Source: Verrucomicrobiales bacterium (GTDB lineage Bacteria > Verrucomicrobiota > Verrucomicrobiia > Verrucomicrobiales > DEV007). From it: a stretch of 38,102 bases of DNA. The notes below the pieces were generated by a model, which saw only the letters and a program-made list of their open reading frames with translations, was not told the origin of the DNA and made no database searches. Each line of letters begins with the position of its first letter. Positions within the stretch are counted from its first letter, which is position 1. Made by a program: the position numbers and the translations under genes. This document shows positions 1 through 38,102 of this stretch, piece by piece. The stretch lies in NCBI GenBank assembly GCA_022361255.1, contig JAKSBG010000358.1, positions 1 through 38,102 of the forward strand, read 5' to 3'.

Positions 1-206
1 AAAAAGAAAGACAGCGTATTGGAAATGCCGAGAAACACCACGAAGAGCACGTAGGCGATCGGCGAGGTGAAGTAGCTTTTCAGTTCGCGTTTGAAGATCG
101 TCCTTACTTCACGGGGAAGCAGGAAAACGAGAATTCCGATGAAGATCGCGGAAACGATCAGAGTCGGAATGGCGAATTCGAGAATCAGTTTGATGAGAGC
201 ATCCAT
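1..206 (-). CDS. ABC-2 type transporter permease, N-terminal part (cut by window edge)
   Basis: Only the first 68 codons are inside the window; the gene runs off the left edge. The start is the ATG whose complement lies at 204-206. Residues about 5-30 form a hydrophobic segment, followed by a basic stretch and the motif RELKSYFTSPIAYV, which leads into a second hydrophobic segment. That motif is typical of GldF-like/ABC-2 permeases that carry out export. The gene follows an ABC ATPase on the same strand with a 48-base gap, so the two are probably one exporter. In gliding Bacteroidetes the GldA/GldF pair serves motility, but in Verrucomicrobiota the same families occur without known gliding, so the substrate is unknown. 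Family call good, function open. Confidence 0.8.
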   Translation of the reverse strand, partial: MDALIKLILEFAIPTLIVSAIFIGILVFLLPREVRTIFKRELKSYFTSPIAYVLFVVFLGISNTLSFF

Positions 207-254
207 GTTGGTGTGATTCGAAAAAGTTCAGTGGGAAATGGCGAAAACAGGAAG

Positions 255-1205
255 TTAGTCCTGGTCGTCGGTTTTCGTGATTTCACGGAAAAGCTCGTCG
301 AGACGTCCTTCTTCGACGTGGAGCTCCTCCACCGTAAGATTTTTCTCTTTGCAGAGTTTTCCGACTGCGGCGCCGAGCTCGCCCGACTTTCCTTTTGCGG
401 GAAGGATGCGGGCAGTGAGGCCGTCATCGTCCGAGCTTTCCACCTTCACCTCACGGGCTTCGGAAAGCTTTTCCAGCTCAGCCTCGATGCCCGAACCGGC
501 GAGGCCTTTTGCCTTGAGACGGACGGAGCCCGCGTTGCTGGACCGGCTTTTCAGCTCATCGGGTGTGCCGTCAGCAATGACCGTTCCGCGGTCAATGATG
601 ATGGCGCGGGTGCAGGCTGCTTCGACCTCTTCGAGAATGTGGGTCGAGAAAATGATCGCCTTTTCCTCGCCCATGCGGCGGATCAGTTGGCGAATTTCGT
701 TTTTCTGATTCGGGTCAAGGCCGTCTGTCGGCTCATCGAGAATGAGGACTTCCGGATCGTGAATAATGGACTGGGCGAAGCACGTCCGGTGGCGGTATCC
801 TTTGGAAAGCGTATCGACACTCTGATGGCGAACCGGCTCGAGAAAGGTCGTCTTGATCGCCTTGTCGACGGCAGCATCAAGTTCGCCGGCCGGAACCCCG
901 CGCATCTCGGCGGAGAAGCGGAGAAAACCCTCCACTGTCATGTCGGAGTAGAGCGGCGCCGCCTCGGGGAGGTATCCGATTTTCGATTTTGCGGCAAGTT
1001 CATCCTCTTCGATATCGGCTCCGCCGATCGTCACGGTTCCCTCGGTGGCAGGGAGAAAGCCGGTCACCATGCGCATGGTGGTGGATTTTCCTGCTCCGTT
1101 GGGTCCGAGGAATCCGAGGACCTCGCCTTTACTCACGGTGAACGACACTCCGTCCACGGCGACCTTTGTGCCAAAATGCTTGTGTAGATTTTCGACTTCT
1201 ATCAT
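255..1205 (-). CDS. ABC transporter ATP-binding protein (GldA/CcmA-type, ABC-2 exporter)
   Basis: This 316-residue protein is the nucleotide-binding subunit of an ABC exporter. It has Walker A (GPNGAGKST, about residues 36-44), a degenerate signature (LSKGYRHRT rather than LSGGQ) and Walker B with D-loop (LILDEPTDGLDPNQ), then a switch His in STHILEEVE. About 100 residues follow the ATPase core, as in GldA-type subunits. The ATG at 1205 is chosen; an in-frame TTG four codons upstream (1217) is the alternative. No clear ribosome binding site precedes either. It lies just upstream of the permease at 1-206 and the pair should form one complex at the cytoplasmic membrane. The YRHRT signature tail resembles gliding-type ATPases, but a motility role is not supported by anything else here. 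Confidence 0.9.
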   Translation of the reverse strand: MIEVENLHKHFGTKVAVDGVSFTVSKGEVLGFLGPNGAGKSTTMRMVTGFLPATEGTVTIGGADIEEDELAAKSKIGYLPEAAPLYSDMTVEGFLRFSAEMRGVPAGELDAAVDKAIKTTFLEPVRHQSVDTLSKGYRHRTCFAQSIIHDPEVLILDEPTDGLDPNQKNEIRQLIRRMGEEKAIIFSTHILEEVEAACTRAIIIDRGTVIADGTPDELKSRSSNAGSVRLKAKGLAGSGIEAELEKLSEAREVKVESSDDDGLTARILPAKGKSGELGAAVGKLCKEKNLTVEELHVEEGRLDELFREITKTDDQD

Positions 1206-1413
1206 GGAAGGATCCAATTGGGTTTTAGGTGTCGGGTAGCGATGCCGAATTGACGATTTGTTTGGAAAATTTCAGAAAAAGTTCCAGAGTGAAAATCCGC
1301 CTTTTCGCAGCGCAACCGGGAGTTGTATTTCGTTTGCCTGTGGAAAATCGCAAGGGAAAATTCCCCGCCTGATAAAGGCGTTCGTAACCCCTTTTTTTGC
1401 CAAAGAGTTAGCC

Positions 1414-2172
1414 ATGAAAATCATCAGCTGGAACGTCAATGGGATCCGCGCCGTTCTGAAAAAGAATTTCCTCGAATTCCTCTCCGAAGAAGACCCGGAT
1501 ATTCTGCTGTTGCAGGAGGTCAAAGCAGAGCGTGATCAAGTCGACACCGATTTTGAGGCGGAGGGATGGCACGTCTACTGGAATCATGCAGAAAAGAAGG
1601 GGTATTCCGGCGTCGCCGCGCTCAGCAAAACTCCGGCGCTGTCCACGACCCGGGGAATGGGGATGGAGGAGCATGATTCAGAAGGTCGGGTTCTGACACT
1701 GGAATTCGAAGATTTCTTCGTCGTGAATGTTTACACCCCGAATGCGCAGAACGAACTGCGCCGGTTGCCCTACCGACTGGACTGGAACAAGGCTTTCCTG
1801 GCCTACCTGAAAGAGCTGGAGAAGACCAAGCCCGTCATCTTTGCCGGCGATCTCAATGTCGCACACCGGGAGATCGACCTGGCCCGGCCGAAACAGAATC
1901 GAAAGAGCGCCGGATTTTCCGACGAAGAGAGGGCCGGGTTTGACGACATTCTCTCCGCCGGATTCGTCGATACATTCCGCCATTTTTATCCCGACAAAGA
2001 GGAGGCATACTCCTGGTGGAGCTATCGTGGCGGAGCCCGGGCAAAGAACGTGGGGTGGCGACTCGATTATTTTTGCGTGACGGGGGAGTTCGTCGACCGC
2101 ATCAAGTCATCCGAAATCCTGTCGGACGTAATGGGATCCGATCACTGCCCCGTGCGAATCGAGGTGGCCTAA
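1414..2172 (+). CDS. xthA: Exodeoxyribonuclease III (AP endonuclease)
   Basis: A 252-residue member of the ExoIII/APE1 endonuclease-exonuclease-phosphatase family, which cuts DNA at abasic sites and trims 3' ends in base excision repair. Motifs in order: SWNVNGIRA (N at residue 7), LLQEVKAE (metal-binding Glu), [12 protein letters not shown] (catalytic Asp/Asn), the [12 protein letters not shown] loop, [19 protein letters not shown] and the terminal GSDHCPV with the catalytic Asp-His. An open frame continues upstream to 1258, but family proteins begin exactly at MKIISWN, so the ATG at 1414 is the start. The 200 bases upstream contain no other gene. It is a stand-alone gene facing away from the ABC pair. 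Function is near certain; the choice between xthA and exoA naming is convention only. Confidence 0.95.
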
Positions 2173-2191
2173 ATCCACTTCCCGAGGGCGT

Positions 2192-2247
2192 GAAACCCTG
2201 TTTGCCGACACACCCAACCCTGTCAGGTTGCGGGCCTAACCCTGTTG
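2192..2247. repeat. Cluster of AACCCTGT repeat units with a short palindrome
   Basis: Three AACCCTGT units occur within 56 bases, at about 2194, 2215 and 2238. The middle one is part of CAACCCTGTCAGGTTG, which can pair CAACC with GGTTG. The 17-base string ACCCAACCCTGTCAGGT (2212-2228) recurs exactly at 33000-33016, and AACCCTGTTG (2238-2247) recurs inverted at 33025-33034. The cluster fills the gap between convergent xthA and rdgB and covers the rdgB stop codon. It looks like a short interspersed (REP/MITE-like) element. Confidence 0.65.
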
Positions 2248-2835
2248 CGTGGCCTTGTTTTTCTCCCACCATTCGCGGAATTTTGCGAGGGCGCGGGCAC
2301 GGTGGCTCATGCCGTTTTTGATCTCTTCCGACAGTTCTCCGAAAGACAGGTCGTGGCCGTCAGGCGTGAAAACGGGATCGTATCCGAAGCCGCCTTCGCC
2401 GGACATGCTTTCGGCAATGCGACCCTCTACGGCTCCGTCGAATTCCCCGATGATCTCTCCTCCGCGTGCGATGACGACCACGCAGCGAAATCTCGCGGTG
2501 CGGTTTGTTTCCCCCTCCATTTCAGCGAGAAGTTTTTCCCGGTTCTCCGCGTCGGAGGCATTTTCCCCGGCATAGCGGGAGGAATAGATGCCCGGCGCTC
2601 CTCCGAGAGCATCAACCTCGAGACCGGAGTCGTCTGCGAGAATGAAAGCGGCCGGTTGGTCACGACTTGCGGCGAGAGCCTTGATCGCGGAGTTCGCGGA
2701 GAAAGTTTCGCCGTCTTCGACAGGCGGTTGCAGCCCGGGGATGGAAGTGAGATCGGTGATTTCAGGAAAGAGGTCGCCGAGGATTTTCTTCATTTCCCCG
2801 GTCTTGTGACTGTTGTGCGTCGCGACGATGAGCAT
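2236..2835 (-). CDS. rdgB: RdgB/HAM1 family non-canonical purine NTP pyrophosphatase
   Basis: A 199-residue enzyme that hydrolyses dITP, ITP and XTP to the monophosphates and so keeps deaminated purines out of DNA and RNA. Family motifs are intact: ATHNSHKTGEMKKIL at the N-terminus, ADDSGLEVDALGG with the catalytic/metal-binding Asp pair, GIYSSRYAG, EGGFGYDPVF, and the C-terminal SHRARALAKF. The ATG at 2835 (MLIVATHN) matches the family start; a GTG seven codons upstream (2856) is possible. It is convergent with xthA, with the interspersed repeat between and over its stop. It starts 57 bases from the divergent U32 gene, so the two probably share a promoter region. Confidence 0.93.
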   Translation of the reverse strand: MLIVATHNSHKTGEMKKILGDLFPEITDLTSIPGLQPPVEDGETFSANSAIKALAASRDQPAAFILADDSGLEVDALGGAPGIYSSRYAGENASDAENREKLLAEMEGETNRTARFRCVVVIARGGEIIGEFDGAVEGRIAESMSGEGGFGYDPVFTPDGHDLSFGELSEEIKNGMSHRARALAKFREWWEKNKATQQG

Positions 2836-2892
2836 AGGAGAGTTTGAGGTTTTCACTTTGAAGTTTCAAGTGGATGGTGTCAGGAAATGTCG

Positions 2893-5334
2893 ATGACTCC
2901 AAATACCGAACTGCTCGCCCCTGCGGGAAACTGGGAATGTGCCCGGGCTGCGGTCGCGAACGGAGCGAACGCGATCTATTTCGGGATGCCCCGGTTCAAT
3001 GCGCGGATGCGGGCGGACAATTTCACGGAGGATGACCTGCCGGAGCTGATGGCCTTTCTCCACGAGCACGGTGTTCGCGGATTCACCGCGTTCAATACGC
3101 TCGTCTTCACGTCAGAGCTTGAAGCAGCTGCAGATCAATTGCACCAGCTGAGTAAGGCGGGTGTCGATGCGATTATTGTTCAGGACCTTGGTCTTGCGAC
3201 GATGGCAAGGGCGATGGTTCCGGATCTGGATCTCCACGCCTCAACTCAGATGACGATTACTTCACCGGAGGCTCTTGCCTTTCTGGATGAAATGCTGGGT
3301 CTCGATCGTGCGGTGATCGCGCGAGAGAATTCGATGCGGGAAATTCGTCTTTTCCATTCGCTCGAACCGGATGCGGTTGAACTTGAAACTTTCGTCCACG
3401 GCGCCCTCTGCGTCGCCTATTCGGGGCAGTGCCTCACCAGCGAATCCCTTGGCCGGCGCAGTGCAAACCGGGGGGAATGTGCGCAGGCCTGCCGAATGCC
3501 TTATGAGCTGGTCGTGGATGGAAAAACGCGGGAGATGGGAGACCGGAAATACCTCCTTTCTCCGCAGGATCTCGCGGGAATTGATCAGGTTTCCGAGTTG
3601 ATCAGGCTCGGGGTGACAAGTTTCAAAATCGAGGGTCGACTGAAGACTCCCGAGTATGTCGCGGCGGTGACGCGTGCCTACCGGAAAGCGATTGATTCCG
3701 CTCTCGAGGGGCAGCCCAACCTTTCCACCGGGGAGGATCGTTATGAACTCGAAATGGCTTTTTCCCGTGGCCTCTCTTCCGGCTGGCTGGAGGGAATTGA
3801 TAACAAAAAGCTCGTTCATGCTCGCTTCGGAAAGAAGAGGGGGGCTTACGTGGGAAGGATCACAAAAGTCGGACCGGACTGGGTCGAAGTTGACGGGGAC
3901 ACCTTGCTGAAGAACGGAGATGGGATCGTTTTTGATACAGGAGGAAGGACGGAGCGCGAGCAGGGTGGCCGTATCTACCAGGTAGACAAGCGCCGCGTTT
4001 CAATGAAGCGCGGCAAAATCGATTTCTCCCGTCTGAAGCCGGGGCACCGGGTTTGGAAAACGGACGATCCGGCGCTGAATGCGGATCTGAAGAAAACTTG
4101 GAACCGGGAATCGTTACCGGCACGAAAAACACCTGTCGAATGGGAGGTTAGTGCTACAGATGGGGAGCAGCTCGTGATTCGGGATCGGGGAAGCGGGGAA
4201 GAAGTCGAGTCGTCGATGCCTCTGGAAAAGGCCCGAAACCGGCCGCTCGACGAGGCCGGTTTGAGAAAACAGTTGGGTCGTCTCGGAAACACCCGATATG
4301 ACCTGGGCGGGCTGCAGGTCGAGATTACGGGGGAGCCGATGTGTCCGGCTTCGGAGCTGAACCGGATGAGGCGGGCGCTCGTGGAGAAACTGGATCGCCG
4401 GTACAACGGGGAATACACAAACCGTCGTATCACCGGCGTTACGGTGGCAGACCTGCTCCCGGAACCGGCTGCGAAGCAGGCGTGGGCACCGGAGCTGCGT
4501 GTTCTGTGTCGAACCGAGCGGCAGGTTGAGACAGCGTTGCGCTGCGGTGTGCAACTGGTGCAGATCGATCTGGAGGACGTTCGCCGCTATCGTGAGGTGG
4601 TGGAACGGGCAAAGAAGGATTTTCCCGAAGCCCGTATTTTTCTGGCAACGCCGCGCATTCAAAAGGCCGGTGAGGCCGGGCTTTTCCGGGTGGTGGAAAA
4701 AGCGAAACCGGACGGAGTGCTCGTGCGAAACACGGGCGGGGTTCGCCACTTTCGGGGACATCCCGATTTGCAAATGATCGGTGATTTTTCGCTGAATGTT
4801 GCCAATCCGGTTTCCGCGTCCCGTCTCATTGCACAGGAGGGGATGGAAAACCTGACCATCTCATATGATCTGAATATCGAACAGGTTCTGGATCTGTTAG
4901 GGGCAGCTCCCCCGGACTGGTTTGAGCTGACTCTTCATCAGCACATGCCGATGTTTCATATGGAGCACTGTGTGTTCTGCACCTTTTTATCGGAAGGGAC
5001 TGACTTCACCAACTGCGGTCGGCCCTGTGATGAGCACGATGTGCAGCTTCGCGACCGGGTTGGGCAGCTCCATCCGTTGAAAGCGGACGTGGGATGTCGC
5101 AATACGCTTTTCAACGGGCGGGCTCAGAGCGGGGCCCGGTTCTTTCGAAATTTGAGAAACGCAGGATTAAACCGATTTCGGGTGGAGTTGCTGGATGAGG
5201 AGGAGGACGAAGCCCGAAAGACAATAGAAGCCTATCAGGGGCTTCTGAGGGGCGATTCTGAGGGCGAAGCTCTCTGGGCCCGCCTTCAGGTGGACTCCCG
5301 CCTCGGAGTCGTTGAGGGAACGCTTGAAACGTAG
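2893..5334 (+). CDS. U32 family peptidase-like protein, RlhA type
   Basis: A large U32 protein (813 residues from this start). The N-terminal half holds the U32 core: ELLAPAGNWECARAAV at the start, the HASTQ strand near residue 118, and the cysteine cluster C-x6-C-x15-C-x3-C around residues 173-200, which in this family binds iron-sulfur. E. coli RlhA, which hydroxylates 23S rRNA C2501, belongs to this group. The middle region resembles the DUF3656/U32 C-terminal domain. A further 200 residues carry a second cysteine set (EHCVFC, then NCGRPC) near nt 4966-5030. Two ATGs lie six bases apart (2887, 2893); the AGGAA at 2882-2886 is well spaced only for the second. The precise target is inferred from family membership, not shown here. 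Confidence 0.85.
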   Translation: MTPNTELLAPAGNWECARAAVANGANAIYFGMPRFNARMRADNFTEDDLPELMAFLHEHGVRGFTAFNTLVFTSELEAAADQLHQLSKAGVDAIIVQDLGLATMARAMVPDLDLHASTQMTITSPEALAFLDEMLGLDRAVIARENSMREIRLFHSLEPDAVELETFVHGALCVAYSGQCLTSESLGRRSANRGECAQACRMPYELVVDGKTREMGDRKYLLSPQDLAGIDQVSELIRLGVTSFKIEGRLKTPEYVAAVTRAYRKAIDSALEGQPNLSTGEDRYELEMAFSRGLSSGWLEGIDNKKLVHARFGKKRGAYVGRITKVGPDWVEVDGDTLLKNGDGIVFDTGGRTEREQGGRIYQVDKRRVSMKRGKIDFSRLKPGHRVWKTDDPALNADLKKTWNRESLPARKTPVEWEVSATDGEQLVIRDRGSGEEVESSMPLEKARNRPLDEAGLRKQLGRLGNTRYDLGGLQVEITGEPMCPASELNRMRRALVEKLDRRYNGEYTNRRITGVTVADLLPEPAAKQAWAPELRVLCRTERQVETALRCGVQLVQIDLEDVRRYREVVERAKKDFPEARIFLATPRIQKAGEAGLFRVVEKAKPDGVLVRNTGGVRHFRGHPDLQMIGDFSLNVANPVSASRLIAQEGMENLTISYDLNIEQVLDLLGAAPPDWFELTLHQHMPMFHMEHCVFCTFLSEGTDFTNCGRPCDEHDVQLRDRVGQLHPLKADVGCRNTLFNGRAQSGARFFRNLRNAGLNRFRVELLDEEEDEARKTIEAYQGLLRGDSEGEALWARLQVDSRLGVVEGTLET

Positions 5335-5373
5335 AATCCGCCTTTTTCGCGGATAGGGGGGCAAAGAGCCGCC

Positions 5374-6060
5374 TTAGAGCGCGGCCCGAGCGTTCTCCAC
5401 GAAGAGGCGAACCAGTTCCAGATCTTTGACTCCCGGTTCTGCTTCCACGCCGCTGGCGACGTCAACGCCGGCAGGTTTTACCTGTTTGATGGCGTCGGAA
5501 ACATTCTCCGGTTTCAGTCCTCCGGCGAGAATGATCTGGTGGTCGGGTCGCTTCGAAACGGCTTCGGCTCCGAGCTTCCAGTCCATTGTTTCACCGCTGC
5601 CCCCGTATTCGGTCGGGGCGTAGGCGTCGAGGAGAAGAGTGGGAGACGGGTAGCAGAGTGCGGTTTCCAGCATGGCCCGATCTTTTACGCCCATCGCCTT
5701 GAAAACGGGAAGCCCTTCGTTCGCCAGCGAGGCAGCCCGTTCGGGAGTTTCATCGCCGTGAAGCTGAATGAGATCGATGACGCCGGAATCATGTATCGCG
5801 GAAAGTTCGTCGTCGGTTGCGTTTACGGTTACGGCGACACGGGGAACCGTTCCAGCGAGCTCGCGGAGCCACGGGGCGGCGTCATCGACCGCGATGTAGC
5901 GTTTCGAACGGGGCCAGAAATTGATCCCCAGTGCGTCGGCACCCAGTTCGACGATGGCGGAGGCCTGAGCTCCGGATGTGATACCGCAAATCTTCACTCC
6001 GACCCGGTTCAGGTCGGGAGAAAAGAGATAAGGGGATGGGGCTTCATGGGGAGTCGTCAT
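5374..6060 (-). CDS. trpF: Phosphoribosylanthranilate isomerase
   Basis: A 228-residue TIM barrel that converts N-(5-phosphoribosyl)anthranilate to CdRP in tryptophan synthesis. VKICGIT carries the catalytic Cys (about residue 25), GINFWPRSKRYI follows, QLHGDE is the third-strand signature, and VDVASGVE near residue 200 holds the catalytic Asp. The frame stays open to 6177, but the ATG at 6060 is preceded by GGAAGGA seven bases upstream on this strand and gives a length near the family norm, though with about 20 extra residues before the first strand. No other trp genes are nearby, as is common for scattered trp genes in this phylum. It ends 39 bases from the convergent U32 gene. Confidence 0.95.
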   Translation of the reverse strand: MTTPHEAPSPYLFSPDLNRVGVKICGITSGAQASAIVELGADALGINFWPRSKRYIAVDDAAPWLRELAGTVPRVAVTVNATDDELSAIHDSGVIDLIQLHGDETPERAASLANEGLPVFKAMGVKDRAMLETALCYPSPTLLLDAYAPTEYGGSGETMDWKLGAEAVSKRPDHQIILAGGLKPENVSDAIKQVKPAGVDVASGVEAEPGVKDLELVRLFVENARAAL

Positions 6061-6205
6061 AGTAGTCCTTCCTGGTTCAGCCGCCACTTCTGTGCAGCAG
6101 TCCTCATTCACGTTCGCACACGCAGCCGCTGGCCGCGGTTGGAGAAACGTGGCTTGCTGCGTTCTTTTTTCATCCACCGCTTTTCGCGGAGTTGTCCGGC
6201 GCTTT

Positions 6206-7285
6206 TTACAGCTTTCCGAGAGCGTCGTCGAGACAGCTCAGCAGGTTGCCGATGGTCTCTTCGGTTTCATCGCCCATATTGGAGATGCGGAAGGTGGTGC
6301 CTTTGATTTTTCCGTAGCCACCGTCGAGCTGAATCTTGTGCTCTTCGCGCATGATCTGGCCGAGTTTGGCGACGTCGATTTCCTTGTTGTTCTTCACGCA
6401 AGTCAGTGACTTGGATCGAAAACCCTCCGGAGCGAAAAACTCAAAACCGTTCGCGCGAATCCATTCGTGCACGATATCATTGAGCTTCCCGTGGCGGGCA
6501 AAGCGGTTTTCGACACCTTCTTCAAAGATTACATCGAGCTGATGGCGCAAGCCGTAGATGGTTGAAATGCACGGCGTGCTCGGTGTCATCGACTTCTCCT
6601 GATTCTTTTTGAACTCGTGAAAATCGAAGTAGTAACCGCGGTCGTCAACAGTTGCAGCACGATCGTAGGCGCGCTCGGAAACGGTGAAAATCGCGAGGCC
6701 GGGAGGCAGGGCGAGTGCCTTCTGGCTGCCGGTGAGCAGCACATCAATTCCGAGCTTGTCGAATTCAATCGGGACAACGGAGAAGCTGGAGACCGTGTCG
6801 GTCACAAGGCAGACATCGTCGTATTTTCGAACGACGGCAGCTACCTCGGCGAGAGGGTTCATGACTCCGGTTGAAGTTTCGTTGTGAATGAAGGTGACGG
6901 TATCGAATTCCCCGGTGGCGAGTTTTGCATCGACGTCGGCGGGATCTACAGGAACGCCCCAATCATATTGAAGAGCTTCGGCTTCTTTTCCGCAGCGGCG
7001 GGCAACGTCGACCCATTTGTCGGAGAAGGCTCCCGAGCAGCAGCAAAGAACCTTTTTCTTCACCAGGTTGCGGAGGGAACCTTCCATGACGCCCCAGGCG
7101 GATGAGGTGGAAAGAAACACCGGCTGTTCCGTGCCCATGAGTTGCTGGAGGCGCGGATGAACGTCGTCGTAAAGAGCTACGAAATCCTTGGACCGGTGCC
7201 CGATCATGGGAGTGTTCGTCGCTGCGTAGGTGCCGGGGGAAATTTCCACCGGGCCGGGAATGTGGAGTCGAATGTGGTCGCTCAT
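6206..7285 (-). CDS. Class V aminotransferase (alanine-glyoxylate / serine-pyruvate type)
   Basis: A 359-residue PLP enzyme of fold type I. N-terminal IPGPVEISPGT, then HRSKDFVALYD, which is the phosphate/substrate loop typical of the alanine-glyoxylate and serine-pyruvate aminotransferases. HNETSTGV and VTDTVSSFS hold the cofactor-ring Asp, and TGSQKALALPPG has the Schiff-base Lys (about K189). Start at the ATG 7285; a TTG four codons upstream is less likely. A run of three cysteines near residue 81-83 is unusual but lies in a variable strand. The 145-base gap between this stop and the trpF start contains no gene that I can see. The family transfers amino groups between small amino acids and glyoxylate or pyruvate; the true substrate cannot be read from sequence alone. 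Confidence 0.88.
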   Translation of the reverse strand: MSDHIRLHIPGPVEISPGTYAATNTPMIGHRSKDFVALYDDVHPRLQQLMGTEQPVFLSTSSAWGVMEGSLRNLVKKKVLCCCSGAFSDKWVDVARRCGKEAEALQYDWGVPVDPADVDAKLATGEFDTVTFIHNETSTGVMNPLAEVAAVVRKYDDVCLVTDTVSSFSVVPIEFDKLGIDVLLTGSQKALALPPGLAIFTVSERAYDRAATVDDRGYYFDFHEFKKNQEKSMTPSTPCISTIYGLRHQLDVIFEEGVENRFARHGKLNDIVHEWIRANGFEFFAPEGFRSKSLTCVKNNKEIDVAKLGQIMREEHKIQLDGGYGKIKGTTFRISNMGDETEETIGNLLSCLDDALGKL

Positions 7286-7350
7286 GGTTGGGCGCAAATA
7301 AGGCGTGGGATGGGGAAATCACAAACCGATTTTCGTGTCGGTGTCAGATA

Positions 7351-7803
7351 TTACGATGTCACGGTTGTGGTGGACTCAGGGAGTTTCAGCGGAGGCTTGT
7401 TCCCTTTTTCCCGCATCCAGTTGATCGCCCGTTTGAGCGGTTTCAGGCTCACGAGTTTGATTTCGAGGCGGCGCTTGCCGGGGAAGTTAATCATCATGAC
7501 GCCGATCAGGATCGTCAGGATTCCCTGTCCCGGGGTGAGTAGCATGAGAATGCCGGAGAGAAGAATGATCCAGCCGAATAAGTTCTTCAGAATGAGAAAG
7601 AGGATACGCAGTCCGGAGTATTTTTCGCGGATCGCATCTGCCTCCGGGTCTTCCTCGAGGAAATAGTCTTCCGGGATTTTTCGGACCAGAAACGGAACGA
7701 GAAGGAGGCTCAGCAGAAAGGTGAAAGCGGAAATGCTCGCAACCCAGGCGAAGAAAACCTTGTTTTCTTTCGCCCAGTTCAGAATTGGCTCGATCCACTC
7801 CAT
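7351..7803 (-). CDS. PGPGW-type small membrane protein
   Basis: A 150-residue membrane protein. A hydrophobic segment lies at about residues 15-38 and a second, longer one at 70-104 that contains LTPGQGILTILIGVMMINFP, close to the PGPGW family pattern of putative transmembrane proteins (here PGQG). A charged linker (EEDPEADAIREKYS) joins them, and the C-terminus is basic. The ATG at 7803 is chosen with a GGCGGGAA 9-16 bases upstream; a TTG at 7839 overlapping the nuoC stop is an alternative and would give translational coupling. It directly follows nuoC on the same strand, so it is probably co-transcribed with nuoB-nuoC. No biochemical role is known for the family. Confidence 0.75.
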   Translation of the reverse strand: MEWIEPILNWAKENKVFFAWVASISAFTFLLSLLLVPFLVRKIPEDYFLEEDPEADAIREKYSGLRILFLILKNLFGWIILLSGILMLLTPGQGILTILIGVMMINFPGKRRLEIKLVSLKPLKRAINWMREKGNKPPLKLPESTTTVTS

Positions 7804-7835
7804 CGCGGAAACGTTCCCGCCGGAGACGAGCCAAA

Positions 7836-8408
7836 TCAATCCATTTCCCGCGAGCGCGGCTCACGATGAACGGTGCTTTCCGAAGTCGGTGAAGTGACAA
7901 ACGGCCCTCCTGCCAGAGGAGCGCGATCGGAGAACGCGACGTCCGGCATCTCGCTGGGACGACCGGCGAGAGGGAAATCTTTTCTCAGGGGGAAATAGGG
8001 AAATCCTTCCCACATCAGGATACGGCGGTGATCGGCAAGGCCGTCAAACTCGATGCCCATCATGTCGTAGACCTCGCGTTCGTGCCATTCTGCCGTCGGC
8101 CAGACTTTGGAGACGGAAGGGGCTTTGTCGTCCTCCGCCAACTTGTATTTGATGCGCAGATGGGTGTAGCCGCCGTTTCCGAGCTGATACAGTTCGTAAA
8201 CCATTTCCCAGCGCGGCTCTTCGCCGAAGTGGTCTAGACTGCTGATATCGAGCAGGTAGTCATAGCCCAACTCGTCGCGGCAGTGAGTCAGAATTTCGAG
8301 GGCCCGGTCTTTCTCCACGATGGCGGTGTGCTCATCGCGAAACTCGACGGTATCGAGAACGGACTCTCCGAACGTGGATTTCAGGGCGTCGATAGAAGAA
8401 GCGCTCAT
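7836..8408 (-). CDS. nuoC: NADH-quinone oxidoreductase subunit C
   Basis: A 190-residue subunit of the peripheral arm of complex I (30 kDa subunit). The region SKVWPTAEWHEREVYDMMGI is the family signature, followed by the DHRRIL segment and EGFPYFPLRKDFPL near residue 160. The last 30 residues are a polar tail beyond the usual end. It is separated from nuoB by only 20 bases, same strand, nuoB first, which is the usual nuoB-nuoC order. It is not fused to nuoD, and no nuoD follows: the next genes are a PGPGW protein and an aminotransferase. The rest of the complex must be encoded elsewhere if the complex is complete. Confidence 0.95.
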   Translation of the reverse strand: MSASSIDALKSTFGESVLDTVEFRDEHTAIVEKDRALEILTHCRDELGYDYLLDISSLDHFGEEPRWEMVYELYQLGNGGYTHLRIKYKLAEDDKAPSVSKVWPTAEWHEREVYDMMGIEFDGLADHRRILMWEGFPYFPLRKDFPLAGRPSEMPDVAFSDRAPLAGGPFVTSPTSESTVHREPRSREMD

Positions 8409-8428
8409 AAGGAAAGTGGTAGTAGCGG

Positions 8429-8953
8429 TTACGCCGGCTTTTCCGCGTTGAAATGAGCGAGGGAGGACTCGCTCTTGTCGATCTTGTCCTGAAGTTTCAT
8501 CAGACCTTCGAGAAGCGCTTCAGGGCGCGGAGGGCAGCCCGAGACATACACGTCAACGGGAATCAGGTTGTCGATTCCCTGGAGAACCGCGTAGCTGCGA
8601 TACATGCCGCCGGAGGATGCGCAGGCACCCATTGCAATGCACCATTTCGGCCCGGGCATTTGATCCCAGACCCGCTTCACGGCAAGCGCCATTTTGTAGG
8701 TCACCGTTCCGGCGACGATCATGACGTCAGCCTGGCGGGGAGAGAAGCGCATTACCTCAGCTCCGAAACGGGCGATATCGTAACGTGAGGCGCCTGTTCC
8801 CATCAGCTCGATCGCGCAACAGGCAAGTCCCATTGGCATCGGCCACAGGGAATTTTTCCGCATCCAGTTGATTGCGGTATCGACGCGGGTGAAAATGACG
8901 TTCCCTTCGACCTTGGAGTCGTAGGCGGCATGTTGAAGGTTGGCTTCGGACAT
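8429..8953 (-). CDS. nuoB: NADH-quinone oxidoreductase subunit B
   Basis: A 174-residue complex I subunit carrying the last iron-sulfur cluster (N2) that passes electrons to quinone. The four expected ligands are present: the tandem Cys in [10 protein letters not shown] (C45, C46), C111 in MGACASSGG, and C140 in [12 protein letters not shown]. The start is uncertain by seven codons: ATG at 8953 (MSEANL) or ATG at 8974; neither has a clear ribosome binding site. nuoA would normally stand upstream, but the next gene there is a divergent carboxypeptidase, so nuoB is the first gene of this run. A CRP-like palindrome is centred about 66 bases before the start. Confidence 0.96.
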
Positions 8954-9010
8954 GGTTGGACAGGTAATTTGCATAAGAGGTTACGTCCGCGAATGTCCTG
9001 AGCAACCCCT

Positions 9011-9028
9011 TTGTGAAATTTTTCACAA
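9011..9028. promoter_or_regulatory. Perfect CRP/FNR-like palindrome in divergent promoter region
   Basis: TTGTGAAATTTTTCACAA has 8-base arms with perfect symmetry around a TT spacer, and contains TGTGA-N6-TCACA, the core recognised by CRP of E. coli. It sits in the 205-base gap between nuoB (-) and the S10 carboxypeptidase (+). The dyad suggests an operator for a dimeric regulator, most simply of the CRP/FNR superfamily. Which regulator binds, and which gene it acts on, is inference. Confidence 0.55.
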
Positions 9029-9158
9029 GCGGACCCCGAGGTCATTTTGTTATGTAATCTCAGGATTCGGACCGCTTCCGGATATTGAAACCGCTTCCCT
9101 GCAATTTGATCACACACCCCTTGCTTCGGAAAAGGCGACCCGCTACGGTTGCCGCAAC

Positions 9159-10682
9159 ATGACTCGCCTTTTCCCCCTCCTGCTCGCAGTTATTTGCTCT
9201 GTCCCGTTTTGCCTTTCCGCTGATGAAAAGCAGACGAAACAAGATGAAAAGCCATCTGAGAAAAAAGACGCTGCTCCTGAAGACAAGGTTTCCATCACGA
9301 AGCACACCGGCACATTTGGTGGTAGGGAGCTGAAATACACTGCCACAGCCGGCACGATTGTTGTCTCGAGGAAAGAGAAAGGACCCAAGGCCTCGATGTT
9401 TCACGTCGCTTACACTCTCGACGACGTGAAGGATCCAAAAACCCGGCCCGTTACGTTTTGTTTCAACGGTGGACCGGGTTCCTCCGCCGTATGGCTGCAT
9501 CTGGGAGGCTTCGGGCCGAAACGAGTGCAAATGACGGAAGACGGAATGATGCCGAATCCGCCCTTCCGCCTCGGTGACAACCCGGAATCGATCCTGCGCG
9601 TTACGGATCTGGTATTCATTGATCCGGTCAGCACAGGGTTCAGTCGGTCGGATGATGAGAAAAAGGCGAACGAGTTTCACAATTTTCAGGGGGATCTCGA
9701 CTCCGTAGCCGAATTCATCCGGCTCTACACAACCCGGAATGGTCGCTGGCTTTCTCCCAAATTTCTTGCCGGGGAAAGTTACGGAGCCTTTCGCGCAGCG
9801 GGAGTGGCACAGGAGCTGCACGATGATTTCGGCTTGTATCTGAACGGGATTATCCTCGTTTCCGGTGTACTCAGCTTTGACACCCTCTGGGGGAGCGACC
9901 TTTCCTACGTGACCTTTCTTCCGGCCCTCAGCGAAACGGCTGCCTATTTTCAAAAGCTGCCGGATGAACTTCTTCAGAATCCGGATAAGCGGCGCGAAGA
10001 GGTTGAGGCATTTGCGGAAGGCGCCTACGCCTCGGCATTGTTGAAAGGGGATCGCATCAGTGAAGAGGAAATGGATGCCGTAGCCGCGCAGGTCGCCCGT
10101 TTCACCGGGATCAACAAGGAGCTGGTGAAGCGCCATGACTTGCGGATACCGTCCGGATTTTTTCGCGAAGAGCTGCTTCGCGATGAGGGGCTCATGATCG
10201 GGCGTTTTGACTCCCGTGTGACCGGTCGCGACGGCAATCTTGCCGGAAGTTCGCCGGAATACGATCCCAGCTATTCGGTTGTGTTCGGTCCCTTTTCTGC
10301 GGCGCTGAATGACTATGTTCGTCGCGATCTCAAATTCGAAAGCGACCTGATCTACGAGATTCTCAGCTCGAGAGTCCGCCCCTGGGATTTTGGCGATGCC
10401 TTCATCGGGCAGCCCGTCAATGTCCTTCACAAGTTGTCCTCCGTGATGTCGGAGAATCCCACTCTCAAGGTCATGGTGAATTGCGGGTATCAGGATCTGG
10501 CCACCCCCTATTCCGCGATCCGCCACAGTCTGGGCCATCTCAACGTTGATCCCGCCCTACTCGAAAACATCGAATACACCTTCTACGAAGGAGGCCACAT
10601 GATGTACACGATCGAGAAGTCGAATACCGGGTGGAACCGTGACGTCGCTTCATTCATCGAAAAAAATTCGGGTTTGCAGTGA
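9159..10682 (+). CDS. Secreted S10 family serine carboxypeptidase
   Basis: A 507-residue protein with a signal peptide (basic MTR, hydrophobic core to about residue 18, cleavage near CLSA/DEK) and a Lys/Glu/Asp-rich linker (20-45). The peptidase domain has the S10 oxyanion motif FNGGPGSS (about 102-109), the nucleophile Ser in AGESYGAF (S207), the Asp in NCGYQDLATPY (about 446) and the His in EGGHMMY (about 478). The triad is complete, so it should be an active carboxypeptidase working outside the cytoplasm on C-terminal residues of peptides. The frame is open from 8940, but the ATG at 9159 begins the signal peptide. Likely substrate and reason for a link to nuoBC are unknown. Confidence 0.92.
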   Translation: MTRLFPLLLAVICSVPFCLSADEKQTKQDEKPSEKKDAAPEDKVSITKHTGTFGGRELKYTATAGTIVVSRKEKGPKASMFHVAYTLDDVKDPKTRPVTFCFNGGPGSSAVWLHLGGFGPKRVQMTEDGMMPNPPFRLGDNPESILRVTDLVFIDPVSTGFSRSDDEKKANEFHNFQGDLDSVAEFIRLYTTRNGRWLSPKFLAGESYGAFRAAGVAQELHDDFGLYLNGIILVSGVLSFDTLWGSDLSYVTFLPALSETAAYFQKLPDELLQNPDKRREEVEAFAEGAYASALLKGDRISEEEMDAVAAQVARFTGINKELVKRHDLRIPSGFFREELLRDEGLMIGRFDSRVTGRDGNLAGSSPEYDPSYSVVFGPFSAALNDYVRRDLKFESDLIYEILSSRVRPWDFGDAFIGQPVNVLHKLSSVMSENPTLKVMVNCGYQDLATPYSAIRHSLGHLNVDPALLENIEYTFYEGGHMMYTIEKSNTGWNRDVASFIEKNSGLQ

Positions 10683-10733
10683 TTTTTTCGATGTTTCTCT
10701 GCATAGCCGGCTGAGCAGGTGCGTCGATCCTGC

Positions 10734-11252
10734 ATGAACGCCCTGATAACGAAAAGATTGCCGATTCTACTGCTGCTTGCTGCGGCAGCCATGATGCATT
10801 GTTCTGCGCCTTCAACCGTCGAAGCGGCGACGAAGGCGAAATCTGGAAAATACAAAGGAAAAACGGGTTCGACTGGCAGGATTTCGTTCCGGGTCGACCG
10901 GAAGGGGAAGAAGATCAAGAAGCTCTCCGTGAGTATTTTTGCTCTCGGGCAGGATGATTACGGCAATTTCACCCAATACAGCCTGCTGGCTTCAAATACG
11001 GATAGAAGAAAATTCCGAATTCGTCGCTCCGGCAGGTTTTCGGCAGCGGGGGTCGACAAGAACGGGATTCGCTACAAGGTCGACGGGAAGTTGTATGGCA
11101 GCCGAAAGAAAGTGGGGAGTAATAAAGTGCGTAAGAAATTTAAGGGCACTGCGGAAATGAGTCACTATCGTTATTCCTATTGGGACTATTTCAATGGCTG
11201 GCCGGTATACGAACTGGTTTCCGGCAGCCGACGCTACAAAGCGAAGAATTGA
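10734..11252 (+). CDS. Small secreted basic beta-rich protein, unknown function
   Basis: A 172-residue protein whose N-terminus is a signal peptide (MNALITKRLP followed by a Leu/Ala-rich core; a Cys at about 22 lacks a proper lipobox, and cleavage after VEA is more likely). The mature part is about 25 percent Lys/Arg and alternates short polar strands: KYKGKTGSTGRISFRV, KFRIRRSGRFSAAGV, YKVDGKLYGSRKKV, KKFKGTAEM. This pattern resembles generic extracellular beta-sandwich proteins in which a strand ladder of the type G-K-Y-x-G-K repeats. The last 30 residues are aromatic (HYRYSYWDYFNGWPVYE). It follows the carboxypeptidase by 51 bases and may share its transcript. A strong terminator follows. 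No function can be assigned. Confidence 0.75.
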   Translation: MNALITKRLPILLLLAAAAMMHCSAPSTVEAATKAKSGKYKGKTGSTGRISFRVDRKGKKIKKLSVSIFALGQDDYGNFTQYSLLASNTDRRKFRIRRSGRFSAAGVDKNGIRYKVDGKLYGSRKKVGSNKVRKKFKGTAEMSHYRYSYWDYFNGWPVYELVSGSRRYKAKN

Positions 11253-11297
11253 ATGAGATTTTCTTAGGCACACCTTGGTAATGCCAGGATTGGGGAG

Positions 11298-11340
11298 AAA
11301 AGGGCGGGTGGATCATTTCCACTCGCCCTTTTCATTTTTT
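11298..11340 (+). terminator. Rho-independent terminator after the secreted basic protein
   Basis: A 15-base stem (AAAAGGGCGGGTGGA pairing with TCCACTCGCCCTTTT, one G-T pair) with a 5-base loop, followed by CATTTTTT. It terminates the carboxypeptidase/basic-protein transcript. The A-rich left arm means it could also serve dapL from the other side, though the T-run is weaker there. Confidence 0.8.
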
Positions 11341-11347
11341 CGGGACG

Positions 11348-11364
11348 ACTCAACCGGGTTGAGT
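11348..11364. other. 17-base near-perfect palindrome between convergent genes
   Basis: ACTCAACCGGGTTGAGT is a dyad with eight-base arms around one central base. It lies 8 bases after the terminator and 52 bases beyond the dapL stop. It has no T-run and is too tight to form a normal terminator hairpin. It could be a protein-binding site or a remnant of a repeat. Confidence 0.4.
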
Positions 11365-11415
11365 TCCCTATCTCACAGGGTCGGATATGGTATCAGCGGG
11401 GGGGGAATGAGGTGA

Positions 11416-12648
11416 TCACCCTAAATTCTCCTGAATCCGGCGGCAGACTTCCTCCACATTTTCCCGGCTGTTGAACGCCGAGATCCGGAAGTAGCCCTCT
11501 CCCGCCGCGCCGAAGCCGGCTCCGGGAGTGATGACAACCTGAGCCTGTTCCAGCATGCGGTCAAACATGTCCCACGAACTGACACCCTCAGGGCATCCGA
11601 CCCACACGTAGGGCGCATTGATGCCACCGTAGACATCGAGGCCGATTTCGGTGCAGGCATCACGAAGGAGTTTCGCGTTGCCCATGTAGCCCTCGATGAG
11701 AGCGGACACTTGCGCCTTTCCTTCTTCAGAAAAGACTGCGGCAGCTCCACGCTGAACCGGATAGCTCGCGCCGTTGAATTTGGTGCTGTGACGGCGCGAC
11801 CAGAGCGGGTGCAGCGCCTGCTCGCTTCCGTCTTCGGTGTAGCCAACCAGCTCCTTCGGAATCACGGTGTAGGCGCAACGCGTGCCGGTGAAGCCTCCGT
11901 TTTTCGAAAAGCTACGGAATTCAATCGCGCATTCCTTTGCTCCCTCAATTTCATAGATGGAATGAGGAACGTCGTCTTCCTGAATGAATGCTTCGTAGGC
12001 GGCATCGTAAAAGATGATTGCCTTGTTTTCCTTTGCGTAGGCAACCCAGGCAGCGAGCTGGTCACGGGTTGCGGTAGCGCCGGTGGGGTTGTTCGGATAG
12101 CAAAGATAAATGAGATCCACTTTCTTATCCGGGATGGCGGGAACAAAGCCGTTTTCCGCCGTGCAGGGAAGATACACGAGACCGTCATAGGCACCGTTTT
12201 CATCCGCCTCACCGGTGTTTCCGATCATGACGTTGGTGTCGACGTAAACCGGATAAACGGGATCAGTGATCGCAATTTTGTTTCCCGGTCCGAAGATGTC
12301 GAGAATGTTTCCGGTGTCGCATTTCGACCCGTCAGAGACGAAAACTTCGTCCGCAGAAATACCCAGCCCGGCGAACTGGTTCTCCACAATCGCTTCCCGG
12401 AGAAAGTCGTAACCCTGCTCGGGACCATATCCACGGAAGGTTGCAGAATCGCCCTGCTCATCGACAGCATCATGCATGGCCTTGCGGCATGCTTCGGGAA
12501 GCGGCTCGGTGACATCACCGATCCCGCATCGAATGAGTCTTGCGGCGGCATCGGGATTGGCATCCGTGTAAGCGCTGACGCGGCGTCCGATTTCAGGGAA
12601 AAGGTAACCGGCCTTCAGTTTGAGGAAATTGTCATTGATACGAGCCAT
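11416..12648 (-). CDS. dapL: LL-diaminopimelate aminotransferase
   Basis: A 410-residue class I/II PLP aminotransferase that makes LL-diaminopimelate directly from tetrahydrodipicolinate, the one-step lysine/peptidoglycan route used by plants, Chlamydiae, Verrucomicrobiota and some others. Signatures: [16 protein letters not shown] at the start, [45 protein letters not shown] (cofactor-contacting Asn), DAAYEAFI, and [14 protein letters not shown] with the Schiff-base Lys (K249). Length equals that of the family. The frame is open much further upstream (to 13212) over the opposite-strand gene; the ATG at 12648 is the family start. It is divergent from the 12694 gene with 45 bases between them. 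Confidence 0.97.
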
Positions 12649-12693
12649 GATTTTCGAATTGGGATGATGGAAAAAAGTAGATAGGTTTGTCTG

Positions 12694-13251
12694 ATGCCAC
12701 AAGAGCAACAGATCGAAAGAGCGCAAGGCACTTTTCAGGTGCTGCTTGCGTTTGTTTTCGCGGTGTCCACGGGTGCGGCTGCTGCGGAATACCGGGTGAA
12801 AATGGCGGAGGACCGGCTTTCGATAGCGTTGCCTTCCGGCTGGGAGGAGACGGATTTGAACGCCGGGGATGTTCTCGGCGGATACGCGACTCAGGACAAC
12901 CGGTCCTCGGCTTTCTTCAAGGAAATGAGCGCTCAAATCGGTGGCTCGATGCAGGACATCATCGATGCTACGATCGCAAACTTCGAGACGCGGTTTGAGG
13001 TGGAGAAGGTCGAAGAACCGAAAACCGGGCAGGTCAGGGGACCGGGAGAGAAAAAGTGGCCTGCCATTTTCACAACTGCGGAAGCTACGGTGAAAAAGGG
13101 GGAAGAGGAATTTCCGATGCGGTTTTATCTGATGGTGTTTGACACGGGCGAGCGCCTCTATTTTGTACAGGCCAGCACCACAAAGCCTGTACGGGAGGCC
13201 CGGGAGAGACAAATCTATGAAATGATTCGTTCCATTGTGGCAAAGGAGTAG
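12694..13251 (+). CDS. Predicted secreted protein, unknown function
   Basis: A 185-residue protein. After a polar start ([12 protein letters not shown]) comes a hydrophobic stretch (about 14-30) ending in AAAAEY, a plausible signal peptide with a long n-region. The mature part begins with a short strand then [13 protein letters not shown], a pattern seen in PsbP/DUF1795-like proteins that bind to membranes or photosystem parts, and ends with [19 protein letters not shown], a strand pair, and a helix ending in MIRSIVAKE. The likeness to the PsbP-like fold is my reading of the strand pattern and is weak. It is followed after 32 bases by the IF-1-like gene on the same strand, so the two may form one transcript. 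Confidence 0.65.
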
Positions 13252-13283
13252 AAGCGCGGCTACGCATTGTTTCGGATTTTAGA

Positions 13284-13502
13284 ATGACAGAACGACCACC
13301 TATCAGTGAGAAAGGGCGCATCACGGCTGAGCACGATGCCGGTCGACTGTATGAAGTCGAAATGGCAAACGGATACCGGGCCTACGCGATTGTCGAAAAG
13401 AAGGGGCCAAAGCCCGAACCCGGTGATCCGGTAGGTCGGGAAGTGGAAGTGCACTTTTCCCCGTTTGATATGAGCAAGTGCAAGGTGGTGGGATGGGGGT
13501 AG
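13284..13502 (+). CDS. Small OB-fold protein resembling translation initiation factor IF-1
   Basis: A 72-residue protein, the exact length of E. coli IF-1. The layout matches an S1/IF-1 OB fold: GRITAEHDAGRLYEVEMANG aligns with the strand 1-2 region of IF-1 (V-E-L-E-N-G-H), then A-I-V-E-K-K, then GDPVGREVEVHFSPFDMSKC aligns with the G-D-x-V-x-V-E-L-S-P-Y-D-L-S-K-G segment. The region between, which in true IF-1 carries M-R-K-N-Y-I-R-I, is replaced by a Pro/Gly-rich loop, so ribosome contacts are probably not the same. It is more likely a paralog than the housekeeping infA. No clear ribosome binding site. Whether it acts in translation or as a nucleic-acid chaperone is open. Confidence 0.65.
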   Translation: MTERPPISEKGRITAEHDAGRLYEVEMANGYRAYAIVEKKGPKPEPGDPVGREVEVHFSPFDMSKCKVVGWG

Positions 13503-13504
13503 GA

Positions 13505-13531
13505 TTGACGATCTTGTGCTTCCTGTAAACT
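13505..13531 (+). promoter_or_regulatory. Candidate sigma70-type promoter for the peptide ABC ATPase pair
   Basis: TTGACG (13505-13510) and TAAACT (13526-13531) are separated by 15 bases, a little short of the usual 17. They lie 51 bases before the ATG at 13582. The match is moderate and unsupported by other evidence. Confidence 0.3.
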
Positions 13532-13581
13532 CGCTTGCCCCGCACAGGCAATTTCGCGTAGATTTGGTCACCCATTCCGCC

Positions 13582-14568
13582 ATGCCGCTTCTCGAAGTCA
13601 ACGACCTCAAAACCTACTTTCACACCCGTGACGGAGTCGTTCGGGCGGTTGATGGTGTTTCTTTCGAGGTCGAAGCGGGACAGACGGTCGGCATTGTCGG
13701 CGAATCGGGTTCAGGAAAGTCGGTGACCTGCTATTCCCTGCTCGGGCTCATCCCCCAGCCTCCGGGCCGTATCGAGGGCGGGACCGCCAAATTCGACGGT
13801 ATCGATTTGCTTTCTCTTTCGGAAAAGCAGCTTCGCTCCATTCGCGGCAAGCGCATTGGTCTGATTTTTCAGGATCCGATGACTTCGCTGAATCCTTACC
13901 TCAAAATTTCGACCCAACTCATCGAGCCTCTTTTGCTCCATACCGATTTGACCAAAGGAGAGGCGCTGGAGCGTGCTGTCGCCGAACTTGATGCGGTTGG
14001 TATTCCTGATCCTCACAAGCGAATCAACAGCTATCCGCATGAGTTTTCCGGAGGCATGAGGCAGCGGGTCATGATTGCCATGGCGCTCATTACCCGGCCG
14101 GAAATTCTGATCGCCGATGAGCCAACTACTGCGCTCGATGTAACAATTCAGCGACAGGTTCTTGATTTGATCAAAGAACGTCAGGAAGAGCTCGGGACAG
14201 CCGTGATCTTCATCACTCACGATCTCGCTGTTGTTTCCGAAGTGTGCGACTACGTGAACGTCATGTATGCCGGGCGCTTCGTGGAGCGTGCCGGGGTCGA
14301 AACGCTCTTCACCAAACCGCGTCACGCCTACACGCGCGCTCTGCAGCGCTCCATTCCCGCGATGCAGACCAAGGGGGAAACGCTTTATACGATCCCCGGA
14401 CTGCCGCCGAACCTCTCAAGCGATATTCCGGGCTGTGCTTTTGCGCCACGCTGCGAAAACGAGGAAAGTGATCCCCCTCACGCGAAGAGTCGGCCGGATC
14501 TTTCCGAGATCGAACCGGGGCACTGGGTCCAGGATTGTCCGGGATGTCTGGAAGCAACGATTCAATAA
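13582..14568 (+). CDS. Peptide-type ABC transporter ATP-binding protein (OppD/DppD)
   Basis: A 328-residue ATPase of the oligopeptide/dipeptide/nickel importer family. Walker A GESGSGKS (about residues 38-45), Q-loop [10 protein letters not shown], signature [15 protein letters not shown], Walker [14 protein letters not shown] and switch ITHDLAVV. The C-terminal oligopeptide-family extension with GCAFAPRC and DCPGC is present; its cysteines are typical and in DppD-type proteins can bind an iron-sulfur cluster. The ATG at 13582 is the family start, though the frame is open from 13516. It is followed after 27 bases by the partner ATPase. No permease or binding protein lies beside the pair, so its membrane partner is elsewhere. 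Confidence 0.93.
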
Positions 14569-14595
14569 CCTTTTTCCGAACTGCAACGCGGCCCT

Positions 14596-15402
14596 ATGTC
14601 ATATCTCGAGCTCCAGAATCTGACAAAACACTTTGTGAAGAAGGAAGGCCTTCTCGTGAAAACGCCGACTACGGTGCGCGCGGTTGACGGCGTCTCTCTC
14701 TCGATCGAGAAAGGGGAGATTCTTGGCCTGGTCGGTGAGAGCGGTTGCGGAAAGTCGACCCTTTCCCGTTTGGTCATGCAATTGCTGACCCCGACTTCCG
14801 GGAGTGTGGTCCTCGAAGGCGAACGTCTCGCGGACCTTCCGCCTGATGAAATCCGCCGCCGCCGTCGCGATTTTCAGATGATCTTTCAGGATCCCTACGC
14901 TTCGCTGAATCCGCGCATGACGGTTTTCAGCACGCTTGCAGAAGCGATCCTGACACGCCATCCGAATCTCGCGGAAGATAGAAGTTCGCTGGAGTCAGCG
15001 GTTTCCGATTTGATGGAGCGGGTCGGCCTCGATGCCCGCTTTGTCCGGAAATACCCACACGAATTTTCCGGCGGGCAGCGCCAGCGTATCGCCATTGCCC
15101 GCGCACTTGGACCCGAGCCCAAGCTGATCCTCGCGGATGAACCGGTCTCCGCGCTGGATGTTTCGATTCAGTCACAGATTTTAAACTTGCTCCGTCAGCT
15201 GCGCGACGAACTCGATCTCACGATGATATTTATTTCCCACGATCTTTCGGTCGTTCGCTACATCGCCGACCGGATCGCGGTGATGGATGAGGGAAAAATT
15301 GTCGAGGTCGGTGAAGCCGATCAGCTTTTTGAAAGACCGGAATCCGAAACCGCGAAGACGCTCCTCGCCGCAATCCCGAAGATTGCGTATGGAGGAGTGT
15401 GA
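14596..15402 (+). CDS. Peptide-type ABC transporter ATP-binding protein (OppF/DppF)
   Basis: A 268-residue partner ATPase to the previous gene. Walker A GESGCGKST, Q-loop FQDPYASLNPRMTV, signature FSGGQRQRIAIARAL, Walker B LILADEPVSALDVS and switch ISHDLSVVRY are intact. It is shorter than usual OppF proteins: it stops soon after AKTLLAAIPK, and the C-terminal extension with its cysteine motif is missing. In importer pairs the OppF-type subunit often keeps that extension, so this may be a natural short form. The start at the ATG 14596 gives the expected MSYLELQNLTKHF. The stop codon overlaps a GTG that could start the next gene (GTGA), so the three genes are probably co-transcribed. Confidence 0.92.
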   Translation: MSYLELQNLTKHFVKKEGLLVKTPTTVRAVDGVSLSIEKGEILGLVGESGCGKSTLSRLVMQLLTPTSGSVVLEGERLADLPPDEIRRRRRDFQMIFQDPYASLNPRMTVFSTLAEAILTRHPNLAEDRSSLESAVSDLMERVGLDARFVRKYPHEFSGGQRQRIAIARALGPEPKLILADEPVSALDVSIQSQILNLLRQLRDELDLTMIFISHDLSVVRYIADRIAVMDEGKIVEVGEADQLFERPESETAKTLLAAIPKIAYGGV

Positions 15403-15413
15403 TCGATTTTCCT

Positions 15414-16127
15414 ATGAAACATCTCACTTTCCCTTTCATCGCTTCGATTGTCCTGCTTACCGCCTGCGTCGAAGAAGAAGTAACCGAAACGTCAGGTCCG
15501 GAGTGGACCGTTGCCTACGACGGAAGCAATCTCGATGCCTGGGACTACGTTGAGGGCAGCTGGGAAATTGATGAGCAAGGGGCGCTGACCTGCAACATGA
15601 AGGAGGTAGAAGGCAAAGGCGGGAAGAAGAAAGTCCGCGGCATGGGAGACATCTGGCTGAAGGAGGAATACGCAGACTTCGAACTCTCCCTGTCCTACAA
15701 ACTTTCCGAAGGCGCAAACAGTGGTGTTTTCTACCGGGCGAACAAAGAGGATCACGTCCAGCAGGGCTTCGAGGTGCAACTGATGGACAACGAAGGCTTT
15801 CAGAAAACCCACGGGGAGAAAGAACTACGCAAGCAGAACGGAACCTTTTACGACGCCGCAGATCCCCTCGCCGACCCGGCAAATCCGGTGGGTGAATGGG
15901 ATACTCTGACGCTAAAGGCTGTCGGGCCTAATATCGTCTGTCACATCAACGGAGTGAAGACCTTCGATGTCGATGTAAACGACTGGACTGAGGTGGGCAA
16001 AAATCCGGACGGTTCCACAAACAAGTTTAAAGTGGCAATCAAAGACAAGCCACGCAGCGGCTACATCGGGTTGCAGAACCACGGGCAGGTCGTCTGGTTC
16101 AAGGATGTCAAAATCCGCCGCTTGTAG
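15414..16127 (+). CDS. DUF1080 (3-keto-disaccharide hydrolase family) lipoprotein
   Basis: A 237-residue lipoprotein. The signal peptide MKHLTFPFIASIVLLTAC has a good lipobox (LTAC, Cys at residue 18) followed by an acidic stretch. The mature part is a DUF1080 concanavalin-like domain: YDGSNLDAW near the start, EYADFELSLSYKLSEGANSG, then VFYRAN, FEVQLMDNEG, a WDTLTLKAVGPNIVCHINGV strand pair, and GYIGLQNHGQVVWFKDVKIR at the end. Related domains hydrolyse 3-keto-glycosides or bind sugars and are strongly expanded in Verrucomicrobiota and Planctomycetota. The ATG at 15414 gives a clean signal peptide; a GTG at 15399 overlaps the previous stop. Its sequence follows the ABC ATPase pair directly. 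Confidence 0.88.
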   Translation: MKHLTFPFIASIVLLTACVEEEVTETSGPEWTVAYDGSNLDAWDYVEGSWEIDEQGALTCNMKEVEGKGGKKKVRGMGDIWLKEEYADFELSLSYKLSEGANSGVFYRANKEDHVQQGFEVQLMDNEGFQKTHGEKELRKQNGTFYDAADPLADPANPVGEWDTLTLKAVGPNIVCHINGVKTFDVDVNDWTEVGKNPDGSTNKFKVAIKDKPRSGYIGLQNHGQVVWFKDVKIRRL

Positions 16128-16148
16128 AAAACCGGAGAAAGAAGCGGC

Positions 16149-18941
16149 TTAAAAATAGCGGGCCAGATACTTGCCTGTGAGGGAGCCTTTCGCTTTTGCA
16201 ATTTCTCCGGGTCGGCCAGTCGCGATGACTTCGCCGCCGTGCTCACCGCCTCCGGGTCCCATGTCGATGATGTGATCGGAGCACTTGATGACATCGAGAT
16301 TGTGTTCGATCACGATGAGTGTGTTTCCCTGATCCCGAAGCCGGTAGAAAACTTCGAGCAGAGTCGCGATATCGGAAAAGTGAAGGCCGGTCGTCGGCTC
16401 GTCCAGCAGGTAGAGGGTGTTTCCGGTTGATGTTTTTCCGAGCTCCGCTGCGAGCTTGATGCGTTGCGCTTCGCCACCGGAAAGAGTGGTAGCAGACTGA
16501 CCCAGCCTGAGGTAGCCGAGGCCGACATCGCGGAGAGCTCGTAGCTGCTGGCTGATCTTCGGAATTTTCTGAAAAAAGGCGAGGGCTTCCTCCACCGTCA
16601 TTTCAAGAACATCAGCGATGCTCTTTCCACGGTAGGTCACGTCGAGCGTTTCGCGGTTGTAGCGACGGCCCCCGCAGGTTTCGCAAGTGACGTAGACGTC
16701 ACTGAGAAAGTGCATGTCAATTTTGATCAAGCCATCGCCCTGGCAGGTTTCGCAGCGACCACCGGAGACGTTGAAGCTGAACCGGCCCGGTTCGTATCCG
16801 CGCGCACGGGACGCGGGGAGCTGACTGAAAAGGTCGCGGATCGGGCTGAAGACCCCGATATAGGTGGCAGGGTTTGAACGCGGGCTTCTACCAATCGGGG
16901 CCTGATCGATAACGATGACTTTGTCAATGTGCTCGATACCCTCAATCGAATCGTGCTCACCGGGCTTGTCCTTGTTGCTGTGAAAATGCCGGAAAAGTGC
17001 CCGGCGCAAAATGGTGTCGACGAGTGTTGATTTTCCGCTGCCGGAAAGGCCGGTTACACAAATGAAACGGCCCAGGGGAAAAGCCACGTCGATGTTCCTC
17101 AGGTTGTGCTCTCTCGCTCCGCGAATGACAATTTCCCGGTCTTCGAGATCGCTTTCATAGAGCGGCGGAATTTCGATTTTCTCTCTGCCGGACAACCACG
17201 CGCCGGTGATGGAGTTTTGGTCGGCCTCGACCTCCCCCGGACTTCCCTGAGAGAGCAATCGACCTCCCTCAGGTCCCGCACCGGGACCGATGTCGAGAAG
17301 GTGGTCGGCCGCGCGGATCGTGTCTTCATCGTGTTCCACCACGATGACGGAGTTCCCCGCATCTCGCAGATTCTTCAGCGTCGCGATGAGTTTCTCGTTG
17401 TCCGACTGATGCAATCCGATACTCGGTTCGTCGAGTACATAGAGAACTCCGGCGAGCCCTGCTCCGAGCTGTGTTGCGAGTCTGATACGTTGACTTTCCC
17501 CCCCCGACAGAGTTCCGCTCTGCCGGTCAAGGGAGAGATAACCCAGGCCAACAGTCTGGAGAAACGAAAGTCGCTTCTTCACTTCACTGATGACTTCTCC
17601 GGCATAAGTGCTTTCCAGCTCCGAGAGAATAACTCCCTCGATCCATGCGAGTGCTTTCTCGATGGAGAGACTGGTAAAACCTTCGATGGAGAGAGGTTTC
17701 TCCCGGTGGTTCAGGGTTACAGAAAGGATGTCATCTTTGAGCCGTTTCCCCTCGCAGTCAGGACAAGGTTTCGGTGACATGAAGCGGCGAACGTTCCTCT
17801 TCGTGACTTCGCTCTTTGTCGTTTTGAGGAGCCGCAGCGCCTGGTTGCTGAGGCCTTCAAACTGATCATCTCCGAAGAGAAGTGCCTTCTTAAATTCGCG
17901 CGGCAGCCCGGAAACCGGAGCTTCCAGATCCGCAGAGTAGGTTTTGGCGAGATCCTCAATGGCACGCTGGTGAAAACCCTTTCGTTTCTTTGATCCGCTC
18001 CACCACGTTTTGATCGCTCCCTGCTGAATGCTCTTTGAGGGATCCGGAACCATCAGTTCCCCGTCCGGGACAAGCCGGGTTCCCAGGCCGTGACACGTCG
18101 GGCAGGCCCCGAGGTGACTGTTAAACGAGAAATGCTTTGGCGTGAGCTTCGGAAGGCTGAAGCCTGTATCGGGATTCGTGAAGCGAAACGTAAAATCATG
18201 CGGCTCCCACTCATCGGATTCCGGCACCTGCACGAGAGCGGAAATGTGATTTTCGGAGATTTTTTGTGCCGTCTCGAGCGAGTCAGCGAGCCTTCCCCGG
18301 ATGTCTTCCCGGATGACGAGTCGGTCGATAACGATTTCCACTTTCTTTGCTTTCGGATTTTCTCCCGATTCCTCGATCTCGATGATCTTCCCGTCGAGCC
18401 GGACACGGAGAAATCCCTGGGCGCGCTGCCGTTCGAGCACTTCGCCGAGGGTTTCGCCCTTTTCGACGCGAAGCGGTGCAAGCAGGACAATCTTTGTTCT
18501 CTCCGGATGAGCGGTGAGGACGTCGACGATGTCTTTGATCGAGTGGCGAACAAGCGGGGTTCCCGTCTCGGGATCATGCGGCTGCCCCAGCGCGGCGTAG
18601 AGAATACGGAGGTAGTCGTAGATTTCGGTTGTCGTCGCAATCGTTGAGCGCGGATTCGGCTGGGAGGTGCGCTGTTCGATGGCAATCGCCGGAGTGAGTC
18701 CCTCGATAAAATCCACTTCCGGCTTTTCCAACTGATCCAGAAACTGCCGCGCGTAGGCGGACAAGGATTCGACGTATCGCCTCTGTCCCTCGGCGTAAAG
18801 TGTGTCGAATGCGAGCGACGACTTTCCGGAGCCGGAAACACCGGTGACGACGACAAACCGGTTTCTTGGAATGTCGAGATCAAGATTCTTCAGGTTGTGC
18901 TGGCGGGCACCCTGGATGCGGATGAACGCGTTTTCGCTCAT
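16149..18941 (-). CDS. uvrA: Excinuclease ABC subunit A
   Basis: A 930-residue UvrA, the damage-recognition ATPase of nucleotide excision repair. Both ABC modules are intact: Walker [10 protein letters not shown] near residue 34 and GLSGSGKST in the second half; signatures [16 protein letters not shown] and [16 protein letters not shown]; Walker [11 protein letters not shown] and [10 protein letters not shown]. Zinc motifs: CPDC (module linker) and the C-terminal CETCQGDG with CETCGGRR are present. In the first zinc site only the second pair (ACPTCHGLG) is seen; the usual first CxxC is replaced by a stretch such as [13 protein letters not shown]. The stop is 22 bases from the convergent DUF1080 gene. 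No SOS box that I recognise precedes it. Confidence 0.97.
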
Positions 18942-18998
18942 GGGCGGAGTGTCCGGTGGAAAGGCCGAACTTGCAAGAAGTGCGTGGTTTTACGGGGC

Positions 18999-19027
18999 TT
19001 GTCGTAGTTGCCAAAAAGCGGTATCCT
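18999..19027 (+). promoter_or_regulatory. Candidate promoter, near-leaderless, upstream of the Uma2 gene
   Basis: TTGTCG (18999-19004) and TATCCT (19022-19027) are 17 bases apart. The next ATG starts only 8 bases downstream, so transcription would begin at or just before it. This is a moderate sequence match only. Confidence 0.35.
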
Positions 19028-19034
19028 TTCTCCC

Positions 19035-19574
19035 ATGTCCGTCGTTATCGAACTGCCGCCGCAGCGAAATCAAATCGCTTTCAATGAAAAGCGATGGGGC
19101 GAAATCATGTCCGACTCTGAAATCGCGGAGCTGGAACAGAGGATTGAGACGGACCGTTTTGGTCATGTAATTATGAGTCCGTATGCAGGTGGTTGGCATG
19201 GTGCGATGGAAATGCGAATTGGCATTTTACTGGAAAACAAATTGGGGGGAGGAACTCCTGTCGCCGAGTGTCCTATATCCACCTCCGACGGCGTAAAGCT
19301 CGCAGATGTGGGCTGGTATTCCGCAAATCGTTTTGAGGAAGTGAAAGAGAGTCTGGCGTTTCCCATTGCCCCGGAAATCTGCATTGAGGTGCTGTCACCA
19401 TCCAACTCTCCTGCCGAAATGGAAATGAAACGCCGCCTCTATCACGAAGCGGGCTGCCTCGAGTTCTGGACCTGCGATCAGGGCGGGACGGTCCTGTTTC
19501 TCGATGCGGAAAACGGGAAAGCTCTTTCTCAATCCCGAATCTGTCCGGACTTCCCCGACTCGATTTCGATTTAA
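19035..19574 (+). CDS. Uma2 family restriction-endonuclease-like protein (DUF820)
   Basis: A 179-residue protein of the Uma2 family, which has a PD-(D/E)xK nuclease fold and is widespread in Cyanobacteria and PVC bacteria. Expected positions: a His/Glu helix at [17 protein letters not shown], Asp in KLADVGWYS, Glu in [12 protein letters not shown] and Lys in the helix [10 protein letters not shown], then [15 protein letters not shown]. The set D, E, K supports a nuclease fold; family function is unproven. The ATG at 19035 is chosen; a TTG nine codons upstream exists. It faces away from uvrA with 93 bases between. A 19-base gap separates it from the next gene on the same strand. Confidence 0.85.
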
Positions 19575-19592
19575 GGCAGCCGCTTCTTCTCT

Positions 19593-20162
19593 ATGTCAGA
19601 CCGCAAATGGAAAACGATTCGCGATCTCGGGAAGGAACTTCCCGCAGATGAGGAATCCACGTTGCTCGATGCCGCAGAGGAGCAGGAGCACGTCATTGCT
19701 GAAGTAGACGTTGAGTCCGGAGGCTCCGACATCCCTGCGGAACCCGTTGGCATTCAGGACGTGCTGGTCGCATTTCCGTCGGCCGCGACCAATCGCCTGC
19801 TCCGCGAAGCTCTCGAAAACTTCACTCATTCCCGAGTTGAAACGACTACCGATGCGATACGGGCCTTTGAAATGGCGTTGCAGAAACCGTATCGCATTTT
19901 CCTCTTCGCCTACGACTTCGATCAGATGGAAGGCACGCTTCTCTACGAACTACTCTGCAAGGTCTATTCTACCGGAGCGGGTCCCAAGCCTCTCGCCCCC
20001 GGCGTAATTTTTATCCGGGAAAGCAAGGAAGTACCCGTCTCCGAAGAATGGGTTCGCGATGCCAGGGTGAAAGACATCATCAGCAAGCCGATTCGCATCG
20101 ATCGACTGCTGCGTGCGGTAAAGGGAATTCTGGAAATACACGATCCGACCACGGGGGACTGA
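19593..20162 (+). CDS. Degenerate response-regulator receiver-like protein
   Basis: A 189-residue protein. The first 54 residues are acidic and probably unstructured. Residues about 55-180 follow the receiver fold: strand DVLVAFP, helix NRLLREALENF, strand-like TTTDAIRAFEMAL, strand RIFLFAYDF, then helix LLYELLCKV, strand GVIFIRES and the terminal SKPIRIDRLLRAVKGIL. The acidic pair after strand 1 is absent (FPS instead of xDD) and the phospho-acceptor position aligns with Ala in LFAYDFDQMEG; only the late Lys (K165) and following Pro are kept. So it is likely not phosphorylated in the usual way and may bind a partner. It ends 14 bases from the convergent receiver-cyclase gene. That neighbourhood hints at a signalling link, but nothing proves it. 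Confidence 0.6.
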   Translation: MSDRKWKTIRDLGKELPADEESTLLDAAEEQEHVIAEVDVESGGSDIPAEPVGIQDVLVAFPSAATNRLLREALENFTHSRVETTTDAIRAFEMALQKPYRIFLFAYDFDQMEGTLLYELLCKVYSTGAGPKPLAPGVIFIRESKEVPVSEEWVRDARVKDIISKPIRIDRLLRAVKGILEIHDPTTGD

Positions 20163-20176
20163 AGGCCGGGAAAGTC

Positions 20177-21883
20177 TCACTTCCCCGGCAGCTCCCAGAC
20201 CGGGGAGAATTCCTCGCCGTCATTCAGCATCGATTCGACGATGCGGGCCATGAGTTGCAGGCCGGGTCCGTCATCGGGTGATTCCAGAAGAACATCACTG
20301 AGAATCGACGAAGCCTTCCGAAAATTGCCGGACTCAAATTCTTCCAGGGAATCCTGATAGCGCTTTGCCAATTCCGCCCAGTCCGGTCGGGCACCGGGAG
20401 GCTCGAGCTCGTAGAGATGGACGGGTGCCTGAATGTTCTGCACCCGGACCTGGCACAATCTCCTTCGTGAAAAACTCAAAGGAAGTTGCGCTGCCGTGTA
20501 CCCGGTGACAAGCATCGGGGTCCTCAGATATTTCGTAGCTCCCTGGACGCGACTGGCAAGATTTACCACTGTCCCGAGAGGGCCATATTTAAATTTGCGA
20601 TGCGTTCCTACGTTTCCGACGAGGGCCTCCCCGGTATTTACGCCGATTCCCACTTCGGTTTCGGCGTCGACGACGGGCCGCCATTTCTCATTCAGATCAT
20701 CGAGACTTTTTCGAATCTCCATCGCAGCGCGACAGGCGAGCTCCGCGTGATTCGGCTGCACGTTCGGCGCCCCCCACATCGCCATGAGTTCATCACCGGT
20801 GTAGTCTACCAACACTCCGCCCAGCTCGATGACGCGGGTGGAGAATTCCCCCATGACTCCGCCGAGCCAGTCAATCGTCTGGCTCGGTCCGAGCCGTTCA
20901 CTGATCGATGAAAAGCCGCGGATATCGCAGAACAGCACACTGACTTCCGCCTGGCGCGCCTGCATCTTCATCGGGTCCGGATTCCGGGCCAGCTCGCGTG
21001 CCAGTTCGGGAGTGAAGTGCTGCTCGAAGACTTTTTCCCGAAGCCGCTTTTTCTCCAGGCTTGCGTTAAGCCGCGCCATGAGAAGGGCGGGCCGGATGGG
21101 GCGGGAAAGAAAATCTTCCGCCCCGATTTCGATGCACCGGACAGCGTCCTGCTCCTCCTGAAGTCCGGTTACCACGATTACCGGCGTGTAGCGGAGGTGC
21201 CCTGATTCCCGGAGCGATTCGAGAACTTGAAACCCGTCCATTTCCGGCATTTCGATATCGAGAAGAACCGCATCAAAGTCGTTCGCCTCGATTTTCTCGA
21301 TGGCGATTCGTCCGTTCTCCGCAAACTGAACTTCGAATCCGCAGGGCTGCAGCAAACGATCGAGAATCTCCCTGTTCTCAGGATCGTCGTCCGCAACGAG
21401 AATGATACCGGCCGATTCGCCCGGTTCACAGGGGAGGTGGGATGCCTCGGGAGGTTCCTCACTTTCCTCCGCGATGGCAGCAGTGCCTGATACGAGAGCG
21501 AGACAGGACTCCAGCACCCCCACGATTTCCCGGGAACGATCGAGAAATTCAGGCGGGCACGGAAACATCTGCATCAGTTGAATCGTTCCGAACAAGTGAT
21601 TCAATTGATTGCGGGCATCATGACGGGATTTTCGGAGTGCCGCAGAAAACCGGGAATCAGTCGAAACGTCTTCTCCAAACCACTGCGCAATCCCGCTGCG
21701 AAAAGCCGGGGCCTCGTTGTGAAGTTTCTTCAGGTCCCGCGAAAATTGCTCCGCATCGGCTTCCGGAACGCCGTCGGGTGCGTCCATGCCGAGTTTTTCG
21801 ACGAGGTGGCATAGCCGGTCCGCCGCAGGGATCAATTCTCCGCGAAGAATTTGCAGACTGTTCTGTGACGCCGCAAGAGACAT
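20177..21883 (-). CDS. Receiver plus class III nucleotide cyclase protein
   Basis: A 568-residue signalling protein. Residues 1-130 are helical and include RHDARNQLNHLFG (H88), like the phosphorylated helix of a histidine kinase, but there is no ATPase domain. Residues 158-275 are a receiver: ILVADDDPENRE, acceptor Asp in LLDIEMPEMDG (D209), Thr in VVVTG, but the usual Lys is Arg in FLSRPIRP. Residues about 310-480 are a class III cyclase: metal Asps in LFCDIRGF (D320) and DYTGDELMAMWG (D364), and N441/R445 in NLASR. The base-selecting positions read D360 and T438, not the Lys/Asp of adenylate cyclases, so ATP versus GTP is not clear. A short tail to 568 is helical. ATG 21883 chosen; a TTG eight codons upstream exists. 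Confidence 0.9.
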   Translation of the reverse strand: MSLAASQNSLQILRGELIPAADRLCHLVEKLGMDAPDGVPEADAEQFSRDLKKLHNEAPAFRSGIAQWFGEDVSTDSRFSAALRKSRHDARNQLNHLFGTIQLMQMFPCPPEFLDRSREIVGVLESCLALVSGTAAIAEESEEPPEASHLPCEPGESAGIILVADDDPENREILDRLLQPCGFEVQFAENGRIAIEKIEANDFDAVLLDIEMPEMDGFQVLESLRESGHLRYTPVIVVTGLQEEQDAVRCIEIGAEDFLSRPIRPALLMARLNASLEKKRLREKVFEQHFTPELARELARNPDPMKMQARQAEVSVLFCDIRGFSSISERLGPSQTIDWLGGVMGEFSTRVIELGGVLVDYTGDELMAMWGAPNVQPNHAELACRAAMEIRKSLDDLNEKWRPVVDAETEVGIGVNTGEALVGNVGTHRKFKYGPLGTVVNLASRVQGATKYLRTPMLVTGYTAAQLPLSFSRRRLCQVRVQNIQAPVHLYELEPPGARPDWAELAKRYQDSLEEFESGNFRKASSILSDVLLESPDDGPGLQLMARIVESMLNDGEEFSPVWELPGK

Positions 21884-21957
21884 AAGGAGAATACTGTCGC
21901 CTCTCAAAGGACTTTTCGCAGCAGCGAATACGCGAAATTTTCCGGACAGTAGTTTTC

Positions 21958-22473
21958 TCAGGTCAGTGGTTTTTCCATCAGAAAATCATCCATTTCGAAG
22001 CCATTGCCGATATCGAGCCGGTCTTCGGCATAGACGGAGAACCCAACACGCCGGTAAAATTGCAATGCATTCGCGTTGTGTCGATTTACCCGGAGCCTGA
22101 TCGCCCGGGCCCCGCTGTCCCGTAATTCTTCTGCAAGCACTTCGACCGCCGATTTCCCCACCCCTTTTCCCTGAAGCGGAGCCTCCACATAAAGTTTGTG
22201 CAATTCGCAGGGGCCATTCACTTCCACCGGCCCGAATGCGGCAAATCCCGCATTCTTCCCGGCACAATGGATCCACCGGTAGTGAACGCCTCTCGTGACA
22301 TCCTGCCCGATCGCCACCTCCGAATACATCATCTCCAGCATGTATTCGATCTGTCGGAGATCGAGAATGGATGAATAGGCTGAAGGCCAAATCCGTTCCG
22401 CAGCTTCGCGAATCGCGCCCCAATCCTCCTGCGGGACGGGGAGCAGTTTGACTCGGTGCTCCGGTAGATTCAT
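21958..22473 (-). CDS. GNAT family N-acetyltransferase
   Basis: A 171-residue acetyltransferase. The acetyl-CoA loop is LQGKGVGKSAVE (QGKGVG at residues 101-106), preceded by the strand ELHKLYVEAPL, with IRLRVNRHNANALQFYRRVGF as the usual Asn/Tyr C-terminal motif B. This fold moves an acetyl group from acetyl-CoA to an amine; the acceptor cannot be told from sequence. The RimI-like last segment suggests a small-molecule or peptide N-terminus acceptor. It lies 74 bases from the cyclase start, on the same strand, and is divergent from the cytochrome c gene. Confidence 0.88.
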   Translation of the reverse strand: MNLPEHRVKLLPVPQEDWGAIREAAERIWPSAYSSILDLRQIEYMLEMMYSEVAIGQDVTRGVHYRWIHCAGKNAGFAAFGPVEVNGPCELHKLYVEAPLQGKGVGKSAVEVLAEELRDSGARAIRLRVNRHNANALQFYRRVGFSVYAEDRLDIGNGFEMDDFLMEKPLT

Positions 22474-22514
22474 TTTTCTGAAAAACAGCCGAAAAAGAGC
22501 ACCCCCGGCCCTCT

Positions 22515-22571
22515 TTCCGGCGTAAAATCAAGCACAGGCCGGTGCAGCAAACAATTGACTTCCGGCGTAAA
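22515..22571 (+). repeat. Direct repeat TTCCGGCGTAAA upstream of the cytochrome c gene
   Basis: The 12-base string occurs at 22515-22526 and 22560-22571, 45 bases apart (about four helical turns). The second copy is preceded by TTGAC and ends 20 bases before the start codon. This spacing would suit a regulator that binds on one face, but two copies could also arise by chance duplication. Confidence 0.3.
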
Positions 22572-22591
22572 CAAGCTTCCTTCCACCGACC

Positions 22592-23284
22592 ATGAGCGAC
22601 ACAAGCCAAGCATCCAGTAATCCGATCCTTTCCATCATCGGCAGCGTTTTCCTTTTTCTTGTTCCCGCATCACTGATTGTCATGCTCGGAATCGTAGGAT
22701 TTGCCTTCGTCGGCGGCGGACTGGGAGGCGGTGATGACAAGAAAGAAACCGCCGAAACTCCGGCTCCGGCCCCGGCTGAAGCAGCCCCGGCGGCGGAAGA
22801 AAAAGTTGCGGATGCCGCTCCGACAGCAGCCGCTCCCGCAAAGGAAGAAACAGCAGCTTCGGCTGACGCCGCTGCAGAGATCGATCCGGCGGTTATGGCT
22901 CTCGGAAAGACAACCTACGCGACCTGTGCCGCCTGTCACGGCCCTGACGGAACCGGACTCAAAGCCGGCCCTGCCCTCATGGCACCCAGTCTCGTTGGTT
23001 CTGAAATGCTTCTCGGAGACCCCGACCTTCCCCTTCTTGTGGTTCTCAAAGGAATTGCCAAAGAAAACATGGACTTCATGGGCATGATGGCACCTCTCGC
23101 AGCCGGCCTCGATGACGAAAAACTCGCTGCAGTTCTCACCTACACCCGCAATGAGTGGGGCAACAGCGCTCCTGCGGTTACGGTTGAACAGGCAGCTGCC
23201 GCGCGCGCGAAATTTGCTGACGTGGATGCACCGGCCGGTGTGAAGCGTGCCGAACTGCAAAAGATCGTCGACGCTCACAAATGA
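22592..23284 (+). CDS. Membrane-anchored c-type cytochrome
   Basis: A 230-residue cytochrome. Residues about 12-40 form one membrane helix with no cleavage site, followed by GGGLGGG and a long Ala/Pro/Glu-rich linker (50-95). The class I heme domain contains CAACHG (C112, C115, H116), the loop GTGLKAGPALMAPSLVGSE, and a Met-rich MDFMGMMAPLAAGLDDEKLAAV segment that should supply the axial Met. The extended linker places the heme out from the membrane in the periplasm, as in small subunit-like cytochromes that shuttle electrons to oxidases or dehydrogenases. About 45 residues follow the last heme helix. Two TTCCGGCGTAAA copies lie upstream. Which respiratory partner it serves is not shown. Confidence 0.87.
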   Translation: MSDTSQASSNPILSIIGSVFLFLVPASLIVMLGIVGFAFVGGGLGGGDDKKETAETPAPAPAEAAPAAEEKVADAAPTAAAPAKEETAASADAAAEIDPAVMALGKTTYATCAACHGPDGTGLKAGPALMAPSLVGSEMLLGDPDLPLLVVLKGIAKENMDFMGMMAPLAAGLDDEKLAAVLTYTRNEWGNSAPAVTVEQAAAARAKFADVDAPAGVKRAELQKIVDAHK

Positions 23285-23318
23285 GCTGACTCGCCGAACC
23301 TGGCGATCCACGGCCGGA

Positions 23319-23338
23319 AGCGGGAAACCTTTCCCGCT
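23319..23338. terminator. Hairpin between convergent cytochrome c and HAD genes
   Basis: AGCGGGAAACCTTTCCCGCT is an inverted repeat with nine-base arms. It covers the HAD stop codon (CTA at 23337-23339) and follows the cytochrome stop by 35 bases. It lacks a clear T-run, so a bidirectional terminator role is likely but not certain. Confidence 0.4.
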
Positions 23339-24026
23339 ACCCGCTGATCAGCTCGCAGATGAACTCTGCGTCGACCTTTTCCAGCGAATCCACGATTCGG
23401 GACGCTCCGGACGTGGAAAATGATTCCTCCGGGTGAGTTGTCGTTACCGCAATCACCTTCATTCCGGCGGCAATCCCTGCTTCGACTCCCACGTGGGCAT
23501 CTTCAATCACCACGCAATCGACCGGCTGCCGGTTGATTTTTCGGGCCGCTTCCAGAAAGACATCCGGAGCCGGCTTGCCGTGGGATACGTCCTCAGCACC
23601 GGTGTAGTTCTCTCCAAAGAAACGGTCCAGACCGGTGATCCGAAAGCAGACTTCGATATTTTTCCGCGAGGTGGAAGAGCCGAGTGAAATCGGGATTTCA
23701 TTTTCGGCAAGGTCTTCCACGAGAGCCATCACTCCTGGCAGAGGCTCAAGCTTGTCTTCCGCGAGGAGCTCGCGATACAGCTCCTCTTTCTGCTCACCGA
23801 GTTTTCGAATCGTGTCGTGATCATCTCTCGCGGCCCATCCGAAAACATCCGGAATGCACATTTCATTCCGCATCCCGAATGACTCCTTGAACTGCTCTTT
23901 GGTGAGCGGTCTTCCCAGCTCATCAGCGAGGCGAAACCAGCTGCGCTCGTGCTGGTTATGGGAGTCGATCAGGACACCATCGAGATCAAAAACAACTCCG
24001 ATCAGGGGAGGGGGGGACGTATTCAT
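23337..24026 (-). CDS. HAD family hydrolase, beta-phosphoglucomutase-like
   Basis: A 229-residue HAD protein of the beta-phosphoglucomutase/phosphatase branch. Motif I is VFDLDGVLIDS (nucleophile D14, general acid/base D16), a helical cap follows, motif II is SLGSSTSRKN, motif III Lys is in HGKPAPDVFLEAA, and motif IV is VIEDAHVGVEAG. The DxD motif with VL and an HxxSW-type cap entry (NQHERSWF) matches phosphoglucomutase-like members, but many such proteins are general sugar-phosphate phosphatases. Start is the ATG at 24026. The 147 bases between it and the M15 stop hold no gene that I can see. Confidence 0.9.
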   Translation of the reverse strand: MNTSPPPLIGVVFDLDGVLIDSHNQHERSWFRLADELGRPLTKEQFKESFGMRNEMCIPDVFGWAARDDHDTIRKLGEQKEELYRELLAEDKLEPLPGVMALVEDLAENEIPISLGSSTSRKNIEVCFRITGLDRFFGENYTGAEDVSHGKPAPDVFLEAARKINRQPVDCVVIEDAHVGVEAGIAAGMKVIAVTTTHPEESFSTSGASRIVDSLEKVDAEFICELISG

Positions 24027-24173
24027 CGGTGCGAACCTACCGATCTCACGAAATAGCGCGAAAGATTTCAGCGAAAAATGTCATATCCGTCCACGAAGCC
24101 ACCAGAGTGAAGGGGAGAGTTGGACAGGGGGAAGGTCATCTGAAAGACATTCCAGGCAAATTCAGAATGCTGG

Positions 24174-24908
24174 TCAGGCGTCCCACGTTGCGTTGTACCC
24201 GCGGGTGTCGATATGGATGAAGGTAGGATAGGTCCCGATCCCGCCTTTGAAGAATTTGTTTTTTCGAAGCGTTTTCGCAACTTCGGAAGCTGCCGTTGAG
24301 CCTCCGGAAAACATCAGGTCGAGAGCCTGGTTCTTCATATGAAACGATCGACTGGCTGTTCCTAAACACGCGGCGTTATAAGCGGGGGAACGGTAAGCGG
24401 AATTAATGCAGTAGAGCGGCTTTCCCAGTTTGTGCCTGATCTCATCCGCGACCTTGAGCGTGTCTTCTATGCGGGACCAGTACGATTTAGGAGGTAGTTC
24501 GTTGGGAACGCCATCCCGAATATTTCGGTGAGGACGAATGATTTCCTCAGGGGTGATGTAGCGCAGTGGAATTTTCATGAGGAAGGCCGTGTATTCTGCT
24601 TCTGACTCCAACGTTCGGGGAATCGGAGGGGGGGATGAAAAGCGGTCTTGAAATTCAGACCACTCTTCTTCGATTTGTTGAATCGCCTTTTCTGCCAGGC
24701 TCACTCCTCGCTTAGCCTGCTTTTTCCAATTGATGTCGCTTCGATACGCGCGATAAGCTGCGGCAGCAGAAACGGAGCTCACTGCAACGGCTAAAATAAA
24801 TTTTCGACGGCGATAGACGGGGTCAGGACGAAGGTCATCCGGCGATAGATTGCCGAAAGCGGGGTGTGGCGTTTCATCCGTCTCAGGATTTTGTGGTTCA
24901 AGAGACAT
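24174..24908 (-). CDS. M15-type (YcbK/DUF882-like) peptidase, membrane-anchored
   Basis: A 244-residue protein. RRRKFILAVAVSSVSAAAAY at about 33-52 is a twin-Arg-like or membrane-anchor segment, so the rest is periplasmic. The C-terminal 90 residues match the M15 D-Ala-D-Ala carboxypeptidase/YcbK fold: SAYRSPAYNAACLGTASRSF with H190 in FHMKNQALD and D197, then FIHIDTRG with H232. These His, Asp, His positions match the zinc ligands of the family. It should act on peptidoglycan peptides, hydrolysing or cross-linking-associated; it lacks any obvious anchor to a partner. The 78 bases upstream contain no gene. Confidence 0.85.
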   Translation of the reverse strand: MSLEPQNPETDETPHPAFGNLSPDDLRPDPVYRRRKFILAVAVSSVSAAAAYRAYRSDINWKKQAKRGVSLAEKAIQQIEEEWSEFQDRFSSPPPIPRTLESEAEYTAFLMKIPLRYITPEEIIRPHRNIRDGVPNELPPKSYWSRIEDTLKVADEIRHKLGKPLYCINSAYRSPAYNAACLGTASRSFHMKNQALDLMFSGGSTAASEVAKTLRKNKFFKGGIGTYPTFIHIDTRGYNATWDA

Positions 24909-24986
24909 AGCAGGTCTGATGGGGGTTCTCAGACACTAACGTTTCGACGGCGGGATTTCTTGCAGGAAACTGCAAAATATTGATCA

Positions 24987-27900
24987 CTATCGAGGGACTA
25001 CACGATAAACCGCGCGGTCGGAAAGAGCGGGGGTGCTCCCGGAACGAACACGTATTCGGAGAGATTTTCTTCGTGCTCTCGACTTCGCCCTGACCTCAAT
25101 CTGAAACCACTGGGTATCACCCGGGCTCATACTGTCCAGCTCGAATGATCTGCGTGTCACAGATGAGGTGATATTTCTGCGTCCACCTGATTTGAGATAA
25201 TACCGGACTTTCAATCGGCGTTTTCCTTTCGAAGCCGTCACTTGAGGTCGGTCCTGGCCGGTATCGTTCTGCACTGCAAACATGGCTCGAGATTTTTTCC
25301 GGATGCGAATGCGACGAGTGTATTTCTGCCGCCCTCTGTAGATGTTGTCGCCGATCTGCGAACTGCGATTCCTGCCCAACATGATATCCGGTAGGGGAGA
25401 GATTCCGCTGAGTTGCACGGGAGAAGCGGAAGCTGTCTCACCCGTCTCATTGCTTGAAGCGATCCAGTAGAAAACAGTCTCTTCTGAAGCGATTGAACGG
25501 TCGATGAAAGAATTGGTTTCGGAGTGACCGAGAAAGGTGGCGGTTTCAAAGTCACTCGTTGATGCCCGGTAAATCCGGTAGTGAGTGGCGCCCGGGGAGG
25601 TGTTCCATTGCAAACGCGCGCCGGTGTCGATTCTGGATACCTGAATCCCGGTGGGAGAGGGGGGCGGCAGGTCTGTTCCGGAAAGTTCGATTTCCGATCC
25701 GTCCAGCTGGCGGAGGAAGGCGTAGAGCTCCTCCTGTTCGATCAGCGATAGACTGGTGACGCGGCGGTGGGGGGCTGTTCTGCCGATCACGTCGGAGGTG
25801 GTGATGGTGATTTCATCAATTGCGACGGGAAGCCATTCGGGATCGCTTACGAAGATTTCGATGGTGTTCGCGGTGCCGGGTTGGAATTGAACTCCTTCAA
25901 CCCGCCGGGTGTCCCAGTTCACGTATCGCCAGTCGGGAACGTTGCCGGTTGGAGAAACGGTGGTGGAATAGTCGGTGCCGTTTACGCGGACGACGAGAGT
26001 GCCGTCGCTGTATCCGGAGCTGAAGCGCACTTCAACCGCTCCGGTTCCGCCGGTCCCGCCGTCGACGTTGGCAAAGCGCAGTCGGCCTCCTTCCCAGACC
26101 TGTGCGAGACCGCCGTTGCGAACCGATGCGTCGTTGTTGTATTCCGTCCACTCGATTTCAATGCTGGCATTCCCGATAGTGGCGGCGTTTTCGGCCTGCA
26201 GCGTGTAACCTCCGGCCGCAGTAAATACGGATTCGATCGTTTTGGCCGTGCCGTCGTGAAGGTAAGGTGCTCCTTTCCAGAGACCGCGAAGGGTGGGCGT
26301 TTCAATTCCCGGCAAAACCCCGCCAAGTCTCCCCCCCGAAGTGTCGCGCAGCGTACCGATGTCGTGGAGAATCCCGTCGGTCATCTCATTTCCGCTGTGG
26401 CAGGTGGCACATCCTTCACGCTCAAAAATGGCGGCGCCGGCAACGGCAGTAACGGTGAGTTCACCATTCGTGTCCCGGAACGGGCTTTTCGGAATGGTAT
26501 TGTGCCCGAGGCTGGTGACATAGGCAGCGAGTGCGTCGAGGTCCTCGCTAAGACCGGCTTTCGGTGTGCCGCCGGGGGTGTCTGTGTTTGCGAATTGTGT
26601 ATCAGTTAGGAATCCGGTTCCACCGAATGCTCCGCGTATGTCGTGTTCGAAATCCTGAAGCTCATCGAAGTTGGCTGACCAGTGCAGGTTCCCCTGGGCG
26701 GTCCCTCCCTTTCCGAGGAGCGTTGTTGTGTTGCGAAGGCCTTCGCCGCGTCCGGTGAAATCCCAGGTTCGCCCGTCGTGCCCGCCGTCGACGTGGCAGG
26801 TCGCGCAGGACATGTAACCTTCGCCGCTCATGCGCGGGTCGGAAGCATGGTAGAAAATCTGTTTCCCGCGCAGAATTTCTTCAGGCAGAACTTCGGTTTC
26901 CACCGTGGAGATGTTTTGTTTCGGAAAGTCCGCTCTTCCCCGTGCCGTGAATCCTTCCAGCTCCACCACAGTGATGTCGCGGCTCAGGAAATTTTTCACA
27001 AAAAGCCTGTCCGTGACCGGGTCGATGCAAAGACCCCGGGGGGCGCTGCCGATTCGTTGACGGGAAAGAAATCCGCCCAGTCCGGATGAAGTGGCAAGAC
27101 TGAAGGTATCAAATACGGAAAGATCGTTGTTGCCCTGAAGTGTTACGAAAAAGTAATCACCAAGCGGGCTGAAACAAACCGCCGATGCCGATTCGCTGTT
27201 GTCGATGTCGATGGACTGAGTCACTTCTCCGGTGCCGGTATCGATGATTGTGAGAAGGTTGCGAACGGTATTGTCCTGATCGAGGTCGGCTCCGGTCAGT
27301 GTGCCGCGGTCCGTGTTCATTTTTGTTGAGACCACAAAGAGGCGGTCGCCATCATGGTTCACAGCCATTCCCGCGAGATAGTTCGGTACCCCTTTGCCCT
27401 CAGCCGAGTTGTCCCGGTGGGCTTCGCCACCGAGTTTGTCGAGACGGATCACGCGTTGGATAGAAAGATTTTCCGTATCCACTGCACGTATTTCCCCAAA
27501 ATGTGCTGCAGAGATAAAGCGCGAAACATACACGGTGGATTCGTCGGGTGAAAGAGCGAGAGCGCCGGGGGTTGGCCCAACATCAATGCGCCGGTCGACC
27601 ATTTGCGTGTTGGCATTGACTTGAATCAGCTCTCCTGGACCGCTCAAGGAGACGAGGATTTTTCCCGCCCCGGTTGCGATAACTCCCGCTGGAGCGTCGC
27701 CGTAATCGAGAGTGACAGGAGGAAGAGGTGTCCCGTCACTCCTGATTCGGTCAATGCGATCCCCGGTGCGGCAGACGACCCATGCGGTGCCGTTTTCGTC
27801 GACTGCGACCGACACAGGGTGATCGCCGACAGACCGTTCGAATTTCTTTTCCAAGGTGTCCGCATCAATCGCAGTTATGGTGTTATTGTCAGGATTCACC

Positions 27901-29651
27901 GTCCAGATAGTGCGGCCTTCTTCGTCCAAAACGATTTCCGAGCTTCGCTTCGGAGGTGCCGATGCCGTGCGATCCGTCACCGTGATCGTGAGAACTGCCG
28001 TGTCGCTGACTCCGCTGGCATCGCGGACTTGAACTTTCGTCGTGTAGTGCCCCACCTCTTCGTAGGAGAAAGTGGCGGATGCGGTCGACGACCATGCTGT
28101 GTAGGAGCCGCCCTCTCCGAAATCGAAGCGATACTCAAGCGGATCATCCTCGGGATCGTCAGCCTGCGCGGAAAAGGTGATGGATTCTCCCGGTTCTGCC
28201 GGATAGCCCGAGGCAGAGAAGTTCATGATTTCCGGTGGCAAGTTGCCGGAGATCTCCCCGCCGGTGGAAAAGGTAAAGGAGTAGCCCTCGATGCCGTTTC
28301 CGGCCACGTCCTGAATGCCTCCGGGGGGAATAACCACCTCGTAAGTCGTGTCGGGAAGAAGCTCGGCGTCCGGTGTGAATGTCAGGATGTCATTGAAGGC
28401 AAAAACCGCTTTTCCGGAAATCGGATCTCCTCCCATTGGGCGGACAATGAAATTTTCCCCGACCGTAATGGTGGGAGACTCGAGCGTTTCGTGAATGAGA
28501 ACCGAGATCACCGCACCTGTCGGGTAGTTTGTCTGCCCTGCCGCCGGACGGTGATAGCCGACCGAGGGACCGCGGGTATCGGGTTCAGCCTGGTGCGCCC
28601 AGATGGCGAGCCCCTGATTCTGGTCCATGCCACCTGTTGCGAGCAGGTTCCCCAGGGGAAGTGCGAATTGGCTGGTGTCGACATTCTCGCCCTCGGTATC
28701 GAAGCGGAGAACGGATTGCTGTGTTCGCATGTCGACTTTGTGACTTCCAAGAAACGCAAATTCATCCTGGAACTGCACATACATTGCCTGAACCCCCGGG
28801 AGAGAGACGTCTGCAATGAATTCCATGTTCTCCGGATCGGTTACATCGACGACACGCATTCCGGGAACCGGTTCGCGATAGGGAAAAACAACGTAGAGGT
28901 TTCCATCGTTGCCCCAGAGCTCCGGCCAGTAGCCTCCGGGGCCGCCGGTTTTGAGAACGTCAAGCAGTCGGGGGTTGGCTGGATCGCTGATGTCGTAGGT
29001 CGCCACACCTGTCCGGCTCTGATCCGAAGCAAAGATCAAAAGATTCCCGATGATGAAGGGGTGACCGATGACGCCTGTTTCACCGATGTGATCCCAGGTT
29101 GCGAGCGTGGTGCCGTCTTTGCTCAAAACGGCGAGGTCGTCAGTTTCTTCGGGATTGTAGGACCAGTAGGTATTGATGTGCCAGGGCTGAAAAAGATCAC
29201 CCCGGTCATAGGGGCCGCGAAGACCGGGGGTGATTGCCCGCTGATTCACATTCGGGGAAACGGCTCGAAACGAGAACGGTTGTTCCTGCGGCCAGTTGTC
29301 ACCGAGGGCAAGATAGTCTCCGATTTTCAAATACCCGTGTGCCATCACCGGGTGTTCTGTTTCGTTGTAGGTTTCGGCAACCGTCACATTCGAGAGGTCA
29401 GACATGTCCCATCGGCGCACGAGGAAATCGGAATTCGGCTGGCTGGCCGGCATTTCCGGGACGGTGTAGAGCCAGCCGTTGTGATAGGCGATCACGGCAG
29501 TTCGCCCCTGATTCGGGGCGAGGAGAGGGGTAAGTAAATCGCCCGGCGTCTGCGTAACGTTCGGAAACCCCTGCCCGTGTGCCCAATCGCAAGTCAGGAG
29601 CAAAGTCAGCACACTCATGCTGATCTGCTTTATAAAAACCATATCTACCAT
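24987..29651 (-). CDS. Giant secreted beta-propeller / di-heme cytochrome c multidomain protein
   Basis: A 1554-residue exported protein (residues counted from ATG 29651). A hydrophobic segment ending AHGQG is the signal peptide. About 30-390 is a first propeller-like LVIVD region; 394-467 an SbsA-like Ig domain (SGKAVFAFNDILTFTPD); 472-563 a PKD domain (FDFGEGGSYTAW, YTTKVQVRDASG); 564-917 a YVTN-type propeller (NPDNNTITAIDADTL); 918-1320 a di-heme cytochrome c peroxidase-like region with CATCH at 949 and at 1081, plus LRGLWKGAPYLHDGT. A carbohydrate-binding-like segment (about 1144-1280) is inserted before the cytochrome end (SLIEQEELYAFLRQLDGSE). FnIII follows (1329-1420), then a basic domain (1421-1554). 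Electron transfer or peroxidase activity is inferred from the heme motifs. An ATG at 29642 is the other plausible start. Confidence 0.85.
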   Translation of the reverse strand: MVDMVFIKQISMSVLTLLLTCDWAHGQGFPNVTQTPGDLLTPLLAPNQGRTAVIAYHNGWLYTVPEMPASQPNSDFLVRRWDMSDLSNVTVAETYNETEHPVMAHGYLKIGDYLALGDNWPQEQPFSFRAVSPNVNQRAITPGLRGPYDRGDLFQPWHINTYWSYNPEETDDLAVLSKDGTTLATWDHIGETGVIGHPFIIGNLLIFASDQSRTGVATYDISDPANPRLLDVLKTGGPGGYWPELWGNDGNLYVVFPYREPVPGMRVVDVTDPENMEFIADVSLPGVQAMYVQFQDEFAFLGSHKVDMRTQQSVLRFDTEGENVDTSQFALPLGNLLATGGMDQNQGLAIWAHQAEPDTRGPSVGYHRPAAGQTNYPTGAVISVLIHETLESPTITVGENFIVRPMGGDPISGKAVFAFNDILTFTPDAELLPDTTYEVVIPPGGIQDVAGNGIEGYSFTFSTGGEISGNLPPEIMNFSASGYPAEPGESITFSAQADDPEDDPLEYRFDFGEGGSYTAWSSTASATFSYEEVGHYTTKVQVRDASGVSDTAVLTITVTDRTASAPPKRSSEIVLDEEGRTIWTVNPDNNTITAIDADTLEKKFERSVGDHPVSVAVDENGTAWVVCRTGDRIDRIRSDGTPLPPVTLDYGDAPAGVIATGAGKILVSLSGPGELIQVNANTQMVDRRIDVGPTPGALALSPDESTVYVSRFISAAHFGEIRAVDTENLSIQRVIRLDKLGGEAHRDNSAEGKGVPNYLAGMAVNHDGDRLFVVSTKMNTDRGTLTGADLDQDNTVRNLLTIIDTGTGEVTQSIDIDNSESASAVCFSPLGDYFFVTLQGNNDLSVFDTFSLATSSGLGGFLSRQRIGSAPRGLCIDPVTDRLFVKNFLSRDITVVELEGFTARGRADFPKQNISTVETEVLPEEILRGKQIFYHASDPRMSGEGYMSCATCHVDGGHDGRTWDFTGRGEGLRNTTTLLGKGGTAQGNLHWSANFDELQDFEHDIRGAFGGTGFLTDTQFANTDTPGGTPKAGLSEDLDALAAYVTSLGHNTIPKSPFRDTNGELTVTAVAGAAIFEREGCATCHSGNEMTDGILHDIGTLRDTSGGRLGGVLPGIETPTLRGLWKGAPYLHDGTAKTIESVFTAAGGYTLQAENAATIGNASIEIEWTEYNNDASVRNGGLAQVWEGGRLRFANVDGGTGGTGAVEVRFSSGYSDGTLVVRVNGTDYSTTVSPTGNVPDWRYVNWDTRRVEGVQFQPGTANTIEIFVSDPEWLPVAIDEITITTSDVIGRTAPHRRVTSLSLIEQEELYAFLRQLDGSEIELSGTDLPPPSPTGIQVSRIDTGARLQWNTSPGATHYRIYRASTSDFETATFLGHSETNSFIDRSIASEETVFYWIASSNETGETASASPVQLSGISPLPDIMLGRNRSSQIGDNIYRGRQKYTRRIRIRKKSRAMFAVQNDTGQDRPQVTASKGKRRLKVRYYLKSGGRRNITSSVTRRSFELDSMSPGDTQWFQIEVRAKSRARRKSLRIRVRSGSTPALSDRAVYRVVPR

Positions 29652-29806
29652 ATTTAAGACGGCCTGAAAAAGGTGTCCAGAAGGAAAAAATGGTATTTTT
29701 GTTAGCGCCTTTAAAAGATCTAAATGATCGAAATTTTCAGTGGTTATGGAGATGCTTTCCGGCAACCTATCCTTGAAGGCTGTGCGACTTGGGTGGAGGA
29801 TCGGGG

Positions 29807-30706
29807 ATGCCAAATCGCCTGTTTCTCTTTCTCACTGTTGCCTTCCTGGCTGTGTCTTGCAGTGAAAGCACACCGACCTCTGAACCCGAGGCTCCGGGTG
29901 ACGAAGTCGCGGCTCCGGTGGAGCAGAAAAAGGAGGCGCCCCCGGCTAAGCCGACTTTCTGGAGCGAGGTGAAGCTTCACGAAGTGATTCGCGAGGCGAA
30001 TCCGGGCTACACAGGCAACGGCCAGTTTCAAATTGATCAGCGCGGTCAGGTGCAGGCCATTGCCTTGGATAAATGTGGAGTGACGGACATCACGCCATTC
30101 AAGGGAATGAACCTGATGGCTCTCTATCTCCTCGAGTGCGCCGTTACAGATATCAATGTATTGGCCGACATGCCTCTGGTGGTGCTGTATCTGGAAAATA
30201 CGGGGGTAAAAGACATTTCCGCGCTGAAAGGAAAAACATCCCTGCGAAAGCTTTATTTGAGCACGACTGATGTTTCCGATCTTTCTCCGATCAAAGGGCT
30301 AGGGATTTCTGAATTGAACCTGGTCAGCACGCAGGTATCAGACCTTTCACCGCTTGCCGGAATGCCCTTGCAGATGTTGTGGCTGACTGACTCGCCCGTG
30401 GTGGATATTTCCCCGCTCGCGACCTGTCCGCTTGTGAGTCTGACTCTGCACCGTACCAAAGTGACCGACCTGACTCCGCTCGCCAAAACGAATCTGCAGC
30501 GCCTTCACATCGGAGAAACCAATGTGACAGATCTCACCCCGCTCTCGAATCTGCGACTGACGAGGCTGGTTTTTGATCCTGACAAAATCACCAAAGGAAT
30601 TGACGATGTCATGATGATTCCGACGATCACAGAAATCGGAACGAAATTCGAGGACGGTGCCAATGACCTGCAACATCCCGCCCAGTTCTGGCAGTCGCGT
30701 CAGTAA
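29807..30706 (+). CDS. Leucine-rich-repeat lipoprotein
   Basis: A 299-residue lipoprotein. The signal peptide MPNRLFLFLTVAFLAVSC gives a Cys at 18 (lipobox AVSC, weak at -3), then a Pro/Glu-rich linker (20-50). From about residue 85 there are about eight leucine-rich repeats of the bacterial type, period roughly 21, of the form V-x-D-I/L-S-P-L-x-x-x-x-L-x-x-L-x-L (for example VSDLSPLAG and VTDLTPLAK). The last 50 residues are non-repetitive. Such repeats bind proteins or other ligands at the cell surface. The ATG at 29807 has GGAGGA nine bases upstream; earlier in-frame codons are not ATG. It is divergent from the giant cytochrome gene and may share its promoter region. Confidence 0.85.
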   Translation: MPNRLFLFLTVAFLAVSCSESTPTSEPEAPGDEVAAPVEQKKEAPPAKPTFWSEVKLHEVIREANPGYTGNGQFQIDQRGQVQAIALDKCGVTDITPFKGMNLMALYLLECAVTDINVLADMPLVVLYLENTGVKDISALKGKTSLRKLYLSTTDVSDLSPIKGLGISELNLVSTQVSDLSPLAGMPLQMLWLTDSPVVDISPLATCPLVSLTLHRTKVTDLTPLAKTNLQRLHIGETNVTDLTPLSNLRLTRLVFDPDKITKGIDDVMMIPTITEIGTKFEDGANDLQHPAQFWQSRQ

Positions 30707-30746
30707 GCGGTGAAAGAAGCCGGGAGAATCTGACGTTTTCAGCGCA

Positions 30747-32294
30747 ATGTTTCGTTCTTTCTTCACTGTCGGCGGATTCACGCTTCTCAGCCGGATTCTC
30801 GGGTTCGTCAGGGATAAACTCATTGCTGTACATCTCGGTGGAGGGGCGATGGCTGACGTGTGGGTCGCCGCTTTCCGCTTTCCGAATATTTTTCGCCGTG
30901 TCTTTGGCGAAGGAGCTTTCAACGCGGCGTTTGTTCCCATGTACGGGCGCCGGCTGGAAGAAGAGGGGGAGGAAGCGGCGGACTCTTTTGCCCGCCGCAC
31001 CATCTCATTAATGGCGACGATACTGATCACCTGCTTCGTGATCTCGTTCATTTTCATGGAGCCCATCGTGAAATACACGAACTGGGGTTACGCGGAGGAC
31101 GGGCGTCTCGAGCCGGCGGTGATGGCTTCGCGTATTACCGTTGTCTATTTGATTTTCATTTGTCTGGTCGCTGCGTTCAGCGGGATCCTGAACAGCCGTC
31201 GTGTTTTCGGGGCACCAGCCTTTGCCTATGTCGTGCTCAATCTTGTGTTCCTGGCCGCACTCCTCATTGTGATTCCGAAAACCGGTCAACCCCTGATCGT
31301 TCTCTCGTGGTCCGTTGTCGTGAGCGGCATTTTGCAGCTGGCCGTAGTCGTCGGCGTTGCCATCAAAAAAGGGGTGAATCTTCGTCCGTGCCTGCCGCGG
31401 ATCGATTCCGACATGAAGCGCCTCGGCATTCTCATGGCTCCGGGGCTGTTGAGTGCCGGCGTCCAACAGATCAACCTTCTCGTCGGCCAGGCGGTGGCGT
31501 CATTCGATGTAGGCGGGCAGGCTTCCATCTATTATGCGGACAGGATTCAGCAGCTCCCTCTCGGAATTATCGGGATGGCGGGAAGTGTTGTTCTTCTCAC
31601 CGAGATCACGCGAAACCTCCGGGGCGGCGACGATGCCGGCGCGAAAAAATGCCTCAATCAGGGCCTCGAAATGTCACTGCTCCTTTCCCTGCCTGCTACC
31701 GTGGCCATGCTCGTGATCCCCCGCGAGATCATGTATGGCATTTTCGAGGGAGGGCAGTTTACGAAGGATGCGGCGATCACTGCCGGATGGGTCCTTATGG
31801 CTTTCGCCCCCGGCGTGCCGGCCTATGTACTGGCCAAGGTCCTCCAGCCGGGATACTTCGCGCGGGAAGATACCAAAACGCCGATGCGGTTTTCGATCGC
31901 CACCGCCCTGACAAATATTGTTCTCGTTTACCCCCTCTTTCTCTGGCTCGGCCCGGTCGGGTGTGCACTCGCGACGTCCATCGCCGGGTGGGTGAATGTG
32001 GTCTTGCTGTGGTTTGGATTGAGGAAAGCCAACTTCATGGGGATTGTGTCAGGATTCTTCAGTCGCGTGGCCCGGATTCTACTGGCTTCAATCCTTATGG
32101 GGGCAGCCGTGTGGGGACTCGCCCGCCTTGTGGAGCCGTGGTTGTTTGGTCAGGAGAACTTTTTCCTTCGTGCCGGCGCACTTGTCGTGCTCGTGATTAT
32201 TGGCGTAGTGATTTACCTGATCGCCGTGATTGCCACGCGGGTCTATTCCATGGCAGAATTAAAAGGGAAACTCCGTCGCCGTCCGCAGTCGTAA
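30747..32294 (+). CDS. murJ: Lipid II flippase MurJ
   Basis: A 515-residue MOP-superfamily membrane protein with 14 predicted helices that flips lipid II from the cytoplasmic to the periplasmic face for peptidoglycan synthesis. The signature start SRILGFVRDKLIAVHLGGG, the loop RFPNIFRRVFGEGAFNAAFVP and the central Arg of QGLEMSLLLSLPATVAML lie where they do in the family. It opens a five-gene same-strand run (30747-35299) in which genes follow closely or overlap. A conserved neighbour set of murJ with a pseudopilin and an ABC pair is not a known textbook operon, so the grouping may just reflect shared transcription. Confidence 0.95.
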   Translation: MFRSFFTVGGFTLLSRILGFVRDKLIAVHLGGGAMADVWVAAFRFPNIFRRVFGEGAFNAAFVPMYGRRLEEEGEEAADSFARRTISLMATILITCFVISFIFMEPIVKYTNWGYAEDGRLEPAVMASRITVVYLIFICLVAAFSGILNSRRVFGAPAFAYVVLNLVFLAALLIVIPKTGQPLIVLSWSVVVSGILQLAVVVGVAIKKGVNLRPCLPRIDSDMKRLGILMAPGLLSAGVQQINLLVGQAVASFDVGGQASIYYADRIQQLPLGIIGMAGSVVLLTEITRNLRGGDDAGAKKCLNQGLEMSLLLSLPATVAMLVIPREIMYGIFEGGQFTKDAAITAGWVLMAFAPGVPAYVLAKVLQPGYFAREDTKTPMRFSIATALTNIVLVYPLFLWLGPVGCALATSIAGWVNVVLLWFGLRKANFMGIVSGFFSRVARILLASILMGAAVWGLARLVEPWLFGQENFFLRAGALVVLVIIGVVIYLIAVIATRVYSMAELKGKLRRRPQS

Positions 32295-32329
32295 CCGACC
32301 GTGCGGTTCGACCGTCTTTCCCTTTGCTT

Positions 32330-32926
32330 ATGAATGCGCGAAATCTGATTCTCGTTCGCGGTGTGATCGCACTCGTCGTCGTCTGGGGCGTTGTGCTCGT
32401 CATTTCCCGGGTGGCCGGATCGATCAAGCCAACAGCCGAAAAGGTGGAAGCGTTTCAGAAAGAGAATCCGCTGTCTGATATTGAAGATCCGGAGAAGAGA
32501 AAGGAGCACATTGCGAAGGTCGCTGACATGCTCAACCTGATGGAAGCGAGTGAAGTTGCGAAGTTGAACGAGCGGGAAGAAGGCGATCCCCGCCGCCGCC
32601 TCCTGGAGGGAATGAGCGGGGAGGAGCAGCTCTTTTTTCTGGAGCGACGGGTGGGTCGCGCCTTTGAACAAATGATGCAATCCTTCAACGAAATGGACCG
32701 GGAGGAACGGAAAAAGATCGTGGAACGGTCGCTGCGAAGAATCCGGGAGAACCGCGGAGAACAGGAGCGGAGCATCGAAGAGGAAGACCCGGAGATTGTG
32801 GAGAAAATCGCCGAAGCCGGTTTCAAGGCCTACTACTCTGAGGCAAGTGCCGAGACGAAAATCGATCTCGCTCCCCTCATGGAAGAAATGCAAAGCGTAA
32901 TGGGACACGCGGGAGGTCGGCGATGA
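32330..32926 (+). CDS. Single-pass membrane protein with charged coiled-coil, unknown function
   Basis: A 198-residue protein. Residues about 6-27 (LILVRGVIALVVVWGVVLVI) are a membrane helix with basic residues before it, so the rest is outside or periplasmic. Residues 40-195 are highly charged and helical, with heptad-like stretches (EDPEKRKEHIAKVADMLNLM, then EEQLFFLERRVGRAFEQMMQ and EERKKIVERSLRRIRENRGE). No family is recognised. It starts 35 bases after murJ and its stop overlaps the pseudopilin start by an ATGA, with a GGGAGG site just before. Its position ahead of a pseudopilin suggests a membrane partner for it, but this is inference from order only. Confidence 0.7.
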   Translation: MNARNLILVRGVIALVVVWGVVLVISRVAGSIKPTAEKVEAFQKENPLSDIEDPEKRKEHIAKVADMLNLMEASEVAKLNEREEGDPRRRLLEGMSGEEQLFFLERRVGRAFEQMMQSFNEMDREERKKIVERSLRRIRENRGEQERSIEEEDPEIVEKIAEAGFKAYYSEASAETKIDLAPLMEEMQSVMGHAGGRR

Positions 32927-33543
32927 AACATTCTGGAAAGCAAGGCGGGCCGGGAGCGGTCGGGAAACACCGGGAAGATTCAACAGGGTATGATCATCGA
33001 CCCAACCCTGTCAGGTCAATGACTCAACAGGGTTTGACCATGCTTGAGATCCTTGTGGTGATGGCGATTCTCGCGGTGCTGGCGGGGATTCTGATACCCA
33101 CCATGGAACGGGTGAAGCTGGCAGCGCGTTCGAATCAGTGCGTCGCTAAACTGCGGGAAATCGGAATTGGACTGAGCAATTATTTCGTTGACCACGGCAC
33201 TACCTTTCCAACGATGGTAGCGGCGCGGGAAAGCAAGGAGGATGACGTTCCTGCAATCGACACGGTCCTGCTCCCGTATGTGAAAGATGAATTTCTCTTT
33301 CAATGCCCCGGCGATCATGAAGGGATTTTTCAGAAAACCGGATCGAGTTATCTTTGGAACAGCCTCATCAACGGACAGAAAATGGGGAACATGAATCTGC
33401 TCGGGCTCACCGAAATGGAATCGGGCATTCCAACGGTTTCCGACAAAGAGAATTTCCACAAGCACGTCGGTGACGGGGTGAATATTCTTTACGCGGACGG
33501 TCACGTTACCCGGAATCTGCAACTCACTGTCGGCAGGAATTGA
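32923..33543 (+). CDS. Type II-secretion/type IV pilin-like pseudopilin with an extended leader
   Basis: A pseudopilin of 206 residues from ATG 32923, which overlaps the previous stop (ATGA) with GGGAGG six bases before it. The prepilin site is QQG|LTMLEILVVMAILAVLA: Gly37, Leu38, Glu at +5 (E42) and a long hydrophobic helix. The leader is 37 residues from 32923, or 5 from ATG 33019. The C-terminal HVGDGVNILYADGHV is close to the H-X9-DG motif of PVC pseudopilins, with one extra residue. A conserved Cys pair is absent. It lies between a membrane protein and an ABC pair. The leader coding is made partly by an interspersed repeat, so the true start needs a look; I prefer 32923 for its ribosome site. 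Confidence 0.8.
   Translation: MKHSGKQGGPGAVGKHREDSTGYDHRPNPVRSMTQQGLTMLEILVVMAILAVLAGILIPTMERVKLAARSNQCVAKLREIGIGLSNYFVDHGTTFPTMVAARESKEDDVPAIDTVLLPYVKDEFLFQCPGDHEGIFQKTGSSYLWNSLINGQKMGNMNLLGLTEMESGIPTVSDKENFHKHVGDGVNILYADGHVTRNLQLTVGRN
32981..33036. repeat. Interspersed inverted repeat inside the pseudopilin leader
   Basis: CAACAGGGT occurs at 32981 and at 33025, and ACCCAACCCTGTCAGGT at 33000-33016. The AACCCTGT and ACAGGGTT arms are inverted to each other and can form a hairpin. The same 17-base string is at 2212-2228. The element is in frame, and its last arm (CAACAGGGT) encodes the Q-Q-G that ends the prepilin leader. Confidence 0.6.
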
Positions 33544-34448
33544 TGCTCTCTGTTGAGTCCATTTCCAAGCAGTTCGACCGGAACCGCCCGCCGGCGGTGA
33601 ATAACGTTTCGTTCGCTGTCGAAAAGGGGCGGATTTGTGGATTGTTAGGGCATAATGGTGCCGGGAAAAGCACCGCTCTGGGAGTTGTCCTCGGGATGGT
33701 TTATCCGGATTCGGGTGAAGTGACGATTGGGGGAGTCGCCGTCCAGAAAGAACGTGAAAAGGCGATCGCGAAGGTAGGGGCGATCTTCGAGGCGCCGGCG
33801 TTTTATGATTATTTGTCAGGGTGGAAAAACCTGCAGGTTTTCACTTCCTACTCCGGCGGGGTCAGCCGCTCGATGATGAAAGAGATGGTCGAGTGGGTCG
33901 GGCTGACGGATCGCATTCACGACCGCATCTCGAAATACAGCCACGGCATGAGGCAGCGGCTTGCACTGGCGCAGGCGCTCCTGCCGCACCCGGAATTGCT
34001 GATTCTCGACGAACCTACCGATGGTCTTGATCCGGAAGGCATCGTCGAATTCCGCGAGCAGATTCTGGAGTTGCGTGATCGGCTCGGGCTGACGGTATTG
34101 CTGAGCTCTCACCTCCTTTCCGAAGTGGAGCAGGTGTGCGACGAAGTTGTGATCCTGCAAAAAGGGAAAAAGGTCTACGACGGAGGAGTGCAGAATTTCG
34201 GAGGTGATGAGATCACCTTCTTCATCGAGGCCCGCAATCCCGTCGACCTCGAGAGGAGTTGGGAAAAACTGGGCGGTCGAAAACTCGGTGATGAATTTTT
34301 GATCTCCCGGGATCGGGAGCCGTCTGAATGTCTTTCCCGTCTGATCGGCGACGGAGTGAAAGTGTGTCGATTCACGCAACAGGAGAATTCGCTGGAATCG
34401 CTTTATCTCCAGGTGAGCAGCAGAGAAATCGGGGAGGACGCGGGATGA
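33543..34448 (+). CDS. ABC transporter ATP-binding protein (ABC-2 exporter)
   Basis: A 301-residue ATPase. Walker A GHNGAGKST (about 39-47), signature YSHGMRQRLALAQALL (a variant of LSGGQ with SHGM), Walker B LLILDEPTDGLDPEG and switch SSHLLSEVEQ. A 90-residue tail follows the ATPase core, as in BcrA/CcmA-type exporters. The ATG at 33543 overlaps the pseudopilin stop (TGATG). Its stop overlaps the permease start (ATGA), so the two should form one exporter. The substrate is unknown; bacitracin-type or copper-type roles are typical of the family but not shown. Confidence 0.9.
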   Translation: MLSVESISKQFDRNRPPAVNNVSFAVEKGRICGLLGHNGAGKSTALGVVLGMVYPDSGEVTIGGVAVQKEREKAIAKVGAIFEAPAFYDYLSGWKNLQVFTSYSGGVSRSMMKEMVEWVGLTDRIHDRISKYSHGMRQRLALAQALLPHPELLILDEPTDGLDPEGIVEFREQILELRDRLGLTVLLSSHLLSEVEQVCDEVVILQKGKKVYDGGVQNFGGDEITFFIEARNPVDLERSWEKLGGRKLGDEFLISRDREPSECLSRLIGDGVKVCRFTQQENSLESLYLQVSSREIGEDAG

Positions 34449-35299
34449 ATTTGTTTTTCCGTCAACTCGGCTGGGAGCTCTACCGGCTTTTTGCGCGACG
34501 CCGGACCTACATCGGGTTCGGGATTTTTCTCCTGGTCGAGATCGTTTTCTACCTGATCTGGACGCGTGGAGGTGGAGCGCGCCAGCTGGAGCGTATGATT
34601 CAAAACGTCGCCGGTGGACTGGATGAATATTTGTCAGGGCTGACCATTGCATTCCTCATGGTGGCATTCACGATGTTGATGCTTGGCGTGATTTTCGTGT
34701 CGCTGGTGGCGGGTGACATCCTCGCGAAAGAAAGTGAGGATGGAAATCTGAGGCTCCTTCTGGTTCGACCGGTATCACGGTTTCGGCTGCTGCTTCTCAA
34801 GTTTCTCTCGTGTCAGATTTACACCACTGCTTTGTTTCTGTTCGTCGCTTTCAGTTCGCTTGTTGTCGGTTGTCTCGGGCAGGGGTGGGGAGGCGGCATG
34901 CTGGTCTGGGCGCCGGATCTGCCGAAGGTGAGCCTGTTTGAGTGGTGGGAGGGGATGAGCCGCTACTTCTTCGCGATTCTCGGATTTTCGATTGTCTACA
35001 TGCCCGTGATCGGCATTGCTTTTCTTCTCGGCTGTTTCCGGATCAAGCCGGCTGCGGCGACAATTGTGACGATTGCCCTGATCATTGCTGACCGTATTCT
35101 TGGAAAGATGTCAATGGAGGCGTTTGATCCATATCGTGAATACTTTATCACTTCCCGGATGGATGCCTGGTATCTCCTGCTCTATCAGAACATCCCCTGG
35201 GCCCGGTTTTTCGAACAGTCCGCCTGGCTGCTGGGCATCGGTCTGACCTGCTTCGTTCTGGGATGGCTGGTCTTTGAGAGGCGGGATATCAAATCCTGA
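34445..35299 (+). CDS. ABC-2 type transporter permease
   Basis: A 284-residue membrane protein with six hydrophobic segments. The start at ATG 34445 overlaps the ATPase stop (ATGA). The first helix lies at about residues 20-40. A hallmark of the NosY/ABC-2 permease group is GDILAKESEDGNLRLLLVRPVSRFR, positioned here near residue 90-115 between helices. It pairs with the ATPase just upstream to form an exporter. The last segment ends in the basic VFERRDIKS, cytoplasmic. The long open frame upstream of 34445 is an out-of-frame extension and is not taken as start. Confidence 0.88.
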   Translation: MNLFFRQLGWELYRLFARRRTYIGFGIFLLVEIVFYLIWTRGGGARQLERMIQNVAGGLDEYLSGLTIAFLMVAFTMLMLGVIFVSLVAGDILAKESEDGNLRLLLVRPVSRFRLLLLKFLSCQIYTTALFLFVAFSSLVVGCLGQGWGGGMLVWAPDLPKVSLFEWWEGMSRYFFAILGFSIVYMPVIGIAFLLGCFRIKPAAATIVTIALIIADRILGKMSMEAFDPYREYFITSRMDAWYLLLYQNIPWARFFEQSAWLLGIGLTCFVLGWLVFERRDIKS

Positions 35300-35323
35300 A
35301 ACCTGATTCTCGCGGATCCCGGG

Positions 35324-37447
35324 TCACGCCTGTCCCCAAATTTGAAGCGACCGGTCAATGAGGTGGCTCTCGCTCTCTTTCGCGAGAATGCGGGTTTTTG
35401 CGTCTGGTTCGGCGGTATCGATGAGAAGTTCCCACGAGTTCACTTCAATGTCAGGGAAATGGAATTTGGTTTTCTCATGCCGTGCGTTGAAGAAAAAGAG
35501 AAGGGAGCGTTCTTCATCGGCGCCGTGAATCATCATTCCGAAGGCGCCGGATTTCTTCTGATTCCAGTCGCTGCTTCGCTTGATTTTTCCGTCGCGCCGG
35601 ATCCAGCAAACATCGGCGAGGCCGGAATCGGGATCGAGCTCGCCGGTGAAAAATTTCGATCTGCGGAGTGATGGCTGGGAGCGTCTCAGGGCAACGAGGC
35701 GTTTAAAGAATTCCCGGTTTTCCTGTGCCTCGGCCGTGTCAGCCCAGGAGATCCAGCTCAACTCATTGTCCTGACAGTAGGTATTGTTGTTGCCGTGCTG
35801 GGTTCGAAGCCGTTCGTCACCGGCAGTGAGAAACGGAGTTCCCTGTGAGCATATCAGAGTCGTGAGGAAGTTGCGGATCTGCCGGCGGCGCAGTTCAAGT
35901 ATCTCCGGGTCATCAGTGGGACCCTCGGCTCCGTGGTTGTAGGAGATGTTGTGGTTGTCGCCGTCGCGGTTTCCTTCTCCGTTGGCAAGGTTGTGCTTCC
36001 CGTTGTAGCTGACCAGATCGTGGAGAGTAAACCCGTCGTGCGAGGTAATGAGGTTCACGCTGGCTCCGGGTCCGCGACGGTTGTGCGAAAAGAGGGCCTC
36101 GCTCCCGGTAAGCCGACTCGCGAAGTTCCCATCGACACCGGGGTCTCCGCGCCAGAACTGACGAACATCGTCGCGAAATTTTCCGTTCAGCTCGGCCCAG
36201 TTTACGGGGAAATTTCCGAGCTGATACCCGTTCGTTCCGAGGTCCCATGGTTCGGCGATCATCTTCACTTTGTCGAGAACCGGATCCTGGAACACAGCCT
36301 GAAAGAACGGAGCCCAGCGGCTGAATTTTTCGGGGCAGCGCCCCATTTCGACGGCAAGGTCAAAACGGAATCCGTCGACGTGCATTTCGGTAACCCAGTA
36401 GCGAAGACTCTTCATGACGAGCTTCAGAGAATGGGGGTGGGAAAGGTCGACCGAGTTTCCGCAACCGGTTGTATCGCGGTATTCGCCGGGGTAGAGCGTC
36501 TCGGTGTGATAGTAGCGAAGATTGTCGAATCCGCGGAAGATCGTGGTGGGTCCTGTCAGTCCTGCCTCTCCGGTGTGATTGTAAACGACGTCGAGAATCA
36601 CTTCCATTCCCGCGCGGTGAAACGCTTTCACCATATCCCGGAACTCGGTGACAGGGTCACTGCCGGAGGCGTAGCGGGCCTCAGGGGCAAAGAAGCCGAT
36701 GGTGTTGTATCCCCAGTAATTCACGAGCCCTTTCTCCAGAAGAAATCCGTCGTCGAGATGCTGATGAACGGGTAGCAATTGAACCGTGGTAATACCCAGA
36801 TCGCGCAGATACTCAATGGTCGACTCGTGAGCGAGGCCGGCGTAGGTGCCCCGGAGTTCTTCAGGAACCTCGGGTTTGAGTTTTGTGAAGCCTTTCACGT
36901 GCATCTCACAAAAGACAGAGTCTTTCATGGCAAGCCGGGGTGGCGTGTCGTCTTCCCAGTCATATTCATCGGGGAACGGAACGGTTGCCCGCGGCGCGTG
37001 GATTCCGCTGTCCGCCCGGATCGGATGTTTATCCGGTCGCATGGAGCGCATTGAGGGGGAGAATTTCGACGGAAGCGGAATGTGTTTGGCACACGGATCC
37101 AGAAGGAGTTTTTCCGGAAGAAAGAGATGACCTTCGACAGGATCCCACGGCCCATCCACCCGGTAGCCGTAGGTGGAGCCTTCCGGTATGCCATCAACGC
37201 GGACACACCAGACGTCTCCCTCCCCGCGGTGAAGCGCGATCCGGTCGGTTTCCCGCCAGGGTTTATCGCTGTCGGTGAAAAGACAGAGATGCACTGAATC
37301 GGCTAATTCGGAGACGACGGTAAAATTCACCGAGCCGGGAGCAAGCGGGGTCGCTCCGAGAGGGTGTTTTGTGCCGGGGTGGATCGAAAGTTCGTTGGTC
37401 AGAATATCGTTCACGTTGCGGTTAGGTTCAGGTGGAAGGGGCGGCAA
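35324..37447 (-). CDS. glgX: Glycogen debranching enzyme GlgX (isoamylase-type)
   Basis: A 707-residue GH13 enzyme that hydrolyses alpha-1,6 branch points of limit glycogen. N-terminal beta-sandwich (CBM48-like, residues about 25-120), then the barrel with VILDVVYNHTGE, DGFRFDLAVEMG (nucleophile Asp, about 360), MIAEPWDLG (acid Glu, about 399) and TSHDGFTLHDLVSYN (about 470). A typical C-terminal domain follows. No ATG is available: the TTG at 37447 lies in frame, and an AAGGAG six bases upstream of an in-frame CTG at 37456 fits that codon best; a GTG at 37414 is the third option. It is convergent with the ABC permease, with 24 bases between. Confidence 0.93.
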   Translation of the reverse strand: MPPLPPEPNRNVNDILTNELSIHPGTKHPLGATPLAPGSVNFTVVSELADSVHLCLFTDSDKPWRETDRIALHRGEGDVWCVRVDGIPEGSTYGYRVDGPWDPVEGHLFLPEKLLLDPCAKHIPLPSKFSPSMRSMRPDKHPIRADSGIHAPRATVPFPDEYDWEDDTPPRLAMKDSVFCEMHVKGFTKLKPEVPEELRGTYAGLAHESTIEYLRDLGITTVQLLPVHQHLDDGFLLEKGLVNYWGYNTIGFFAPEARYASGSDPVTEFRDMVKAFHRAGMEVILDVVYNHTGEAGLTGPTTIFRGFDNLRYYHTETLYPGEYRDTTGCGNSVDLSHPHSLKLVMKSLRYWVTEMHVDGFRFDLAVEMGRCPEKFSRWAPFFQAVFQDPVLDKVKMIAEPWDLGTNGYQLGNFPVNWAELNGKFRDDVRQFWRGDPGVDGNFASRLTGSEALFSHNRRGPGASVNLITSHDGFTLHDLVSYNGKHNLANGEGNRDGDNHNISYNHGAEGPTDDPEILELRRRQIRNFLTTLICSQGTPFLTAGDERLRTQHGNNNTYCQDNELSWISWADTAEAQENREFFKRLVALRRSQPSLRRSKFFTGELDPDSGLADVCWIRRDGKIKRSSDWNQKKSGAFGMMIHGADEERSLLFFFNARHEKTKFHFPDIEVNSWELLIDTAEPDAKTRILAKESESHLIDRSLQIWGQA

Positions 37448-37576
37448 GGTATTCAGTTTCGTCTCCTTGGCCAGAGGGAAACTGGCTCATTCTCCCTGCG
37501 CCCGCAGGGAAGATTACAACTTTGTCATTTTGGGAGATGCCATTTCGTCATCTTACCGGCTCACATTAAGGACATC

Positions 37577-37669
37577 ATGAAAATCCCGTTTCAGATTTCC
37601 GGCCACTTCCCGGTAGAGCAGATTCTGTTCCTACAAATTCGATTCACCGGATTGTTCCGGTTTGGTTGA
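37577..37669 (+). CDS. Possible 30-codon small ORF upstream of the response regulator
   Basis: ATG at 37577 preceded by AAGGAC gives a 30-residue peptide (starting MKIPFQISGHFPVEQ, ending RFTGLFRFG) that stops at 37667-37669. It is hydrophobic and aromatic but lacks a clear signal or helix. A hairpin starts eight bases after the stop. It could be a leader peptide, a small protein or chance; length is short, and no homolog can be claimed. Confidence 0.3.
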   Translation: MKIPFQISGHFPVEQILFLQIRFTGLFRFG

Positions 37670-37676
37670 GCAAAAT

Positions 37677-37709
37677 GTGGAGTCCCGGTTTGCGGTTCCG
37701 GGGCTCCAC
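37677..37709 (+). terminator. Hairpin between small ORF and response regulator
   Basis: GTGGAGTCCCGG pairs with CCGGGGCTCCAC (12-base stem, one T-G pair) around a nine-base loop, then CTTGTT. The stem is strong and GC-rich but the T-run is weak. It may be a terminator or attenuator in the 330-base gap before the response regulator; the rest of that gap (37457-37576 and 37710-37790) shows nothing I can name. Confidence 0.5.
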
Positions 37710-37790
37710 CTTGTTCGAATGGAGCTGGCTTTCCACAGTCGAAGATTGTAATTCCCTGAGGAGCTAATACGATTTCTTCTCCCCTCCGGC

Positions 37791-38102
37791 ATGAGAGTTT
37801 TAGTAGTTGAAGATCAGGAGCGTATTCTTTCTTTCGTGGAGAAGGGGCTGAAAGCGCAGGGGTTTGTGGTCGACGCAACCCGCGACGGTGACGAGGGATA
37901 CGCCCTTGCTACGACGGAGCCGTATGATGCACTCGTTCTCGATATCATGGTTCCGGGCCGCGATGGATTGAGCATTTTGAAGAATCTGCGAAAAAAGGGG
38001 AGCAGCGTTCCGGTACTGCTGCTGACGGCTCGCAGTGAGCTGGATGAAAGGCTCGAGGGATTGAATCTGGGAGCGGATGACTACATGACGAAACCTTTCT
38101 AT
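37791..38102 (+). CDS. OmpR-family response regulator, N-terminal part (cut by window edge)
   Basis: The first 104 codons of a response regulator are inside the window. The receiver has VLVVEDQE (acidic pair E7/D8), the acceptor Asp in LVLDIMVPGRDG (D51), Thr in LLLTARSE (T79) and the Lys in DDYMTKPF (K101). All catalytic positions are intact. The pattern with LVLDIMVPGRDGL and GADDYMTKPF is typical of OmpR/PhoB-type regulators of the QseB/CopR branch, whose DNA-binding domain should follow past the edge. A cognate histidine kinase is probably downstream. The start ATG 37791 lacks a good ribosome site. Confidence 0.92.
   Translation, partial: MRVLVVEDQERILSFVEKGLKAQGFVVDATRDGDEGYALATTEPYDALVLDIMVPGRDGLSILKNLRKKGSSVPVLLLTARSELDERLEGLNLGADDYMTKPFY

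Follow-up and report, generated by a model that had tools for sequence, protein, structure and literature searches.

The window, a stretch of 38,102 nucleotides from a Verrucomicrobiales bacterium (contig JAKSBG010000358.1), carries on its minus strand an ORF (24987-29651) encoding 1554 residues and a stop codon. In this protein a domain with a predicted CBM35/CBM6 fold is inserted into a di-heme cytochrome domain, close to a histidine that is probably the distal ligand of the second heme. Prediction, profile and family data show how the insert folds and that it is a discrete insertion, and they give the conserved candidate ligands and the architecture of the protein, which is a new combination of known parts. 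We give an even chance to the reading that it is an exported, glycan-targeted di-heme c oxidoreductase, in which sugar recognition or oxidation would be coupled to di-heme chemistry.

The domain order was drawn from Pfam and PDB matches and from two structure models (Table 1). Behind a probable Sec signal peptide, through which the protein would be exported, lie a first propeller, a Big_5 domain, a PKD domain and a YVTN-type propeller, followed by a di-heme domain (residues 925-1320) that encloses the insert, an Fn3-like domain and a basic C-terminal module. The two propellers, SbsA-like Ig domain, PKD domain and FnIII domain that the earlier note had read from the sequence are backed by the AF2 model of the first propeller and by Pfam, NCBIfam and PDB matches; the two CxxCH motifs that it had placed near residues 949 and 1081 were found at exactly these positions, and the segments that it had quoted lie at 1149 (YTLQAENAATIGN), 1208 (VRFSSGYSDGTLVVRVNG) and 1304 (IEQEELYAFLRQLDGSE). 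Pfam propeller models cover approximately residues 570-900, CCP_MauG matched residues 929-1000 (E 8.9e-8) and RoxA-like_Cyt-c matched residues 1117-1144 (E 8.1e-5, below the family cut-off). With the single sequence as query, CBM_6 matched residues 1152-1253 at merely E 0.042. The top NCBIfam score was that of MauG (E 1.2e-14, far below its cut-off), and hydrazine_BC gave E 5.4e-14, also far below the cut-off.

Table 1. Features of the 1554-residue protein and their positions in the window
Feature	Residues	Window positions	Strand	Basis
Probable Sec signal peptide	1-26	29574..29651	-	By eye: hydrophobic MSVLTLLLT, then GFPN; relatives conserved from residue 28
N-terminal propeller (LVIVD type)	28-357	28581..29570	-	AF2 pLDDT 96; LVIVD matches in relatives
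Big_5 (SbsA-like) Ig domain	358-463	28263..28580	-	Pfam PF13205 E 1.7e-14; in 56/56 aligned members
PKD domain	477-552	27996..28223	-	Pfam PF00801 E 2.8e-12
YVTN/YncE-type propeller	570-900	26952..27944	-	Pfam Lactonase, Mala_s_1-like; NCBIfam TIGR03866, TIGR02276; PDB 1l0q E 3.2e-12
Di-heme domain before the insert	925-1147	26211..26879	-	CCP_MauG; 5c2v_C Z 15.1
CATCH, first heme	949-953	26793..26807	-	Aligns with HZS gamma-I, His106 (numbering from parts of PMC12758564)
His-Trp pair	990-991	26679..26684	-	Invariant in 79; low pLDDT here
CATCH, second heme	1081-1085	26397..26411	-	Aligns with HZS gamma-II, His229 (parts of PMC12607021)
Inserted CBM35/CBM6-type beta-sandwich	1148-1284	25800..26210	-	AF2, Foldseek, VIA, profile matches
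Last di-heme helices, past the insert	1293-1320	25692..25775	-	AF2 helices H389-396, H399-410; alignment
His, candidate distal axial ligand of second heme (HZS His332)	1295	25767..25769	-	Invariant in 79; parts of PMC12607021
Fn3-like domain	1330-1408	25428..25664	-	PDB 3mpc E 8e-4
Basic C-terminal module	1412-1554	24990..25418	-	Many copies on other ORFs of own genome

The claim that a CBM6/malectin-type domain sits within the di-heme cytochrome was borne out by structure prediction. In the AF2 model, built with 72 sequences (mean pLDDT 82.9, pTM 0.82; the model contains no heme), the insert (model residues 244-380) folds as a beta-sandwich of its own, with block mean pLDDT values of 84-98, outside the cytochrome fold, to which it is joined by very short linkers. 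The top Foldseek ranks were sugar-binding CBM35 and CBM6 structures (2w1w, TMt 0.80; 4qb2, 0.78; 2wz8, 0.77), and VIA comparison with such beta-sandwich modules, among them those of Xyn30D (4qb1), Ct (2w1w and 2wz8) and CsxA (2vzp), gave Z scores of 16-17. An insert-only profile, built from 51 of the 72 sequences after the others had been dropped by hand to thin near-relatives, matched the CBM35 of Xyn30D with E 1.8e-10 and the GH31 enzyme 5x7o with E 1.5e-13. CBM_6 matches at E <= 0.01 were obtained for 10 of the 72 insert-bearing relatives, and the single CBM_6 match in the own genome is located elsewhere than in the insert. On these models and profiles we regard the assignment of the CBM35/CBM6 fold as settled. 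Unlike the solved modules named above, which are parts of glycoside-active enzymes, the domain described here lies within a cytochrome loop.

A search of 95 related genomes with residues 905-1325 as the query yielded 40 strong matches (E <= 1e-60), 15 of which span the whole query (own protein included) and 25 of which end by query residue 334. The 14 other spanning matches and 21 of the 25 non-spanning ones (four were left out) were fetched as whole regions, and all 21 of the latter have a short loop at the insert position, so segment 1148-1284 is a true insertion. From a scan of genome contigs the best 80 of 310 relatives were kept; the ranking followed similarity to a query with the insert, so this set cannot give the frequency of the insert among relatives. 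Two of the 80 were dropped from the insert alignment, L073 with its frame broken inside the insert and L102 with its contig ending there, which left 78 sequences and the own protein; removal of near-copies reduced these 79 to the 72 used for the di-heme comparison and for AF2. The aligned inserts measure 132-159 residues in all 79 sequences, and this, together with the 21 short-loop homologues and the separate AF2 fold, places the insert beyond chance.

The wider architecture also recurs. By BLAST, 72 of the 81 insert-bearing ORFs (the 80 and the own) match the first propeller, Big_5 and the second propeller, and the remaining nine are without one or more of these three matches. Six insert-bearing relatives were scanned for domains: Big_5, PKD and CCP_MauG occur in all six and propeller models in four. 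The place of the PKD domain varies among relatives (L108); in one of the six it follows the di-heme domain. According to record titles and taxonomy the insert-bearing form occurs in Verrucomicrobiota, Acidobacteriota, Pseudomonadota, Sumerlaeota, Planctomycetota, Myxococcota, Hydrogenedentota and Binatota, where titles may be wrong since many records are MAGs. One Actinomycetota bin (L141) would add a ninth phylum, but this is doubtful, since over the tree region its sequence does not differ from that of a Deltaproteobacteria bin (L140). The set includes the named strains Sulfidibacter corallicola, Acanthopleuribacter pedis, Exilibacterium tricleocarpae and Marinicella meishanensis. In a draw across phyla, 3 of 144 genomes matched at E <= 1e-40, which makes the distribution of the family patchy. 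The core-only tree needs three changes, which could reflect more than one gain of the insert, yet a single clade was not rejected (p-AU 0.28).

The core shares its fold and its CxxCH pair with di-heme cytochrome c peroxidase (CCP), MauG and RoxA. The distal ligand of the second heme is Met in classical CCP, Tyr in MauG and His in RoxA; unlike classical CCP and MauG, the protein has a His as the candidate for this position, by alignment, and a giant multidomain context. CCP_MauG (PF03150) matched 72 of 72 insert-bearing members, and the closest among the VIA matches listed was the gamma subunit of hydrazine synthase (HZS; 5c2v_C, Z 15.1, 216 aligned residues, rmsd 3.6). As in HZS beta-gamma (5c2v), a propeller precedes a di-heme MauG-like domain whose second heme is bis-His by alignment. 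Unlike HZS beta-gamma, the protein has the CBM35 insert, a second propeller and Ig/PKD domains. Fused HZS beta-gamma homologues exist outside anammox according to parts of PMC12758564, two result sections of which mention no insert.

Six residues of the core (H953, H990, W991, H1085, H1132 and H1295) are invariant in the 79 sequences. In the HMMER alignment H953, H1085 and H1295 fall on His106, His229 and His332 of HZS-gamma, with offsets counted from the numbering in parts of PMC12758564 and PMC12607021; the segment with His332 scores just 3.1 bits by itself. The VIA ranges end at model residue 412 and chain residue 353, an offset of 21 from model residue 391 and chain residue 332, as in HMMER. 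Counted from this His, the next Leu comes at +6 in the 1554-residue protein, in HZS-gamma and in the short-loop relatives L048, L061 and L066. Short loops of the galactose-oxidase type (see below) deviate: their His stands close behind the helix and, as we read the sequences, would occupy the classical Met position. Trp991 lies at +38 from His953, which is the spacing from His106 to His144 in HZS and, as parts of PMC12758564 describe it, that of the CCP/MauG Trp; by this spacing the protein differs from HZS-gamma in having Trp at the His144 position. It differs further in that its di-heme domain, which holds no Cys besides those of the CxxCH motifs, is without the third thioether Cys (Cys165 on heme gamma-I).

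His229 and His332 ligate heme gamma-II, a bis-His, surface-exposed heme that receives electrons, as stated in parts of PMC12607021. His1295 is probably the corresponding distal ligand, and because the insert stops about ten residues before it, homology to HZS-gamma would place the insert on the loop that carries this ligand of the electron-relay heme. The suggestion that a glycan could be held close to the hemes therefore stood in part: the insert would lie in a heme-ligand loop, but by this homology that loop would belong to the second, exposed electron-transfer heme and not to the open catalytic one.

The two most conserved binding positions of CBM35/6 modules are the region A Trp and the region C Asn, according to parts of PMC9843283. 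The region A candidate of the insert, W1241, aligns with a Trp of Xyn30D whose region A status is our own reading, and the position holds Trp in 34 and Tyr in 4 of the 51 inserts. At the region C position (column 1277, assigned by reading the alignment to Xyn30D) Asn occurs in none of the 51, in contrast to the modules named above. PcCBM35, a galactan-binding CBM35, has Asp in place of this Asn, as reported in parts of PMC7939473. Because a binder thus also lacks the region C Asn, sugar binding would be compatible with the composition of the insert, and as a prediction we consider it likely. Glu1154 and Asp1279, which presumably hold a structural calcium, are each conserved in 47 of the 51 inserts. 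The invariant residues of the insert (G1148, G1202, R1209, G1259 and N1262) are mostly at positions common to solved CBM35s and look structural. Mean pairwise identity over 41 sequences is 32% for the insert versus 60% for the core, which would fit either a domain that recognizes varied ligands or one under weak constraint.

The short-loop relatives differ at their N-termini. Fourteen of the 21 have a galactose-oxidase-like head, six have an LVIVD-type head without the insert, and L049, whose ORF begins at a contig end, shows neither. L050 matches galactose oxidase with E 1.4e-99 over the whole domain. A simple motif search of the 14 heads found the Tyr-His motif and RWY in all 14, DMFC in 10 and the last His motif in 11; we take these motifs to include the copper-binding residues. 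In L050 (6358-15297) and the 13 others a galactose-oxidase-like domain, a propeller and the di-heme unit occur in one chain of ~2100-3300 residues. Lectin-type domains (legume lectin, PA14, F5/8, Laminin_G) were present in all four short-loop proteins scanned, including both of the galactose-oxidase-headed proteins scanned by Pfam. The galactose oxidase head was found by BLAST in none of the 81 insert-bearing ORFs, and Pfam gave no galactose oxidase domain in the 1554-residue protein, whose first propeller is of the LVIVD type instead of the galactose oxidase type (9g8h, 1gof). Since the head and the CBM35 insert never occur together in this set, a functional link between them is drawn by analogy.

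LVIVD repeat matches were obtained for 11 of 56 alignment members and for none of the 1554-residue protein's own sequence. For its first propeller a PDB profile search found no solved relative by sequence, and Foldseek gave generic propellers alone and nothing specific. Across 66 proteins the invariant residues of the first propeller and Big_5 include R50, H105, Y165, Y241, Y291, Q295, K305, Q328, N335, D358 and H367, and so many invariant residues suggest a working site in this region. The first propeller, with its many invariant polar residues, is a possible enzyme of a new type. The head is 89% identical to that of the nearest relative, versus 74% for the di-heme part; the corresponding values for the most distant relatives are 36% versus 44%.

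We clustered 633 flanking ORFs of the 81 loci. Four clusters recur in at least 5 loci (13, 13, 8 and 5), and by eye their members look like regulators, Ser/Thr kinases, mostly ECF sigma factors (a cluster chained with unrelated ORFs) and ABC ATPases, with no recurrent carbohydrate enzyme among them. In the window, positions 22592-23284 (plus strand) encode a membrane-anchored-looking mono-heme cytochrome c (Cytochrom_C E 4e-7), a possible electron partner. The basic C-terminal module (~130 residues) has 32 further matches at E <= 0.01 in the own genome, and the match ends at most 62 residues from the end of the ORF in each of the 19 other ORFs checked, including one that runs open at the end of its locus. 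Its best Pfam match (E 0.0063) is below the cut-off, NCBIfam gave no match, and the module may be a sorting or anchoring tag. In many Acidobacteriota and Gammaproteobacteria the C-termini of relatives carry a DGFESGDTSAW-like motif or stop at DGFE (L072, L081, L082, L084, L086, L088, L089, L095, L101 and others), which is a possible sorting signal.

In the glycan-targeted oxidoreductase that we favor, the hemes would form a pair of the HZS-gamma/bCCP/MauG type. Heme I (His953), with the inter-heme Trp991, would be the likely open reactive site, and heme II (His1085/His1295) a bis-His electron relay. With the CBM35 inserted in the His1295 loop, a glycan bound there would be kept at the exposed heme where electrons enter. 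Chassis and head may be provided by the two propellers together with the Ig domains: a common exported chassis would join a propeller head to the di-heme unit, with sugar-binding-type domains added at varied places and, in the branch of this protein, at the heme loop. Because the sisters carry a galactose-oxidase-like head, the di-heme part probably uses H2O2 or exchanges electrons, and either would serve the oxidation of sugars on the surface of a polysaccharide. This reading infers how the hemes are ligated, that the insert binds sugar, that the chemistry involves peroxide or electrons, and what the first propeller does. Oxidation or detoxification at a polysaccharide, as the earlier note had proposed, may by analogy be its outcome; the oxidation reading gains indirect support from the galactose-oxidase-like head and lectin-type domains of the relatives and is weakened by the missing region C Asn. 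Against our preferred explanation, the segment with H990 and W991 has low confidence in the heme-free AF2 model, the insert is conserved far less than the core and no carbohydrate-active neighbor recurs. In a bolder version, which we consider very doubtful, the enzyme would be gated by glycan: sugar bound to the CBM35 would move the His1295 loop and thereby switch the second heme in its potential or its ligation, so that activity is on only at the polysaccharide, in an undescribed propeller/di-heme family with another, galactose-oxidase-fused branch.

The main rival, possible but rather unlikely, takes the CBM35-type domain to be past sugar binding and to cover the exposed second heme as a structural lid or as a docking module for proteins, by which an electron partner would be selected or blocked. 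The missing region C Asn and the structural look of the invariant insert residues fit this. The Trp that 34 of 51 inserts keep at the region A position speaks against it, and the lectin-type domains that sister proteins add elsewhere point to targeting. A plain di-heme peroxidase at the cell surface for H2O2 detoxification, with the other domains as mere adhesive scaffolding, would agree with a core of the bCCP family; we consider it unlikely, as the second heme is bis-His and not His/Met by alignment and the two-propeller architecture is kept across phyla, beyond the needs of scaffolding. A MauG-like maturase would build or activate a protein-derived cofactor by oxidizing residues in the propeller head of the same chain or in a partner; the CBM would then serve only to position the enzyme. 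MauG as the best NCBIfam score (far below cut-off), the highly conserved head and the galactose-oxidase-like alternative head speak for it, and known galactose oxidases use a protein radical. This maturase is nevertheless quite unlikely, since the candidate second-heme ligand is His where MauG has Tyr, neither a modified residue nor a partner is known for it, and galactose oxidase makes its own cofactor unaided. Nitrogen chemistry in a relative of HZS beta-gamma, which would suit the fused propeller/di-heme order, the closeness of the core to HZS-gamma and the hydrazine_BC match, is already disfavored and highly improbable: the extra Cys for a third thioether is absent, Trp replaces His144 by spacing, and PF18582 (HZS-alpha) has no match in the own genome, in a search whose controls were equally silent.

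Cytochrome-CBM proteins are known in which the CBM is an appended module. Parts of PMC10916295 describe extracellular redox proteins joined to CBMs, as the present one is, in Cellvibrio (Cbp2D/Cbp2E) and Teredinibacter (TERTU_3803), but there CBM2/CBM10 (TERTU_3803) are joined by linkers to X-type redox domains and not inserted in the fold of a di-heme peroxidase. Searches of open-licence PMC papers listed neither the insert nor the fusion of galactose oxidase with a di-heme unit. In the family described here the CBM is spliced into a loop that probably ligates a heme, under record titles of eight phyla. If the insert binds a glycan, it would physically and directly connect the recognition of a polysaccharide with the redox state of a heme, and the galactose-oxidase/di-heme sisters make a sugar oxidase coupled in one chain to a peroxidase (or maturase) testable.
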